The notes under the pieces: generated by a model | The model's database searches: none | Seen by the model: only the letters and a program-made list of their open reading frames with translations | Told to the model about the DNA's origin: nothing | Source of the DNA: Bryobacter sp. CoA8 C33 | Lineage (GTDB): Bacteria > Acidobacteriota > Terriglobia > Bryobacterales > Bryobacteraceae | Direction: 5' to 3' | Assembly: GCA_019931185.1 (NCBI GenBank) | Contig: JAINDK010000009.1 | Span: 1 to 64,000 of the forward strand | DNA length: 64,000 nucleotides | Shown here: positions 1-64,000 of the stretch, one piece after another | How the letters are laid out: each line of letters opens with the position of its first letter | Position numbering within the stretch: position 1 is the first letter of the stretch | Position numbers and translations under genes: made by a program

Positions 1-148
<148 letters not shown>

Positions 149-170
149 TACCGGCATTGCCGGTATGGGA

Positions 171-222
171 AACAAGGGGGCTCAACCCGGTTTGGGTTCG
201 AGCCCCCTGTTGATTTATACTA
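171..222 (+). terminator. Hairpin after tuf, probable terminator
   Basis: A strong inverted repeat pairs ACAAGGGGGCTC with GAGCCCCCTGT and has an inner AACCC/GGGTT stem. It is followed by a short T-rich stretch (TTGATTTATAC). It lies between the tuf stop and tRNA-Trp. The U tract is weak, so partial termination or RNA processing before the tRNA is possible. Confidence 0.6.
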
Positions 223-238
223 GAATGGGATTTCCGAT

Positions 239-312
239 AGGGGCATAGGCTAACGGTAAACCAGCGGTCTCCAAAACCGCCTTTGGGGGTTCGAATCCCT
301 CTGCCCCTGCCA
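239..312 (+). tRNA. trnW: tRNA-Trp (anticodon CCA)
   Basis: The acceptor stem AGGGGCA pairs with TGCCCCT at 302-308. The anticodon arm GCGGT-CTCCAAA-ACCGC shows anticodon CCA. The T arm contains GGTTCGAATCC, and the CCA tail is encoded at 310-312. A tRNA-Trp between tuf and secE is a frequent bacterial arrangement. Confidence 0.97.
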
Positions 313-375
313 AAAAACCTCCTTCATTCCCCGCCGGCCTGTCAGCGCAGGCTCAAGCCCGGAGAAAGCAATCGA

Positions 376-609
376 ATGGCGAACGAAAACGCGATAACAA
401 AGGCCTCCTCGTGGGTCCAGAACGTAAGAGATTATTTTGAAGACCTGCAAAAGGAAATGCGGCTGGTCACCTGGCCGAACCGCAAGCAGGTGGTGGCGAC
501 CACGACCGTTGTGGTGGCTAGCGTATTCCTGTTCGCGGCGTATTTCGCCGTGGTGGACCAGTTGTTTGCCCGCGGCGTGACGCAGATTTTTCAATGGAGC
601 GCAAAATAG
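376..609 (+). CDS. secE: Preprotein translocase subunit SecE
   Basis: This 77-residue protein is the small essential SecE subunit that clamps SecY in the inner-membrane Sec translocon. An amphipathic N-terminal segment contains the SecE signature EMRLVTWPNRKQV. A single transmembrane segment follows (about residues 40-62), and there is a short tail. The ATG at 376 was chosen because GGAGAAAG lies just upstream and because the open frame further 5' runs into the tRNA. The length is normal for the one-helix SecE of most bacteria. It precedes nusG by 15 bases, almost certainly in one transcript. Confidence 0.96.
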   Translation: MANENAITKASSWVQNVRDYFEDLQKEMRLVTWPNRKQVVATTTVVVASVFLFAAYFAVVDQLFARGVTQIFQWSAK

Positions 610-624
610 CGCCGCGAGGATCCC

Positions 625-1278
625 ATGGCGGAATTTGACGAAATCAACGAATCCGGCGAAGTGAGCGAAGACGGCCCGGTCCCCGCGGGGGGCGAGGCGG
701 CCGAGGTAGAAGTGGCGGCGGAAGCGCCGGCGGAGGATGCCGCCTACGCAAACATGAACTGGTACATTATCCACACCTATTCGGGCTTCGAGAATAAGGT
801 GGCCGAGAGTCTGCGCAGCCGCGCTCAGGCTTTCGGATTCGATCACCGTTTGGGGCAGATTCTCATCCCCAAGGAGCAGGTGGTCGAGATGAAGAACGGC
901 AAGAAGGTGACCAGCGAGCGAATGCTGTATCCGGGCTATGTGATGATCCAGATGGAAATGGATGATCAGCTGTGGCACGAGGTAAAGAACACGCCGCGCG
1001 TAACGGGATTTGTGGGCGGTGGCAATACGCCGGTGCCGCTAACGGCGGATGAAGTGAACAAGGTTTTGTTCCGGCAGACGCGCACGGGCGATGCGCCACG
1101 GCCGAAGGTCACTTACGAAAAGAACGAGACGGTACGTATTGTGGACGGGCCGTTCAACAATTTCTCCGGCAAGGTGGACGAAGTCAACCCGGAACGCAAC
1201 ACGCTGCGCGTCATGGTGACAATCTTCGGGCGATCCACACCTGTCGAACTCGACTTCCTACAAGTAGAAAAGGTATAA
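625..1278 (+). CDS. nusG: Transcription termination/antitermination protein NusG
   Basis: This 217-residue protein binds RNA polymerase and suppresses pausing, and it links to Rho or ribosomal protein S10. The NGN domain begins near residue 45 ([15 protein letters not shown]) and carries the conserved [13 protein letters not shown]-terminal KOW domain follows ([15 protein letters not shown]). The first 43 residues form an extra tail rich in Glu, Asp and Ala that E. coli NusG lacks. A start at Met44 would give the core protein, but the ATG at 625 is better placed after secE. The gene is 4 bases upstream of rplK. Confidence 0.96.
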
Positions 1279-1282
1279 GCAA

Positions 1283-1711
1283 ATGGCGAAGAAAGTTACA
1301 GGCTCAGTTAAGCTGCAAATCCCGGCGGGCAAAGCGACTCCGGCGCCCCCGGTCGGTACCGCTCTTGGTCCGCAAGGCGTCAACATCATGGAATTCTGTA
1401 AGGCCTTCAACGCGAGGACTTCCGGACCGGACATGGCGGGGTTGATCATCCCCGTTGTGATCACGATCTTCTCGGATCGCACCTTCACCTTCATCACGAA
1501 GACGCCGCCGGTGCCGGTGTTGATCAAGAAGGCGCTGAATCTGCAAAGCGGCTCGAAGGAACCGAACAAGAACAAGGTCGGCAAGATCACGATGAAGCAG
1601 ATCGAGGAGATCGCCAAGGTGAAAATGCCGGATCTGAACAGTTTCGATCTCGAGGGCGTGATCAATCAGGTGAAGGGCACCTGCCGTTCGATGGGTGTGG
1701 AAGTCATTTAG
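1283..1711 (+). CDS. rplK: 50S ribosomal protein L11
   Basis: This 142-residue protein is L11, which binds 23S rRNA in the GTPase-associated centre. It shows the N-terminal [20 protein letters not shown] and the C-terminal rRNA-binding segment ending CRSMGVEV. Its length is standard and it is translationally close to nusG. In most bacteria rplA (L1) follows directly. Here the next gene is a TonB-dependent receptor and no rplA occurs anywhere in the window. Confidence 0.97.
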
Positions 1712-1737
1712 CTGTCATTTCCACAGTTCGGCTTGCT

Positions 1738-1778
1738 AAGATGCGAAGTAACATGTTGCTTCGCATCTTTCTTATTTT
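1738..1778 (+). terminator. Terminator-like palindrome covering the start of the next gene
   Basis: AAGATGCGAAG (1738-1748) and CTTCGCATCTT (1759-1769) form a perfect 11-bp inverted repeat. The ten bases between them contain AACATGTT, itself a palindrome, so nearly all 32 bases can pair. A U-rich run, CTTTCTTATTTT, follows immediately. This is the layout of an intrinsic terminator and is placed to end the rplK transcript. Both candidate ATG codons of the following receptor gene (1741 and 1753) lie inside it, so it could also mask translation initiation. Confidence 0.65.
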
Positions 1779-4700
1779 GGCGGCTCTCGCCTGCTCGATC
1801 CACGCTCAACAGACGGCTGGCACGCTGACTGGGGCGGTAACGGACGCCACCGGCGCGGTGATTCCCGGGGCGGTGATCAAGGCCGTGAACCTGGCGACGA
1901 ATGCGGCGCGCGAGACCGTTTCTGACGCGAGCGGCAACTATACGATTCCCTTTCTGCCAGCGGGGGAGTACACGGTGACTTTGACGGCGAAGGGATTTCA
2001 GAGTCAGAAGATCGCTTCGCTGACACTGCAGGTTCAGCAGTCCCTGCGGCAGGATTTTTCGCTGAAGGTGGGTGAGGTCAGCGAGTCGATATCCGTCGAT
2101 GCCTCGGCGGCGGTGCTGCAGACTGATAACGCGGTGGTCGGCACGGTGATTGATGCGACGAAGGTGGTGCAACTGCCGCTCAACGGGCGGAATTTTGTGC
2201 AGTTGGCCCAGTTGATTCCCGGGGTGCAGGCGGGCACTCCGGGCTCGATTACGGTGCGGCGCGGCCGTGGTTCGATCGGGCAACAAAGCGCGGCCTTCGG
2301 GGAAACGGGCATGAGCGCCAATGGGGCGCGCGACACGGCAAACCGTTATTTCATCGATGGCATCGAGTTCATGGACTACGACGCGATGACTTTCAGTTTC
2401 TCGCCGAGCATCGACTCGCTGAGCGAGTTCAAGGTGGAGACCTCGAGCTACGGCGCCGAGTCGGGCGGGGCGCCGGGCGGGCAGGTAAATCTGATCACGC
2501 GCCGCGGCACGAACCAGTACCGGGGCACGTTGTGGCTCTTTAACCGGAATGACGCCCTGACGCAGAGCTATGACGCCATTGCCGGCCGCGGTGTGTCGAA
2601 CCCCCGTTTGAACCGCAACCAGTTTGGGGTCAACTTCGGTGGCCCAGTTTACATTCCGAAGGTCTATAACGGCAAGGACAAGACATTCTTTTTCTTCAAC
2701 TGGGAGGAGGGGCGTCTGCTGCAGGCGGCCAACCCCGGTTTGCGGATTGTCGCCACCGAGGCGCAGCGCAACGGGGACTTCCGTGGTCTGCTCAATGCCA
2801 CTTCCCGGCAGCCACTGACGCTGCGTGACCCGCTGAATGCCGGCATTGTGGGCAACGTGATCCCGCTCTCGCGGCTGAGCCCGCAGGCTCGCGCTTTTAT
2901 CCAGTTCACGCCGCTGCCGAATACGCAGCAAGGGCTGCAAAACTTCATCTCGCAACGGCCGACGGGCTTGTCCCAACAGGATACGTACACGGGGCGGGTC
3001 GACCATGTGTTCTCCACCAAGGACACGATCTTTGCCCGCTACATTTTTAACGATACATTCGAGGCTGGCATTCCCTTCTGGGGCAACGACCAGCGCGACA
3101 ACATCGGCTCGGCGCGGACGGTGAGCGGCAACTGGGTGCATACGTTCTCCCCGACCCTGATCAATGACTTCAAAGGCGGCACGGCATCGTTTGCCGAGTT
3201 TGAAACCTTCGGTACTTCGAATAAGCCGGAATTTGATATCGCCAACAAGATGGGCCTGCCGCTTGTCTCGAAATTGCCGAAAGAATTCGGCCCGCCGCAG
3301 ATCAGCATCAGCGGCGCCGACGGCGGCTATTCGGTGTTCGATCTGCAGCGGCAGATCGGCCCGCGCGACCGTTCGAATGCGATCGTGCAATTTACCGACA
3401 CGCTTTCCTGGCAAAAGGGCAAGCATCTGATGAAGTTTGGTGTCGATCTGGCCAAACGTTATGTGACCTTCGATCAGGCTCGCCAGCCCCGCGGGCAGTT
3501 CAGCTTTGATGGCCTGTACACGGGCTCGGCCTTCGCCGACTTCATGCTGGGTTATGTGCGGACCGCGCTGATCAACCCGGTGCCTACCTCAACGCGCTTG
3601 AGCAACTGGTGGCAGAGCTTCTTCTTCAACGATGACTGGCGCGTGACCAACCGCCTGACCGTGAACGTGGGGATGCGCTACGACTACTTTGGGCCCTACT
3701 ATCAGGCCGACGACAAAATGGTAAACATCACGCAGAACGGCTACATTGTCGGCAATCTGTTCAATCCGAGCAATTCGCCCTTCGGCCGGGCGTTGATTAA
3801 ACCGGATCGCAACAACTGGGGGCCGCGGATCGGCCTTGCCTGGCGGCCGGCCCTGCTGAATGATACGGTGGTGCGCGCGGGTTATGGCGTTTACTATACG
3901 CCGCAGATTTCCAACGCGATTTTCGCGATGGCGGAAGGCGCGCAGGCGACCGCCGGCGCCAACATCGTCGGCAGTCCGTCGGGGGTGCCCGATCTGTTCT
4001 TCAGCAACCCCTTTGCTGGAGCGCAGACAGGCGGCGCGCTGAATTTCGCCGTGTCCAATGATCCGGATATGCGCGACAGCTACATCCAGCAATGGAACCT
4101 GAACCTGCAGAAAAAGCTGCCTGGTAATTTCGTTCTCGACGTCGGCTATGTCGGCTCAAAGGGAACGCGTTTGATTGTGACCTTCGAGGATCTGAACCGC
4201 CCGATCGCGCTGATCGATCCGCGTGTCGCCGGCCAGCCGTCGATCAATGCGCGGCGGCCCAACCAACAGTTCCTGCGCCCCGTGCGCAGCGACAAGAGTG
4301 TCGGCAACAGCACCTATCACGCCCTGCAGATGAAGTTTGAACGCCGGATGGCCAAGGGCATCACGGTGCTGGGCGCCTACACTTGGTCGCACGCGATTTC
4401 CGGACCCAACGACATCGGGGGACAGGTGGGCGGCGGCTCGTTTATCGGAGCGCCGCAGGACGTCTACAACGGACAGAATGACAAGGCGACCTCCGGCTTC
4501 GATGTACGGCATCGCCAGGTGAACACGGTACTTTACGATCTGCCGTTTTTCCGCAATTCGACCAACCGGCTTTTGAAAAGCTTCCTGGGTGGCTGGCAGG
4601 CTTCGACGATTATGACCTTCCAGAGCGGTTTCCCGGCACCCGTGGGCGCGAACATCGATACGACGGGCACGGGCGTGAATTCACGGCCTGACCAGATCTC

Positions 4701-5064
4701 CGGCCAGAACGGCAATTTACCCGGCAGTCAACGGACCTGGCAGAAGTGGTTCAATACGGGAGCCTTTATTGCGGCCGACCGGAACCCTGCGGCCTATGGC
4801 CGCTTCGGGACTTCGCCGCGGACGGATGCGATCCGCCTACCCGGTATCATCAACGCCGATTTTTCCGTGAACAAGAACTTCGCGATCCGCGAAAACATGC
4901 GTTTCGAATTTCGCACGGAGATCTTCAACCTGATGAATCACTACAATCCCGACCCTGGCGCGGTAGACCGTAACGTCCGTTCACAGACGTTCGGCGCCGT
5001 GGGGGGCGGCGTGCAGGGGATTACAACGCGGGTCATCCAGTTGGGTGGTAAGTTGTATTTCTGA
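1741..5064 (+). CDS. Oar-like TonB-dependent receptor with carboxypeptidase-like N-terminal domain
   Basis: This protein of about 1107 residues is predicted to be an outer-membrane receptor. It has a signal peptide (LLRIFLILAALACSIHAQ). A carboxypeptidase regulatory-like fold follows, about residues 25-105 (GTLTGAVTDATGAVIPGAV). The plug carries the family motif LPLNGRNFVQLAQLIPGV (about residues 145-165). The barrel contains TVNVGMRYDYFGPYY, and the C-terminus ends in aromatic LYF as expected for BAM-dependent insertion. The ATG at 1753 fits the signal peptide best, and 1741 is the upstream alternative. Such receptors are abundant in Solibacter relatives. The substrate is unknown and is probably an oligosaccharide or peptide taken up with TonB energy. 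Confidence 0.9.
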   Translation: MRSNMLLRIFLILAALACSIHAQQTAGTLTGAVTDATGAVIPGAVIKAVNLATNAARETVSDASGNYTIPFLPAGEYTVTLTAKGFQSQKIASLTLQVQQSLRQDFSLKVGEVSESISVDASAAVLQTDNAVVGTVIDATKVVQLPLNGRNFVQLAQLIPGVQAGTPGSITVRRGRGSIGQQSAAFGETGMSANGARDTANRYFIDGIEFMDYDAMTFSFSPSIDSLSEFKVETSSYGAESGGAPGGQVNLITRRGTNQYRGTLWLFNRNDALTQSYDAIAGRGVSNPRLNRNQFGVNFGGPVYIPKVYNGKDKTFFFFNWEEGRLLQAANPGLRIVATEAQRNGDFRGLLNATSRQPLTLRDPLNAGIVGNVIPLSRLSPQARAFIQFTPLPNTQQGLQNFISQRPTGLSQQDTYTGRVDHVFSTKDTIFARYIFNDTFEAGIPFWGNDQRDNIGSARTVSGNWVHTFSPTLINDFKGGTASFAEFETFGTSNKPEFDIANKMGLPLVSKLPKEFGPPQISISGADGGYSVFDLQRQIGPRDRSNAIVQFTDTLSWQKGKHLMKFGVDLAKRYVTFDQARQPRGQFSFDGLYTGSAFADFMLGYVRTALINPVPTSTRLSNWWQSFFFNDDWRVTNRLTVNVGMRYDYFGPYYQADDKMVNITQNGYIVGNLFNPSNSPFGRALIKPDRNNWGPRIGLAWRPALLNDTVVRAGYGVYYTPQISNAIFAMAEGAQATAGANIVGSPSGVPDLFFSNPFAGAQTGGALNFAVSNDPDMRDSYIQQWNLNLQKKLPGNFVLDVGYVGSKGTRLIVTFEDLNRPIALIDPRVAGQPSINARRPNQQFLRPVRSDKSVGNSTYHALQMKFERRMAKGITVLGAYTWSHAISGPNDIGGQVGGGSFIGAPQDVYNGQNDKATSGFDVRHRQVNTVLYDLPFFRNSTNRLLKSFLGGWQASTIMTFQSGFPAPVGANIDTTGTGVNSRPDQISGQNGNLPGSQRTWQKWFNTGAFIAADRNPAAYGRFGTSPRTDAIRLPGIINADFSVNKNFAIRENMRFEFRTEIFNLMNHYNPDPGAVDRNVRSQTFGAVGGGVQGITTRVIQLGGKLYF

Positions 5065-5176
5065 TATTCACTGCAGCGTAATGGCTTTTTCGATACAATC
5101 AAGTGACCTTGCCGATTTTCTCCGGCTCTGATCCGGAAGAAGAATTGACTTTCTGTTTCTGAGGAAAAAACCAAGT
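5065..5176 (+). promoter_or_regulatory. Gap between the two receptors, candidate promoter
   Basis: The 112-base gap contains TACAAT at 5094-5099, one base from the sigma-70 -10 consensus. No convincing -35 box sits at 17 bases. TTCACT at 5067 is too far. GAGGAAAA upstream of the ATG at 5177 is a good ribosome-binding site. The promoter call is weak. Confidence 0.3.
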
Positions 5177-8100
5177 ATGAAGAGCAAAGTGTGCTCCCGA
5201 ATTTCCCCGGTGAGCCTTGTGACCCTGGCCTTGTTGCTGGCCGCGTCACTGGGTTTTGCCCAATCTGATAACTCCAGCATTTCCGGTGTCGTAAAGGATC
5301 CCAGCGGTGCGGTAATTGCCAACGCGAAAGTGACCGTCAAGAATGAAGGCACTTCGTTTGAGCGGCAATCGACCACGAACGCCAGCGGATTCTACACTGT
5401 TACCAACATTGCTCCCGGCTACTACACCGTATCAGTGGAGGCCCCTGGCTTCAAGAAGGCCTCGGTGAGCCGTAACAAATTGGATGCCGGTCTCCCGATT
5501 GCTGTGAATGTCGATCTGGCCGTTGGTCAGGTGACTGACACGGTGACGGTGGAAGCGAGCGTGGCGCAGATCAATACCGAATCGGCCGCGGTCGGTAAGA
5601 CGGTAGAACGCAAGCAGATCGAAACGATGGCCTTGAACGGCCGCAACCCGATCCAGTTGGCGCTGCTGAAGCCGGGCGTGCGCGGTGGCGCTCTTTCGGG
5701 CTTTAACTTCGCGCTGTCTAGCGGTGGATTCACCATTAACGGCGGCCGTTCGCAGGACTCACTAATCACTTTTGACGGTGCAGTTGGCATCCGTACCCGC
5801 GCCAATGGTACCTCGATTGGTTCGGCCGACGTCGATACGGTGCAGGAAGTGCAGATTCTGACGGCGAACTACGCTGCCGAATATGGCCGTTCCGGCAACG
5901 GTCAGATCCGCATGGTGACGCGTTCGGGCGGCCGTGAATTCCATGGCTCCTTCTACGAGTACCTGCGCAACAATGCGATGGACGCGAACCAGTGGTCGCG
6001 CAACCAGAGCACGGCTTCGAACTTTACGGCGCCCCTCAAGTTCAACCAGTATGGCTACAACTTTTCCGGACCCGTCTTCATTCCGAAGGGTTGGAATCGG
6101 AATCGCGAAAAGCTGTTTTTTATGTTTGCCCAGGAATGGGTGAAGCTGCGTCAGGAATCGTCGACGTTCCAGCGCGTGCCGTCGATGGCGATGCGCAATG
6201 GTGACTTCAGCGAATTGGCTGGAACGAACATCTATTACAACGCACCGCGTATGATCAACGATCCGACTACGGGTGCGCCCTTTCCGGGCAACGTCATTCC
6301 GGCGAGCCGATTGAGCCCCAACGGTATTGCCTTTTTGCGCACGTATCCGCAGCCGAACGGAATCTATCCTGGCAATGCCAACTTCTTCCAGGTTCGTCCA
6401 GCTCCCCGCGACCAACGCAAGGATACCTACTCGATTGACTACAATCCGACTTCGAATCAAGTGGTACGTTTTCGGCACTCCAACTTTGACTATTTCGAAT
6501 CGAATGCGTTTATTAGTGGTTTCGACTTCGCTCCCTCGCAGCTCGACCGGCCCAACAAGACGGGCAGCCTGACGCACACCTGGACTCTCAGTCCAACGAT
6601 GATCAACGAAGCTATGTTTGCTGCCTCCAACGATCGTGTTACGATCGGCGTGCAGCGCGTGGGCCGCTTCCAGCGCTCGGTCAACAACATTACCTACCCG
6701 TACCTGTTCCCGGAACCGAAGGAAATCAATGATAAGATCCCCACGGTCGTGATTCCCAATGTGGGTACGATCGACGGTGGCCCGTATCCGGCTAGCTCCT
6801 CCGGCCCGATCTACCAATTGTCAAATAACTTCACGAAGATCGCTGGCAACCACACGATCAAGGCGGGTGTTTACTTTGAACGCTCTGGCCAAAATGACTT
6901 CGACCAGATCAACGTATCGGGAGTGCCCGGGGGCACCAACAACCAGAACGGCCGTTTTGAATTCAACGACGTACGTCCTGGCGGTGCACCTGGCACCGGC
7001 ACGGGTTTGACGAATGCGGCCCTCGGCCTGTTCTCGACCTACGCTGAAATCGGTCCGCGCAGCTTTACTCCCTACCGCGGCCACCTGTTCGAATTCTTCG
7101 TGCAGGACAGCTGGCGCGTGAACCAGAAACTGAAAGTGGAAATTGGCATGCGTGCTTCGCGCTCCAACGGCTACTACAAGTCATTGTGGGGCAACATGGC
7201 TTACTTTGACCCGGCTGCTTATGACCTCAGCCGCGCCGCGGTGCTGGACCGCACGAGCGGTAACGTGATCAGCGGGGACCGCTTCAATGGCGTCCGCATC
7301 CCTGGCACAGCTTGGCCGAAAGCCGCGATCGGCCGCATTCCGGCGGCAAGCGATCCGCAGTGGAACCGCCTCTTCGATGGCGGCGACGCTTATCCTTCGC
7401 CGAATCAGTTCAACGTTGTCCCGCGTCTCGGCCTCGCCTATTCGTTCACGAATAAGCAGGTGATTCGTGCCGGCTTCGGCGGCTTCATTTCCCGCCCCGG
7501 TGTTTATGACAGCGTCTTCCTTGGTGGCAATCCCCCCTTCCAGCCGATGGCCTCGGTGACGAATGGATCGGCTGACAACCCGGGCGGCGCGACGCGTACG
7601 GCCTTCCCGCAGTTCTTCATGACGATCGACCGCGCCTACAAGATTCCACGCAGCTACAACTGGAATCTGAGCTATCAACGGGAAATCGGTTTTGCGACCA
7701 CTCTTGAAGTTGGTTATGTGGGTACGGTGGGCAACTACCTGGCGCGCGAACGCGATCTGAACCAGTTGCCGACCGGCACGACCTTCCGTCCGGAAAACGC
7801 CGGCGCGAACGTCAACTTCCTGCGTCCCTACAAGGGTTTTGCGAACATCCCGATGCTCGAGCACTCGGGCCGCAGCACTTATCACGGTCTGCAGATCGAA
7901 GCAAACCGCCGCTTTACCAAGGGCTTCAGCTACGGTTTTGCCTACACGCTGTCGAAGACTATGGACAACAACTCGGGTCCGCGCGACGGCTTCATCGATA
8001 CCTTCAACCAACAGTTGAACTGGGGTAAGTCCGCGAACGATACCCGCCACATCGCGGTGATCAACTTCGTATGGGAAATGCCCTTCTTTAACTCGAGCGA

Positions 8101-8620
8101 CACAAACAAAGCTCTGCGCGCCATCGCTGGCGGCTGGCAGCTTTCGGGCGTGAATCAGTTCCAGACGGGTACGCCCTTCACGATCGCCAACGGTGACGAC
8201 TATCTCGGCATCGGTTCGGCAAACGGCAAGCCCTGGAACCTGGCTGGCGCGCCGCAGTATACGGGTCAATTCTCGAACCGTACGGCCGCTGGAAACTTTG
8301 AAGACGGTAACTTCTTCTTCCAGCGGACTTTGAACGGCTCGCCGCTGGCGACTCGTCCGGCGAACGGCACGCTACCGAACCAGAACCGGAACTCGGTCCA
8401 GTTTAATGGCCCGGGCTTCCAAAACTGGAACCTGGCGCTGTTCAAGGCCTTCCGGATCACGGAGCGTCAGGCTCTGACTTTCCGTGCTGAAGGCTTCAAC
8501 TGGATCAACCATCCGAACTGGGGTGGTGTGGATACCAATCCCACCTCGGCCAACTTCGGAAAGATCACTTCGAAGTCGAGTGAGCGCACGATGCAGCTCA
8601 GCCTGCGTTATAACTTCTAA
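5177..8620 (+). CDS. Oar-like TonB-dependent receptor
   Basis: This 1147-residue receptor has the same architecture as its upstream neighbour. It has a signal peptide ending near LGFAQSDNSS. A carboxypeptidase regulatory-like domain follows (SISGVVKDPSGAVIANAKV). The plug contains MALNGRNPIQLALLKPGV and the segment EVQILTANYAAEYGRSGNG. The large barrel ends in LSLRYNF, a typical C-terminal beta signal. A ribosome-binding site (GAGGAAAA) fits the ATG. Codon choice is less GC-extreme than in the neighbours, as expected for a highly expressed gene. It lies head-to-tail with the other receptor but the two diverge in sequence, so this is not a fresh duplication. A terminator hairpin follows. Confidence 0.92.
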   Translation: MKSKVCSRISPVSLVTLALLLAASLGFAQSDNSSISGVVKDPSGAVIANAKVTVKNEGTSFERQSTTNASGFYTVTNIAPGYYTVSVEAPGFKKASVSRNKLDAGLPIAVNVDLAVGQVTDTVTVEASVAQINTESAAVGKTVERKQIETMALNGRNPIQLALLKPGVRGGALSGFNFALSSGGFTINGGRSQDSLITFDGAVGIRTRANGTSIGSADVDTVQEVQILTANYAAEYGRSGNGQIRMVTRSGGREFHGSFYEYLRNNAMDANQWSRNQSTASNFTAPLKFNQYGYNFSGPVFIPKGWNRNREKLFFMFAQEWVKLRQESSTFQRVPSMAMRNGDFSELAGTNIYYNAPRMINDPTTGAPFPGNVIPASRLSPNGIAFLRTYPQPNGIYPGNANFFQVRPAPRDQRKDTYSIDYNPTSNQVVRFRHSNFDYFESNAFISGFDFAPSQLDRPNKTGSLTHTWTLSPTMINEAMFAASNDRVTIGVQRVGRFQRSVNNITYPYLFPEPKEINDKIPTVVIPNVGTIDGGPYPASSSGPIYQLSNNFTKIAGNHTIKAGVYFERSGQNDFDQINVSGVPGGTNNQNGRFEFNDVRPGGAPGTGTGLTNAALGLFSTYAEIGPRSFTPYRGHLFEFFVQDSWRVNQKLKVEIGMRASRSNGYYKSLWGNMAYFDPAAYDLSRAAVLDRTSGNVISGDRFNGVRIPGTAWPKAAIGRIPAASDPQWNRLFDGGDAYPSPNQFNVVPRLGLAYSFTNKQVIRAGFGGFISRPGVYDSVFLGGNPPFQPMASVTNGSADNPGGATRTAFPQFFMTIDRAYKIPRSYNWNLSYQREIGFATTLEVGYVGTVGNYLARERDLNQLPTGTTFRPENAGANVNFLRPYKGFANIPMLEHSGRSTYHGLQIEANRRFTKGFSYGFAYTLSKTMDNNSGPRDGFIDTFNQQLNWGKSANDTRHIAVINFVWEMPFFNSSDTNKALRAIAGGWQLSGVNQFQTGTPFTIANGDDYLGIGSANGKPWNLAGAPQYTGQFSNRTAAGNFEDGNFFFQRTLNGSPLATRPANGTLPNQNRNSVQFNGPGFQNWNLALFKAFRITERQALTFRAEGFNWINHPNWGGVDTNPTSANFGKITSKSSERTMQLSLRYNF

Positions 8621-8647
8621 GCGCTGGTCTGAGTCCATAAAGCCATG

Positions 8648-8677
8648 GGGCCTCCCTTCACGGGGAGGCCCTATATT
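8648..8677 (+). terminator. Rho-independent terminator after the second receptor
   Basis: GGGCCTCC and GGAGGCCC form a perfect GC stem around a short loop, followed by TATATTATT. It sits 27 bases after the receptor stop codon and should end that transcript. Confidence 0.75.
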
Positions 8678-8685
8678 ATTGGTGT

Positions 8686-9018
8686 ATGCAAAAGTTGATT
8701 CCGATACTCATGCTGGCTGCCAGTCTCAGCGCAGCGGATTTAAGCGGCAAATGGGCCTGCGAGGTGCAGACCGATGCGGGAAGTGGCTCACCGAGCTTTG
8801 AGTTCCAGCAGACGGGTGAAAAGCTGAAGGGCAAGTACTCCGGCCAGTTGGGGGATGCCGATGTCGAGGGCACCGTGCAAGGCTCGACCGCGACGTGGTC
8901 TTTCGGCGTGCAGGGAAGCTCCGTTGTTTATCAGGGCAAGCTCGAAGGCGCCGAGTTAAAAGGGAAAGTGGATCTGGCGGGGCAGGCGACCGGCACTTTC
9001 GTGTGCCGTAAGCAGTAG
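8686..9018 (+). CDS. Small secreted protein of unknown function
   Basis: This 110-residue protein has an N-terminal signal peptide (KLIPILMLAASLSAADL). The body is rich in Gly, Ser and Thr with short beta-strand-like repeats, such as LSGKWACEVQTDAG, KLKGKYSGQLGDADVEGTV and LKGKVDLAGQATGTF. This suggests a small beta-barrel resembling short lipocalin-like or DUF-type secreted proteins. I do not recognise a defined family. Two cysteines (in WACEV and FVCRK) could form a disulfide. It is two bases upstream of a sulfatase gene, so the two are probably co-transcribed. The start is supported by the signal peptide. Confidence 0.65.
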   Translation: MQKLIPILMLAASLSAADLSGKWACEVQTDAGSGSPSFEFQQTGEKLKGKYSGQLGDADVEGTVQGSTATWSFGVQGSSVVYQGKLEGAELKGKVDLAGQATGTFVCRKQ

Positions 9019-9020
9019 TC

Positions 9021-10388
9021 ATGCTGAGCCGGCGGGATGTGATGGGCTTGCTGCCATTCGCGGCAAGCGGGGCGCGGCGCGCGCCGAATCTGATTCTGAT
9101 TTATGCCGATGACCTGGGCTACGGAGACCTGGGCTGTTATGGGGGACGGATTCGCACGCCGCATCTGGACCGGTTGGCGAAGGAGGGGATGCGGTTCACT
9201 CAATGCCTCTCGGCGAACCCGGTCTGCTCGCCTTCGCGGGCAGCCCTGCTGACCGGACGTTACCCAACACGGGTGAAGATCCCGCGTGTGCTGTTTCCGC
9301 GTGACCGGGAAGGCCTGCCGGAAGACGAGACGACGATCGCCGCGATGCTCAAGCCGCAAGGCTACCGCACACACTGTGTGGGCAAATGGCATCTGGGACA
9401 CCATCCGGAACATCTGCCGACAAGCCGTGGTTTCGATGGCTACTTCGGCATTCCTTATTCGAACGATATGGATCCTCCCGTGCTGCTGCGCAGCGGAAAG
9501 GGCGGGGTTGAAATCGTGGAGCAACGGGCGGCGATGGACCGGCTGGCGGGGCGCTATGCCGAGGAGGCCGTGAAGTTCATCGACAGCGCCAAGGACAGCC
9601 CCTTCTTTCTTTATTTCCCCCACACGTTCCCGCATATTCCCTTGGGGGCGAGCGCGCGGTTTCGCGGTAAGTCCGCGCAGGGTCTTTATGGTGATGTGGT
9701 GGAAGAACTCGACTGGGGCGTGGGGCAGGTGTGGGAGGCCGTCAAACGGCACGGGCTCGACCGCGAGACGCTGATCGTATTTTCCTCGGACAACGGGCCC
9801 TGGTATCAGGGTAGCCCGGGTCCGCTGCGCGGCCGCAAGGGAGCTACGCTCGAGGGCGGAGTGCGCGTGCCGCTGATTGCCCGCATGCCGGGGACGGTGG
9901 CGGCCAATCGTGTCTCGGACGAACTCGTCTCTACGATGGATGTGCTGCCGACCTTTGCGCGCTTGAGCGGGGCGAAGCTGCCGGCGAAGCCGCTCGACGG
10001 AGCAGATCTGCTGCCATTGTTGACCGGGCGCGAGCAGCGGCGGCAGCGGGAAGCCTTGTTGTATTTTGATGGCTGGAACGCCCAGTGCATCCGCGACGGA
10101 AATCTGAAACTGCATGTCGCACGTTACAACTCGCAGGTTTATAGCCCCGCTCCGGCGGCGGGACGCTTGAACTTGCCTCTGCCGAAGCCGGAACTGTATG
10201 ACCTCGCGATTGACCCCAACGAAAGCTACGACATTGCGCCGGAACGTCCGGCCGATGTCGAGAGGCTGCAAAAGAAAATGGAACAGATGATTGCCGGTTT
10301 CCCGGCGGAAGTGCGCGATGCCTGGGCACAGACGCGGGCAAGGCCCACGGCCGGAGACGTGGGGGCTTTTCCGCGGATTGTGCAATAA
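9021..10388 (+). CDS. Secreted-type arylsulfatase (type I, formylglycine-dependent)
   Basis: This 455-residue type I sulfatase hydrolyses sulfate esters. Metal-binding aspartates lie in LIYADDLGYGDLG (Asp30, Asp31). The modification motif CSPSRAALLTGR places Cys69 as the residue converted to formylglycine. Further conserved motifs are VGKWHLG, FFLYFPHTFPH and FSSDNGPWYQG. An N-terminal SRRDVMGLLPFAASGA resembles a short twin-arginine signal. It lies just after a small secreted protein. The natural substrate cannot be read from sequence, and activity needs a formylglycine-generating enzyme elsewhere in the genome. Confidence 0.93.
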   Translation: MLSRRDVMGLLPFAASGARRAPNLILIYADDLGYGDLGCYGGRIRTPHLDRLAKEGMRFTQCLSANPVCSPSRAALLTGRYPTRVKIPRVLFPRDREGLPEDETTIAAMLKPQGYRTHCVGKWHLGHHPEHLPTSRGFDGYFGIPYSNDMDPPVLLRSGKGGVEIVEQRAAMDRLAGRYAEEAVKFIDSAKDSPFFLYFPHTFPHIPLGASARFRGKSAQGLYGDVVEELDWGVGQVWEAVKRHGLDRETLIVFSSDNGPWYQGSPGPLRGRKGATLEGGVRVPLIARMPGTVAANRVSDELVSTMDVLPTFARLSGAKLPAKPLDGADLLPLLTGREQRRQREALLYFDGWNAQCIRDGNLKLHVARYNSQVYSPAPAAGRLNLPLPKPELYDLAIDPNESYDIAPERPADVERLQKKMEQMIAGFPAEVRDAWAQTRARPTAGDVGAFPRIVQ

Positions 10389-10838
10389 CTAGCGTGCGTG
10401 CTGAAGCACCTCGAGTGGGGAGGGCATGCCGCGCTGGCCGAAGCGGATGATGCCTTCCGGGTCGATGAGGTAGACCGTGCGCTTCACAAAGAGACCATGC
10501 GCCTGAAAGAGACGCGCGACTTCCTGTCCCGTATCCACGAGCAGCGGAAATTCGAGGCGGTTCTTGTCGACAAACTTCTTGTGGCTCTCCGCTGAGCCAG
10601 GGTTGACGCCGTAGACCACGGCGTTCTTCGACTTCACGCGATGCCAGTTATCGCGGATGTCGCAGACCTGCTTGGTTCAGCCGGGGGTGTCGTCGGCGGG
10701 GTAGAACACGAGGATGACGTTCTTGCCGCGCAGCTTTTGCAGTTCGACCAGGTTGCCGTCCTGGTCCCGCAGTTTGAAAGGGGGCGCCGGAGATCCGGGT
10801 TTGAGCGGGTCGCTCCAGAGCCATCCGAGTTGTAGCAT
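10389..10838 (-). CDS. bcp: Bcp/PrxQ-type peroxiredoxin with in-frame UGA at the catalytic cysteine (probable selenoprotein)
   Basis: Reading from ATG 10838 to TAG at 10389 gives 149 codons of a Bcp-type thiol peroxidase, the normal family length. One in-frame TGA occurs at 10677-10679, codon 54. The residues around it, FYPADDTPG-[UGA]-TKQVCDIRD, match the family active site TPGCTxxxCxxRD, so UGA replaces the peroxidatic cysteine exactly. The resolving cysteine is Cys59. No frameshift is needed, and conserved motifs lie on both sides (APPFKLRDQDGNLVEL; KRTVYLIDPEGIIRFG). Selenocysteine peroxiredoxins are known in bacteria, for example PrxU of Eubacterium acidaminophilum. The start is preceded by AAGGG and lies 6 bases after the permease stop, suggesting one operon. 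The alternative is a nonsense mutation or base-call error. Confidence 0.82.
10630..10661 (-). promoter_or_regulatory. Candidate bacterial SECIS hairpin downstream of the UGA
   Basis: In the mRNA, 18 bases after the UGA codon ends are GAC, an internal loop, CGCGAU, the loop AACUGGC, AUCGCG, and then GUC. This forms a perfect 6-bp upper stem over a short lower stem, with the apical loop about 27 bases from UGA. Bacterial SECIS elements usually lie about 16-37 bases downstream, so placement fits. The loop has a GG but not in its first two positions, so it is not a textbook match. A second small motif, GC-AGGUCU-GC, at 10662-10671 copies the E. coli fdhF loop but lies very near the UGA. Confidence 0.4.
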
Positions 10839-10844
10839 GCCTGA

Positions 10845-12152
10845 TTATCCCTTACCGAGATAGATGAAGCGGATCAAGAAAAGAGTGGTTAAAACGTAGA
10901 CGAGCCAGCCGATCTGAGATGCCTTGCCACGGAAGAGCTTGAGCAGCGTCCAGGCGATGAAGCCGAAGGCGAGACCGTTGGCGATGCTGAAACTCAGCGG
11001 AATGATGAGAATCGTGAGAAAAGCGGGGATGGCGGATTCGGCATCGTGCCAATTGATTTCGGCGGCATGAGAGATCATGAGGCTGCCGACGAGGATGAGA
11101 GCGGGCGCGGTAGCGGCGGCGGGGATGATGCCCACGACGGGAACAGCGAAAAGAGCGAGCAGAAACAGTAGCCCGGTAACGATGGCCGTAACGCCAGTGC
11201 GCCCGCCGGCGGCGACGCCCGAGGCACTCTCGATGTAGCTAACCACGGTGGAGGTGCCGGTGAGGGCGCCGAACATGGTCGCCAGCGAATCGGTGGTGAG
11301 AATGCGCCCGACACGGGGGATGCGGTGATTCTCATCGAGCAGGCCGGCTTTCTTGCTGACGGCCACGAGGGTGCCGAGATTATCGAAGAGATCGACGAAG
11401 AGGAAAACGAAAATGATCTCGAACAGACCGCGAGCCAGCGCGCCGCTCAGATCGAGTTGCAGTGCCGTGTCGCCGAGCTGAGGCAGGTAAGAGGGTTGCC
11501 ACTTCCACTGGACGACACCCGTGAGCATGGCGGTGGCGCTGACGCCAACGATGCCGAGCAGCATCGCCGCGCGCACCCCCCAGGACATCAGCAGGGCCAT
11601 GAGGATCAGCCCGCCGATGGCGAGTATCGTGTTGGGGGCGCCGAGATCGCCGAGCGTCACCATGGTGGCCGGGTTGGCGACAACGATGCCGGCGTTCTTG
11701 AGCCCGATGAAGGCGATGAAGATGCCGATGCCGACAGCTACGGCGGCATAGAGCTCCGCTGGCATGGCCTCGACGATCTTCTGCCGTAACCCGGTCATGG
11801 TGAGAATCAGGAAGGCGATACCTGAAAAGAAGACCGCGCCGAGCGCCACCTGCCAACTAATGCCCATGCCCTTGACGACGACATAGGTAAAGTAGGCGTT
11901 CAGCCCCATGCCGGGCGCCAGTGCAATCGGATAGCGGGCGAAAGCGCCCATGAGGATGCTGCCAAAGGCAGCGCTGAGGCAGGTGGCGGCGGCGACAGCG
12001 CCAAAGGGCATACCGGTTTCGGCGAGGATCGACGGATTCACGAAGAGAATGTAGGCCATCGTGATAAACGTCGTGGCCCCGGCGAGGATCTCGGTCCGCC
12101 AGTTGGCGCCAAGGGCGGCGAACTCAAAGTAGCGCTCCAGTTGTGCCTTCAT
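10845..12152 (-). CDS. Purine permease of the NCS2/AzgA-like family
   Basis: This protein of about 435 residues has many hydrophobic helices. The family signature TEILAGATTFITMAYILFVNP lies near the N-terminus, and LAPGMGLNAYFTY is the conserved substrate region. FIFLFVDLFDNLGTLV-type and SGVAAGGRTG motifs are also present. It should import adenine, guanine or hypoxanthine by proton symport in the inner membrane. The ATG at 12152 was chosen because family members begin a few residues before the conserved RTE. The longer frame upstream runs into the divergent aroG gene. The peroxiredoxin gene follows after 6 bases. Confidence 0.88.
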   Translation of the reverse strand: MKAQLERYFEFAALGANWRTEILAGATTFITMAYILFVNPSILAETGMPFGAVAAATCLSAAFGSILMGAFARYPIALAPGMGLNAYFTYVVVKGMGISWQVALGAVFFSGIAFLILTMTGLRQKIVEAMPAELYAAVAVGIGIFIAFIGLKNAGIVVANPATMVTLGDLGAPNTILAIGGLILMALLMSWGVRAAMLLGIVGVSATAMLTGVVQWKWQPSYLPQLGDTALQLDLSGALARGLFEIIFVFLFVDLFDNLGTLVAVSKKAGLLDENHRIPRVGRILTTDSLATMFGALTGTSTVVSYIESASGVAAGGRTGVTAIVTGLLFLLALFAVPVVGIIPAAATAPALILVGSLMISHAAEINWHDAESAIPAFLTILIIPLSFSIANGLAFGFIAWTLLKLFRGKASQIGWLVYVLTTLFLIRFIYLGKG

Positions 12153-12237
12153 AAGGAGGAATCTGTCAGGATACACGAGGATGGAGCACCACCTCGAGTT
12201 GGTAAATGAAACCCTAGTAAAATAAAGGCTTAGACGA

Positions 12238-13290
12238 ATGCCATTCCGTACCGACGATGTCCGCATCCGCGGCATCCGTGAACTCACCCCTCCGCTCGAA
12301 GTCCTGCGGGATTTCCAGCCCAGCGAAGAAGATACGCGCCAGATCCATCACACTCGCGAGGCGCTGCACCAGATTATCCACGGCCACGACAAGCGGCTGG
12401 TGGTGGTGGTGGGCCCTTGTTCGATTCATGACACGGAGGCGGCGCTTGAATACGCGGGGCGGCTGCAGGAGATGTCGCGGGCTTATGACGGGCAACTGCT
12501 GACTCTGATGCGCGTCTACTTTGAAAAGCCGCGCACGACGGTGGGTTGGAAGGGGCTGATCAACGATCCTTTTCTCGACGAAAGCTTCAACATCAACGAA
12601 GGCGTGCGGCGGGCGCGCAAGCTGCTGCTCGATCTGCTCAAGATGGGCCTGTTGTCGGCAACTGAGTTCCTCGACATGATCACGCCGCAGTACATCGCCG
12701 ATCTGATCGTATGGGGAGCGATCGGCGCCCGCACCACCGAGAGCCAGAGCCACCGCCAACTGGCAAGTGGGCTTAGCTGTCCCGTGGGCTTCAAGAATGG
12801 CACCGACGGCAATGTGCGCATTGCCATCGACGCCATCCGCGCGGCGCGCGAGACGCATCATTTTCTCAGCGTGACGAAGACCGGCCATACGGCAATTGTC
12901 GAGACGAACGGCAACTCGGATTGCCATGTGATCCTGCGCGGCGGCAAGCTGCCGAATTTCGATGATGAGTCGGTCTCGGGCGCCCTCGATACGCTGCGGG
13001 CGCAGAGGTTGCCCGACCGGCTGATGATTGATTGTTCGCATGCGAATTCGCAGAAACACGCGAGCAATCAGCCGATCGTCGGCGATGCGATTGCCACCCA
13101 GATTGAGGCCGGCCAGGAAGGCATCTTTGGCGTGATGATCGAATCAAACATCGTGGCGGGGCGGCAGGATCTGGTTCCCGGCAAGCCGCTCACCTTTGGT
13201 CAATCGATCACGGATGAGTGTATTGATCTGGCGGCGACCGAGCGCATGCTCGAAAGACTCGCGGAAGCATGTCAAAAGGCGAGAAGCTAG
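12238..13290 (+). CDS. aroG: 3-deoxy-7-phosphoheptulonate (DAHP) synthase, class I
   Basis: This 350-residue enzyme condenses phosphoenolpyruvate with erythrose 4-phosphate, the first step of the shikimate pathway. The sequence follows the E. coli AroF/G/H type throughout: VVVVGPCSIHD, MRVYFEKPRTTVGWKGLIND, GARTTESQSHRQLASGLS, GFKNGTDG, and IDCSHANSQKH with the metal ligands near the C-terminus. The N-terminal arm used for feedback inhibition is present. The last 22 bases overlap the exonuclease III start, which indicates translational coupling. Only 85 bases separate it from the divergent permease, so both promoters lie there. Confidence 0.95.
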   Translation: MPFRTDDVRIRGIRELTPPLEVLRDFQPSEEDTRQIHHTREALHQIIHGHDKRLVVVVGPCSIHDTEAALEYAGRLQEMSRAYDGQLLTLMRVYFEKPRTTVGWKGLINDPFLDESFNINEGVRRARKLLLDLLKMGLLSATEFLDMITPQYIADLIVWGAIGARTTESQSHRQLASGLSCPVGFKNGTDGNVRIAIDAIRAARETHHFLSVTKTGHTAIVETNGNSDCHVILRGGKLPNFDDESVSGALDTLRAQRLPDRLMIDCSHANSQKHASNQPIVGDAIATQIEAGQEGIFGVMIESNIVAGRQDLVPGKPLTFGQSITDECIDLAATERMLERLAEACQKARS

Positions 13291-14060
13291 TCCGGCTTGC
13301 CAGCTGGAATGTGAACGGCATTCGCGCCTGCACGAAAGCCGGGCTGGCGGATTGGGTGCGCTCCTATGACGCCGATGTGGTGATGCTGCAGGAAGTGCGG
13401 GCCGATGAGGCGCAGATTCCCGAGGAGATCCTCAGCCTGGGGCACTGGGACAGCTATTGGTTTCCCGCCACGGTGAAGAAAGGCTACAGCGGCACGGGCA
13501 TTCTCTCGAAGATGGCTCCGAAGAAGGTGACGGCCGGCTTCGGCTATGAAGAGTTCGATGGCGAGGGACGGGCGCTTACGGCCGAATTCGATCGCTTCAT
13601 TGTTGTGAGCGCGTACTTTCCGAACTCGCAGGATGGCGGCCGGCGGCTTGATTACAAGCTTCGTTACTGCGACGCGATGGCCGGGCACCTCGAGCAGCTC
13701 GCCCGCTCCGGCAAGCCTGTTGTGCTTGGTGGGGACTACAACATCGCACCGTATCCGATCGATCTGGCGCGGCCCAAGGAGAATGAGAAAAATCCTGGCT
13801 ATCTGCCCGAGGAGCGTGCCTGGATGGATCAGTTCCTGCTCTCAGGCTGGACCGATACCTGGCGGCAACTGCATCCCGGTGAGGTCAAATATTCCTGGTG
13901 GAGCGCCCGGCTGGGGGCGCGGGCTCGCAACATCGGCTGGAGAATTGATTTCAACGTGATAACCGCCGCGCACCGGGACCGCCTGCGCGAAGCCGACATG
14001 CTCAACGACATCATGGGCAGCGATCACTGTCCAGTGACAGCCGTGATCGCCGTCGATTAA
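13269..14060 (+). CDS. xth: Exodeoxyribonuclease III (AP endonuclease)
   Basis: This 263-residue enzyme of the EEP nuclease superfamily repairs abasic sites and trims 3' ends. Motifs in order are ASWNVNGIRACTKAGL, VVMLQEVRADEAQIP, YFPNSQDGG, GGDYNIAP (metal and catalytic Asn/Asp), NIGWRIDF and GSDHCPV with the catalytic His. The ATG at 13269 lies inside the end of aroG. The 3' end overlaps the convergent quinoprotein gene by 4 bases. Length and motifs are complete. Confidence 0.95.
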   Translation: MSKGEKLVRLASWNVNGIRACTKAGLADWVRSYDADVVMLQEVRADEAQIPEEILSLGHWDSYWFPATVKKGYSGTGILSKMAPKKVTAGFGYEEFDGEGRALTAEFDRFIVVSAYFPNSQDGGRRLDYKLRYCDAMAGHLEQLARSGKPVVLGGDYNIAPYPIDLARPKENEKNPGYLPEERAWMDQFLLSGWTDTWRQLHPGEVKYSWWSARLGARARNIGWRIDFNVITAAHRDRLREADMLNDIMGSDHCPVTAVIAVD

Positions 14061-16429
14061 TCCGGCAGCGCGAGGCTGTACAACACCATGCCGGAGGCGA
14101 CGGCGATGTACTGTTTGCCGTCGACGGAATAACTGATGGGCGAGGCGGCGGTGCTCGCGCCGGTTTGCATGCGCCACAGCGGCTTGCCGGTCTTCGCTTC
14201 GAGGGCGATCAGGTTGCCTTCCGAAGTAGCCGAAAACAACAAGCCCGAGGATGTAGCCAGTACCCCGGCGGCCAGCGAGCCGCGAGCGATCTTGAAATCC
14301 CAATCCACTTGGCCGGTGCTGGTATCAAGGGCCTTGATGCCCACGCGAGGCGGCTCGCCGGTGGGCAGCGACCGGCCGCCCCAATAGGCTTTGCCGGGCT
14401 CGTAGGCGCCTGGCTCCCGCACATAGCGCTCCGCGCCGTCGGCATAGACCACGAAGAGCCTTCCCGAGCGGGCGTCATAAGACGGGCTCTGCCAGTTCGT
14501 GCCGCCGACCAGCGTGGGATAGACCACGCGGCCTTCGGGGCTTGAGTCTGAATCGGGGATGATGCGCGGACGGCCATTCGAGTCAAAGCCGTCGTTCCAG
14601 GTTTGCCGCACGTAGGGTTTGGCGAAGAGCAACTGACCGTTGGTGCGATCGAGGGCATAAAAGAGGCCATTGCGATTTGTTTGCAGTAGCAATTTTCTCT
14701 TGACGCCACCGATCTCCTGGTCGGCCAGTACCAGATCCTGGTTGGCGTCCCAGTCATGGCTGTCGTTCGGGGTGAATTGATAATGCCACTTGCGCTGGCC
14801 GGTGTTCGGGTCGAGTGCGATGACGGAGCAACTGAAGAGGTTGTCGCCCTTGCGGATTTCGGCGTCCATGTCCGGGCCGGGATTGCCGGTGGCCCAGTAC
14901 AGGGTGTCGAGCTCGGGGTCGTAGCTGCCGGTCAGCCAAGTGGGCGCGCCGCCGAGTTTCCAGCTATCGCCTTTCCATGTCTCATGGCCGAACTCACCCG
15001 GGCCGGGTACAGTGTTGAATCGCCACAGACGCTTGCCCGTCCTGATGTCATAGGCGTCAAGGAATCCGCGGATGCCATGTTCTCCCCCGGCGACACCGAC
15101 GATGACTTTGTCCTTAACGACGAGCGGGGCCACCGTGATGCTGTAGCCGAGCATGGTGTCGGCGACCTGGGTTTCCCACAACGGCCGGCCGGTGCGGGCG
15201 TCCAGCGCGATCAGCGCCGCGTCCAGCGTGCCGAAGAAAACGCGGTTGCCAAGCACGGCGACGCCGCGGTTGTAACGGTTGCTCTCAAAGGCGTTCACCT
15301 GCTTCTGCGGACGCTGGTAGCGCCAGATTTGCATGCCGGTGCGCGCATCCAGCGCAAAGACCTGGCCGGGCATGCCCGCCGTGTAGAGGATGCCATCGAC
15401 GACGATGGGAGTGGTTTCGAGAATCGAGTCCCCGGGCATCTGCACCGCCCAGCGCGTCTGCAGGCGGCCGACATTGGCCGGAGTAATCTGATCGAGGCGC
15501 GAGAAGTGGTGCCCGGCGTAATCGCCCCAGTAGGTGAGCCAGTTCTGGGGTTCGCCGGCCGCCAGACGGATGCGTTCATACGTAAGCGGCCCCGGGGGCA
15601 ATTCGGCGGCGGTGATGCGATTGAAATCACGTTGGTTATTGGCCTTGAGAAACGCCACGAGATCCTCGCGCTGGCCCTCCGTCAGGCGGAGGCGGAAGTC
15701 GCCGGGCATGATGGACTCGCGGTGTTCCACTCGTTCGGCAATCTGGCGCTTATCGAGAATCTGCAGTTTGCCGGTGCGGTCCATCAACATGAGATGGAAG
15801 GTGTCTTCATTGCGGACAATACCTTCTTTCGATCCGCCATCGGTGAGCGTGAGTTTCACCCATCCCACGGCCGGCCCGCGCCGCCGGCGCGCCACATCGC
15901 TTGGGTCTTCCATCTTGCGGCGAATGGTATTGGCCGGGATTGCCGCGGCGGCCGATAGGTCGGGGCCGAGAATTCCCCCACGGCCCTGCATCTCGTGGCA
16001 CGAGGCGCAGGCGGCCTTGCCGTAGAAAAGTTCCTGGCCACGAGCCGGATCGCCGCTCAGCTTTTCCTCAATGCGCGCGCCGGCCCCGGCAAGGCCGCGG
16101 AGATAAGTTACGATTTGCCAGACTTGAGCTGTCTCGAGCCGGGCAAAGGCGGGCATCTTCGAGCCCGTGATTCCGTTGCGAATGTTGAGAAACAACTCGC
16201 CGTCCTTCGAGCCGTGCTTGAAGACTCCCGTCGCCAGCGCCGGGCCGCGTTCACTGCCGGCGGCATTGCCGCCGTGGCAGGCCTGGCAGGCTTGCTCAAA
16301 GAGCCGGCGGCCGGCGGGGACTGCCGCCGGGTCGGCGCTGAGGGGGTTTTTTTCGTTCTGAGGCGTGTGCTGTTGGGCCCCGGCGAAATGGAGCGCGCCC
16401 GCGAGCAGAATGATCCCGAAACTCTTCAT
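14057..16429 (-). CDS. PQQ-dependent quinohaemoprotein dehydrogenase with two N-terminal cytochrome c domains
   Basis: This 790-residue protein starts with a signal peptide (FGIILLAGALHFAGAQQ). Two cytochrome c domains have haem motifs CQACH (48-52) and CASCH (141-145). A PQQ beta-propeller begins near residue 290 (WLTYWGDYAGHHFSRLDQI). Blades carry repeated VFALDARTGMQIWRY-type motifs, and NDSHDWDANQ supplies a probable catalytic Asp. It should oxidise an alcohol or sugar in the periplasm and pass electrons through the haems. Classical quinohaemoprotein alcohol dehydrogenases have one haem domain at the C-terminus, so the order here is reversed. The substrate is unknown. Its first 134 bases overlap the end of the upstream pseudouridine synthase gene. 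Confidence 0.9.
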   Translation of the reverse strand: MKSFGIILLAGALHFAGAQQHTPQNEKNPLSADPAAVPAGRRLFEQACQACHGGNAAGSERGPALATGVFKHGSKDGELFLNIRNGITGSKMPAFARLETAQVWQIVTYLRGLAGAGARIEEKLSGDPARGQELFYGKAACASCHEMQGRGGILGPDLSAAAAIPANTIRRKMEDPSDVARRRRGPAVGWVKLTLTDGGSKEGIVRNEDTFHLMLMDRTGKLQILDKRQIAERVEHRESIMPGDFRLRLTEGQREDLVAFLKANNQRDFNRITAAELPPGPLTYERIRLAAGEPQNWLTYWGDYAGHHFSRLDQITPANVGRLQTRWAVQMPGDSILETTPIVVDGILYTAGMPGQVFALDARTGMQIWRYQRPQKQVNAFESNRYNRGVAVLGNRVFFGTLDAALIALDARTGRPLWETQVADTMLGYSITVAPLVVKDKVIVGVAGGEHGIRGFLDAYDIRTGKRLWRFNTVPGPGEFGHETWKGDSWKLGGAPTWLTGSYDPELDTLYWATGNPGPDMDAEIRKGDNLFSCSVIALDPNTGQRKWHYQFTPNDSHDWDANQDLVLADQEIGGVKRKLLLQTNRNGLFYALDRTNGQLLFAKPYVRQTWNDGFDSNGRPRIIPDSDSSPEGRVVYPTLVGGTNWQSPSYDARSGRLFVVYADGAERYVREPGAYEPGKAYWGGRSLPTGEPPRVGIKALDTSTGQVDWDFKIARGSLAAGVLATSSGLLFSATSEGNLIALEAKTGKPLWRMQTGASTAASPISYSVDGKQYIAVASGMVLYSLALPD

Positions 16430-17171
16430 TGCCTCCAGTGTCGCAAAGCCCGGCTTGGGCCTTGAGCGCTTGTACTTCGGTTGGTGTTAGGTTGCGCCAG
16501 TGGCCCGAGCTGACTCCTTCGAGCGTCAGATCGCCGAGGCGTGTACGCACCAGTTTCAGCACCTTGCTGTCCAGGGCCTCGATCATGCGCCGCACTTGAC
16601 GGTTGCGCCCTTCGGTAATTGTCAATTCGAGAAAGGTGTGGGTACCCAAGTCGCGCAAGCGCTCGACGCGCGCCGGACGCGTCGGGCCATCATTCAGTTC
16701 AATGCCTTGGCGCAATTGCTCCAACTGTTGGTCGCTGAGCAGCGTCGCGCATTTGACACGATAGGTCTTGGGTATGTGGTGCGCGGGGTTGGTGAGTCGT
16801 TCGGCCAACAGGGTGTCGTTGGTAAACAGCAACAGCCCGCTGGTATCTTCATCGAGGCGGCCGACCGTACCCACAAAAGTTGGGACATCCTTCAGCAGAT
16901 TATAGACCGTGGGTCGCCCCTCGGGATCGCCCTTACTGGTGATGTAGCCCTTTGGCTTATAGAGCAAAATGTAGAGCCGCGCGAGCGGCTCGACGCGCCG
17001 TCCGTCGAGTTCCACGCGGTCGCGTTCGAAGTCGACCCAGTGTTCTGGGTTTTCGATAATGCGGCCGTTTACCTTGACGCGGCGATCATGAATCCAGGAG
17101 CGGGCATCGGTGCGGGAGCCGAGCCCGGCTTTCGACAGGACACGTTCGAGAGTCTTGAGAACGGATTTCAC
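16296..17171 (-). CDS. rluB: Pseudouridine synthase, RsuA/RluB family
   Basis: This 291-residue protein has an N-terminal S4 RNA-binding domain (LERVLSKAGLGSRTDARSWI) and a catalytic domain. Catalytic Asp lies in GRLDEDTSGLLLFTND, and the family motif is TEGRNRQVRRM. It makes pseudouridine in rRNA, and RluB-type specificity for 23S is the likeliest. After the usual family end near residue 240 there is a 50-residue tail rich in Arg and Pro. The DNA for this tail is also the start and signal peptide of the quinoprotein gene in another frame. Such basic tails occur in RluB proteins, so the tail may be real. Confidence 0.9.
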   Translation of the reverse strand: MKSVLKTLERVLSKAGLGSRTDARSWIHDRRVKVNGRIIENPEHWVDFERDRVELDGRRVEPLARLYILLYKPKGYITSKGDPEGRPTVYNLLKDVPTFVGTVGRLDEDTSGLLLFTNDTLLAERLTNPAHHIPKTYRVKCATLLSDQQLEQLRQGIELNDGPTRPARVERLRDLGTHTFLELTITEGRNRQVRRMIEALDSKVLKLVRTRLGDLTLEGVSSGHWRNLTPTEVQALKAQAGLCDTGGNEEFRDHSARGRAPFRRGPTAHASERKKPPQRRPGGSPRRPPAL

Positions 17172-17207
17172 GGTTTTCCTCAGGCTAGCTCAAGTAAACT
17201 AGCATCC

Positions 17208-17945
17208 ATGCGAACCGTCCTGATCACCGGCGCCAGCAAGGGTATTGGCGCTGCCACGGCTGAATGTTTTTTTGCGGAAAAATCGCGGCTGCTGCTGCAT
17301 TATTCTTCTGACGGCGTGGGAGCGGAAGCCGTTGCCCAGCGGGCGCGCGAAGCTGGCTGCGACGCCGTCACCATCCAGGCCGATCTCACCAGCTTTGCCG
17401 GCGTGGAAGCCTTCTGCGAGCGGATCCGCGGCGAAGCCGTGGATGTGCTGATTAATAACGCCGGTTCGCTCATCGGACGGCACAAGATCCCGGACATGCC
17501 GGCCGCGCATTGGGAAGCGACGGTGATGCTCAACCTGTCGAGCGTGTTCTACATCACGCAGGCTGTTGTGCCGGGGATGATCGAGCGGCGGCGCGGCTGG
17601 ATTGTCAACGTCGGTTCGGTGGCGGGGCGTAACGGGGGCGGGCCCGGAGCAGCGGCGTACGCCACCTGCAAGGGCGCTGTTTCCGCTCTGACAAAATCGA
17701 TGACGAAAGAATTGGCGCCGCAGGGCATCCGTGTGAACTGCGTCGCCCCGGGTGTCATTACCACGCACTTTCACGAAGTGTTTTCCACGCCGCAGATGCT
17801 CGCGGTTTTCAAGGCCAATACTCCGGCAGGCCGCCTGGGCACCAGCGAGGAGACCGCCGACGTGATTTACTACCTCACCACCGATGCCTCGGCCTACATC
17901 CATGGTCAGACAATCGAAGTGAATGGCGGCATGTACTTCGCTTAA
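17208..17945 (+). CDS. SDR family NAD(P)-dependent oxidoreductase
   Basis: This 245-residue classical short-chain dehydrogenase shows the dinucleotide site TGASKGIG at residues 7-14 and NNAG near 85. A catalytic Ser-Tyr-Lys set follows (VGSVAGRNG, then AAYATCKGA). The PG segment after RVNCVAPGVITT and the C-terminal IHGQTIEVNGGMYF are typical of FabG/sugar dehydrogenases. The ATG at 17208 starts exactly before the Rossmann strand, and a longer upstream frame is antisense to rluB. It lies 12 bases before a Gfo/Idh/MocA gene, which suggests sugar or sugar-acid oxidation instead of fatty acid synthesis. The substrate is not determined. Confidence 0.9.
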   Translation: MRTVLITGASKGIGAATAECFFAEKSRLLLHYSSDGVGAEAVAQRAREAGCDAVTIQADLTSFAGVEAFCERIRGEAVDVLINNAGSLIGRHKIPDMPAAHWEATVMLNLSSVFYITQAVVPGMIERRRGWIVNVGSVAGRNGGGPGAAAYATCKGAVSALTKSMTKELAPQGIRVNCVAPGVITTHFHEVFSTPQMLAVFKANTPAGRLGTSEETADVIYYLTTDASAYIHGQTIEVNGGMYFA

Positions 17946-17957
17946 GGAGATCGCAGC

Positions 17958-19154
17958 ATGGGAACACGAAGAAGCTTTCTCGCTAGCGGCGGCGTAACGG
18001 CGTTTGCCGCGCAACGGGCCATCGGGGCCAACGAAAGGATCCGGCTGGGTATCATTGGGCCAGGCGCGCGTGGTCAGGAGCTTCTCAAGGACGCGCTGGC
18101 GCAGCCGAACGTTGAGTTGGGCTACGCGACGGACATTTATACGGCGCGGCTGCGCGAGGTCGAGACGATCGTTCCGGGCGTGAAGACCGCGTTTGATTAC
18201 CGCCGGCTGCTCGAGGAAAAAAATATCGACGCCGTGCTCATCGCTACGCCGCAACACCTGCACTGCGAGCATTTCACGGCCACGCTCGATGCCGGTAAGC
18301 ACTGCTATCAGGAAAAAACGATGGCCTTCACGGTCGCCCACGCCAAGCGCATGCGCGAGGCGCGGCGAAGGCAACCGAAGCTGACCGTGCAAATCGGGCA
18401 CCAAAGCTGCAGCTTCGGCCAGGCCCGGGATGCGGCTGCTTTTCTCGCCCGCAACAGCATGGGCAAGGTGACGATGATCGAAGCGAACATGTACCGCAAC
18501 ACGCCGCATGGCAAGCCGCAGTGGTCGCGCCCGGTCAAAGGCGACATGACGGCGGAGAACATTCTCTGGAAGAGTTTTCTCGGCGAGGCGCCGAATGTGC
18601 CTTTCGATGCGAACCGATACATCAACTGGCGTTTCTTCTGGGACTATTCCGGCGGCAACGTCTATGAGAATATGTGCCACCAGTTGAGCTTCTGGTACAA
18701 GCTGATGAACCTGAAGATCCCGGCGGCGGTGACGATGCGAGGTGGCGTTTACTTGTGGAAGGACGGCCGCGAGGTGCCCGATACGATGAACGTGACCATG
18801 GAGCACTCCGAAGAGATTTTGTTCAGTTGGAATTCCGGCTTCGGCAACGACCATCTGGGCTTTTCCGAAGCTGTGCTGGGCACAGACGCCACGCTTTTTC
18901 ACAACGGGCGAACCGTGCGGCTGATCCCGCAGAAAGTGAACCAGCCGAACGGGGTTGAAGAAGTCGGCGCGACACCGAGCGAACGCGGCGCGCACATGAA
19001 GAACTTTCTTGATTCGATCCGGGGCGGACAGGAAACAAACTGTCCCTTCGATGTCGGCTTCCGCGTTTCAATTGCCTGCCGGATGGCCGTGGACAGCTAC
19101 CGGCTGGGCAAGACCGTGAAATGGGATGCGGTGAAGGAAGAGACCTACAGCTGA
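17958..19154 (+). CDS. Exported Gfo/Idh/MocA family oxidoreductase
   Basis: This 398-residue protein begins with a twin-arginine signal (GTRRSFLASGGVTAF). An NAD(P)-binding fold follows (IRLGIIGPGARGQELL) with the family segments VLIATPQHLHCEH and KHCYQEKTMA, the latter containing the conserved Lys. The C-terminal alpha/beta domain includes NWRFFWDYSGGNVYENMCHQ. Such proteins act on sugars with tightly bound cofactor. AAGGAGA lies seven bases before the ATG. It probably forms an operon with the SDR. Its last 10 bases overlap the convergent NDH-2 fusion gene. Confidence 0.9.
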   Translation: MGTRRSFLASGGVTAFAAQRAIGANERIRLGIIGPGARGQELLKDALAQPNVELGYATDIYTARLREVETIVPGVKTAFDYRRLLEEKNIDAVLIATPQHLHCEHFTATLDAGKHCYQEKTMAFTVAHAKRMREARRRQPKLTVQIGHQSCSFGQARDAAAFLARNSMGKVTMIEANMYRNTPHGKPQWSRPVKGDMTAENILWKSFLGEAPNVPFDANRYINWRFFWDYSGGNVYENMCHQLSFWYKLMNLKIPAAVTMRGGVYLWKDGREVPDTMNVTMEHSEEILFSWNSGFGNDHLGFSEAVLGTDATLFHNGRTVRLIPQKVNQPNGVEEVGATPSERGAHMKNFLDSIRGGQETNCPFDVGFRVSIACRMAVDSYRLGKTVKWDAVKEETYS

Positions 19155-21187
19155 CCCAGCCGGCGGAGAACCAGGCTCATCAGTATCTCAAGGCGAACAT
19201 AACCGATTAGTTTCAGCTCACCTGGCGCGGCAACTACGGGCAGGCGCTTCAAGCTGCGTTCGCGCATCATCTCGGCAACGATGAGGGCTGAGTCGGACGC
19301 GGTTGCATAGAGCGGATTGGGCGTCATGATGTCGGCGACAGTCAGGCCTGAGCGTTCCGCTTCGTCCAGCATTGCCATGCGCTCGATGGCCGAGAGCAGA
19401 TCGGTGCGCGTCAGCACGCCGCTCAGTTGGCCATCGGCATCGACGACACAGAAGAAATCTGTTTTTTGCTGCTCGAAATGGGTGAGGACCTCGGCCATCG
19501 GCGTGGTTTGAGCGATCGGCGAGGACGGCAGCGGCTCAAGGCATTCCTGCATGCTCGTGCCCTCGAGGATGGCTGTCGACTGCGGTAGTTTCTGGCGGAT
19601 CTTTGTGCGGCGGCGAATGGCCAATTCGAGGTGATTCGCCAGTGGAGCCAGCACCTTCGACATGCGGGCGAACATGCCCTTGCCAATCACTGTAAGCTCG
19701 ACATCCGTGCGGGCCCGCACACTGGCCTGATGAAGACGATCCTCGAGCAGCGCCATCTCTCCGAAAAAGTCACCGGCGCCAAAGACGGCCAGACGTTCGG
19801 GTTCGCGCGCGGGGTCAAGCTGACGCAGCACTTCGACTTCTCCCTTTTCGATGACATAGAAGTCGGTGGCGGGATCGCCTGCCTTGAAGACAAAGCTGCC
19901 CGCGGGGATATAAGCGTCATGGATGCGGTTGGCGCTGTCGACTTTGACGCTCGTAATGTCGCGGGAAAAAAGCAGTTCCCAGGTCCAGTCCATGGCGACT
20001 TTCACCTTGCGAGAGAGAGTCGGCAACTTCATGAGGTAAACCGTCCGCCAGACCCACCAGGTGAAGAATCCGCTCAGCTTGAAGCCCATGATTTCGGCCA
20101 CGGCATTATGGCCACCGATGGCGCAGAGCAGTCCCAGCGGCTTGAAATAGAAGGGCTGCGTGGGCTCACCGGCCAGTGCGCGAACGATGTTGGCGGCACA
20201 CTGTTTCCCTTCGCGCTCGGCCAACTGACCAGTGGGCTGCGCCGGCTCGTTGTTGTAGGCATTTAGGATCAGGGCGCAATCGCCAACGGCCCAGGCATTG
20301 TCGAAGCCCTCGAGCCGCATGTCGGGGCGGGTCTTGAGCCGGCCCTTATCCTTGGCGGCGGCCATGCGCTCGACAAAGGGGTGGGGCGCGGTGCCGGTGG
20401 TGCCGACAACGGTTGCGGCGGGAAAGTGCGTGCCGTCGCTCAACGTCACGCCCTCGGCCGTCACCAGCTTGACGCGCTTTCCGAGCACGATCTCGACGCC
20501 GTTGTCTGCCATTTTGCGCCGTGTGAATTCGCGCAGCGGCGGCGAGACTTCCTGCAGAAGCTCCTCGCGGCCATGGATCAGAATGACGCGCGATTCCTTC
20601 GGGTTGATCGTCGGGTACCACTTTTCCGCGGCATTGACCAGGTCGTTGATTTCACCAGCGACTTCAACGCCCGAGAAGCCGCCGCCAATGACAGCAAAGG
20701 TGAGAAAGAACTGCCGTCGCGCGGTGCTCTCTTCGACGGCAGCCTGCTCAAGCTGCTGCGAGATTTGCGTGCGCAGGCGCACCGCATCGGCGACAGTTCG
20801 AAAGGGGAGAGCATGGTCCGCCATGCCCGGCACGGCCGTGAGATTGACTCCGCTGCCACAGGCGACAACGATCTGATCATAGTCAAGCGAGCGCTTGATC
20901 CCTTCGAAGGTTTCGTAAATAAGACGGTTTTCCGCCAGGAGGATGTCGACGACTTTTTCGCGGCGGCATTCCACGCCCGGAAGGGCCACCCGCAAGGGCG
21001 TAGCGGTTGCTTCGGGCAAAATCGAACTGCCGGCCACTTCGGCCAGCAGTGGCTGGAAGACCATGTAGTTCTCTTCGCTGAAGAGAATAATGCGGGCCTC
21101 GCCGGGGTGCAGCCGGGAGCGAAGCCGCTTGCCACAGGCCACGCCAGCAAAGCCACCACCAACAATCACGATCGTCTTCTGGACCAT
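19145..21187 (-). CDS. ndh: Type II NADH dehydrogenase fused to cyclic-nucleotide-binding and CBS domains
   Basis: This 680-residue fusion has three parts. Residues 1 to about 415 are an NDH-2 flavoprotein. FAD is bound at IVGGGFAGVACGKRLR and at WAVGDCALI, NADH at FAVIGGGFSGVEVAGE, and the membrane-anchoring tail is FFTWWVWRTVYLMKLP. Residues about 425-520 form a cNMP-binding fold (GSFVFKAGDPATDFYVIEKG, then GDFFGEMALLED). The usual phosphate-cassette Arg appears replaced (HQASVRA), so cAMP binding is uncertain. From about residue 535 two CBS motifs follow (SSPIAQTTPMAEVL and VADIMTPNPLYATASDSAL), which often bind adenine nucleotides. It would pass electrons from NADH to quinone without pumping protons. 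It follows the sulfatase gene by 12 bases. Confidence 0.92.
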   Translation of the reverse strand: MVQKTIVIVGGGFAGVACGKRLRSRLHPGEARIILFSEENYMVFQPLLAEVAGSSILPEATATPLRVALPGVECRREKVVDILLAENRLIYETFEGIKRSLDYDQIVVACGSGVNLTAVPGMADHALPFRTVADAVRLRTQISQQLEQAAVEESTARRQFFLTFAVIGGGFSGVEVAGEINDLVNAAEKWYPTINPKESRVILIHGREELLQEVSPPLREFTRRKMADNGVEIVLGKRVKLVTAEGVTLSDGTHFPAATVVGTTGTAPHPFVERMAAAKDKGRLKTRPDMRLEGFDNAWAVGDCALILNAYNNEPAQPTGQLAEREGKQCAANIVRALAGEPTQPFYFKPLGLLCAIGGHNAVAEIMGFKLSGFFTWWVWRTVYLMKLPTLSRKVKVAMDWTWELLFSRDITSVKVDSANRIHDAYIPAGSFVFKAGDPATDFYVIEKGEVEVLRQLDPAREPERLAVFGAGDFFGEMALLEDRLHQASVRARTDVELTVIGKGMFARMSKVLAPLANHLELAIRRRTKIRQKLPQSTAILEGTSMQECLEPLPSSPIAQTTPMAEVLTHFEQQKTDFFCVVDADGQLSGVLTRTDLLSAIERMAMLDEAERSGLTVADIMTPNPLYATASDSALIVAEMMRERSLKRLPVVAAPGELKLIGYVRLEILMSLVLRRLGQL

Positions 21188-21199
21188 ACTTACAGCGTC

Positions 21200-22546
21200 T
21201 CACCGCGGGTCGGCCCATGGGCGGGATGGAGACCAGGATGAGAGTGCCTGATTCCAGCGGGACCAGCGGCCCCGCAGTTCTTCCAGTTTGCTGTTGCGCT
21301 CAAGGGGATGCAGTTCATCGGGATCCCGGGCCAGGTCATAGACCTCTTCACGCAGCGGCTGGGATTGAATCCAGCGCAGATACTTGAAACGCTCTCCCCG
21401 CACACCCTCACTGCGGGGAATCACGACCTGCGGCGGATTACCACCAAAGAGGTGAGAGTAAAACCAATCCTTGCGCCAGCGCGGCTTCTCGCCGCGGAGC
21501 AACGGCGAGAGATCGCGCCCTTGTACCGAAGCAGGCACGGTGAGGCCGGCCAGTGAGAGCAGCGTGGGAGATATGTCGAGATTCAGGGTCATCTCACGGC
21601 GTGCGGCGCCGCGCAGCCGGGCGCCTGATCGCGGGTCGGCGATGATCAGCGGCGTGCGGATCGATTCCTCATAGAGATACCACTTGTCGGCCAGCCCCCA
21701 CTCGCCAAGGAAGTATCCGTTGTCGGAGGAGAACACGATGACGGTATTGCTTTCGAAACCGCGCCGGGCAAGCGTGGCGACGATATCGCCGACCACGGCA
21801 TCCACGCCGGCAATCAGACGGAAGTAGCTCTTCACGCTCTCCTGATAGTGCTCGGGAGTGGTGAAGCGCTTCTGCCAGCGCGCGCGGCTTTCGCTTGAGC
21901 GCACCGCCTCCGGCATCCGCGCGAAGAATTCCGGCGCGGCCTTCCGCGGCACGGGTACGTTGAGGTCACGATAGAGACCGGCTTCTTCCGGGTCATATAG
22001 ATACTGTTTCGGGTCTGGATCGCGGGCGTGCGGGGCGCGGAAGCTGACGCTGAGGCAGAAAGGCTGCGTCGCAGAACTCGACTCGAGAAAATCCATGGCC
22101 TGGCGGCCGAGTTCGCGGCTTTGTCCCACGCGCTCCGGGCCGGGGTTGCCGAAGCTGACATCGAAATGATCGCGAGGGGCTCCGTCTCCGCCGACGCCGT
22201 ATTTGCCGACGAAACCAGTGCGGTAGCCGGCCTCGCGCAACCGTTGCGGATAAGACAGCGCCAGCGTCTCCGGCCGCAGCGGCGTACGGAAGTCGCTGAC
22301 GCCGTGACTCTTCTCATGCAGGCCGGTGAGGATTGTCGCCCGGCTTGTGCAGCAAATCGCCGTGGCGCAGAAGTTGTTCACAAAGCGCACCCCGGAGGCT
22401 GCGATACGGTCTATGTTTGGCGTGCGAAGCACCGGGTGGCCGGCGCAACTCATCAGGTCGGCGCGCTGGTCGTCGGTAAGAAGAAACAGGAAGTTCGGCC
22501 GCTGTGGACGGTATGCCAATGCACTGAGAAACGCTCTTCGCTGCAT
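21200..22546 (-). CDS. Sulfatase (CxTSR variant of the formylglycine motif)
   Basis: This 448-residue type I sulfatase starts PNFLFLLTDDQRADLMS with the metal-binding Asp pair. The modification motif is ICCTSRATILTGL. Cys65 is the likely formylglycine residue, and Thr67 takes the place of the usual Pro. This CxTSR form appears, as I recall, in many environmental sulfatases. Further motifs are VGKYGVGG, NTVIVFSSDNGYFLGEWGLADKW and a C-terminal YDLARDPDELHPL. There is only a weak N-terminal export signal (QRRAFLSALAYRP). It lies upstream of the NDH-2 fusion in the same direction. The start is 27 bases from the divergent PSCyt gene. Confidence 0.9.
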   Translation of the reverse strand: MQRRAFLSALAYRPQRPNFLFLLTDDQRADLMSCAGHPVLRTPNIDRIAASGVRFVNNFCATAICCTSRATILTGLHEKSHGVSDFRTPLRPETLALSYPQRLREAGYRTGFVGKYGVGGDGAPRDHFDVSFGNPGPERVGQSRELGRQAMDFLESSSATQPFCLSVSFRAPHARDPDPKQYLYDPEEAGLYRDLNVPVPRKAAPEFFARMPEAVRSSESRARWQKRFTTPEHYQESVKSYFRLIAGVDAVVGDIVATLARRGFESNTVIVFSSDNGYFLGEWGLADKWYLYEESIRTPLIIADPRSGARLRGAARREMTLNLDISPTLLSLAGLTVPASVQGRDLSPLLRGEKPRWRKDWFYSHLFGGNPPQVVIPRSEGVRGERFKYLRWIQSQPLREEVYDLARDPDELHPLERNSKLEELRGRWSRWNQALSSWSPSRPWADPR

Positions 22547-22573
22547 CCGTCAAGAATATAAGATGGAAGCAGC

Positions 22574-25500
22574 ATGAGGCGATTTGCATTGGCTTTGGCG
22601 CTGGCGCGCGCCGCGGGTTGGGGTGCCGCGGAAGTGGAGTTTAACCGGGACGTCCGGCCGGTTCTTTCCGACAAGTGTTTCTCCTGCCATGGTGTCGATG
22701 CGAAAGCAAAGAACATTGCCCTGCGGCTGGATGTCGAGGCAATGGCGAAAGCGGATCTGGGTGGGGGGCGGCGGGCGATTGTACCGGGTGCGCCGGAGGC
22801 CAGCGAGATGATCCGCCGCATCAACTCCGAATCAAAGGCGAAGAAGATGCCGCCCGTCTTCACCGGGCATGGCTTAACCGATGCCGAGCGCGCCACTTTG
22901 ACAGAGTGGATCCGCCAAGGGGCGAAGTGGCAAAAGCACTGGAGCTTGATCCCGGCGGTGCGGCCGGCCGTGCCAGCGGCGAAAGGCGGCAATGCGATTG
23001 ATGCGTTTGTGCGCGCGCGGCTGGACAAAGAGAATCTCAAACCGGCAGCCGAGGCCAGCAGGGACCGTCTGATCCGCCGCGTCACTCTCGATCTCACTGG
23101 CCTGCCCCCCACCCCGGGAGAATTGAGGGAGTTTCTCGAAGACCGCTCCCCCCATGCTTATGACAAGCTTGTCGACCGTTTGCTCGACCGGCCGCAATAC
23201 GGAGAACGAATGGCGATGCGCTGGCTGGACCATGCCCGTTATGCCGACTCCAACGGATACCAGTACGACGGCGAGCGCGTGATGTGGCGCTGGCGCGATT
23301 ACGTGATCGATAGTTTCAACCGCAACAAACGCTTTGACCAGTTCGTGATGGAGCAAGTCGCTGGCGATCTGATGCCCGGCGCCACACTCGAGCAGAAAGT
23401 GGCAACCGGCTTTCAGCGCAACCACCGGGCGAATACGGAGCTGGGTATTGTCGCCGAAGAGTATCAGGTCGAATACGTCATCGACCGTGTCGAGACGAAC
23501 AGCGCTGTCTTTCTCGGCCTCACCTTCGGGTGCGCGCGCTGTCATAACCATAAGTACGATCCCCTGACGCAGAAGGAGATGTACCAGTTCTACGCCTACT
23601 TCAACAACGTACCCGAGCAGGGACGGGCGATGAAGTACGGCAATTCCCCGCCGATGATTGCCGATCCTCCCCAGCATCAGCGCGAGGCTATGAAACAAAT
23701 TGAGCGCGAGATCGAGCAGACGCGCCAGGGCTTGCGTGCCGACCCGCGCCGCGTCAGCGTCTGGCGCCAATCGCTGGCCGGCGACGGCTTGCGCTACTGG
23801 CATCCCGGGTTCGATCTCAAGCGAAAACTTTCTTTCGAAGATCCGGAGCAGACACGGGCCAATGCCGGAATCGTGCAATTTGTGCCGGGCCGCATCGGCC
23901 GCGCTGTGCAACTCGACGGAACGGCCTATCTTGATGCCGGCTTTGCCACCGCCAACTTCGATATCGAAGATCGCTTTACCGTCGCGTTTTGGGCACGCTC
24001 GGAGAAGACGCCGGACGGCGCCCTCTTTTCGCGGGCCAACGACAAGCCGCGGGGACGGGGCTTTGGGCTGGAAGCCCGTCAAGGGCATCTGCATGTTCAC
24101 TTCACCAGTGATTACGACGATGACGCGATTCGCATGACCAGCGACGATGCCGTGCTCGCGGCAGGACGCTGGCATCATGTGGCGCTGCGCTACACCGGGT
24201 CGCGAATGGCCGAGGGCGTGCGCGTCTACGTCGATGGCATGCCCGTTGCCATGAAGGTGGAACTCGACAACCTCTACCGGCCCCTGAACAATGGCGGCAA
24301 GGAGTTTCCCGAGCCGCTGCGCATTGGCGCCGGCGGCGGGCCCAATCGGCGTTTTGCCGGCCAGATCGATGAAATGCTGATCTGGGCGCGCACGCTGGCC
24401 GAGGAGGATCTGGCGCTGCTGGCCCGGGGGGAATTGCTGCGCGATCAGGATCTGGATTCGCGGCCGGTGCGGGAAGCTTGGCTCGAGAGCGCCGCTCCGG
24501 CCGCGCAACAGGCGCTGTGGAAGAAGTACGTCGAACTCGAGCAGAAGCGCGAAGCTCTCGAGCGCAGCTATCCAACGGTGATGATCATGGCCGAGAATCC
24601 ACGGCGCCGCGAAACACATATCCTGATTCGTGGTGAGTACAACAGGCCGGGCGAAAAGGTCGAGCCGGGCCTGCCTTCGTTTCTGCCTCCCCTGCCCGCC
24701 GGGGCGAGCAACGACCGCCTTGGCCTCGCCCAGTGGATGGTCGCGCGAGACAATCCGCTCACTGCCCGTGTCAATATCAACCGTTTCTGGCAGATGCTGT
24801 TCGGCACGGGCTTGGTGAAGACCACGGAGGATTTCGGCAGCCAGGGTGAATATCCTTCCCATCCGGAATTACTCGATTGGTTGGCCGTCGAGTTTATGGA
24901 ATCCGGTTGGGATCTGAAGCACATGGTGCGGCTCATGGTCACAAGCGCCACCTACCGGCAGGACTCGCGCACCACTCCCGAGCTTACGCAGCGAGACCCG
25001 GAAAACCGTCTGCTGGCTCACGGCCCGCGGCTGCGCCTGCCGGCGGAGGCGATTCGCGATCAGGCACTGGCCGTGGCCGGGCTCATGGAGAAACGCGTGG
25101 GCGGGCCGAGCGTGAAGCCGTATCAGCCCGCGGGCTTGTGGGAAGAACAATCCATGCAGAATATGGATTACCAGCAGGACCATGGCGAAGGGTTGTACCG
25201 GCGATCGCTCTACACGTACTGGAAGCGTACTATCGCTCCGCCGATGATGGTCAATTTTGATGCGTCGACGCGCGAGAGTTGCGTGGTGCGCGAATCGCGC
25301 ACGAATACGCCCCTGCAGGCGCTCAACCTGATGAACGATGTGACCTTTCTCGAGGCGGGCCGCCAGATGGGGCGGCGGATGCTTCAGGAGGGCGGGGCAA
25401 CGGACGAGGCGCGTATTCAATATGGAATGCAACTGCTGCTGGCGCGCCAGGCCAGGCCGCGTGAATTAGCGGTGCTCAAGGAGAGCCTCTCTTATCACCG

Positions 25501-25654
25501 TGATTACTTCGCCAGCAATCCAGCACGCGCGCGGCAATATCTGAACAAGGGTGAGTCGCCGCTCGATCTCCGGGGCAAGCCGGTGGAGCAGGCTGCCTAT
25601 ATGGCTTTGGCCAGCCTGATGATGAATCTCGATGAAGCGCTGACCAAGGACTAA
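22574..25654 (+). CDS. PSCyt1/DUF1549-LamG-DUF1553 cytochrome protein
   Basis: This 1026-residue exported protein has a signal peptide, then a planctomycete-type cytochrome domain with haem motif CFSCH (about residues 34-38). DUF1549 follows (AIDAFVRARLDKENL to CARCHNHKYDPLTQKEMYQF, a second CxxCH). A LamG/concanavalin-like insert lies at about 420-620 (RFTVAFWARSEKTPDG; GRWHHVALRYTGSRM). DUF1553 ends the protein (NPLTARVNINRFWQMLFGTG; ESRTNTPLQALNLMND). The role of these proteins is not established, but polysaccharide binding or oxidation is proposed from domain content. GGAAG precedes the ATG. The partner DUF1501 gene follows after 3 bases. Confidence 0.9.
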   Translation: MRRFALALALARAAGWGAAEVEFNRDVRPVLSDKCFSCHGVDAKAKNIALRLDVEAMAKADLGGGRRAIVPGAPEASEMIRRINSESKAKKMPPVFTGHGLTDAERATLTEWIRQGAKWQKHWSLIPAVRPAVPAAKGGNAIDAFVRARLDKENLKPAAEASRDRLIRRVTLDLTGLPPTPGELREFLEDRSPHAYDKLVDRLLDRPQYGERMAMRWLDHARYADSNGYQYDGERVMWRWRDYVIDSFNRNKRFDQFVMEQVAGDLMPGATLEQKVATGFQRNHRANTELGIVAEEYQVEYVIDRVETNSAVFLGLTFGCARCHNHKYDPLTQKEMYQFYAYFNNVPEQGRAMKYGNSPPMIADPPQHQREAMKQIEREIEQTRQGLRADPRRVSVWRQSLAGDGLRYWHPGFDLKRKLSFEDPEQTRANAGIVQFVPGRIGRAVQLDGTAYLDAGFATANFDIEDRFTVAFWARSEKTPDGALFSRANDKPRGRGFGLEARQGHLHVHFTSDYDDDAIRMTSDDAVLAAGRWHHVALRYTGSRMAEGVRVYVDGMPVAMKVELDNLYRPLNNGGKEFPEPLRIGAGGGPNRRFAGQIDEMLIWARTLAEEDLALLARGELLRDQDLDSRPVREAWLESAAPAAQQALWKKYVELEQKREALERSYPTVMIMAENPRRRETHILIRGEYNRPGEKVEPGLPSFLPPLPAGASNDRLGLAQWMVARDNPLTARVNINRFWQMLFGTGLVKTTEDFGSQGEYPSHPELLDWLAVEFMESGWDLKHMVRLMVTSATYRQDSRTTPELTQRDPENRLLAHGPRLRLPAEAIRDQALAVAGLMEKRVGGPSVKPYQPAGLWEEQSMQNMDYQQDHGEGLYRRSLYTYWKRTIAPPMMVNFDASTRESCVVRESRTNTPLQALNLMNDVTFLEAGRQMGRRMLQEGGATDEARIQYGMQLLLARQARPRELAVLKESLSYHRDYFASNPARARQYLNKGESPLDLRGKPVEQAAYMALASLMMNLDEALTKD

Positions 25655-25657
25655 ATC

Positions 25658-27079
25658 ATGCATCCGCTGCTTGCGACAAGACGACACTTCTTCCGCCGTT
25701 CCGCGACCGGCATCGGTCTTGCGGCGCTCGGCTCTCTGCTCGACGCCGAACAGGCTCCTGTTCATCCCCGCCTGCCCGGTTTGCCTCACCATGCGCCCAA
25801 AGCGAAAAATGTCATTCTGCTTTTTCAGCATGGGGCGCCAAGCCAGTTGGACCTCTTCGACTGGAAGCCAGCATTGGCGGCGCGGCGCGGCGAGAATCTG
25901 CCCGACTCGATTCGCATGGGCCAGCGGCTCACCGGCATGACGGCCTTTCAGGAAAGCTTTCCGACGGCGCCCACGATCTTCCGCTTCGCCCAGCATGGAC
26001 AATCCCGCGCCTGGTTGAGCGAACTGGTACCGCACATGGCCGCGCAGGCCGATGACCTGTGCTTTGTGAAGAGCCTGCACACCGAGGCGATCAACCATGA
26101 CCCGGCCGTGACTTTCATCCAGACGGGTTTTCAATTGGCGGGCCGGCCGAGCTTCGGCGCCTGGGTGGCCTACGGTCTGGGCAGTGAAAATCAAAACCTG
26201 CCGGCTTATGTCGTCATGGTCAGCCAAGGCAGCGGCAACACGCAGGCCCTGGCGGACCGCGCTTTCGGTTCCGGCTTTCTGCCCACCAAATTCGCGGGGG
26301 TGAAGTTTCGCGGCGGCGCTGACCCCGTGCTTTATTTGTCGGACCCGGAGGGTTACTCGCGCGAGGCCCGGCGGCGCTATCTCGATGATCTGGCGCGGCT
26401 CAATCAGATCCAACTCGACGACTACCAGGACCCGGAGATTGCCACCCGCATCTCGCAGTACGAGATGGCCTTCCGCATGCAGGCCAGTGTGCCGGAGCTG
26501 TCGGACCTATCCCAGGAACCCGAGTCCACGTTTGCGCTTTACGGGCCCGATTCCCGCAAGCCTGGCTCGTATGCGGCGAATTGCATTCTCGCCCGCCGTC
26601 TGGTCGAGCGTGGCGTGCGCTTCGTGCAGTTGTTTCATCGTGGTTGGGACCAGCACTCGAACCTGCCGAAGGAAATTCGCACTCAGTGCCGGGAAACCGA
26701 CCAGCCGTCGGCGGCCTTGGTAGCTGACCTCAAGCAGCGGGGCCTGCTTAAGGACACCATTGTCATTTGGATGGGAGAATTCGGCCGGACCGTCTACTCA
26801 CAAGGCACTCTGACGGAAACGAACTACGGCCGCGACCATCATCCCCGCTGCTTCACGGCATGGATGGCGGGTGGCGGATTCAAAGGTGGATTGACCCATG
26901 GGCAGACCGATGATTTCTCCTACAACATCACGGCCGATCCGGTCGATCTGCACGATCTGCACGCCACGATTCTGCATGCCCTCGGTGTCGATCATACCCG
27001 CTTGACCTTTAAGTTCCAGGGCCGGCATTACCGGCTGACCGACGTCAAGGGTCAGGTCGTTCAGCCGCTGTTCAGCTAG
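25658..27079 (+). CDS. DUF1501 family twin-arginine exported protein
   Basis: This 473-residue protein starts with a twin-arginine signal ([20 protein letters not shown]). DUF1501 follows, with [29 protein letters not shown]-type and [25 protein letters not shown] motifs. [11 protein letters not shown] and [17 protein letters not shown] come next, and the end is FRLTDV-like. The fold is related to the alkaline phosphatase/sulfatase superfamily, but no activity has been shown that I know of. It is coupled to the upstream PSCyt gene, a pairing seen twice more in this window. The 3' end overlaps the convergent membrane gene by 4 bases. Confidence 0.92.
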
Positions 27080-27681
27080 CGGTACCGCCCTCCCAGCCGG
27101 CGCCACAGCAGCGCCGCCAAATGGAAGAAAGCGGAAAAGGAGACCGCGATCGAAACGCAGCCGACTCCGGCGGTGGATCCGAACAGTGCCGCCATGAGCG
27201 GGGCGGGGAATTTCGCCTTCGCCGCCATCAGCGCCGTGAAGCCGTTGACTGGCACACCCATCAGCAAGCCGCCCATAGCCATCAGCATCAACGCCGGTTC
27301 CGTGTGCCGGATCCCCTTGACCACCAGCCCGGCGAGCAAACCGACCACGATGAGAAACAACGGGTCGGCCAGTTGCAAAAATGATCCGAGCATCAGAACG
27401 AGCCCCGCGCCCGGTCCGATTACCCGCAGTGGCAAACCTTCGCGCCAAGGGGCCAAGGCCAGCGCGCACAGCACCAACCATTTGCCGTCGAAGAAGACGC
27501 GGTCCGTGAGCCAGTACACCAATTGCCAGCCCTGCGCTGCTGGCGGAGCGGGAACCAGGCGGCGCAGGATCTCAGTTGCGATTAGGCCGCCAAGGGCGAA
27601 GGCGGCAAGTCCTCGCCAGTTGGGTTCGATGCGATGCGGAATGGCTGTTTCTGCCAATATGTTAAGGACCTCCAGGCCCAC
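27076..27681 (-). CDS. Membrane protein, possible half-size relative of DUF418
   Basis: This hydrophobic protein of up to 201 residues has about five predicted transmembrane segments. One segment, [20 protein letters not shown], resembles AYWWANQVFFEGKMRFLFSL of the adjacent DUF418 protein. This suggests a shared origin or partial duplication. Its upstream end overlaps the DUF418 gene by about 100 bases, so the true start may be internal and is not resolved. Function is unknown. Context suggests co-expression with the DUF418 gene. Confidence 0.55.
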
Positions 27682-28919
27682 TCCACCGGGCCGAAGCGAA
27701 AGTAGCGCAGCCAGAGCGGACTCAATATCAGGTTAATCGACCACATCGCAGCCACCAAATAAAGCAGTTGGTGGCGCTCGAGGGTGGCGAATTTCCCCAA
27801 GCCGTAGCCATTGAAAAACAGCGTCATCAGCGCGCTGGTCAGCAGATAGTTCGTCAGCGCCATCTGTCCGGTGCGAGCTAGCAACGATCGCAGCGGCGCC
27901 AGCCAGCCAAGGCGGTAAACCAAAAGCAGCAGGCCGAGATGGCCTAGCCCAACACTGAGCCGGCCATACTCATAGGCGGCCGTCGTGAATTGCAAGACCC
28001 ATGGGTCGAAGCCCGAAGCGACGATCTCCCGCGTCATATAAATCAGCGGGGGGATCCCCAATAGATAGCCGGCCGCCGCCAGCGCCGCATAAAATCTCCA
28101 AGGCCGGCCGCCGTTCAGTATTCCACTTTTATAAAAACTCATGCCGAGCAGCATGGGAAAGGCGACATCCAGGAGAATAAAAATCAGCGAGGCGCTCGTC
28201 TGATTACTAAACGCGTTTGGCGCCCGTTGCAATAGATTCGCCCCGTAGCCCTCGCGCCGCTTACGGATTGTCTCTTCGATCTTGGCCCGGTTCTTCACGG
28301 CGTCAAAGTTGTCAAGCATCTCCTGATAGGCCTTGAATTGCGCTTTCTGTTCCTTTGTGCGCTGGCCCTCGGCCACCTTCGCCGCCGCAACGCCCTGATC
28401 CCGTGTTTCGAATTGCGAATACAATAAAGCGGCCGCGGCCAGGTTGATTAGCACAAACACTATGCCTGCCGCCCACAACAGCCGCCGCGGGCTGAGCACC
28501 CGAAAAACAAACAAACCCACGCCAGCCACCCCGTAGGGAAAGAGGATGTCGCCAGCCCAGAGCAAGTAAGCATGCAGCAGGCCGAGGACAATCAACCAGA
28601 GGTTGCGCCGCAGGTAAATGTCGGCCGTGGTGAGGCCGGCGCCCCGGCGCACGGCGCGGTCCGTCAGCAGTACCACGCCCGCGCCAAACAGCAGCGAAAA
28701 CAGAAAGCGCATCTTGCCCTCGAAGAAAACCTGATTGGCCCACCAGTAAGCGAGGTTTGCTCCCGTGGCTCCGCCCCAAGCCAGGGGATTTTCGTAGGCG
28801 GCCTCCGGCAGTCCGAAATCCTGGATATTCATCAGCAGGATGCCAAGCAGAGCGCAGCCGCGCAGCATATCCACCGCACTCAGCCGTTCTTCCTTTTCGA
28901 CTGGCCCCGTTTGTTCCAT
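27582..28919 (-). CDS. DUF418 domain-containing membrane protein
   Basis: This 445-residue polytopic membrane protein shows the family N-terminus RLSAVDMLRGCALLGILLMN and the FFEGKMRFLFSLLFGAG motif. The C-terminal DUF418 region is GQMALTNYLLTSALMTLFF, ending with [22 protein letters not shown]418 proteins are thought to be transporters or acyl-transfer related, but their role is unproven. The start ATG at 28919 precedes the conserved block, and a longer frame exists. The protein ends about 18 residues after the usual WQKQP end, into the next gene. It is divergent from a small membrane protein gene. Confidence 0.88.
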   Translation of the reverse strand: MEQTGPVEKEERLSAVDMLRGCALLGILLMNIQDFGLPEAAYENPLAWGGATGANLAYWWANQVFFEGKMRFLFSLLFGAGVVLLTDRAVRRGAGLTTADIYLRRNLWLIVLGLLHAYLLWAGDILFPYGVAGVGLFVFRVLSPRRLLWAAGIVFVLINLAAAALLYSQFETRDQGVAAAKVAEGQRTKEQKAQFKAYQEMLDNFDAVKNRAKIEETIRKRREGYGANLLQRAPNAFSNQTSASLIFILLDVAFPMLLGMSFYKSGILNGGRPWRFYAALAAAGYLLGIPPLIYMTREIVASGFDPWVLQFTTAAYEYGRLSVGLGHLGLLLLVYRLGWLAPLRSLLARTGQMALTNYLLTSALMTLFFNGYGLGKFATLERHQLLYLVAAMWSINLILSPLWLRYFRFGPVEWAWRSLTYWQKQPFRIASNPTGEDLPPSPLAA

Positions 28920-28944
28920 AAGATGAGCATAGAGGCAATTCACA

Positions 28945-29289
28945 TTGAACAAAACGCAGGGAGTCTTCCTCTGGATGATGTTTCTCCTGGCCGCCAATAC
29001 GGGAGTGATCCTGACGCTGCTGCGCGAACGGATCGTCTTCCGGAGATTCCGCGATGAGATCGCCGGGTTTCTACCGCCAGGCTACGACCCGAAGCGGCTC
29101 GACTATCCCTATCTTTTCTCCTTCACCACCCCACCGGCCTGGTCCCGGGCCCTCGCCGCCCATCGCCAGCGTCATCCAGAACATCCCTACCGGGCATCCT
29201 GGGATCGCTTTGTATCCATTCGCCGCGTGCTCATGCTCGGCGAACTTTTGACGCTGGCCGCTTTCGTTCTCTGGATGTTCTTGGGATAA
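28945..29289 (+). CDS. Small two-helix membrane protein, unknown function
   Basis: This protein of up to 114 residues has hydrophobic segments at both ends ([20 protein letters not shown] and [19 protein letters not shown]). A charged, proline-rich middle lies between them ([18 protein letters not shown]). The frame starts with TTG at 28945, preceded by AGAGG, and ATG at 28975 is the alternative. I do not recognise the family. It is divergent from the DUF418 gene with only 25 bases between starts, and 22 bases upstream of a sugar kinase. Codon use agrees with a real gene. Confidence 0.55.
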
Positions 29290-29311
29290 ACTGTTGAGTT
29301 CGCCAATTTCT

Positions 29312-30346
29312 ATGAAGTCTGTTGTCACCTTCGGTGAAATCATGTTGCGCCTGGCCCCTCCGGGCATGGAGCGCTTTCTGCAGTCCCCGCAATTCCTGGC
29401 CACCTTCGGCGGTGGCGAGGCCAATGTGGCGGTGAGCGTGTCGGGCTTCGGTTGGCCCTCCCGCTACATCACGGTGCTGCCGGATAACAATGCCATCACC
29501 GACGCCTTCCTCGGCGAGATGCGCCGTTTTGGCGTCGATGTATCGGGCGTTGTGCGTGGCCCCGGCCGCTTCGGCATTTATTTTGTCGAGCCGGGCGCCA
29601 ATCAGCGGGCCGCCAAGGTGCTCTACGACCGCGAAGGCTCCTCAATTGCCGTTGCCAAGCCCGGGGCGATTGATTTCGCCCAGGCCTTCGCCGGCGCGGG
29701 CTGGTTTCATATCACTGGCATCACCCCGGCCATCAGTGCGTCGGCTGCCGAGCTTGCCATTGAAAGCGTGCGCGCAGCCAAGAAACTGGGCCTGACCGTC
29801 TCCTGCGATTTGAACTTCAGGAAAAACCTCTGGAAGTATGGCAAGAAGGCTGCCGAGGTCATGCCGCTGCTCGTCGAGCATACCGACGTCATTATCGCCA
29901 ACGAAGAAGACTGCCAGATGGCACTCGGCATCGAAGCTGCCTCCGACGTCCATTCCGGCAAGCTCGACCACTCCGTGTATGAAAAGCTCAGTGCCCGCGT
30001 GCTCGATGCTTATCCGAACGTACAGAACATCGCCATCACCCTGCGCGAGTCCTTTTCGGCTTCCCACAACGGCTGGTCGGCCTGTCTCAATGACCGCGAC
30101 CGCAACTTCATCGTCAGCAAACGCTATGACATCACGCATATCGTCGACCGCGTCGGCGGCGGCGATAGCTTCGCCGGCGGACTGATCTACGGTCTGCTCG
30201 CGTTCCCCACGCAACAGGCAGCCCTCGAATTCGCCGTTGCCGCCAGTTGCCTCAAGCACTCCATCCCCGGAGACTTCAATCGCTTCACCCGCCAGGAAGT
30301 GGAGGGCCTTATCCAGGGCGGCGGTTCCGGACGCGTGCAGCGTTAG
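29312..30346 (+). CDS. kdgK: PfkB-family sugar kinase, probable 2-keto-3-deoxygluconate kinase
   Basis: This 344-residue ribokinase-fold enzyme contains the N-terminal [27 protein letters not shown] and the C-terminal PfkB signature [19 protein letters not shown] with the catalytic Asp. GEIMLRL and GGGEANVAV are typical of KDG kinases, which phosphorylate 2-keto-3-deoxygluconate from pectin or uronate breakdown. The ATG at 29312 fits the first strand; a TTG further upstream is unlikely. About 30 residues between [18 protein letters not shown] and the ATP site match KDG kinase length. A role with the nearby sugar dehydrogenases is an inference. Confidence 0.88.
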
Positions 30347-30396
30347 CTAACCCTTTTTCCCAGAGCGCCGTTACAATGGGAGCTGTATCCAAAGAT

Positions 30397-31431
30397 ATGA
30401 CTTCACGCCGTCACTTTATGCTCGTGGGACCGGCGTTGCTGAACGGCGCTCCTTTTTCTTCTTCCCTGAAGGCCGCCCAGGCAACAAAAACTCCCAATCT
30501 CTCGGTCTCCGTCAACGAGGTCATCGTTCCCATTACGGTTACGGATGAAAAGGGGAAGTTCGTCAGCGACCTCAAACAGGCTGACTTTCGCATTTACGAC
30601 GAAAACAAGGAACAGAAGATCTCCTACTTCAACGCCGAGCGCGAGCAGCCCGTTGTTGTCGGTTTTCTTCTCGACATGAGCAACCTGAACCGGCTTCACT
30701 GGAAAACCTTCTCCGAGGCAACCGAAGAACTTGTTCTCGCCCTTCTGCCTCAGGAGGGGCCGAAGAAGTTTTCCGGCTACCTGATCACCTATTCGACGAC
30801 GGCGGAAGTGAGCGTGGACACCGTGTCCTCGCCCGACAAGATCCAGGAGAAAATCCGCAAGCTGAAACCCGGCGGCGGAGCCGCGCTCTTTGACGCGATT
30901 TATTTGGCTTGCACGAACCGCAAGCTCGTGCGCGGTGAGCCGATCGAGCCGCGGCGCGTCATTGTCATCATCGGGGATGGTCATGATTCGGCTTCCAAAA
31001 AAGGCATGGAGGAAGTACTGGAACTGGCACAGCGCAACCTCGTGACCATCTTCGGCATGAGCACTGTTGCTTTCGGCTTCAAGGCCGACGGCGAAAAGAA
31101 TCTGATGCGTTTAGCCGAGGAAACCGGCGGCCGTGTCGTGTTTCCCCTCGAAGGGCTCTACAAGGACATATCCGGCTATCTCTCTACCCCATCGGATGAA
31201 GGCAACTACGCTCTGAAAGTCGGCACCGGGCAATATGCCGCTGAACTTGCCAAGGGTATGTTCAATGCCGTTGCCGCCATTCAGGGTGAGGTGACGACTC
31301 AATACATCATCCGTTATGTGCCGGAAAGTACCGACGACCGCAAGAGTTTCCGGCGCATCCGCGTGGAGGTGCCGAATATCCCCGGCTTGAAAGTTCGCTA
31401 TCGTTCGGGCTATTATCCAGCCAATCCCTAA
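30397..31431 (+). CDS. VWFA-related acidobacterial protein (TIGR03436-like), exported
   Basis: This 344-residue protein has a twin-arginine-like start (TSRRHFMLVGPALLNG). A beta-rich domain follows (VNEVIVPITVTDEKGKFVSD; DFRIYDENKEQKISYFNAE), then a von Willebrand A fold (VVVGFLLDMSNLNRLHWKTF; RRVIVIIGDGHDSASKK). The MIDAS motif, normally DxSxS, reads DMSNL, so metal binding may be altered. The C-terminus has TTQYIIRYVPES and VRYRSGYYPANP, typical of this acidobacterial family. Function is unknown, possibly protein binding in the periplasm. The start may also be ATG 30376. A second member lies at 36446-37381. Confidence 0.82.
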   Translation: MTSRRHFMLVGPALLNGAPFSSSLKAAQATKTPNLSVSVNEVIVPITVTDEKGKFVSDLKQADFRIYDENKEQKISYFNAEREQPVVVGFLLDMSNLNRLHWKTFSEATEELVLALLPQEGPKKFSGYLITYSTTAEVSVDTVSSPDKIQEKIRKLKPGGGAALFDAIYLACTNRKLVRGEPIEPRRVIVIIGDGHDSASKKGMEEVLELAQRNLVTIFGMSTVAFGFKADGEKNLMRLAEETGGRVVFPLEGLYKDISGYLSTPSDEGNYALKVGTGQYAAELAKGMFNAVAAIQGEVTTQYIIRYVPESTDDRKSFRRIRVEVPNIPGLKVRYRSGYYPANP

Positions 31432-31565
31432 CGATAAAGACTGGGAGAGCGTCAATCCACCCGTACGGGGATCATTCAGGGAAAAGGCACGATACCGGCA
31501 GCGCAGGCAGGATTTTCACCGTGTTTCAAAATGTACCAGTAGTCGATCAGGAGCGGAACGAAATC

Positions 31566-32336
31566 ATGACCTACTCCGTGTTGACGGTCGCCTTACCGGG
31601 CAAAACTCCAGAACCCGCTGGTGTCATTGTCTATGATGCTGGAAACGAAAAACTGGGCGTCAAACTCCGGCGGGACTGGCATCGCCTCGCCGGCGCGGAT
31701 GACGCCGAGATCTTGTCCGGCATCGAAGCCCACCTCAAACAGCTCTCCCTCGAAATGGGCCCGCTCCGCACTCTCGAGTGGCTCGAATCCACCCTTTCCC
31801 ACGTCTTGCAATTGTCCGAGCGCAGCGAAGTGCAATCAAGCGCCATCGATTTTACGCTTCATCAGTTATACAGCCGGCATGTCCATCCTCCCGTCGAGCC
31901 CTTTGTCACCCACTTGCCTCGCTATGCCGTCCGCAGCGCGGCGGGGAGCTTCGGCGAGGACATTGCCAGCCCGAACGATGTCACCGCCTGGGTCGAGGCC
32001 CCTGCCGGGCTGACAATCACCCGCGACATGTTCGTCTGCGAGGTCTATGGGCGCAGCATGGAGCCCGTGGTGCCTTCTGGCTCGCTGTGCATATTTCGAA
32101 AATTCGGGGCCGGCTCACGAAACAATAAGCGCGTCCTCGTTGAGGACCGGGGCGATTCCTCCCAGCGCTACACACTCAAGGTTTACCATTCCCGTAAATC
32201 CGCCGGTAAGGATCAAGGCTGGGTACACGATGCCATCGAGTTGGCCCCGCTTAATCCCGAGTTTCCCGTGCTGCGTCTGGATCCGGAAGAAGACCGCTAT
32301 GCTGTTCTCGCCGAGTTCGTCCGCGTTCTCGACTAG
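31566..32336 (+). CDS. S24/LexA-type autopeptidase without a recognisable DNA-binding domain
   Basis: This protein of 256 residues (ATG 31566, preceded by GGAG) has a C-terminal S24 peptidase fold. SAAGSFGED has a possible Ala126-Gly127 cleavage site. GRSMEPVVPSGS carries Ser164, and YTLKVYHS carries Lys205, as in LexA and UmuD. The first 110 residues, MTYSVLTVALPGK and following, form a separate alpha/beta-type region with no helix-turn-helix that I can see. The role may be a self-cleaving switch or a UmuD-like factor. A GTG at 31521 is an alternative start. A perfect palindrome, CCCGTACGGG, lies upstream at 31460-31469. The 3' end overlaps the convergent GNAT gene by 4 bases. Confidence 0.75.
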   Translation: MTYSVLTVALPGKTPEPAGVIVYDAGNEKLGVKLRRDWHRLAGADDAEILSGIEAHLKQLSLEMGPLRTLEWLESTLSHVLQLSERSEVQSSAIDFTLHQLYSRHVHPPVEPFVTHLPRYAVRSAAGSFGEDIASPNDVTAWVEAPAGLTITRDMFVCEVYGRSMEPVVPSGSLCIFRKFGAGSRNNKRVLVEDRGDSSQRYTLKVYHSRKSAGKDQGWVHDAIELAPLNPEFPVLRLDPEEDRYAVLAEFVRVLD

Positions 32337-32821
32337 AGCCGCCGCTCAAACCACCAGTCGGTTTGCGGGTCGTTGCCAACCATGAAAACTTTCTCCCCCG
32401 TTTTCTCGAATCCCCACTTGCGGTAGAAATTCTGCGCCCGGAAGTTTTTCTCCCAAACGCCGAGATAGATCTCGCGATAGCCCTGTTCCCAGGCTAGCCG
32501 CAACGTCTCCTCCATCAGTGCGTGTGCCGCTCCCGTGCCGATCACCCGTTGGTCCATATAAAAACGGACCAGTTCCACCCGCCCATCCGGCTCTCCCATC
32601 AGACGGCTGTAGCCGCAAGCTCCCGCCTCATCCTCCCAAATCAGAAAGCTTGACCGGGGATCAGCCAGTTCCGCGGCCACTTTTTCCGGCGCGAACGATG
32701 TATCGAGAAACAGCACCATATCTTCGTCCGTGCAGGTGCCGGCAAAAGTGTCAAAAAACGTGCGCCGCCCCATTTCCACCAGCAGGTCGCGGTCCGCGGG
32801 TGAAGCTATTCGAGCCGGCAT
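32333..32821 (-). CDS. GNAT family N-acetyltransferase
   Basis: This 162-residue protein has the GNAT fold. The N-terminal strand ends FFDTFAGTCTDEDM, the central strand is VELVRFYMDQRVIGTGAAHALM with the acetyl-CoA pyrophosphate loop (Q/R-x-x-G-x-G/A), and the C-terminal motif is LGVWEKNFRAQNFYRKWGFEKTGE. This variant resembles the spermidine/spermine or small-amine acetyltransferase branch, but the substrate is unknown. The ATG at 32821 has GGGAGA just upstream. The start overlaps the end of the TIGR03790 gene by 16 bases, indicating an operon. Confidence 0.88.
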   Translation of the reverse strand: MPARIASPADRDLLVEMGRRTFFDTFAGTCTDEDMVLFLDTSFAPEKVAAELADPRSSFLIWEDEAGACGYSRLMGEPDGRVELVRFYMDQRVIGTGAAHALMEETLRLAWEQGYREIYLGVWEKNFRAQNFYRKWGFEKTGEKVFMVGNDPQTDWWFERRL

Positions 32822-33888
32822 AAAGGATCTCCCACAACGATAGTCTGCCACGATAAGGCCGGCAGGGCGAGATAGTAACTTTCGGCCAAATTTCGCCCAT
32901 TTAGATAAGCTGGAAACAGCACATCCGGCCGGGTGGAAGCAGTCAGGTAGGGTTCGTCCACGTGGCCAGAGACGCCGCTGGCGCCCTCCCACACAGAGTC
33001 GAGCATCATCGACTGTGGACTGCCGGCGAAGAAACTGCCCGGGTTTTTCCAGTCCCCCAGCGTCCAGCTATAGGGCGGATTGCGAAACGTGCGCGCGTTT
33101 GTCGAAACAAACTCCGTCGCAATCGCGCCTGGCAGCCAGCGCAGACCGCTCTTGCGGCTCTTGCGGGCCGGGTCGTTCGACCCCCAACTCGCATAGCCAA
33201 TCACATCGCTCAGGCCCGAGAGCACTCTCGCCGTAACATCCAACACCACGCGGTCGGCCGGCAGAAAGATGGCCGCGTCACGCAGCCATGAGTTTCCTTC
33301 CTCGTCATTGTCCGCCTTCAGGTCGAGCACTACCTTTCCGCGATTTCGCGCGCCCCGGCAGCGCTCTACCGCTGTTCGGGCATCTTCAAAGCTGTAGCCT
33401 GCCAGCCTCGTCACCAAATAGATCGGAAACCGCGGATGCCCGAAGCTCTGATCCTTTTGCCGGTAAAACGGATTTGCGATCCAACCCGCCCGCTCATGCC
33501 GGGATCCGCGCATTTGCCCATACAGCAGTGTCAATTCGCTGTCCACGCTCGCCCCATCGCTCTTCGCGGCGGCCTGTATACGGATTGGAGTTCCCTGCGT
33601 GAGAACGACATACGAGGTCGATTCCACACGGCGGCTCCTTGCGAGGCAATCGCGAATGGGCGCTGCGATTTGCGTCTCAAAAACGGACCACGAAACTGTC
33701 TCCTGCTCTGTCACGCTGACGCCACAAACCTGATCGGGTTTTAGGTTATGCCATTGCTGATAGAAATTCGCCAATCTCCGCGAAAGCGCTGAAACATCGT
33801 TTCTCACCAGGAGAATGCGGGATGCGTCCGTTGCCTGCGCGGCGGCCGCCAGCAGCAGAAGAAGAAGACCGCCCGCCTTTGCCCGCAT
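32806..33888 (-). CDS. TIGR03790 family exported protein
   Basis: This protein of about 360 residues has a signal peptide (GLLLLLLAAAAQATDAS). The family pattern is RILLVRNDVSALSRRLANFY, then YVVLTQGTPIRI, VSRLAGYS-like LVTRLAGYSFEDA, and the C-terminal LSWQTIVVGDPLCRLE. The family name has no known function, but members are exported and seen in Planctomycetes, Acidobacteria and Verrucomicrobia. Start codons at 33888, 33906 and 33912 are all possible, and 33888 gives the tightest signal peptide. It is divergent from the LysR gene and upstream of a GNAT gene. Confidence 0.85.
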   Translation of the reverse strand: MRAKAGGLLLLLLAAAAQATDASRILLVRNDVSALSRRLANFYQQWHNLKPDQVCGVSVTEQETVSWSVFETQIAAPIRDCLARSRRVESTSYVVLTQGTPIRIQAAAKSDGASVDSELTLLYGQMRGSRHERAGWIANPFYRQKDQSFGHPRFPIYLVTRLAGYSFEDARTAVERCRGARNRGKVVLDLKADNDEEGNSWLRDAAIFLPADRVVLDVTARVLSGLSDVIGYASWGSNDPARKSRKSGLRWLPGAIATEFVSTNARTFRNPPYSWTLGDWKNPGSFFAGSPQSMMLDSVWEGASGVSGHVDEPYLTASTRPDVLFPAYLNGRNLAESYYLALPALSWQTIVVGDPLCRLE

Positions 33889-33913
33889 GTTTTTAATCGA
33901 CCCCATAATCAAA

Positions 33914-33922
33914 TGCTATAAT
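33914..33922 (+). promoter_or_regulatory. Extended -10 promoter for the LysR gene
   Basis: TGCTATAAT is a perfect extended -10 element (TGn-TATAAT), 42 bases upstream of the LysR ATG. No clear -35 box is present 17 bases further upstream, which extended -10 promoters often tolerate. The element lies in the gap shared with the divergent TIGR03790 gene, so the LysR product could control both. Confidence 0.6.
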
Positions 33923-33963
33923 CAAGACAGATTTCGCGGCAATTCTGAGCCACTCGTGCATGC

Positions 33964-34884
33964 ATGGATCTGGACCAACTCCATACTTTTCTTGAGATCG
34001 TCCGCCTGAAGAGCTTCTCGAAGGCGGCCCAGACTTGCTTTCGTACCCAACCAGCCATTAGCGCCCAAGTGCGGCAACTCGAACAAGAGTTGAACGCGAA
34101 TCTCTTCGAACGGCTTGGCACTCGCATCGCCCTCACGGCGGCAGGAAAAATTTTCGCCGAGTACGCCGAACAAATGCTCGATCTGCGCCGACGGGCGCAG
34201 GAATCAATTCAGGAACTCGAACGCGTTCCGCGAGGGGAATTGATTATTGCCGCCAACGAGGCGACCTGCATCTACGTCCTCCCCGAGGTCTTCCGCGAAT
34301 TCAAGAAGCAGTTTCCCAACGTACAGTTGCATGTCGATCGCAGCTACGGCTCTCGCGTTCTGCAGGCCGTGCAGGACAACCTCGCCGACTTCGGCATCAC
34401 CCAATTGCCCGTCGATGCCAAAAAGTGTCAGGTCGTCAAGATCCATTCCGACGAAATCAAGCTCATTCTTCCCCCTGGCCACCCTCTTGCCGGACAGCGG
34501 TCCGTCAGCCCGGACGATATCGCCAGCTACCCTCTTTTGCTGCCGAAGACCGGTACGACGCGTGCAAAGTTAAACTCCTGGCTCGAGCCGGTCGAAGAGC
34601 ACATTCAAGTGTCCATGGAGCTGGATTCGACGGAGATGATCAAACGGTTTGTGCAGGCGGGCTTGGGTTTGAGCTTCCTCGCCGCCTCCCACTGCCGTGA
34701 GGAAGTTGCCGCGCAGAAGCTCATCACGCTTTCTTTGAGCCCCGAGCCGATGATCCGCCGCCTCGGTCTCATCTATCGCAAGGATAAGGCCCTCAGCCGC
34801 GCCGCGCTCGGCTTCATCCAGGTCATTCTGGACCAGGCCGGGGAAGGTGTTCGTCCCGTAAGTCTGGTGGGGATAGGCGATTGA
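33964..34884 (+). CDS. LysR-family transcriptional regulator
   Basis: This 306-residue regulator has an N-terminal winged helix-turn-helix (MDLDQLHTFLEIVRLKSFSK, then AQTCFRTQPAISAQVRQLEQ). A substrate-binding domain follows with GELIIAANEATCIYVLPEVF, LADFGITQLPV, GLGLSFLA and related strands. It resembles CysB/Cbl/CynR-type LysR proteins, but the ligand cannot be inferred. It is divergent from the TIGR03790 gene, with an excellent promoter in the gap. A small tail-anchored protein gene follows. Confidence 0.92.
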   Translation: MDLDQLHTFLEIVRLKSFSKAAQTCFRTQPAISAQVRQLEQELNANLFERLGTRIALTAAGKIFAEYAEQMLDLRRRAQESIQELERVPRGELIIAANEATCIYVLPEVFREFKKQFPNVQLHVDRSYGSRVLQAVQDNLADFGITQLPVDAKKCQVVKIHSDEIKLILPPGHPLAGQRSVSPDDIASYPLLLPKTGTTRAKLNSWLEPVEEHIQVSMELDSTEMIKRFVQAGLGLSFLAASHCREEVAAQKLITLSLSPEPMIRRLGLIYRKDKALSRAALGFIQVILDQAGEGVRPVSLVGIGD

Positions 34885-34916
34885 GAACCATTAGGCGCAC
34901 TACCATCTATATCGCC

Positions 34917-35264
34917 ATGGGCGGTCGGACCCAGGTGTTCCCCTCTCCCGATCAGATTCCGACTCCCTTGCGCAAGCAATTGATCCAGTCGACTCGCGGA
35001 ATGAACAGCGCGACGATTCTCATCGCCGACCGTGGCGGACGCGAAGAAATCCGCAAGATCCTCAATGGCCAGCCGTCGGCGCTCCGCAGCCGTTTGCGGG
35101 CCGACTTCCTGCGGCGCAGCGTCGGAGAAGCAGATACCTCGGCGGCCGCTGTTCCGTCGCGGAATCGCCTTACCTGGCGCTCTTGGAGTTACCGCCAGTG
35201 GGCGGAATTGATTTTGCCCGGCGCAGTAGGCCTCGGTCTTTGGCTCTTGTTCACCTGGAAGTAG
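34917..35264 (+). CDS. Small tail-anchored membrane protein, unknown function
   Basis: This 115-residue protein starts MGGRTQVFPSPDQIPTPLRK. A soluble region includes NSATILIADRGGREEIRKIL. A basic linker rich in Arg follows (SALRSRLRADFLRRS). One C-terminal transmembrane helix (ELILPGAVGLGLWLLFTW) ends at the stop, so it is a single-span tail-anchored protein. I do not recognise the family. A TTG at 34881, overlapping the LysR stop, is an alternative start. It may be co-transcribed with the LysR gene. Confidence 0.55.
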   Translation: MGGRTQVFPSPDQIPTPLRKQLIQSTRGMNSATILIADRGGREEIRKILNGQPSALRSRLRADFLRRSVGEADTSAAAVPSRNRLTWRSWSYRQWAELILPGAVGLGLWLLFTWK

Positions 35265-35304
35265 AAATACTGGAATTCGGACCCACCAATCCGATAAGCT
35301 TCTT

Positions 35305-35559
35305 GTGTCAATCCTGTTAGCAAAACAGCGCACCTTGCATGTTTTCAGCGACAACGGCAAGTCGATCCCGGTGTCTCTGCGCAATCAGGGCGGCAACATC
35401 GTCGCCATCGAATCCTGCCAGCCGATTCCTGTTGGCGTCGAGGTCAGTTGGATCCATGGAGGGGATTCCCCACGCAGCCCCCTGCGATTCCCTAGCCAGC
35501 CCCCAGCTACAGGCGAAGAACGGTCGCTACTCGAAATCAGCGTTGCCTTCAGGCCCTGA
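35305..35559 (+). CDS. Short hypothetical protein
   Basis: This 84-residue protein starts with GTG. It is mostly beta-like with IPVSLRNQGGNIVAIESCQP and PVGVEVSWIHGGD, a pattern that vaguely recalls PilZ-type folds, but no PilZ motif is clear. The C-terminal half is Pro/Ser rich. There is no signal peptide. Codon use is unremarkable, and no strong ribosome-binding site is visible. It could be a spurious frame. Confidence 0.35.
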   Translation: MSILLAKQRTLHVFSDNGKSIPVSLRNQGGNIVAIESCQPIPVGVEVSWIHGGDSPRSPLRFPSQPPATGEERSLLEISVAFRP

Positions 35560-35591
35560 TCATTCATGCCTGATATCCTGCTATTGTCTCA

Positions 35592-36449
35592 ATGCAAGTA
35601 GCGATCTTTGGTGCAGCCGGCCAGTTGGGCGTCGAACTCGTTCGCGTTTTCGGTGAAAGAGGCCACTTCGTCCACAGCTTCCGCCGCTCTGATGCGGACA
35701 TCACCGACCCCGCCCAGCTCGAAGCCCGTCTCGCGGCCCTCGATATCGGCCTCGTTCTCAACGCCGCCGCTTACAACAAGGTTGATATCGCCGAATCCGA
35801 GCCCCAGGTCGCCTACGCCGTCAACGGGCTCGCCGTGCGCAACCTCGCCGTTATCTGCCGTCAACTGGATGCCCGCCTCGTGCATTTCTCAACTGACTAC
35901 GTCTTCGACGGCGCCGCCGGCCGCCCTTACCGCGAAGAAGATCCCGTCCGCCCCATCAGCGCCTATGGCGTATCCAAGCTCGCGGGTGAGTTCTACGCGC
36001 AAGCCTATTGCGATTCTGCCCTCGTCCTGCGGACTTCCGGCGTTTTCGGCCCGGCGGGGCGCCATACGGCCGGCGGCAACTTCATCGAATCCATGTTGCG
36101 CCTCGCCGCCAAGGGCGGACCGTTGCGCATCGTCAATGATCACTTCGCCTCGCCCACCTATGCCCCGGAATTAGCCCGCGTCACCGCCGACCTCGTCGAT
36201 CTTGGTCAGTCTGGCGTCTTTCATGCCGGCGGCGGCGAGCCCATCTCCTGGTTCGATTACGCCGTGAAGATCTTTCGCCGCGCCGGCCTCGACCCGGAAC
36301 TGAAGCCCGCCAACGAGCGCGAGTATCGCACCGCCGCCCGCCGTCCGCGCTTTTCCGCCCTCGAGAACGCGCGCCTCAGCCGCACAGGTATTACCCCCTT
36401 TGCTCCGCTAGACCGGCAAATCGAACTTTACTTCGCTGCCCGCCGCTAG
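35592..36449 (+). CDS. rfbD: dTDP-4-dehydrorhamnose reductase
   Basis: This 285-residue extended-SDR enzyme reduces dTDP-4-keto-L-rhamnose in dTDP-rhamnose synthesis. It shows IFGAAGQLGVELV (NADPH site), DITDPAQLEA, LNAAAYNKVDIAESEP, FSTDYVFDGAAGRPY, YGVSKLAGE (catalytic Tyr and Lys) and VLRTSGVFGP. The ending RRPRFSALENARL is typical of RfbD. No rfbA, rfbB or rfbC gene lies nearby, so the other steps must be encoded elsewhere. Its stop overlaps the convergent VWFA gene by 4 bases. Confidence 0.94.
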   Translation: MQVAIFGAAGQLGVELVRVFGERGHFVHSFRRSDADITDPAQLEARLAALDIGLVLNAAAYNKVDIAESEPQVAYAVNGLAVRNLAVICRQLDARLVHFSTDYVFDGAAGRPYREEDPVRPISAYGVSKLAGEFYAQAYCDSALVLRTSGVFGPAGRHTAGGNFIESMLRLAAKGGPLRIVNDHFASPTYAPELARVTADLVDLGQSGVFHAGGGEPISWFDYAVKIFRRAGLDPELKPANEREYRTAARRPRFSALENARLSRTGITPFAPLDRQIELYFAARR

Positions 36450-37381
36450 CCCGCCATCGCGTAATAACCCCGCCGCGCCTGCACCCGCAAATTGTTGTCA
36501 CGCGGTTTGATTTCAACACGGCGAAACGCTCCGTCCCGCTTGTCGTTTGTCGGGCTGTAGCTCAGCGCATACTGACTTCGCATCTCCTCCTGCAATTGCT
36601 GAAATGCCTGGTCAAGTCCCCCCCGCCGTGTCACATCGAACACGCGCCCGCCCGTGTCGGCGCTCAGCCGTTTCAGTGCCCCCTCGTCACTGCCGTACAT
36701 AGGTTCGTAGTAAAAGAAGCTGTAAACTACCGAGTCCGACAGATGAGCCTGTTTCAGCGCATCGGCCGGTTTGTAGAAGCTGCCCTGGTCGGCCCCATCG
36801 GTCAACAACACGATTACTTTGCGCCCCGCCTCATGCCGCAGCTTCTCTTCGGCCGCCAGATACACGGCATCAAACAGCCGGGTGCCGCGAGGCGTGGTCG
36901 GCACCGGCCCCTGCGTCATCACCCGTGTCGGCCGCTGCCCCTCTACCTGGCTCAGGCTGCGGTCAAGGGCCGTCTGTGAGGAGGTCAGATCCTGCATCAA
37001 CTCCAACTCTGAGCCGAATGTGATCAGAAAGGCCAAGTCCTTCGGCCTAAGCACCTTGCGAAAGAATTCCGAGGCCGCCCGCTTGCCGGTTTCAATCACG
37101 TTGTACATTGATCCGGAGATGTCCACCAGCAGGCCAATCGTCAGCGGAAGATCCGTGTCCCGCTCAAAGCGATTGATCTGCTGCGGCCTGCCATCCTCGA
37201 AAACCGTGAAGTCGTCCTTCGTCAGATTCCCCACCAGTCCGCCCTGCTTGTTGCGCGCAGTGAACGTAATATTCACCAGTTGCACATCCACACGGATGAC
37301 CGGGTCCTGCGCAGCGGTCAACCCCGCCCCCGCTATCCCCGCTAAGGCGGTCCGCCGAGCTAATTTATCATGGTGTTTCAT
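36446..37381 (-). CDS. VWFA-related acidobacterial protein (TIGR03436-like)
   Basis: This 311-residue protein has a short twin-arginine-like start (KHHDKLARRTALAGIAGAG). A beta domain follows (VDVQLVNITFTARNKQGGLV; DDFTVFEDGRPQQINRFE). The A-domain has a complete MIDAS motif DISGS in IGLLVDISGSMYNVIE and VIVLLTDGADQGSFYKP. The ending LSYSPTNDKRDGAFRRVEIK, VQARRGYYA is characteristic. The ATG at 37381 has GGAGGG upstream, and a longer frame is unlikely. Its start codon abuts that of the divergent glycosylase gene. Role unknown; possibly binds extracellular protein. Confidence 0.85.
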   Translation of the reverse strand: MKHHDKLARRTALAGIAGAGLTAAQDPVIRVDVQLVNITFTARNKQGGLVGNLTKDDFTVFEDGRPQQINRFERDTDLPLTIGLLVDISGSMYNVIETGKRAASEFFRKVLRPKDLAFLITFGSELELMQDLTSSQTALDRSLSQVEGQRPTRVMTQGPVPTTPRGTRLFDAVYLAAEEKLRHEAGRKVIVLLTDGADQGSFYKPADALKQAHLSDSVVYSFFYYEPMYGSDEGALKRLSADTGGRVFDVTRRGGLDQAFQQLQEEMRSQYALSYSPTNDKRDGAFRRVEIKPRDNNLRVQARRGYYAMAG

Positions 37382-37975
37382 ATGGAAGAAGCCCTCCGCC
37401 ACTTGCGTCGCCGCGATCCGGCACTCAAGGCAATCATCTCGCAAGTTGGCCCGTTTGACATCGATTACCATCCTGCCAGTTTTCATTCGCTCGCCCAATC
37501 GATCGTTTACCAACAGCTCAGCGGAAAAGCCGCCGCTACCATTCTGGGACGGCTCACCAGCCGCTGCCAGGTACAACGCCTGACTCCGAATTCCTTGTTA
37601 ACCCTCAATGAAGCCGATTATCGCGCCGCTGGCATATCCACACAAAAAGCCGCCTCCCTGCTCGATCTCGCAGCCCGCACCCAAAGCGGCGAAATCCGCT
37701 TTGCCGCCCTGCGGCGCAAAACCGACGAAGAGATCATCGCCGAGCTCACTCGCGTCCGCGGCATCGGTGTCTGGACCGCGCAGATGTTTCTCCTGTTCGC
37801 CCTCCGCCGCCCCGACGTATTCCCCGTGCTCGACCTGGGCGTCCGCAATGGAATGAAAAAGGTCTACGGCCTCGGCGACCAAGCCCGGCACGAAGACTTT
37901 GCCGCCATCGCCGAACCCTGGCGGCCTTGGCGCAGCGTCGGCTCCTGGTATATGTGGCGCAGCCTCGAGATTTAG
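37382..37975 (+). CDS. DNA-3-methyladenine glycosylase, AlkA-like (HhH-GPD)
   Basis: This 197-residue protein excises alkylated bases. It has the helix-hairpin-helix segment LTRVRGIGVWTAQMFLLFAL and the catalytic Asp in PVLDLGVRNGM. It also has the upstream LAQSIVYQQLSGKAA typical of the AlkA family. It lacks the AlkA N-terminal beta domain, as in many short bacterial AlkA and MagIII-like enzymes. ATG 37382 was chosen, with 37370 as the alternative. No strong ribosome-binding site is visible, because the upstream DNA is the coding start of the divergent gene. Confidence 0.88.
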   Translation: MEEALRHLRRRDPALKAIISQVGPFDIDYHPASFHSLAQSIVYQQLSGKAAATILGRLTSRCQVQRLTPNSLLTLNEADYRAAGISTQKAASLLDLAARTQSGEIRFAALRRKTDEEIIAELTRVRGIGVWTAQMFLLFALRRPDVFPVLDLGVRNGMKKVYGLGDQARHEDFAAIAEPWRPWRSVGSWYMWRSLEI

Positions 37976-38033
37976 GAGCGGGTCCGCGCGAGGCTCCGCG
38001 CGAGGCTGGCCTCCGGGCATAAAATCTGATTAG

Positions 38034-40298
38034 ATGTACTTGGTGCTAAAGATTCTTTTGCTTGCCGCCCTTGTGCTCCATGCCGCGGCTCAAACCCCCG
38101 ATGCCCAATTCTTTGAGTCCGAGGTCCGCCCGATTCTGCGCGCCAATTGCTGGGGTTGCCACAGCGAAGCCAACACGACCAGCGGCCTCTCCCTGCAAAC
38201 GCGCGAGTCGATCCTCCGGGGCGGCAACCGCGGCCCCGCCGCGGCGATTCTTCTGGATGCCACGCGGCACGTTGGCGATCTCAAAATGCCCCCCGGCAAG
38301 AAACTCAACGAGGCCCAGTTGGCTACTCTCGAAAAGTGGGTCAATGCCGGTTTGCCCATGCCCGAGGGCTTGCTCAAAAGCAAGCGCCCCGGGCTCAATC
38401 ACTGGGCCTATCAGCCCGTGCGCCGTCCCGCTCTGCCCGAGGTCAGCAATGGATCTTGGGTGCGCAATCCCATCGACCGCTTCATCCTCGCCCGGCTTGA
38501 GGCCGCTCGCATCGCTCCCGCCCCCGAGGCCGGCCGCGTCGCTCTGCTTCGCCGTCTCAGCCTCGACCTCACCGGCCTGCCCCCCACCATGGCTGAGCTA
38601 AAAGCCTTTCTCGCCGACTCCAGTCCCAATGCTTATGAGAAACAAGTCGACCGCCTGCTTGCCTCGCCGCATTACGGCGAGCGCTGGGGCCGCCATTGGC
38701 TCGATGTCGCCCACTATGCTGACTCTGACGGTTACACCATCGATTCTCCCCGCGACATCTGGATGTACCGCGATTGGGTCATCGATGCCGTCAATCGCGA
38801 CATGCCCTTCGACCGCTTCGTCATCGAGCAGTTCGCCGGAGACCTCCTGCCCGAGCCCACCACTTCCCAGTTAATCGCCACCGGCTTTCATCGCAATACC
38901 ACCTCCAACTTCGAAGGTGGCATCGACTTCGAACAGTACCGTGTCGAGGCCGTCGCCGATCGCCTCGCCACTACCGGAGCGGCTTTTCTCGGCCTCACCG
39001 TCGGCTGCGCCCGCTGTCACGACCACAAGTACGACCCCATCTCCCAGCGCGAGTACTACCAGCTCTTCGCCTATCTCAACAACACCGACGAAGTCGACAA
39101 GGAAGCCGACCGGAAACTCTTCAACAAGCCCTTTCTCGAGCTCGGTACCGATGCCGAAAAAGCCGAGTTCGCCGTTTGGCAGCAAAAGATAATCGTCGCC
39201 GAAGAGCGCATGCGCAAGCGCCTCGAGACTTACTCCGGCGACCCGAAGAAGGATGAAACCCTGGTCAACATCGAGAAGGAATTGTCGCTGTTGCGCGCCA
39301 ACAAACCCAAGCTTCCGCGTACCATGATCATGCGCGACCTGCCCGCTCCCCGGCCCGCCTACATCCACCTCATGGGTGACTTCACCCGTAAAGGCTCACC
39401 GGTCTCTCCCGGCACCCCCTCCTTCCTGCCCTTCCCAAAGAACAAAGCCGGCACGCGCCTCGCTCTCGCCGAGTGGCTCATGGATCCCGAGCACCCGCTC
39501 ACCTCCCGCGTCACCGTCAATCGCATCTGGCAGACCTACTTCGGCCGCGGCATTGTCGAGACCGAGAATGATTTCGGCACCCAGGGCGACAAGCCCACTC
39601 ATCCGGAACTGCTCGACTGGCTAGCCCTCGAATTCCGCGAAAAAGGCTGGAGCCAAAAGGCCCTGCACCGCCTCATCGTCACCTCGGCGGCTTACCGGCA
39701 ATCGTCCAATCTCCGCTCCGAAGACCCCGAAAACAAACTCTTCTCCCGGCAGAACCGATTGCGCCTCGATGCCGAAAGCATCCGCGATGCTTCTCTGGTC
39801 GCCAGCGGACTGCTGGCGCCGAAGGTCGGTGGCCCCAGCGTATACCCACCCCTGCCCGCCGGCGTCTATCAGGTCACCCAGGTGCGGCGCGAGTGGAAAA
39901 CCTCCACGGGCGAAGACCGCTACCGCCGCGGCATGTACACCTTCTTCCAGCGCTCGGCCCCTCACCCCAGCCTGGTTGTTTTCGATGCCCCCGATTCCAC
40001 CATCGCTTGCACCCGCCGCAACCGCTCCAATACCCCTCTGCAAGCTCTGACCCAACTCAATGACGAAGGCGCCTATGAGTGGGCCGAGGCCCTCGCTCGC
40101 CGTATGACCGCCGCCGCCTCCTCCGACGAGGACCGCCTCTCCACCGGCTTTGAGTTGGCTCTCAACCGCCAGCCCCGGCCTGAGGAATCCACGCGCCTGT
40201 TGCGATTCGTCCGCCAGCAGCGCGATTCCCAGCTTGACCCCTGGCCTTCCGTGGCCCGGGCCCTGCTTAACCTCGATGAATTCCTGACACGCCCATGA
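38034..40298 (+). CDS. PSCyt1/DUF1549-DUF1553 cytochrome protein
   Basis: This 754-residue protein has a signal peptide (LKILLLAALVLHAAAQTP). A cytochrome-type domain follows with CWGCH. DUF1549 has PIDRFILARLEAARI and CARCHDHKYDPISQREYYQL. DUF1553 has LTSRVTVNRIWQTYFGRG, THPELLDWLALEFREKGWS and RRNRSNTPLQALTQLNDEGA. It lacks the LamG insert of the 22574-25654 member. The DUF1501 gene follows with a 4-base overlap. Function is not established; export and electron transfer are likely from the haem motifs. Confidence 0.9.
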   Translation: MYLVLKILLLAALVLHAAAQTPDAQFFESEVRPILRANCWGCHSEANTTSGLSLQTRESILRGGNRGPAAAILLDATRHVGDLKMPPGKKLNEAQLATLEKWVNAGLPMPEGLLKSKRPGLNHWAYQPVRRPALPEVSNGSWVRNPIDRFILARLEAARIAPAPEAGRVALLRRLSLDLTGLPPTMAELKAFLADSSPNAYEKQVDRLLASPHYGERWGRHWLDVAHYADSDGYTIDSPRDIWMYRDWVIDAVNRDMPFDRFVIEQFAGDLLPEPTTSQLIATGFHRNTTSNFEGGIDFEQYRVEAVADRLATTGAAFLGLTVGCARCHDHKYDPISQREYYQLFAYLNNTDEVDKEADRKLFNKPFLELGTDAEKAEFAVWQQKIIVAEERMRKRLETYSGDPKKDETLVNIEKELSLLRANKPKLPRTMIMRDLPAPRPAYIHLMGDFTRKGSPVSPGTPSFLPFPKNKAGTRLALAEWLMDPEHPLTSRVTVNRIWQTYFGRGIVETENDFGTQGDKPTHPELLDWLALEFREKGWSQKALHRLIVTSAAYRQSSNLRSEDPENKLFSRQNRLRLDAESIRDASLVASGLLAPKVGGPSVYPPLPAGVYQVTQVRREWKTSTGEDRYRRGMYTFFQRSAPHPSLVVFDAPDSTIACTRRNRSNTPLQALTQLNDEGAYEWAEALARRMTAAASSDEDRLSTGFELALNRQPRPEESTRLLRFVRQQRDSQLDPWPSVARALLNLDEFLTRP

Positions 40299-41680
40299 CC
40301 CACCCTCTCTTACTCCAAACCCGGCGCCATTTCTTTCGCTCCTCCGCTCTGAGCCTCGCGGCGAGCTATCTGAACGCCGCCTCGGCCAGGCATCATGAGG
40401 CCCGCATCGATCATGTCATTTATCTGTTCCAGGCCGGCGGCCCCAGCCAGTTGGAACTTTTCGATTACAAACCTGTCCTCGCCCGCTACGACCAGCAAAC
40501 CGCTCCCCCCGAACTCCTCAAGGGCAAGCGCTTCGCCTTTATGGACACCTTCTCGAAGGAGCCTCCAAAGATGCTGGGCCCCCGCCGCACCTTCCAGCAA
40601 GCCGGCTCCTCCGGAATGCACTTCTCTGATCTGCTCCCAAACATCGCCTCCGTCGCCGACGAACTCACCATGTTTCATGGCGTCGCTACTGACAACTTCA
40701 ACCACGGCCCGGCCAAGCTCTTCATGAACACCGGCTCGGTCCGCGCCGGCCGCCCCAGCATCGGCTCCTGGGTCACTTATGGTCTCGGCAGCGAATCGAA
40801 GGATCTCCCCGGCTTTGTCGTGCTGCAATCCGGCCCGCGCGGGCCCCGCTCCGGCGCCCAGCTTTGGTCTAGCGGCTTCCTGCCCACCAGCTTTCAGGGC
40901 GTCCCGTTTCGCAATACGGGCGACCCGATTCTCAACCTCTCCACCCCAAAGGCGGTTACGCCGGCCCAGCAGCGCCAGACCATCGACCTGATCGGCGATC
41001 TCAACCAGTTGGAGCGCCAGCGCACCGGCGACACCGAGGTCGACACGCGCATCGCTCAGTATGAGATGGCCTTCCGCATGCAAACCTCCGGGCCCGAACT
41101 CATCAACTTCGGCCAGGAATCACAAGCCACTCTCGATATGTATGGCGCCAAGCCTGGCCAGCCCGAGCACGCCTTCGCCAACAACTGCCTGCTCGCGCGC
41201 CGTCTCGTTGAACGCGGCGTTCGCTTCGTGCAGCTTTACCACACCGATTGGGATCATCACGACGATCTCACCAAGCCCCTCGAACAGGTCACCCGCGAAG
41301 TCGACCAAGCCACCGCCGCCCTCATCCGCGACCTCAAGCAGCGCGGCCTGCTCGACCGTACACTTGTCATCTGGGGTGGCGAATTCGGCCGTACCCCTAT
41401 GGGCGAAGTCCGCGAAAAGGGTAAAGTCGGACGAAATCATCACATCGACGCCTATTCCCTGTTCATGGCTGGCGGCGGCCTCAAGCGGGGTACAATCGTC
41501 GGTGGCACCGACGAGCTTGGCTTCTCCCCGGCCCATTCCCCCATCCATGTCCACGACATCCAGGCCACTCTGCTGCACCTGCTTGGCATCGATCACAAGA
41601 AGCTCACTTTCCGCTACCAGGGCCGCGATTTCCGCCTCACCGATGTCGCCGGCGAGATAGTCCATAAAGCTCTCGTCTAA
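40295..41680 (+). CDS. DUF1501 family twin-arginine exported protein
   Basis: This 461-residue protein starts with [20 protein letters not shown], a twin-arginine signal. DUF1501 motifs are [80 protein letters not shown] and [17 protein letters not shown]. It is translationally coupled to the PSCyt gene by a 4-base overlap. A cyclophilin gene follows 11 bases later, possibly in the same transcript. Confidence 0.93.
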
Positions 41681-41691
41681 ACTGGGAGGAT

Positions 41692-42180
41692 ATGTCTCAA
41701 TCCTCCTACCCCGCGCCGCCGTCGATGTCGATCGACGTGAACTCGAACTATACGGCCACCTTCGATACTTCCAAGGGCAAGATCGTCGTCGAACTCAAGC
41801 CGAGGAATGCTCCGGTCACCGTCAACAACTTCGTCTTCTTGGCCAATGAGGGTTTCTACAACGGTACTGTTTTTCATCGCGTCATCCCCGATTTCATGAT
41901 CCAGGGTGGAGATCCCACCGCCACCGGCCGCGGCGGTCCGGGCTATCGCTTCGAGGATGAGTGCCGCAATCCCGGCGCGCTCAGCCACGATGTGGGTGTC
42001 CTTTCGATGGCCAATGCCGGCCCCAATACCAACGGCAGCCAGTTCTTCATCACTCACATAAAAACCGATTGGCTCGACGGCAAGCACACCGTATTCGGCA
42101 AAGTCATCGAAGGGCAAAACGTGGTCCATGCGATCGCTCAGGGCGATTCGCTTCACTCCGTGACGATTACTGCCGCTTAG
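41692..42180 (+). CDS. ppiB: Peptidyl-prolyl cis-trans isomerase, cyclophilin type
   Basis: This 162-residue cyclophilin contains [40 protein letters not shown] (catalytic Arg, Phe) and [31 protein letters not shown] is also present. There is no signal peptide, so it should act in the cytoplasm on proline bonds during folding. The N-terminal 20 residues extend the usual core. The 3' end overlaps the convergent small gene by 4 bases. Confidence 0.94.
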
Positions 42181-42602
42181 TGGTGGTCATGACGAGGCTT
42201 GGGATCACGGCCCCGCACGCGGTCGTATAGATGCCGCTGGTTCGTGGTTCCCAGGCTCGTGTTGTAGAAGCTGTCGTGCCCCAGTCCTTCGCGCAGGTCC
42301 TCGAGAAATTCGTGCAGCTCACGAAGCTGTTCGGCCAAGGCCGGCTCCTTGCCGCCCGACGGCGTTGTGAAGAACATCTGATACCCACCGTGCGTCAACT
42401 CCCCGATTTCCCGCCCCACGACCACCCCAGCCCGCTCAACCACCGCTTTGCCGCTATCCTCGCGGAGCACTGCCGCGCACCCCTTGCGCATCACGGCAGC
42501 CTTACCGTTGCCCTTCTTGCTCACGGCCATTCCCTGGGCCTTGAGCGCGGCAAGTCGATCGTCGAATCCGAGTTCACGGGGCTTTTCCCGGCGAAAGAAC
42601 AT
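42177..42602 (-). CDS. Conserved-looking hypothetical protein
   Basis: This 141-residue cytoplasmic protein starts [21 protein letters not shown] middle region ([38 protein letters not shown]) and [20 protein letters not shown] follow. The C-terminus is [20 protein letters not shown], ending His/Asp rich. I do not recognise a family. It lies 22 bases from the divergent 42625 gene, so the two share a promoter region. Codon use is that of a normal gene. Confidence 0.6.
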
Positions 42603-42624
42603 ACTCTCAGTGTACCGTGAGGTA

Positions 42625-43023
42625 ATGAGCTTCCTCGATAATCTGGAAAACAACCTCAAGGCCCTCGAATCCCGCGAGGAAAAAGACCCCGCCTCCCTAC
42701 GGGAGGCTCAGGCCCGCCGCGAGGCCGAACGCGCGGCGGCTCTCGCCGCCGCTCCCATGGCGGAGACCTTGCGGCATGGCCCCTTTACTGAAAAGTTTCT
42801 CACTGCCTGCCGTGTCCTCGGTCACGCCCAGCGCACCATGGTGCGCTTCACCTGGATCGACAACACGCTCCGGCTCGAGGCAAAAGAACGCCGCCTCGAC
42901 CTGATTCCGCGTGCGGAAGGCGTCGAGGCGGCGTTCTCGATCGATCAACATCCCGTGTCCAGCCGTCTGTTGACCTTGACGGAAGACCCGGAGGAAATTG
43001 CCCAATCCTGGCTTAGTGCTTAG
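42625..43023 (+). CDS. Hypothetical protein
   Basis: This 132-residue protein has a charged coiled N-terminal region (SFLDNLENNLKALESREEKD; QARREAERAAALAAA). A small alpha/beta part follows (MVRFTWIDNTLRLEAKERRL; HPVSSRLLTLTEDPEEIAQS). GAGGTA precedes the ATG. No family is recognised. It is divergent from the 42602 gene and convergent with the small membrane gene, overlapping it by 11 bases. Confidence 0.6.
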   Translation: MSFLDNLENNLKALESREEKDPASLREAQARREAERAAALAAAPMAETLRHGPFTEKFLTACRVLGHAQRTMVRFTWIDNTLRLEAKERRLDLIPRAEGVEAAFSIDQHPVSSRLLTLTEDPEEIAQSWLSA

Positions 43024-43246
43024 CTTCGTGGCCGCCCGCCGGCGCCGCCCCGTGCCCGGCTTCCGCCCCGTGCGCCGCACCCGCGGCATGAGCCTCTTCA
43101 TGCAATTCATACGGCCGCGAAGGGATCGTCGAATAAACGTAAAGGAATACCGTGGCCGCGATCAGGAGCATCAATAGCGGGCCCAACAAAAACTTCTTCT
43201 CGCGATCCGTGTAGGTGTTCGAGTTGTACGGAGAATTGACTGCCAT
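43013..43246 (-). CDS. Small membrane protein with histidine-rich tail
   Basis: This 77-residue protein has one central transmembrane helix (FLLGPLLMLLIAATVFLYVY). A tail of about 30 residues contains six His with Ala, Gly and Glu (HEEAHAAGAAHGAEAGHG and HEAKH). The tail could bind metal or only be disordered. GGAAGT lies just before the ATG. It is divergent from nuoB by 31 bases and may share its regulation, but its family is unknown. Confidence 0.6.
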   Translation of the reverse strand: MAVNSPYNSNTYTDREKKFLLGPLLMLLIAATVFLYVYSTIPSRPYELHEEAHAAGAAHGAEAGHGAAPAGGHEAKH

Positions 43247-43258
43247 ACTTCCAAGTTA

Positions 43259-43273
43259 AACTAAAATTTAGTT
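43259..43273. promoter_or_regulatory. Palindrome and overlapping -10 between divergent genes
   Basis: AACTAAA-A-TTTAGTT is a perfect 7-bp inverted repeat centred between nuoB and the divergent small membrane gene. It contains TAAAAT at 43262-43267, a -10-like hexamer ending 10 bases before the nuoB GTG, so transcripts could be nearly leaderless. It may be an operator or two overlapping promoters. Confidence 0.4.
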
Positions 43274-43277
43274 CACT

Positions 43278-43832
43278 GTGTTGACTCTGCAAAACCAGTT
43301 CGAGCAGAACTTTGTAACCACCTCGGTTGATTACGTTTTCAACTGGGCCCGCAAGTCCGCCATCTGGCCCTTGAGCTTCGGCCTCGCCTGCTGCGCCATT
43401 GAGATGATCGCCTCCACCACTGGACGCTTCGACATGGCCCGCTTCGGCGCCGAGGTCTTCCGCCCCTCCCCCCGTCAGGCCGATCTCATGATCGTCGCCG
43501 GCACGGTTAGCCTCAAGATGGCTCCCGTGCTCAAGCGCATCTACGATCAGATGCCCGAGCCCAAATGGGTCATCTCGATGGGCGCCTGCTCGAGCGTCGG
43601 CGGTCCTTTCAATACCTATTCCGTCCTGCAGGGCGTGGACAAGATCGTTCCCGTGGATGTCTACATCACGGGCTGTCCACCCCGGCCCGAAAATCTGTTC
43701 TATGGGCTCCTCAAGCTCCAGGACAAGATCGACCGGATGCACACCCTCCGGCGCAAGCCGACTCATGTGCGTCTGACAGAAGACATGCTGAAAGACTTTG
43801 AACGGCGTGTCAACCTTGTACAACTCGGATGA
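43278..43832 (+). CDS. nuoB: NADH-quinone oxidoreductase subunit B (orphan copy)
   Basis: This 184-residue complex I subunit carries the N2 iron-sulfur cluster ligands: the CC pair in [10 protein letters not shown], Cys in MGACSSVGG and Cys in [10 protein letters not shown]. Length and core are normal. The start is GTG at 43278 or TTG three bases later, and no ribosome-binding site is visible. nuoA, nuoC and nuoD do not lie next to it; instead pgeF follows with a 4-base overlap. The rest of complex I must lie elsewhere in the genome, or this is a second copy. Confidence 0.93.
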
Positions 43833-44440
43833 TCGCCGCCCCGCCGCTCAAGGATCTCCCCGACGTCGAACATGGCTTCGGCGCTCGCGACGACGGCGCT
43901 TGGCTTGAGCCCGCCAGCCATGCTTGGCTCAAGCAGGTTCATTCCGCCCGCGTCTTGCGCTGCCGCGCGCCGGGCGAACAGGGTGAAGCCGATGCCCTCA
44001 TTACCACCACCCCCGATCTTTGGATCTCCATCCGTACCGCCGACTGCCTGCCCATCTTGATCGCCGACCCCTCGGCGCGCATCGTCGCCGCGGTCCACGC
44101 CGGCTGGCGCGGTACCGCCGCCGGCATTGTTTCCCACACGGTTCAGCAAATGGTCGCCCTCGGCGCCGAGCCTTCGAGCCTCGTCGCCGCCATCGGTCCC
44201 GGTATCGCCTACTGCTGCTTTGAGGTCGGCCCCGAAGTCTCTCCTCACTTTGGAGCCGAGGGCCGCACCTGCGTCGATCTCGCCGAAGCCAATGAGCGTC
44301 AACTGCTCGATGCCGGCCTCGATCTAGACCGGATCTGGGTCTGCAAGCTTTGCACCAAGTGCAATCCCGGTCAGTTTTATTCCTTCCGCCGCGATGGTGA
44401 GGCTGCCGGTCGAATGGTCAGCGCGATTCGCATCATCTGA
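43829..44440 (+). CDS. pgeF: Peptidoglycan editing factor PgeF (laccase-domain protein)
   Basis: This 203-residue YfiH/DUF152 family protein corrects wrongly built peptidoglycan precursors. Metal ligands are visible in KQVHSARV (His), [13 protein letters not shown] (Cys) and [14 protein letters not shown] (His). The motif [12 protein letters not shown] and the C-terminal [14 protein letters not shown] follow. It overlaps nuoB by 4 bases. The alaX remnant begins within its last codons. Confidence 0.93.
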
Positions 44441-45177
44441 TCCATGCCGCCACCGAACGCCTTTTCTGGCTCGAAGGCTACCCGCTCACCTGCCCCGTCC
44501 AACTGCTGGGCGGCGAGCCGGGGCGCCTCCTCTTTGACCGTACTCCCGTCTTCCCCGGTGGCGGCGGACAACCGGCCGACATGGCTTGGGTATGCCTCCC
44601 CGATGGCGAAACACGACGCATTCTCGCCGTCGAGGCTGGCCCCGGGGACGAATTGTGGCATGTTTTCGAGGGCGCTCTTGAGCCCGCTGCCCCCCGGCTC
44701 CCTGCTCACTGTCAGCGTCGATGCCCCCCGCCGTGCGCTTCTATCGCGCCGCCACACCGCCCTACACATCGTCAATACTCTCGCCCTGCGCGACTATGGC
44801 GCCTGGATCACCGGCGCCCAGATCGGCGAGGCGTATATTCGCGGATCGACTTCAAGATTGAAGACTACACCCCCGCTCTGATCGAGGACCTCACCCGTAA
44901 CGTCAACCAGGTCATCCGCGCCGGCCATTCCACCCGTGCCTTCTTTCTCCCCGAAGCTGAATTCGCCCGGCGCCCCGATCTCCTCCGCACCCTCGAAGTC
45001 AAGCCGCCCGTCCGCCACGGGCAGGTCTGCATCGTCGCCATCGACGGTTTCGATGAACAGGCCTGCGTCGGCACGCACGCCCCCAATACGCTCGAGCTGG
45101 GTCGCCTGGAAATCTTTAAAACAGAGAACAAAGGCCGAATCAATAAGCGCCTGTATTCACGGCTGATCCCGGCCTGA
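44437..45177 (+). pseudogene. alaX: AlaX-type alanyl-tRNA editing protein, frameshifted
   Basis: Three pieces of one AlaX-type editing protein lie in two frames. The first, ERLFWLEGYPLTCPVQLLGG to ELWHVFEGALEP with PGGGGQPAD, is in one frame. The second, GSLLTVSVDAPRRALLSRRH to GAQIGEAY with HTALHIVNTL, is in another. The last, SRIDFKIEDYTPALIEDL to NKRLY with ACVGTHAPNTLELG, returns to the first frame. The shifts fit one extra C in the run at 44690-44695 and two extra bases at the TATAT at 44834-44838. The zinc residues (HxxxH, CxxxH) all survive. No ATG starts the first frame; ATG 44444 is out of frame and CTG 44437 is in frame. A pseudogene or an indel assembly error are both possible. Confidence 0.75.
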
Positions 45178-46417
45178 AGGCGGCAATCGCCCGGTCCAGT
45201 TTGCCGTGCCAAGCTTCCTCGCCTAACAAGAAATTCTGCGTGAACCACACCGCCTCCCCGCACGCCTTGCGGTTCAGCGGACAATCGTTCTGCTTCCGCC
45301 ACTTGGTGAATAGTCCCTTGCCGTAGGCGAACTGATATCCCCGCGATTCGAATGTGTTCCGCAGGAACGGCTCATCCGGCAACGGCGCATAACCACCGGA
45401 GACCGGTATCCCATGCTTGCCCAGGTGTTGGATGAACTCCGAGCGGCTTCGCCCGCCAAACCGAGCCGCGTCGTAGCGGAACATGTACAGGTGATACGCG
45501 TTGCGCGTGCACCCGGCGGCAACGCGATACGGCGTCAGCCCTTCATGCCGGCTCAACACCGCGTCCAGGCCCTGGCTGAACGCCGTCCGCCGCCGCGCCT
45601 GCTCCTCGATCCGCGCCATTTGCCCGCTCAGCAGCGCGCCCTGGAATTCCGTTAGGCGCAGGTTCGCGCCCGACATCTCATAGTGAAACTCCGTGCCCGG
45701 CTGCGTGGCGCCGCGCGAGTTATTGTGAAAGGCGAAGGCCATCTCAGCCAGCCGCGAATCGTTCGTCACCACCGCCCCCCCCTCGCCCGAATTCAGATTC
45801 TTCGACGCCTGAAAGCTGAAACACCCGATCGTCCCCTGCGGACCCACATGCTTTCCCTGCCACTCCGCCAAGTGCGCCTGCGCCGCGTCCTCGACGACCG
45901 GAATGCCATGCTTCTTGCCGATCGCAATCACCGCCCCCAGATCGCCCACTCCCCCCGCCATGTGCACTTGTATGATGGCGCGCGTGCGCGGTGTGATCTT
46001 CGCCTCCACCTGCTTGGCATCGATCTGCAGCGTCGCCGGATCGATGTCGGCGAACACCGGTATCGCGTGGAAGCGCAAGACCGCGTTGATCGTGGCGATA
46101 AAGGTGTAAGGCGGCACGATCACCTCATCCCCTGGCCCAATGCCAAGAACCCCCATGGCCACCAGCAGCGCCGACGTTCCGTTGGCCACCGCCAGGCAAT
46201 GCTTGGCTCCGGTCAGCCGCGCATATTGCTCTTCAAACCGCGCCACCGCTTTTCCATTTCCACGCCCCCAGCGGCTGCTGCGCAGCACCGTCTTAAGACC
46301 TTCCTCTTCGCTTTGATCGAAGACCGGCCAACTCGGGATGTTCCCGGCCGCGCTGACACGCCCTGTTTCGGTTCCATACTGCAGGGCGGGCAGGCTTACA
46401 AACTGTCGTCTACGCAT
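45140..46417 (-). CDS. DegT/DnrJ/EryC1/StrS family PLP-dependent aminotransferase
   Basis: This 425-residue sugar aminotransferase has VANGTSALLVAMGVLGIGPG, DEVIVPPYTFIATINAVLRF, VVEDAAQAHLAEWQG, and FSFQASKNLNSGEGGAVVT with the PLP lysine. An N-terminal 25 residues resembles a weak signal peptide (RRRQFVSLPALQY). It probably transfers an amino group to a keto-sugar for cell-surface glycans or to an inositol derivative. The end overlaps the convergent alaX remnant by 38 bases, and the start is 82 bases from ggt. Confidence 0.9.
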   Translation of the reverse strand: MRRRQFVSLPALQYGTETGRVSAAGNIPSWPVFDQSEEEGLKTVLRSSRWGRGNGKAVARFEEQYARLTGAKHCLAVANGTSALLVAMGVLGIGPGDEVIVPPYTFIATINAVLRFHAIPVFADIDPATLQIDAKQVEAKITPRTRAIIQVHMAGGVGDLGAVIAIGKKHGIPVVEDAAQAHLAEWQGKHVGPQGTIGCFSFQASKNLNSGEGGAVVTNDSRLAEMAFAFHNNSRGATQPGTEFHYEMSGANLRLTEFQGALLSGQMARIEEQARRRTAFSQGLDAVLSRHEGLTPYRVAAGCTRNAYHLYMFRYDAARFGGRSRSEFIQHLGKHGIPVSGGYAPLPDEPFLRNTFESRGYQFAYGKGLFTKWRKQNDCPLNRKACGEAVWFTQNFLLGEEAWHGKLDRAIAAFRPGSAVNTGAY

Positions 46418-46499
46418 GTTGAAATTCTATCCAAGCTGCCGGCTCCCGGCTCCCGGCACTTGCCACCCCCATCGGGCCTATGAAAAAATCAGCGGCGAG

Positions 46500-48152
46500 A
46501 TGTTTCGCTTCGCCCTATCAATTGGTTTTGCCGGACTGCTCGCGGCCCAGCCGCGCGGCACTCCCGTTGAGCGCCAGCAAGCTCGCTCCGTGGTTTATTC
46601 CACCAAGGGCATCGTTGCCACCAGCCAGCATTTGGCTTCCCAGGCGGGCGCCTCGATTCTCGCCCGGGGTGGCTCAGCCGTCGATGCCGCCATCGCGGCG
46701 AATGCCGTGCTCGGGCTGACCGAGCCGATGATGAATGGCATCGGGGGAGACTTGTTTGTGCTCTATCGAGAGGCGGCCACGGGCCTGATACGCGGGCTGA
46801 ATGCTTCCGGTCCCACGCCCCGCGCCTTGACCATTGCCGGCCTTCAGCGGAAAGGGTACAAGTCGATGCCGGCTGCCGGCATCCACTCCGCCACCGTGCC
46901 TGGCTGCGTTCGTGGTTGGGAGGCCGTGCACAAGCGTTATGGCAAGTTGCCCTGGAGAGACCTCTTCGCTCCCGCCATTGAACTGGCTGAGACAGGCTTT
47001 CCCGTGCACGAATGGATGGCCATGGTTTGGGACTCAGCCGAGATGCGTCAGAACCCAGAAAGTCTCCGCGCCTTCTACCCAAACGGGCAGGCTCCCGGCG
47101 CGGGCCAACTCTTTCGCAATCCAGCTCTCGCGCGCGCCTACCGGATCCTGGCCAGCCAAGGAGCCAAGGCCTTCTACCAGGGCGAAATCGCCCATTCGCT
47201 GCTGGCCACGGCCCAAAAGTTGGGAGGCTTTCACGCCGCCGAGGATCTCGCTTCCTATCAGCCGCTATGGGTTGAGCCCATCGCCACAACCTACCGCGGC
47301 TGGACACTGCACGAACTACCCCCCAACGGCCAGGGTCTGGCGGCACTGAGCATGCTGAACATGCTCGAGACATTCACTCCCGCCGCCCATAACTCCACCC
47401 TCGATCTGCATCGCAAGATCGAGGCCATGAAGCTTGCCTACGCCGACCTGTTCTATGTCGGAGACCCGAAGGCAACGAAGGTTCCCACCGCCGGCCTGAT
47501 CTCCAAGCCCTACGCTGCCGTCCGGGCCAAACTGATTGATCCGTCGCGGGCTAACTGCGATGTCAAGAAAGGCGAACCGCCCGCCGCGAGCGACACTACT
47601 TACTTCAGCGTGGTCGACAAGGACGGCAACGTAGCATCCTGGATTCAATCGGTCTCAAGCGTCTGGGGATCGAGCGTCACTGTCGAAGGCATGGGTTTCG
47701 TGCTGCACAATCGCGGCGCCGGCTTTCAATTCGATGCCGCGCATCCCAATGCGCTTGCTCCGGGCAAGCGCCCATTTCACACCATCATTCCGGCGATTCT
47801 CTCCGGGCCGGACGTCCAGATCGGCTTTGGCATCATGGGTGGGCCCAACCAGCCCCTCGCTCATGCGCAATTTGTTTCCAATATCATCGACCACGGCATG
47901 AACATCCAGGCGGCGCTCGAGGCGCCTCGTTTCTCCAAGCAGCGGCCGAGCGGCTGCGACCTGTTTCTCGAGAACCGTGTTGGCGTGGAGACGCTGACCG
48001 GGCTCTCCGCTCTGGGCCATCAACTCGTCATCACCGGGCCCTATTCCAACGCCAACGGACACGGCAACGCGGTACTGCGCAACACGCGCACCGGCATCAA
48101 CGCCGGCGCTTCCGACCCTCGTGGGGATGGCTCCGCGATTCCGGAGCCCTGA
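46500..48152 (+). CDS. ggt: Gamma-glutamyltransferase, exported
   Basis: This 550-residue Ntn-hydrolase family enzyme has a signal peptide (MFRFALSIGFAGLLAAQ). The large-subunit motifs are GGSAVDAAIAANAVLGLTEP, MMNGIGGDLFVLYRE and LNASGPTPRA. The autocatalytic cut site lies in ASDTTYFSVVDKDGN, and Thr366 or Thr367 begins the small subunit. It should break down gamma-glutamyl peptides such as glutathione outside the cytoplasm. The region before 46500 has long frames that I treat as non-coding. The DUF1501 gene ends convergently 26 bases downstream. Confidence 0.92.
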   Translation: MFRFALSIGFAGLLAAQPRGTPVERQQARSVVYSTKGIVATSQHLASQAGASILARGGSAVDAAIAANAVLGLTEPMMNGIGGDLFVLYREAATGLIRGLNASGPTPRALTIAGLQRKGYKSMPAAGIHSATVPGCVRGWEAVHKRYGKLPWRDLFAPAIELAETGFPVHEWMAMVWDSAEMRQNPESLRAFYPNGQAPGAGQLFRNPALARAYRILASQGAKAFYQGEIAHSLLATAQKLGGFHAAEDLASYQPLWVEPIATTYRGWTLHELPPNGQGLAALSMLNMLETFTPAAHNSTLDLHRKIEAMKLAYADLFYVGDPKATKVPTAGLISKPYAAVRAKLIDPSRANCDVKKGEPPAASDTTYFSVVDKDGNVASWIQSVSSVWGSSVTVEGMGFVLHNRGAGFQFDAAHPNALAPGKRPFHTIIPAILSGPDVQIGFGIMGGPNQPLAHAQFVSNIIDHGMNIQAALEAPRFSKQRPSGCDLFLENRVGVETLTGLSALGHQLVITGPYSNANGHGNAVLRNTRTGINAGASDPRGDGSAIPEP

Positions 48153-48178
48153 TCGGCTCCCATTTCCCCTAGCGCATT

Positions 48179-49582
48179 CTAGGCGAGTATCTCTTTGACC
48201 ACATCGCCCGCTACATCCGTCAACCGGAAGTCGCGTCCGCTATAGGGATAGGTCAGCCGCAGATGATCGAGACCCATGAGGTGCAACATGGTGGCGTGCA
48301 AATCGTTGACATGAACCTTGTTTTCGACTGCCTGATAGCCAAACTCGTCGGTCGCCCCATGAGTGATGCCACCTTTGACGCCTCCGCCAATCAGTAGCGT
48401 CGTGAACCCTTCATTGTTGTGGTTGCGCCCATTCTGAACGTTGATGCGCCCGGTCACTTCAGTCCAGGGCCGCCGGCCGAACTCACCGCCGATGACGATG
48501 AGCGTTTCCTTCAGCAACCCGCTGGCCTTCAGATCGGCGATGAGCGCCGCGATCGGCTGATCGGCCTGCATGGCGAGGCGGCGGTGCACGAGAATGTCGT
48601 GATGGCTGTCCCACGGTTTGTCATTGCCGAAGTAGACCTGCACCGCGCGGACCCCGCGCTCGACCAGGCGTCGCGCGATCAGACAGCCACGGGCAAAATC
48701 ACCGTCCCGCGTTGCCGATTTGATTTTCATCTCGCTCGTATCCGGCATCCCCGTCACGCCGTAACGCTCCCTCACAGCCAGCGGCTCCCGGTCGACGTCA
48801 AAGGCGGCAAGCGCCTCCGACTGCATCCGGTAAGCGGTTTCCATCGCTTGAATGCGGCCTTCGAGCAAGGGATCCTTGCCCGCTTCAGCCAGTTGCAGGG
48901 TATTGAGCGTTTTCCAAAGCTCGACCTGGTTGCGCTGCCCCGCCGGTGTGCCGCCCCGCGGGCGTATGTGCTGAATCATCTTCTCTGGAGTCAATTCGTC
49001 ATTCGGCACATAAGTTCCCTGATAGGCCGAAGGCAGAAACGCCGAACTCCACAATTGCGGTCCGACATCCGGCACCCCGGCGCAAAGGGCGATAAAGCCA
49101 GGCAGATTTTGATTCTCCGTCCCCAGGCCATAGGTCAACCAGCTCCCCCAACTGGGAAATCCCGGTATGATGCGCCCTGAATTCATTTGCAGAATCGCCT
49201 GCGGGTGCGCCGGCAGATCACAGTGCATCCCGCGTACGACGCAGATTTCGTCCATGTGGACAGCCGTTTTCGCGAATAACTCACTCGCCCACAAGCCGCT
49301 TTGCCCGTAACGCTGAAAAGCGAATGGGCTGCGCAGCAACGTACCGCGCTCTTGGCGAGCTTTCGGATAATCGCCCGGAATGGGCTGGCCGTGATACTTA
49401 TCGAGCGCCGGCTTCGGGTCGAAGGTATCCACCTGGCTCGGCCCGCCATTGAGAAAAAGAAAGATCACGTGCTTGGCCCGCGGGCTGTGGTGCGGTCCCT
49501 TGGCACCCAATTCAGCCGCCGCCAGACCGATACTCGTTCCAAATCCCGCCGTTATGTTCTCGAGCCATCGTCTCCGTGTCAT
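48179..49582 (-). CDS. DUF1501 family exported protein
   Basis: This 467-residue protein starts TRRRWLENITAGFGTSIGLA, a twin-arginine signal. DUF1501 motifs are [60 protein letters not shown]-like, VIGGEFGRRPWTEVTGR and HVNDLHATMLHLMGLDHLRL. The preceding PSCyt/PSD1 gene ends 9 bases upstream. Third copy of this pairing in the window. Confidence 0.92.
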   Translation of the reverse strand: MTRRRWLENITAGFGTSIGLAAAELGAKGPHHSPRAKHVIFLFLNGGPSQVDTFDPKPALDKYHGQPIPGDYPKARQERGTLLRSPFAFQRYGQSGLWASELFAKTAVHMDEICVVRGMHCDLPAHPQAILQMNSGRIIPGFPSWGSWLTYGLGTENQNLPGFIALCAGVPDVGPQLWSSAFLPSAYQGTYVPNDELTPEKMIQHIRPRGGTPAGQRNQVELWKTLNTLQLAEAGKDPLLEGRIQAMETAYRMQSEALAAFDVDREPLAVRERYGVTGMPDTSEMKIKSATRDGDFARGCLIARRLVERGVRAVQVYFGNDKPWDSHHDILVHRRLAMQADQPIAALIADLKASGLLKETLIVIGGEFGRRPWTEVTGRINVQNGRNHNNEGFTTLLIGGGVKGGITHGATDEFGYQAVENKVHVNDLHATMLHLMGLDHLRLTYPYSGRDFRLTDVAGDVVKEILA

Positions 49583-49591
49583 CGCGCTCTC

Positions 49592-52207
49592 CTAGTTCAC
49601 AAACACAAGTTCATTGGCAGCCAGAAGCACTTGCGCGTAGCCCGCCCAGTCCCCGCCGCCCGCCAGATAGGCGAGGCCGGCACTGGTTTCGCGCTCGCTT
49701 GCCTCCCGTCCGTATAGCAGCCGGTAGGCTTCGCGCACTCGCTCCCGATCACCCCGCACCACTGCCAGGCGCCCGGCGAGAGCCGTGGCGCGCGCCTGCA
49801 GAAACTCGCTGTTGAGGAAGAATAACTGCTGCAGCGCCGTGGCCGTCGTGATGCGCTGCTCGGCGCTCAGGTTCGGGTTGGGAAAGTCGAACAGCGCCAG
49901 GGTCCCGTCCAGCTTGCGGCGGCTGACATAGCCGTAGACGCTACGCCGTTTAACTTCGAGCTTGTCGAGCTGCACGGGAGGGCCCCCGGACTTGCGGTCG
50001 AGCTCGCCCGTCACCGCGAGCAACGTGTCACGCATGGCCTCGGCGTCGAGCCGCTGCCGGTTCACTCGCCACAGGAGGCGATTGCCGCCGTCGGCTTGGC
50101 TGGCTGCCTCGTTATGCGCGGAGCTCGACTGGTAGGTTCGCGACAGTATGATCATCCGCAACAGCTTCTTGGTGCTCCAACCCTGTTCCACGAACTCGCT
50201 GGCGAGATAGTCGAGCAACTCGGGGTGGCTCGGCCGGTCTCCCATCAGCCCAAAGTTCGAAACCGTGCGCACCAAGCCTTCGCCAAAAAGACGCTGCCAG
50301 ACGCGATTCACGAAAACACGGGCTGTTAAAGGATTGCCGGCGTTGGCGATCGCCTCGGCGAGTTCCTTGCGTCCGCTGCCCTGGCTGAACGGTTGCGGGA
50401 CGCTGGAGCTGAGGATGCTCAAGAAGGCGCGCGGCGCCTCCTCGCCAAGCCGTTCCGGCTGCCCGCCGATCTGAATGCGCTCATTCACCGCGGCCGCATT
50501 GTCTCGGATTACATGCGCGAATGCATATCTTTCCGGCAACCCCATCCGCAGCTCTTTCAGCTCCGCCCGCATCTGGTCCAGATATTGCTTGGCATAGCCT
50601 TCGAGGAAGCGTTCCACCGTTCCATCCGTCGTGAGGTATCCGCGATTGGGTCCATGGTAAAGAAGCCCATCCTCCTCCTGCTTAAACTCACGGCCATAAA
50701 AATCGCTGAAGAACAAATCACGCCACAGAAAGTAGCGCTCCGTCGGCAAGGCAAAGGTCTCGCCCTTGGCCTGCGGATCGTTCGTTGCCTTGGCCGCCAG
50801 ATTTTTTACATCGACCTCTTTACGTTCGCGCAAGACCGACAGTGCCTCGCGCCGGAAGCTGGTGAGGTCAAAATCCTCGCGTTCCCAACCACGAAGGTAG
50901 CGATTGTCCTTGGGACCCGATTTCAGATACTTCACCCAACGCGCCAGCGTCATCGCGTCCAGCCCTTCGCCCGAGTTCTCGCCGTGCAGCACGATTGCCC
51001 GCGCGGCGCGGATGTAGCGCGGGCTGTCGGCGGCTAGCGCTTCGGCAACGCTCATGGCCTGATTGTGCAAAAAAGCCTCGATCCGCTTCTTCACTTCCTG
51101 GATGCGTTTGTCCTGCTCCTTCCACTTGGCCACTTCCGGGGCCGGCGCCAGTTCATACTCGGCGCGCCGCGTGGAGCTGAATACGCCCTGCAGCGCATAG
51201 AAATCTTTTGTCGGGATGGGATCAAATTTGTGATCGTGGCACTGCGCGCAGGCTCCCGTCAGGCCGAGAAAGCCCCGGGTCGTCACATCCACCCGGTCAT
51301 CGGTTAATTCCGGAGACAATCCGTAAAAGCCCAGTCCTACTGCCAGACCTGGGTCCTGACCCAACTGATCACCGGCAATCTGTGCTTTGACAAACAGGTC
51401 GTAGGGCATGTCACGGTTGAAGGCGCCGATCACCCAGTCGCGGTAGCGGAAGGAGTTGGGGTAAGGCAATTCCACGTCGCTATCGAGCCGGTCGTCGGCA
51501 TAGCGCGCCACATCGAGCCAGTAGCGTCCCCACCGCTCGCCAAAGTGGGGCGAAGCCAGTAATTGGTCTACTACGCGCGCGGCCGCGTTGGGGGCCGTGT
51601 CCTCTTCAAATGCTTTCACCTGATCGAAAGTGGGAGGCAAACCGCTGAGGGCGAGATAGACCCGGCGAAGCCAGTCCCGCGGGCTTGCCGGTGGGTTGGG
51701 CGTGATGCCCTTCTCCTCAAGGCGCGCGAGTACGAAGGCGTCGATGCCGCCGCGCACCCAATCGTTCTGCTTGACGGCCGGCAGCGCCGGTTTGCGCACG
51801 GGTTGGAAGGCCCAGAATCGGCGCTGTTCAGTTGTGATTTGGTAGCCGGGGCTCATTGCTGCCGGCACCTTCGCTTCGGGCCAGAACGCCCCGTCGCGCA
51901 CCCAGTCCCGAAGCACGGCAATCTCCCTGTCGGGAATTTTCGCCGCGCCAAGCGGCATCTTCATTTTGTCGTTGGTGTGTTCGACCGCCTGGATCAGGAG
52001 GCTCTCCGGCACGTTGCCCGGCACAAGCGCTGGGCCGGTCTTGCCACCCTTGAGCAGGCCGTTGCGCGAGGTCATGGTCAACCCGCCGAGCGGCGCCGTC
52101 GAGTGGCAGCCAAAACAACGATTGGCCAGAATTGGCCTGACTTTCATTTCGAAGTGTTCGGTGGGGTCGGCACCGAACCCTAAGAGCAACAATGGCGCAA
52201 GCAGCAC
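49592..52207 (-). CDS. PSCyt1/DUF1549-DUF1553 cytochrome protein
   Basis: This 871-residue protein starts at GTG with a short signal peptide (LLAPLLLLGFGADPTEH). A cytochrome motif CFGCH follows. DUF1549 has GIDAFVLARLEEKGITP and ACAQCHDHKFDPIPTKDFYA. A charged middle region includes EVAKWKEQDKRIQEVKKRIE. DUF1553 has LTARVFVNRVWQRLFGEG and ITTATALQQLFFLNSEFL. It lies between a ceramidase-like gene (12 bases upstream) and DUF1501 (9 bases downstream), so all three appear to form one operon. Confidence 0.9.
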   Translation of the reverse strand: MLLAPLLLLGFGADPTEHFEMKVRPILANRCFGCHSTAPLGGLTMTSRNGLLKGGKTGPALVPGNVPESLLIQAVEHTNDKMKMPLGAAKIPDREIAVLRDWVRDGAFWPEAKVPAAMSPGYQITTEQRRFWAFQPVRKPALPAVKQNDWVRGGIDAFVLARLEEKGITPNPPASPRDWLRRVYLALSGLPPTFDQVKAFEEDTAPNAAARVVDQLLASPHFGERWGRYWLDVARYADDRLDSDVELPYPNSFRYRDWVIGAFNRDMPYDLFVKAQIAGDQLGQDPGLAVGLGFYGLSPELTDDRVDVTTRGFLGLTGACAQCHDHKFDPIPTKDFYALQGVFSSTRRAEYELAPAPEVAKWKEQDKRIQEVKKRIEAFLHNQAMSVAEALAADSPRYIRAARAIVLHGENSGEGLDAMTLARWVKYLKSGPKDNRYLRGWEREDFDLTSFRREALSVLRERKEVDVKNLAAKATNDPQAKGETFALPTERYFLWRDLFFSDFYGREFKQEEDGLLYHGPNRGYLTTDGTVERFLEGYAKQYLDQMRAELKELRMGLPERYAFAHVIRDNAAAVNERIQIGGQPERLGEEAPRAFLSILSSSVPQPFSQGSGRKELAEAIANAGNPLTARVFVNRVWQRLFGEGLVRTVSNFGLMGDRPSHPELLDYLASEFVEQGWSTKKLLRMIILSRTYQSSSAHNEAASQADGGNRLLWRVNRQRLDAEAMRDTLLAVTGELDRKSGGPPVQLDKLEVKRRSVYGYVSRRKLDGTLALFDFPNPNLSAEQRITTATALQQLFFLNSEFLQARATALAGRLAVVRGDRERVREAYRLLYGREASERETSAGLAYLAGGGDWAGYAQVLLAANELVFVN

Positions 52208-52219
52208 GCCCTGATCGTA

Positions 52220-53911
52220 TCAAGGCCTCCGGCGAATTTCATCCACGGCGCCCTCGAAGCCTTTGAGCACCAGACCCCGCCGCGCCGGCCCTTCCTCGAC
52301 TGTCTTGCCGCCGGCCTGCACCGTACGCTTGCCTTGCCGCTGCTCCACGATGACCTCCTCCCACTGGCGCGTCGCCACAGGCCAGCGCCAATAGCTGAGA
52401 GAAAACTCCTCCCCGAGGGCGTCCATCCGCAGTCCGCCACCGGAGAGGTAAACGCCCCGGCCCTGGCGGCCGGGCACGCCGAAGGCATGCAGTCCGGTCC
52501 AGCTCATCCCCTGGGTTGGGCCCAGTTCCTCGAGTGGCCAGTATCCGCGTTTGCTTCCCGCTGGCCGTCGCGGTTTCCGCATCGCGGCCAGCATCTCTTC
52601 CAGCCTCGCCACGATGCGCGCTTCGGCTCCGGTTTCGAGGCTTGCCGTCTTGGCCGGCCATGTCGTGTAGCCGCCAAAAGGATGTAACTCCGCTGGCGGA
52701 ATATAGCCTTCCGCGCCGTTCGCCAGGGTCACATTCATCAGCTTGGAAAATCCTGTGCGTTCCCGCAGCTTCAACCCCGAGATGGAAAACACCTCATTCG
52801 GCCAGGCCGCAACCCCCAGATCGCCTACCGCCAAAACCTGCAGCTTCAGTTTTCGCTTTGGCTGCTGCTCAATATGGATTTGTTCCCGCGCATAAACCTC
52901 CGGTTGGTTGCGCGGCTCGCGCCCATTCATTTCCGCCATCAATTGCCGCGCCCAGGCAAGCCGCGCCGCACCGGGCCGCCGCCGCTCGAACTCCTCCTCC
53001 ACCTCGGCCATTCGCAGCTTCGGCGCACTCTCATACCGAATTGCCCGGAATGCCTTTTCCGCCGAATCGACGAGGCCCCGCGTGTATGTCTCGAGCGTGA
53101 GTTCCTTTTTCTGCGGCCGCGCATAATCCATCCACATCAGGTCTCCGCTCACCCCCTGGCTCAGCATCACAACGTAGTCCGCTCCGGCCCCGATTCTCCG
53201 CGTGAATTGTCGCGCGAACTCCCCGAAGTAATCCGACGAAATTGGCTTTGAATTGAAATAATGCATCGCATAGTTGGCCAGCAGCGCCAGCGGGCGTCCG
53301 TCGCTGCTCTCAACGGCAAGCAGCGTCAGGGTCGGATCCTTCGGGCCCGTCGGCAGCGTCATGTCGGGGTTCTCATAACCCGGATGCATATTCGCGTGCA
53401 CGCTCCGTTCCCCGAACGGATCCAACTGCATCTTGTCGCGCCGGTAGAAGAATTGCCTGACATGGGTGTGGTCTGAATCTTCAACCGCAAAGCTGCCAGC
53501 CCGGGCGGGCGCCAGCTTTCGGTTTGCTTCCCCTATCGCTTCGGCAATCTTGCCTGGCAGCCAAGCCGCGTACTTTTCATCCACCCGCGAGCCAAGGCAC
53601 GACATCGCTGCCGGCGCCATATGTGTGTGCGTTGCCGAGATCATCATCCGCGCCTCCGCGATCCCGGTTGCCGCCGCCGCCATCTTCTTGGCCTGATCGA
53701 TCAGCTCGCGGGGCATCATGCAGGAATCCACCACAACCAGGGCCAGCTTTTCCGTGCCGCGTTGCAGCACAAGGGCCTTGGCATGGATTGGTTGCTCCAC
53801 TTGGCTGACTTGCCGCTCGAGAAAGAAACAATTCACAATCACTGGCCACCAGGTTGGGGTGACGTCGATTTGCGCGGCCCCGGCCAGCAGCGCCATTGCC
53901 AGTAAACTCAT
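52220..53911 (-). CDS. Neutral ceramidase-like exported protein
   Basis: This 563-residue protein has a signal peptide (SLLAMALLAGAAQIDVTP). The core resembles the neutral/alkaline non-lysosomal ceramidase family: VVVDSCMMPRELI, MISATHTHMAPAAMSCLG with the His metal ligands, LLANYAMHYF, MLSQGVSGDLMW, and the C-terminal TLANGAEGYIPPAELH. Enzymes with this fold cleave amide bonds of lipids; the true substrate here is unknown, and related proteins of bacteria are often only hypothetical. The ATG at 53911 follows a perfect GGAGGAGG ribosome-binding site, so the upstream ATG at 53932 is not needed. Confidence 0.85.
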   Translation of the reverse strand: MSLLAMALLAGAAQIDVTPTWWPVIVNCFFLERQVSQVEQPIHAKALVLQRGTEKLALVVVDSCMMPRELIDQAKKMAAAATGIAEARMMISATHTHMAPAAMSCLGSRVDEKYAAWLPGKIAEAIGEANRKLAPARAGSFAVEDSDHTHVRQFFYRRDKMQLDPFGERSVHANMHPGYENPDMTLPTGPKDPTLTLLAVESSDGRPLALLANYAMHYFNSKPISSDYFGEFARQFTRRIGAGADYVVMLSQGVSGDLMWMDYARPQKKELTLETYTRGLVDSAEKAFRAIRYESAPKLRMAEVEEEFERRRPGAARLAWARQLMAEMNGREPRNQPEVYAREQIHIEQQPKRKLKLQVLAVGDLGVAAWPNEVFSISGLKLRERTGFSKLMNVTLANGAEGYIPPAELHPFGGYTTWPAKTASLETGAEARIVARLEEMLAAMRKPRRPAGSKRGYWPLEELGPTQGMSWTGLHAFGVPGRQGRGVYLSGGGLRMDALGEEFSLSYWRWPVATRQWEEVIVEQRQGKRTVQAGGKTVEEGPARRGLVLKGFEGAVDEIRRRP

Positions 53912-54242
53912 CTCGAAAAATCCTCCTCCCATAAATCGGCGGCGCGAACCGCCAGAAGCCCCGCGGCCCTAGCATATATCGATCTGATGATCTGACTTTC
54001 CATGCGGCCTGCGACCGTGATTGGCAAAAGTGCATTTGCTCCCCACTGGCTCAGAACTTTAGGGTTAAGTAAGCTTCGGCAGAGTGACTTCGAGTACCGC
54101 CTCGATCGCCCTGCCCCTCACGAGAATCTGGTCTCTGCAATAAACCGGCCACCGCCTCTGCTTCCGGTTTGTCCGGTTGTGCCGCAAATCAATCTCTGTC
54201 CTGCCCACCGTGAAACGATATACTGCCAGGACAAGCTGTTTG
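53912..54242. promoter_or_regulatory. Divergent intergenic region with a tandem direct repeat
   Basis: These 331 bases separate two genes that point away from each other, so both promoters should lie here. GATCTGAT and GATCTGAC occur in tandem at 53981-53996, next to AT-rich ATATATCGAT, a possible regulator site. Apart from the GGAGGAGG ribosome-binding site of the ceramidase-like gene I see no convincing coding frame. Confidence 0.35.
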
Positions 54243-56393
54243 ATGCTCTATCTCGCTCTGCTCTTCGCTTTACTGCTCGCCGGTTGCGGGGCCAAGGATA
54301 CCGCCCAGCCTGTTTCCTCCGGTTACATCGACTCTCGTGCCTGCGCCGGTTGCCATGCGCAAATTGCCCTTAGCTATGCGCAAACCGGGATGGCCCGCGC
54401 TTTCCACCCCATCCGCCCCGACGAAGTTCCCACTGCCAAATTCACTCATGAGAAATCCGGACGCAGCTATCAGTTCCTCACTCGCGATGGAAAAGTCTTT
54501 CTGAAGCGCACGACTCTTGATGGTGGCTTCCCGATCGAGAAGGAAATCCATTATGTACTTGGGTCTGGTAATCACGCGCGCAGTTTCCTCCACCGCACGC
54601 CTCAGGGACGCCTGATCGAGATGCCTGTCAACTGGTATTCGGAGCGAAACGGTTTCCTGGCGATGAGCCCCGGCTACGACCGCCCCGATCATTTGGACAT
54701 GCGCCGGGCGATCGGCTACCAGTGTGCCTTCTGCCACAACGCTTACCCCGGCATCCCGAAGGCTTCCCTGCTCGACGATCCGATCTTCCCCGCCAAGCTG
54801 CCCGAGGGCATCGATTGCCAGCGCTGCCACGGGCCGGGCAGGGAACATGCCTCCTCCGGCGGCCGCGGCAAGATCCTCAATCCGAAGAAACTCTCCGGCA
54901 CCCGCAAGATGGAAGTCTGTCTGCAGTGCCATCTTGAGTCGACCAGCTTCCCTCTGCCCTTCTCCATCGTTCGCCACGACCAACCGGTCTTTTCCTATAA
55001 CCCCGCCCAACCGCTCGAGAGCTATATCTTGCATTTCGACCATGCCCGCGGCACACCCCGGGACGATAAGTTCGAGATTGCCGGCTCGGCCTACCGTTTG
55101 CGGCAGTCGAAATGCTTTCGTTTGTCGGAAGATCGCCTCACCTGCACCACTTGCCACAATCCCCATGAACGCACTCGCGCCGCCGCCGTCGATGCCGCCT
55201 GCCGCGGTTGCCACCCCTCCATCGATTCCCAGGCCCGCCATCCCGCCAGCGCCGATTGTGCCTCCTGCCATATGCCCAAGCGGCGCACCGAGGACGTCGT
55301 CCATGTAGCACTCACGGATCACAAAATTCAACGTCCCAACGCCAAACTGGATCCCCTCGCGCCCCTTAGCGAGCGACACGAGACGATTGGAAAAGATTCT
55401 TACCGCGGCGAGGTCGTACCCTATTATCCGGCCCAACCCGAAAACGATCTCTATCCGGCACTGGCTCAGGTGCTGAATCAAGCCAATATCGAGAAGGGAA
55501 TTCCCCGCCTTGCCGCGGCTCTCAAACAGCACCAACCCGCCCACCCGGCCTTTGCCGTTCATATGGCTCAGGCATTGCACTCAAACGCTAAACCACGCGA
55601 ATCCCTGCCCTACTACCACCAGGCTCTTGCGCTCGACCCCGCCTACCTCCCCGCTCTTCGCAATCTAGGCGCCACTCAGTTCCGCCTCAACGACCTCACC
55701 GCGGCTCGTGCCACTCTCGAGAAGGCCGTCTCGCTTCATCCGAACGATTCCCTATCCTGGCTCGAACTCGCCCGCCTGCATCACGCCCAGCGCCAGATGA
55801 GCGAAGCTCTCGCCGCTGCCCGCAAAGCCATCGCCGCCGAACCGGAACTCATCGAAGCTTACAAGACCCTCGCCGCCATCCTTAGTGATTCCGGAGACCG
55901 TTCCGCCGCCGAACAAACCCTGCTCGCAGCCCTCCGCGAACAACCCGACGAACCAGAACTGCTCACCAGCCTCGCCAATCTTGAGGCCAACAATAACTCC
56001 GCTTCCGCCGAGCTGCACTATCTTGCCGCCCTGCGCCTCTCCCCAGGGCTCAAGGCCGCTCACTTCAACCTCGCCCTGCTCTACGCCAACCTGAAGCGCT
56101 TTCCCGAGGCAGTCTCCCATTCCGAGGCAGCTCTCGAACCGAACCGGATCGACTCCTTTCTTCTGCTCGCTCAGCTGAATATGGCTCTCCGTGATTTTCG
56201 CACTGCCGCCGCTGCTTACCGTCGCGCCTTGGCGATCCAACCAACCCACGGACCCTCCTTGATCGGTCTGGCAACCGCCCTCGGCGCCACCGGCGACTTT
56301 CGTTCCGCTCGGGCCATTCTCACCCAGGCAGCCGCCTCGCCCGATTCCAAACTTCGCTCCGAAGCCAATCAACTCCTGAGTACCTTGCCCTAG
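54243..56393 (+). CDS. Seven-haem cytochrome c lipoprotein with C-terminal TPR domain
   Basis: This 716-residue protein begins with a lipoprotein signal (LYLALLFALLLAGCGAK, lipobox Cys15). The N-terminal half has seven CxxCH haem motifs: CAGCH, CAFCH, CQRCH, CLQCH, CTTCH, CRGCH and CASCH, laid out like cytochrome c554 relatives. Distal residues include the AFHP segment near residue 50. The second half is a series of tetratricopeptide repeats (PALRNLGATQFRLNDLTAAR; LSWLELARLHHAQRQMSEAL). It probably sits on a membrane and passes electrons to or from a partner bound by the TPRs. Partner and reaction are unknown. Confidence 0.9.
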   Translation: MLYLALLFALLLAGCGAKDTAQPVSSGYIDSRACAGCHAQIALSYAQTGMARAFHPIRPDEVPTAKFTHEKSGRSYQFLTRDGKVFLKRTTLDGGFPIEKEIHYVLGSGNHARSFLHRTPQGRLIEMPVNWYSERNGFLAMSPGYDRPDHLDMRRAIGYQCAFCHNAYPGIPKASLLDDPIFPAKLPEGIDCQRCHGPGREHASSGGRGKILNPKKLSGTRKMEVCLQCHLESTSFPLPFSIVRHDQPVFSYNPAQPLESYILHFDHARGTPRDDKFEIAGSAYRLRQSKCFRLSEDRLTCTTCHNPHERTRAAAVDAACRGCHPSIDSQARHPASADCASCHMPKRRTEDVVHVALTDHKIQRPNAKLDPLAPLSERHETIGKDSYRGEVVPYYPAQPENDLYPALAQVLNQANIEKGIPRLAAALKQHQPAHPAFAVHMAQALHSNAKPRESLPYYHQALALDPAYLPALRNLGATQFRLNDLTAARATLEKAVSLHPNDSLSWLELARLHHAQRQMSEALAAARKAIAAEPELIEAYKTLAAILSDSGDRSAAEQTLLAALREQPDEPELLTSLANLEANNNSASAELHYLAALRLSPGLKAAHFNLALLYANLKRFPEAVSHSEAALEPNRIDSFLLLAQLNMALRDFRTAAAAYRRALAIQPTHGPSLIGLATALGATGDFRSARAILTQAAASPDSKLRSEANQLLSTLP

Positions 56394-56554
56394 TTAAGTT
56401 ATTGCCTTAGATGTACTAAAGATGAATCCTATAGCAGTACTGGTACTTTCAAGTCTTTCATTGTAAAAGGCCTGCCAACAAAGTTTCTCTCTAGTAAAGA
56501 CATTGAGAATCCATATACTTGAATTAGAGTCTTTGGGCTCCAAACGATAAAGCA
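56394..56554 (+). promoter_or_regulatory. AT-rich gap with a candidate promoter
   Basis: This 161-base gap is clearly more AT-rich than its surroundings. TATACT at 56514-56519 matches the -10 consensus well, but no good -35 is seen at 17 bases. It lies 35 bases before the receiver ATG, so a short leader is possible. No strong ribosome-binding site is visible there. Confidence 0.35.
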
Positions 56555-56989
56555 ATGTCTTCTTCCCTCTCTGTCCCTTCCCGCCGATCCATCCGGTTGG
56601 CTCGTGTTCTTCTCGCCGATGACGATCCCACCGCACGGCTTACTCTTCAAACTGTTCTCGAAGCAGGTGGCTATACTGTTGACTCCGCCGCATCAGCCGC
56701 GGAAGCCATGCAAAAACTGGACGCCGAGGAATACTCTCTTGTCCTCACAGGTCGCGATATGGAGGCCCCTGATGCCGGTTGGCGAGTAGTTGAGCACGCC
56801 AAAATGATGGATTACCGTCCAGCAACCGCTTTTTTTAACGCGGAAACGGATCAGGATTCCCTAACCAGCCCCGATCGCAAGCCGCTTCTGATTGCTCCGG
56901 AAGATCTGCCGGAACTCCTCAGTAAAGTGGCCGACTTGATTAGCCGCCGTGCCTCCCGGCAAATCCAGCGCGACATGCGCTTCGCTTGA
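56555..56989 (+). CDS. Degenerate response-regulator receiver protein
   Basis: This 144-residue protein has a receiver fold: RVLLADDDPTARLTLQTVLE (acidic residues 22-24), SAASAAEAMQKLDAEEY and SLVLTGRDMEAPDAGW. The phosphoacceptor position normally occupied by Asp after the third strand is Gly66. In the last strand the conserved Lys is Ala (PLLIAPEDLPEL). So phosphorylation is unlikely, and it may work as a constitutive or protein-bound pseudo-receiver. It has no output domain and no kinase neighbour. Confidence 0.75.
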   Translation: MSSSLSVPSRRSIRLARVLLADDDPTARLTLQTVLEAGGYTVDSAASAAEAMQKLDAEEYSLVLTGRDMEAPDAGWRVVEHAKMMDYRPATAFFNAETDQDSLTSPDRKPLLIAPEDLPELLSKVADLISRRASRQIQRDMRFA

Positions 56990-57070
56990 TAAGCTCGCCC
57001 CCCGGGCCCATTGCCTGTCTACGGCCGGAATGCCCATTGGCTTCATCGCTTGGCTGCGTCCTGCTCGGCC

Positions 57071-58045
57071 TTAGGGTATGATTCCAATGGCTTCGATGGC
57101 GAAGCCTGCCTCATTGGACCCTACACCCTCCACAAGCCGCACCACGCCGAAGTGTTTTTCCACACTTCGGCTGACGGAATAAACCTTCTTCACCAACAGC
57201 TTGCCCCCTTGCCCATGAAGCAATTTGTCCATTCTGCCTTCAGCCAGCTGAAAATCTTTTTCCTCCCCGCCGAAGCCGATTACCGTTCCCGTCAGGATCA
57301 CCTTCTCCGCGCCGCCGCTGGACCGCTTCTGAATCCCGTCACAGTGAGCCAGTCCGGAGCCGGTAGCTCGCTGTGCCTGCATCAGTGTTCTGGCCGCGCC
57401 GGGATACTTCGCCGCCATCACCTGTTCGAGTACTGCTCCAGCCTCGATCGAACTCACAAAGCAAGTTACGGCCAGCAGGGATGCAGGTAAAGCGGCTAGG
57501 GCTTCCTCGAGCAGGGGACGGACGGCGTTGATATCTCCTCCCTCGGCCAAAGGCTTCATTACCGGCTTGCCGCTAACAAACTCAACGCCGTTCGGGTTCA
57601 TGGTCTTGCGGTCTTCGACAATCGCCTCGAATTGTACTTGTGCCCCCTCGAGAGCAAAAGCGCCTACTTGAATCACCGCCACGGCGGGTATCACCAGCTT
57701 CCATTCCGTGAATTGCTCACTGACAATCGCCGTAACGCGCCGGGCATCGCCGCGGCCGGCAACAAGGGCACGCAGTTTCAGAAACACTCCACCGCGCCCT
57801 TGTTTACGCAAGAAGTTAAGCGCCTCCTTGGCCTGCTGACTCAGAAGACCCCTGTTCGATAAAGGGCTGACGAGAAACACCATTCGGCTGCTATCACCCT
57901 GAGTCGCCGCTGGAGGGTCCGCAAGTACTTCGAGAGTCTGCGTGATTGGCTCCTCGTCCTTCTTATTCTTCTTTTTCTTTTGCGCTCCGGCGCCTCCCGA
58001 CAGGAGTGTCAGCGCCAGCAATGTCCCCAAAATTCGCCAAATCAT
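57071..58045 (-). CDS. Secreted protein with two RidA-like domains
   Basis: This 324-residue protein starts with a signal peptide (IWRILGTLLALTLLSGGAGA), then a Lys-rich stretch (KKKKNKKDEE). The remainder seems to contain two degenerate copies of a YjgF/RidA-like fold: FTEWKLVIPAVAVIQVGAFA with GAQVQFEAIV, and ILTGTVIGFGGEEKDFQLAE with EAGFAIEAIG. No catalytic Arg is clear. AAGGAAAGGA just before the ATG is a strong ribosome-binding site. Secretion of a RidA-like protein is unusual, and its role is unknown. Confidence 0.55.
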   Translation of the reverse strand: MIWRILGTLLALTLLSGGAGAQKKKKNKKDEEPITQTLEVLADPPAATQGDSSRMVFLVSPLSNRGLLSQQAKEALNFLRKQGRGGVFLKLRALVAGRGDARRVTAIVSEQFTEWKLVIPAVAVIQVGAFALEGAQVQFEAIVEDRKTMNPNGVEFVSGKPVMKPLAEGGDINAVRPLLEEALAALPASLLAVTCFVSSIEAGAVLEQVMAAKYPGAARTLMQAQRATGSGLAHCDGIQKRSSGGAEKVILTGTVIGFGGEEKDFQLAEGRMDKLLHGQGGKLLVKKVYSVSRSVEKHFGVVRLVEGVGSNEAGFAIEAIGIIP

Positions 58046-58069
58046 TCCTTTCCTTGTAGCACGTCGCGA

Positions 58070-60934
58070 TCAGAATACGAATCGCAAGCCCAATTGCATC
58101 AGCCGCTGATCGAGTGCCGCCGTCCAGGCAAAACTGGGCATGGTGGTGATCACTCCCGCTCCATCCACCGTTGCGTTGCTGGCTACACCGGTCACGTTGG
58201 TCCGGTTCAACAAATTGGTGAACTCACCAAAAAACTACGCCCGGTAGCGCTCGCGAATCGATATCTTGCGGCTGTATCGCAGATCGAACTGCTCGGTCCG
58301 CGGTCCGCGAAACGTATTGCGCCCGATGAATAACGGCCGCTGAAAAGCCGTGGTCGATGTGGCATCGCCGTTCAAGACCCGGTTCGAACCGATATTGAAC
58401 AAATCCCCATGCATGGCCAGGAAGAAAATCGCCACGCGGTTGTCGCTAAGCAGAGTCCGCAAGATAGCATTACCCCGCTCGAGTTTGGATTCGTAGACAA
58501 AGCTCGCATTGAAGCTGTGCCGCCGGTCGCTCAGGGAATTGCCGCGGTCCCGCCCGCGGTTGGAAATGTCGGAGAGCCAAAACGCCCCGGCATCAATGTT
58601 GTTCTGCTCCGGCGCATCGTCAATCGCCTGCGCCCAAGTGTAGCTCGCAAAGCCTTCGAAGCCCTTCGCCATGCGTTTGCTTAGCGTGAACGTGCCGCCG
58701 CTGTAAACTGAATTGCCCACGCTCTCGGCCAGTACGATGCCATTGAATCGCGGGTCGAGACGACCGGCCCCAAAGATCGGACGGCCATCGGCCAGCGTCT
58801 GTCCGCTCGGAATCAGATTCCGGTTTGAGTAGATCGGCAACCCGGTACCCTTCGTGTACAGGTAGGTGGCCGTCAAGGTCAAATCCCAGGGCAATTGACG
58901 GCTGATGGAGAGATTGGCGTTATGCGAATAGAGCGTCCGGTACTCGGGGCTCACGGCCGTCACATACTGTGTCCCGGGCGTAAAGCCGGTCGGGATGCCC
59001 GAAAACACATTCGAATAGTTCGGCGCGAAGCTCGCCGCCGGTCCAGCCGAAATGTTGAAGAAAATCGGCGACCCGTTGTTCAGGATCGCGCGCCGGTAAA
59101 TGTCGGTTTGCGGCGCATCGTAGAACATGCCGTAGCTGGCGCGCACGACCGCTTTCTGGTCCTGGCTAAGTGACCAAGCGAGCGCGAGGCGCGGGGCGAA
59201 GTTGTTGCGGTCCACGCGAAAGCTGCGCGAGACCGCAAGCGGGCTCTGTGAATTCCCAGCCGGCAGCAGATACAGGTCATACCGCGGACCATAGCTCAGC
59301 GTCAGATTCGGCCGCGGCTTCCACGAATCTTGTGCGTAGAAATTCCAGAAATTGTGGTTGTAGGGCAGGTTCGGCTCTCCCACCGTCTGCGTGAAGTTCG
59401 TGTAGCCCCGTGGACTGCGCCCTGCTTGCGCATCGAGAAATGCCTGCACCGTGGGAAAGGTGTACTGTGCGAAAGTTGCCTGAATCTGCTCGTCGCGGAT
59501 CGCCCGGTAGTTAAACCCGAACTTAAACGCATGCGTTCCTCTATTCCAACTCAGGTTTTAGCTGAATTCAGGGGCCAACTCGCGGTAGACAAAACTCACA
59601 TTCGTCGGACCGCCGAACAGAATCTGATTTGGAATCACAATCGCCGGGCCACTGCCGGTGCCGCTGAACCCGTTATTCCTCTGATTGCGCAGCGGCGACT
59701 GCATGCGAAATTCATTCACTACCGCCGGGCCAAAGGTGGAAATGAACTGTGCTGCATAAACATAAGACCGGTCGACGAATTCAAATGTGCGCGATTGAAC
59801 GCCGAGGCCAAATGCGTTTGAGTTAAATGGAGAATCATTGCGCTGACCGTTGGTGCGCAAGGCCAGCCGGTGATTCCGCGTCAGTTGCACATCCCCACGG
59901 ATGAAAAAGAACTGCACGTTCCGCGCAAACGGAATGGGATTGGCAAATTCCGCTGGCAGACCCACCGAGGCGATCACTGCTGGCGTTGCTGTCACCGGTT
60001 GCGGGAGATCCCGCACCACACGCTCCCATGCCGCATGGAAAAAAGCACGAGCTTTCTTCAGCGGTCCGCCCCCGCCCCCAAGCAATGAGTCGACATTCGT
60101 TTCCGGGCGGCGCCGCCCCGGTCCTAGCAATGCCGGCGCCGCGCTGAAGTTTGTGCGGCGAAACAGATAGCCCGCTTCCCCATGGTACTCGTTCGTTCCC
60201 GATTTCGTGATTGTATTGAAGACCGTGCCCACCGAGTTCCCAAACTCAGCGGCGTAGCCGTTGGAGACCTGTTGCACTTCTTGCACAAAGGTACTCGATA
60301 TGAGTATCAGCCGAATCCCCGCCCGGTCGCTTTGCACATTGTTGTTGCCATCGATCTGATAGTTGATTCAATTATTGAAGCCATTGGCCATGACTTTTCG
60401 CGGTACGCCAAATTCGGTGTTCGGCCGTCCGGTCACATTTGGTTGCACCAAAATGAAGTTGTAAGGGTTGCGGGAGACCAGCGGCAGATTCGCGACGAAA
60501 TTCTGATTCAGGGTCGAACCGAAATCGGTTCGTGCCGGCTCGGTGAATCCTGCTGCCTCCGATACGGTTATCGTCGATTCCACCGTTCCCGGTTCCATCA
60601 CCTGGTTCACCACGGCTGTTGTGCCCGCATTGAGCACAATACCCTCGCGGATCGCCGTCCTAAAGCCTGGGGCTTCGATCCGTACGCGGTAGCTGCCGAG
60701 GGGCAGTACCGGCAGCCGGTACAGGCCTTCCGCTCTGGTTGTCACCGTCCGCTGGAAGCCCGCGGCAGTGTTTTCCGCCGTCACCTTAGCCCCGGAAACG
60801 GCTGCCCCAGTCCCGTCCGTAACCGTACCTTCGATTTGCCCATTGATAGCCGCCGCCTGCCCGTAGAGCGAAGCGGAGGCTGCAAGGACAAGAATCAGTG
60901 CAACTGGTTTTGGAGATCCCATGGATATCAGCAT
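58070..60934 (-). pseudogene. Oar-like TonB-dependent receptor with three in-frame stop codons
   Basis: From ATG 60934 to TGA 58070 one continuous frame of 955 codons encodes an Oar-like receptor, interrupted only by three stops: TGA (60368-60370), TAA (59558-59560) and TAG (58235-58237). The signal peptide, carboxypeptidase-like domain (GQIEGTVTDGTGAAVSGAKV), plug (LPLVSRNPYNFILVQPNVTG), barrel and final LGLRFVF are intact across them. The first stop follows ANGFNN and precedes INYQIDGNNN, where Arg (CGA) would fit. The last lies in RYRA-[stop]-FFGEFTNLLNRTN, where Glu (GAG) would fit. No frameshift is present. Probably a recently decayed receptor gene. Confidence 0.85.
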
Positions 60935-60954
60935 CGCCCGGCGGGTGGATCACT

Positions 60955-62025
60955 TCAAGCCGTTTTTAGCCCGAGCTTCAAGGAATGTCGCGCATAGTCG
61001 ATGCTCCGCTCCATATGTTCTTTTTGCTGGTAGACCAGTGCGGCCTGATAAGCCGGCGGTGTCGCGCGCCCAGCCACATCCTCCTCCACCACCGGTTTTT
61101 CGTAGGGGCGGCCCCGCTTCGCCAGTGCTACAAACCGTGCGTACTCCCAGGCACGCGCCTTCGGGTACCATTTCCGCCACCACGATTCATCCCGCACGGG
61201 CAGCACCGTGATCGGCCTCCCGGTGATCGGCTTGACGAAGATCTTCACCTCAGGCCGCAGCAATTGGCGCGCTCGCTCGATGATCTTGGCAAAATCCACC
61301 GTGCCTTCCCCAAGCGGTACCCACTGCACCGCGATGCCGTCGGGATGCTCGTACACGACGGAGTCCCGCAGATGAAATGTCATCGTGTAGGGCGCCAGTG
61401 TTTCCAGAGTGATCAGCGGGTCTTCGAGCGTGAACACCGGGTTTCCTGTATCGAGATAAGTGCCGGCGTATTCTTTTCCCGCTGTCTCAATGATCTCTTT
61501 GTGTTCCCAGGCTTGAAAGTCCTTATGCACCTCGATGGCTATCTTCAAGCCCGCGTCGATCACTTCGCTGCGTACTGCCCGCAGAACTCTGATTGCCAAT
61601 TCCATGTTCGCCTCGATCGAGGCCAGGGGCAACTCGTGACGAAAGCTGGCCAGCACGGCTCTCACCAGGGGTGAGCCACATGCCTTCGCGCGGGCGATAT
61701 TCCGCCGGAACTGCCGCAGATTCGCCTCCCACAACTCCGGTGTCTTCGGTAGAATCCCACTTCCTCCCGTCTCGAGATGAAGCCCGAATTCACCAGCCCA
61801 CTGCTTTACTTCCGCCCAGTGCGCCGGGTCCATCGCGCGCGGATCCAGTGAGTCCTGCAGGAACAAAGCGTCGAGCTTCCATTCCGCCGCTTGCTCAAAG
61901 TGCTGACGATCCGTCATTTTCAGCCCGCGCAGGCAATATGTGTTGTAGCCGAGGCCAATTCTTTCCGGCATCGCCCCCACCACGGGAACTGCGCCGCAGT
62001 AACCCAGGAACTCTCTTCGCTTCAT
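60955..62025 (-). CDS. Sugar phosphate isomerase/epimerase-like TIM-barrel protein, exported
   Basis: This 356-residue protein starts KRREFLGYCGAVPVVGAMP, a twin-arginine-like signal. A xylose-isomerase-like TIM barrel follows, with IGLGYNTYCLRGLKMTD, IAIEVHKDFQAWEHKEIIET and YAGTYLDTGNPVFTLEDP (metal ligands Glu, Asp). MTFHLRDSVVYEH and VPLGEGTVDFAKI also occur. It likely acts on a sugar or inositol derivative. It ends 21 bases before the broken receptor's start, in the same direction, and is 4 bases downstream of the permease. Confidence 0.85.
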   Translation of the reverse strand: MKRREFLGYCGAVPVVGAMPERIGLGYNTYCLRGLKMTDRQHFEQAAEWKLDALFLQDSLDPRAMDPAHWAEVKQWAGEFGLHLETGGSGILPKTPELWEANLRQFRRNIARAKACGSPLVRAVLASFRHELPLASIEANMELAIRVLRAVRSEVIDAGLKIAIEVHKDFQAWEHKEIIETAGKEYAGTYLDTGNPVFTLEDPLITLETLAPYTMTFHLRDSVVYEHPDGIAVQWVPLGEGTVDFAKIIERARQLLRPEVKIFVKPITGRPITVLPVRDESWWRKWYPKARAWEYARFVALAKRGRPYEKPVVEEDVAGRATPPAYQAALVYQQKEHMERSIDYARHSLKLGLKTA

Positions 62026-62029
62026 GCCC

Positions 62030-63529
62030 TCACTCTCCTGCCGCCAGCACGCTGCGCGATTTTGAATAACCGAAGTAAATTGCCAGACCGATGATCAGCC
62101 AGATGAAAAACGTGAGCCATGTCTGCAGCGGTAGGCCCAGCATCAGAATCAGGCAGAACAAAATTGACAAGTAAGGAACCATCGGTACCAGCGGCACCCG
62201 AAATCCCCGCGGCATATCCGGTTGCCGCTTGCGTAAGACGATCACCCCGGCCGAAACGCTCGCAAACGCCGCCAGTGTTCCAATGTTCGCCAACTCGGCG
62301 AAGGTGGCGATATCCCAAAGTCCTGCCGGTATTCCAACCACGAATCCCGCAATCCAGGTGCTCACATCCGGGGTTCGATATTCCGGGTGTACCCGCGAAA
62401 AGATTCCCGGCAGCAGCCGGTCCCGCGACATCGCAAACCAGATCCGCGCCTGCCCGTATTGAAAGACAAGCAGCGAACTCCACATCCCGACCAGTGCCCC
62501 GACGCTCACAAAGATCCTGAGCTTGTCATATCCCACATCCTTCAGTGCCCGGGCCACGGGTTCGTCATTGTTCAGCGTCGTGTACGGAACGATCCCGGTC
62601 AACACTAGCGCCACGGATCCGTAGAGCAATGCGCAAATGGCCAGCGTCAGAATGATTCCCCAAGGCAGATCCCGTTTTGGGTTTTCGCATTCCTCGGCTG
62701 CTGTCGATACCGAGTCGAAGCCAATGTAGGCAAAGAAGACGATCGCCGCTCCGGAAATTACACCTGACATGCCATTCGGCATGAAGGGCTTCCAGTTCCC
62801 CGGATCGATCGCCGACGCAGCCCCGAAAACAAAAGCCAAAATCGCCAAGGTCTTGATGACAACCATGATGTTGGTGGCCTGCGCGCTTTCCTTCACCCCC
62901 CGCACCAGCAGCCAGGTCAGCACCACCATGATGATGAGGGCCGGCAGATTGAAATAAGCCCCGGTGACATCTCCGCCCCGAAATGCCGGCCCGGACCATT
63001 CCGGAGGCAGCCGGTAACCAAAGAGATTGTCCAGAATGTCGTTGAAATATCCCGAGAAGCCAACTGCCACGCTCATGTTGGAAACCGCATACTCAAGGAT
63101 CAGGTCCCAGCCCAGTATCCAGGCAAAGATTTCCCCTAGGGTCGCATAAGCGTAGGTATAGGTGCTTCCCGCCACGGGAATCATCGAGGACAACTCCGCG
63201 TAACAAAGAGCCGCAAATCCGCATGCAAACGCTACCAGGAGGAAACTCAGTACCACTCCCGGTCCCGCCCCCGGCCTGCCAATCGTCGATACCGCGTCTG
63301 GCCCATAGCGCAGCAGATCGAGCACCGGCGCATGCAAAACACTCTGGTACTTCATCGTGACTCCCGCCGCTGCCGTCCCGGTCAGCGTGAAAATGCCCGA
63401 GCCGATCACCGCCCCGATCCCCATCGCCACCAGGCTCCACAAGCCAAGCGTTTTCGTTAGCTTGTGGCGGCCGGATTCGCTCTCGGCAATGAGTTGTTCA
63501 ATCGGCTTGCATCGCAGCAACTGGCTCAT
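62030..63529 (-). CDS. Amino acid permease, APC superfamily
   Basis: This 499-residue protein has about 12-14 transmembrane helices. The APC core motif GAVIGSGIFTLTGTAAA lies near residues 40-55. GSTYTYAYATLGEIFAWILG, FFAYIGFDSVSTAAEECENP and YGQARIWFAMSRDRLLPG are characteristic of the cationic amino acid transporter (CAT/YfnA) branch. It should import an amino acid with protons. The TIM-barrel gene follows after 4 bases. Confidence 0.93.
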   Translation of the reverse strand: MSQLLRCKPIEQLIAESESGRHKLTKTLGLWSLVAMGIGAVIGSGIFTLTGTAAAGVTMKYQSVLHAPVLDLLRYGPDAVSTIGRPGAGPGVVLSFLLVAFACGFAALCYAELSSMIPVAGSTYTYAYATLGEIFAWILGWDLILEYAVSNMSVAVGFSGYFNDILDNLFGYRLPPEWSGPAFRGGDVTGAYFNLPALIIMVVLTWLLVRGVKESAQATNIMVVIKTLAILAFVFGAASAIDPGNWKPFMPNGMSGVISGAAIVFFAYIGFDSVSTAAEECENPKRDLPWGIILTLAICALLYGSVALVLTGIVPYTTLNNDEPVARALKDVGYDKLRIFVSVGALVGMWSSLLVFQYGQARIWFAMSRDRLLPGIFSRVHPEYRTPDVSTWIAGFVVGIPAGLWDIATFAELANIGTLAAFASVSAGVIVLRKRQPDMPRGFRVPLVPMVPYLSILFCLILMLGLPLQTWLTFFIWLIIGLAIYFGYSKSRSVLAAGE

Positions 63530-63578
63530 CGCTGTATTCTACGCTACCCCTCCCGTAACTGTAGCCCCAAAAGCCGAA

Positions 63579-63608
63579 GGGCCAGTGTTGGGGAACCAAC
63601 ACTGGCCC
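63579..63608 (-). terminator. Perfect 13-bp hairpin, probable terminator of the small basic gene
   Basis: GGGCCAGTGTTGG and CCAACACTGGCCC form a perfect 13-bp stem with a GGAA loop (TTCC on the minus strand). On the minus strand it is followed by TTCGGCTTTTGG, a short T-run. It sits after the 53-residue gene and before the permease gene, so it should separate them. Confidence 0.6.
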
Positions 63609-63689
63609 TGGATTGTGTCTGGCAGGCTCGGAGGGAGGGCCCACGAAACACTAATTTCGTCCGACAGAAAAGCTGCCGCTATCAGCCCA

Positions 63690-63851
63690 CTATTTGCGCT
63701 TGGACTGCCCCTTGCTCATCTTCCTGACCTTTCGCTTCAGCGAGCCACGGTCCTGACCTTGCGTACGCCCAGTGTAGGCCGGCGCCTCTTTGCGCGCTGC
63801 CCGCTTCAATTTCTTACGCTCTGATTTATCCTTGACGTGCTTCGTGTTCAT
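63690..63851 (-). CDS. Small very basic protein (53 residues)
   Basis: This 53-residue protein starts MNTKHVKDKSERKKLKRAAR and ends VRKMSKGQSKRK. About 40 percent of residues are Lys or Arg, with no transmembrane segment. It might bind RNA, DNA or a ribosome, but no family is recognised. GAAGAA precedes the ATG. A perfect terminator hairpin downstream supports it being a real transcription unit. Confidence 0.55.
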   Translation of the reverse strand: MNTKHVKDKSERKKLKRAARKEAPAYTGRTQGQDRGSLKRKVRKMSKGQSKRK

Positions 63852-63920
63852 GGTTCTTCAATCTCTCAACACTTAAGAATACCGCATCGCGGCTGGATTT
63901 TCCATGTTTGTCCCTCTCAC

Positions 63921-64000
63921 TCACCTCTCCCCATGGCCCATCACCCGCGCCAACGCCTCCGCTGTATTCACATGCAATTTCACTGTGTCCTCAAGCCGCT
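63921..64000 (-). CDS. C-terminal end of an unidentified reverse-strand gene (partial)
   Basis: The last 80 bases contain an open minus-strand frame ending RLEDTVKLHVNTAEALARVM and then GHGER and TGA at 63921-63923. It reads in from outside the window. The helical, heptad-like pattern looks like protein, but no family can be named and the frame is too short for certainty. Confidence 0.35.
   Translation of the reverse strand, partial: RLEDTVKLHVNTAEALARVMGHGER

Follow-up and report, generated by a model that had tools for sequence, protein, structure and literature searches.

Peroxiredoxins with selenocysteine (Sec) at the peroxidatic position have been in print since 2005, when a survey of the Sargasso Sea reported 43 such sequences under COG1225 (PMC1088965), which bears out the statement of an earlier note on the DNA studied here that Sec peroxiredoxins occur in some bacteria. 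Zhang 2006 (PMC1794560) has 12 selenoproteins of the Prx family and 5 events in which Cys became Sec; a later review lists Prx as COG1225 (Bcp) with the motif TxxU (PMC9312934), another also covers TxxU Sec peroxiredoxins (PMC13188914), and both cite the selenoperoxiredoxin PrxU of Eubacterium acidaminophilum as the experimental precedent. For Acidobacteria, the accessible text of Zhang 2006 gives 3 selenoprotein families and 4 selenoproteins without naming the families; these four might include a peroxiredoxin (PMC1794560). The deep-Sep study credits one acidobacterium, Occallatibacter, with three known selenoprotein genes (PMC12013277). A literature search combining the lineage with selenoproteins returned, judged from the listings, no description for the lineage considered here.

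The gene described below lies in a 64,000-nucleotide stretch of Bryobacter sp. CoA8 C33 (contig JAINDK010000009.1; hereafter, the window). Its product shares with the known TxxU proteins of COG1225 (Bcp)/PF00578 the AhpC/TSA domain, a predicted Sec in place of the peroxidatic Cys in PxxxTxxC and a UGA codon aligned to the Cys of homologues, a likeness that, for the COG1225 members, rests on published descriptions. It differs from them in the host, a Bryobacteraceae acidobacterium, in the mixture of Sec and Cys members within one family, in a hairpin loop that falls outside the bacterial SECIS (bSECIS) rule, and in the presence of relatives without a resolving Cys. The TxxU kind is thus already known, and the window protein adds to it a well-supported case in a Bryobacteraceae acidobacterium.

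Protein family and predicted fold

With the TGA read through, the product is an AhpC/TSA peroxiredoxin (PF00578, 127.7 bits against a cut-off of 26). The Bcp/PrxQ identity proposed in the earlier note holds in a looser form: the protein is Bcp/PrxQ-like but scores 93.8 bits with the NCBI Bcp profile NF006960, under the curated cut-off of 140. With the PrxU profile NF040737 it scores 32.5 bits, far under the cut-off of 270, so that the protein belongs to a different branch from PrxU. Compared with Bcp, the thioredoxin-dependent thiol peroxidase (NF006960, PRK09437), the C(U)-x4-C arrangement and the fold are shared, whereas the score sets the Sec protein apart from its own paralogue, a separate Cys-type Bcp (L201) that passes the same cut-off with 166.4 bits. 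The Sec enzyme thus shares this genome with another of its type.

The AlphaFold model, computed with Cys in place of Sec, confidently predicts a peroxiredoxin fold (pLDDT 94.8). Its first matches in the PDB are Bcp proteins and further peroxiredoxins, among them Bcp1 and Bcp4 of Sulfolobus and BcpB and AhpE of Mycobacterium, and the Bcp structures 3drn, 3hjp and 5epf are among the first seven. A second cysteine five residues after the peroxidatic residue characterizes the E. coli-type Bcp, and Cys59 of the window protein has this spacing. No signal peptide is visible in the 149-residue product.

The reading frame and codon 54

The features of the locus are collected in the table. The frame runs from an ATG to a TAG (10391-10389), and its sole internal stop is the TGA at codon 54, in the context FYPADDTPG-U-TKQVC, with the next Cys at codon 59. 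The ORF lister retained just an 82-aa ORF starting with GTG (10637-10389), from which the active site is absent. The earlier note is upheld on all these points: it had described a minus-strand peroxiredoxin frame of 149 codons broken by one TGA at the catalytic cysteine, with the second Cys kept five residues on, and had stated that a standard caller would keep only the last 82 codons and lose the active site. It had also held that random nonsense would rarely strike this codon, and indeed a single stop placed at random would fall on codon 54 of 149 with a probability of 0.7%.

Features of the Sec peroxiredoxin locus in the window
Feature	Positions	Strand	Basis
Predicted Sec-containing Bcp/PrxQ-like peroxiredoxin, 149 residues, Sec at residue 54	10389..10838	minus	frame, profile, relatives, selection, model
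In-frame TGA, predicted Sec codon 54, peroxidatic position of PxxxTxxU	10677..10679	minus	codons of homologues: TGC 78, TGT 11, TGA 21 (110 loci)
Codon of Cys59 (Sec + 5), the candidate resolver	10662..10664	minus	+5 residue is Cys in 16 of 21 Sec loci, 86 of 89 Cys loci
Candidate SECIS hairpin	10629..10662	minus	synonymous conservation in 7 genus members; hairpin stronger than in synonymous shuffles; loop outside the published bSECIS rule
Upstream membrane-protein ORF, permease-like by look of sequence	10845..12287	minus	ends 6 bases before peroxiredoxin start

The gene is tightly packed, with 6 bases to the upstream ORF and its stop abutting that of a convergent ORF. The latter, on the plus strand and sulfatase-like by the look of its sequence, ends at 10386-10388. 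A homologue of the permease-like neighbour adjoins the peroxiredoxin gene in all eight genus loci examined. Elsewhere in the window, screening the sequence between gene-like ORFs for further frames that continue through a TGA gave six candidates, judged on the 13 residues around each TGA.

Of the 257 genomes searched in the order, 157 gave a match at E 1e-30; we read 110 loci, which take in all TGA-bearing matches among those listed (21) and part of the listed matches without a stop. As the earlier note suggested, relatives were compared at this codon, and every one has either TGA or a Cys codon at the same place: TGC or TGT stands in 89 of the 110 loci, and each of the 21 TGA loci has its single TGA here, a placement beyond chance, with no extra stop in the aligned stretch. 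The 21 TGA genomes span nine genera. Within the genus of the window, TGA is found in seven of the eight genomes examined; beside the genome studied here these are six MAGs with separate accessions from several sites, and this recurrence makes a base-call error very unlikely. In a phylum-wide search, 78 of 396 genomes had a match at E 1e-25 and, among the matches listed, TGA occurred only in the genome under study; two other genomes in that list show TAA.

Just before codon 54, Pro-Gly is almost constant in Sec loci and more variable in Cys loci. Pro at -2 is present in 21/21 and Gly at -1 in 20/21 Sec loci, compared with 53/89 and 30/89 Cys loci, respectively. In a 35-row alignment, T51 and C/U54 never vary, and P47 and R120 hardly do. 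All seven Sec members of the genus retain Cys59. Over the wider set, the residue at +5 is Gly in five of the 21 Sec loci (L048, L049, L051, L052 and L054), and the +5 Cys is missing from three of the 89 Cys loci as well. In L048 and L051 there is no Cys at all in the stretch read, the start codons of which are not fixed, so that within it the predicted Sec would be the sole chalcogen residue besides Met.

Sec machinery and the candidate SECIS

The selA, selB, selC and selD search that the earlier note had proposed recovered the complete set in the genome: SelA (467 bits), a full-length SelB (354 bits, 616 aa), SelD (351 bits) and a tRNA-Sec with a score of 73.4 bits, over the cut-off, in which ARAGORN reads a tca anticodon. 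Two of the observations that the earlier note had named as refuting its reading, a genome without Sec machinery and unrelated stops in the aligned part of the relatives, were thus not made. The one exception among the genus members, G046 (98% complete, 4 contigs), carries a TGC gene beside the same permease-like neighbour, and searches of this genome detected neither a tRNA-Sec (E 1e-10) nor a SelD (E 1e-60), nor a full SelB, the top SelB match being EF-Tu and the other three at E 1e-25 covering only parts of the SelB profile. Both SelB and tRNA-Sec were found in 17 of the 21 TGA genomes, SelB only in G051 and tRNA-Sec only in G103 and G206; G052 (79% complete) has neither, yet has a SelD. Across the order, SelB is present at E 1e-60 in 206 of the 257 genomes, yet Cys stands in 89 of the 110 loci read; the Sec machinery thus does not predict Sec in this enzyme.

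Besides the peroxiredoxin, three more genes of this genome carry, judging by their sequences, UGA in Sec-type contexts, namely, those for SelD, a second peroxiredoxin and a formate dehydrogenase. The selD gene has an in-frame TGA (AAG-U-ASK) followed, 20 nt on, by a strong hairpin with the loop GGU; among the 31 SelD loci of the order that were read (L012 and L133-L162), the codon is TGA in 23, TGC in 7 and TGT in 1. The second UGA peroxiredoxin, on contig 124 (L205:1423-1971, minus), has an exported-looking N-terminus, MERRSFLLTTATVSS..., and the site FTGG-U-TKEM, with a strong hairpin, GGAUACCA-GGC-UGGUAUCC, past the UGA; its best-scoring profile is PrxU, at 68 bits, under the cut-off. The formate dehydrogenase alpha chain, on contig 21 (L208:1501-2277, minus), has its UGA in NQSRL-U-HGPTV.

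Selection past the TGA is purifying. Pooled over the seven genus members, pN/pS is 0.175 upstream of the TGA and 0.126 downstream of it, the latter value indicating that this part is kept as protein. Synonymous variation is depressed just downstream of the codon: among degenerate codons of conserved residues, 4 of 13 vary at +1 to +16 compared with 75 of 89 elsewhere (p 1.4e-4), and pairwise synonymous change in the genus is 0.14 after the TGA against 0.41 elsewhere, lower in 21 of 21 pairs. In two other Sec groups, of three loci each, such a drop is not clear (g54, 0.21 vs 0.27, p 0.29; g62, 0.40 vs 0.44, p 0.42). None of the seven Cys groups tested shows a significant drop, with g65 (3 loci) leaning that way (0.22 vs 0.34).

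In the genus, the conserved segment can fold into a stem with a bulged U, whose loop contains the codon for Trp65 (UGG) and starts 26-27 nt past the TGA. In the window gene the stem is CGAC-A-UC-CGCGAU / AUCGCG-U-GA-A-GUCG, and its apical loop, AACUGGC, starts 27 nt past the TGA. Measured against synonymous shuffles, the UGG-loop hairpin has a mean z of -1.53 in the 21 Sec loci and of +0.05 in the 89 Cys loci (p 2e-6), in a test devised post hoc, after the Sec sequences had been viewed, and on loci that are not independent, 7 of the 21 Sec loci being close relatives. Counted by genus, the 9 Sec genera differ from the Cys loci at p 0.013. A stricter variant, likewise post hoc, with UGG at +11 (19 Sec and 85 Cys loci) gave -1.39 vs -0.01 (p 1.7e-4), with no hairpin scored in 5 of the 19 Sec loci; the strict and the looser test agree in direction. 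The hairpin is absent from the Cys gene of G046 (z -0.43). There is little or none of it in the Sec genera g24, g10, g9 and g83, and none in one member of the window's own genus, L020 (z 0.06).

More general measures of structure did not separate the two forms. Downstream of the TGA, folding energy is no lower in Sec loci than in Cys loci, whichever of five segments is compared (p 0.15-0.93). The published rule for bacterial SECIS elements places a hairpin 16-37 nt after the UGA with a G among the first two nucleotides of the loop (PMC13188914, Fig. 2A legend). The hairpin of the window gene lies at this distance, but AACUGGC has no G at its first or second position, which puts the gene outside the rule as coded. 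Nor is the rule enriched among Sec loci: 8 of 21 Sec loci conform to it, compared with 62 of 89 Cys loci, and within the Sec genes so do 45% of the other codons. Consensus folding of the genus together with g54 gave no strong common stem, so that g54 does not have the same stem as the genus at the level of single bases. The genus hairpin is a likely, if unproven, SECIS.

Reading of the codon, catalysis and evolution

Placement, conservation and genomic context point to codon 54 being, almost certainly, a Sec codon. The reading that we prefer, with a probability of about 0.94, is that SelA, SelB, SelD and tRNA-Sec of this organism insert Sec at this UGA, steered by the hairpin that lies inside the coding sequence just past it, and that the product is a Bcp/PrxQ-like peroxiredoxin with attack by Sec54 and resolution by Cys59. 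In the peroxiredoxin family, the peroxidatic residue reduces the peroxide, a second Cys resolves the product, and thioredoxin is the likely reductant. By analogy, the Sec54 selenolate would attack the peroxide and become a selenenic acid, Cys59 would resolve the latter into a selenenylsulfide, and thioredoxin or a similar reductant would presumably reopen that bond.

Two other accounts of the TGA do without selenium. The codon could be a nonsense mutation or a sequencing or assembly error in a TGC/TGT gene, making the locus a pseudogene or an artefact; the assembly that holds the gene is indeed a draft of 138 contigs, and one base separates TGC or TGT from TGA. Against this stand the identical TGA in the six other genus genomes and in 14 further genomes of eight other genera, the lack of a second stop in any of the 21 genes as far as they were aligned, and the purifying selection past the TGA, and we regard an error or a dead gene as extremely improbable. 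The UGA could instead be read as another amino acid, such as Trp by near-cognate suppression, or act as a regulated stop with a short N-terminal product. This is difficult to square with the fact that the alternative residue is always Cys in the other 89 loci read, with the complete Sec machinery of the genome, with the coincidence of TGC and missing machinery in G046 and with the three further genes that have UGA in apparent Sec-type contexts; moreover, the 53-residue product would be without the active site. The failure of the published bSECIS features and of folding energy to distinguish Sec loci is what such a reading has in its favour, and we consider it very unlikely.

A different alternative accepts Sec and questions the chemistry, in that peroxide reduction with Cys59 as the resolver might not be the enzyme's main activity; it could be, for example, a 1-Sec peroxidase that uses another thiol, or a thiol-disulfide relay. 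The Sec loci with Gly at +5, two of them without any Cys in the stretch read, lend this some weight, whereas the retention of Cys59 throughout the Sec members of the genus and the conservation of T51, C/U54, P47 and R120 speak for the peroxidase cycle with Sec54 and Cys59; we take the alternative to be unlikely, although it deserves to be kept in mind.

The locus is an example of a gene that loses its catalytic half if UGA is taken for a stop. Furthermore, Sec and Cys versions of one enzyme occur in sister genomes of one family, one of these without a Sec system, so that what a peroxidase gains and loses by using selenium could be studied where little else differs. On a maximum-likelihood phylogeny of the 110 proteins, the Sec label changes at least 9 times, only 3 of these changes being required by well-supported branches; this tree was built from few columns, with Sec entered as Cys, and has many open forks and a bootstrap that is not settled. 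One supported clade (99/83) unites the Sec genes of the genus, the Cys gene of G046 and the three Sec genes of g54, a topology that fits a Sec-to-Cys return in G046.

These patterns suggest a broader scenario, which we put forward tentatively and hold to be somewhat doubtful as a whole. The Bcp-like peroxiredoxin of Bryobacterales may have changed between its Sec and Cys forms on several occasions; a genome that loses the Sec machinery, as in the case of G046, would also revert to Cys and give up the stem of the SECIS. A side branch (G165, G166, G167, G206 and G209) would work with Sec and no resolving Cys, two of its members being apparently Cys-free, and the SECIS of the genus would be built around a nearly invariant Trp codon, with UGG in the loop, outside the published rule. 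One Cys form, L055, is also without the +5 Cys and falls into the same poorly supported branch as the Sec forms that lack it.
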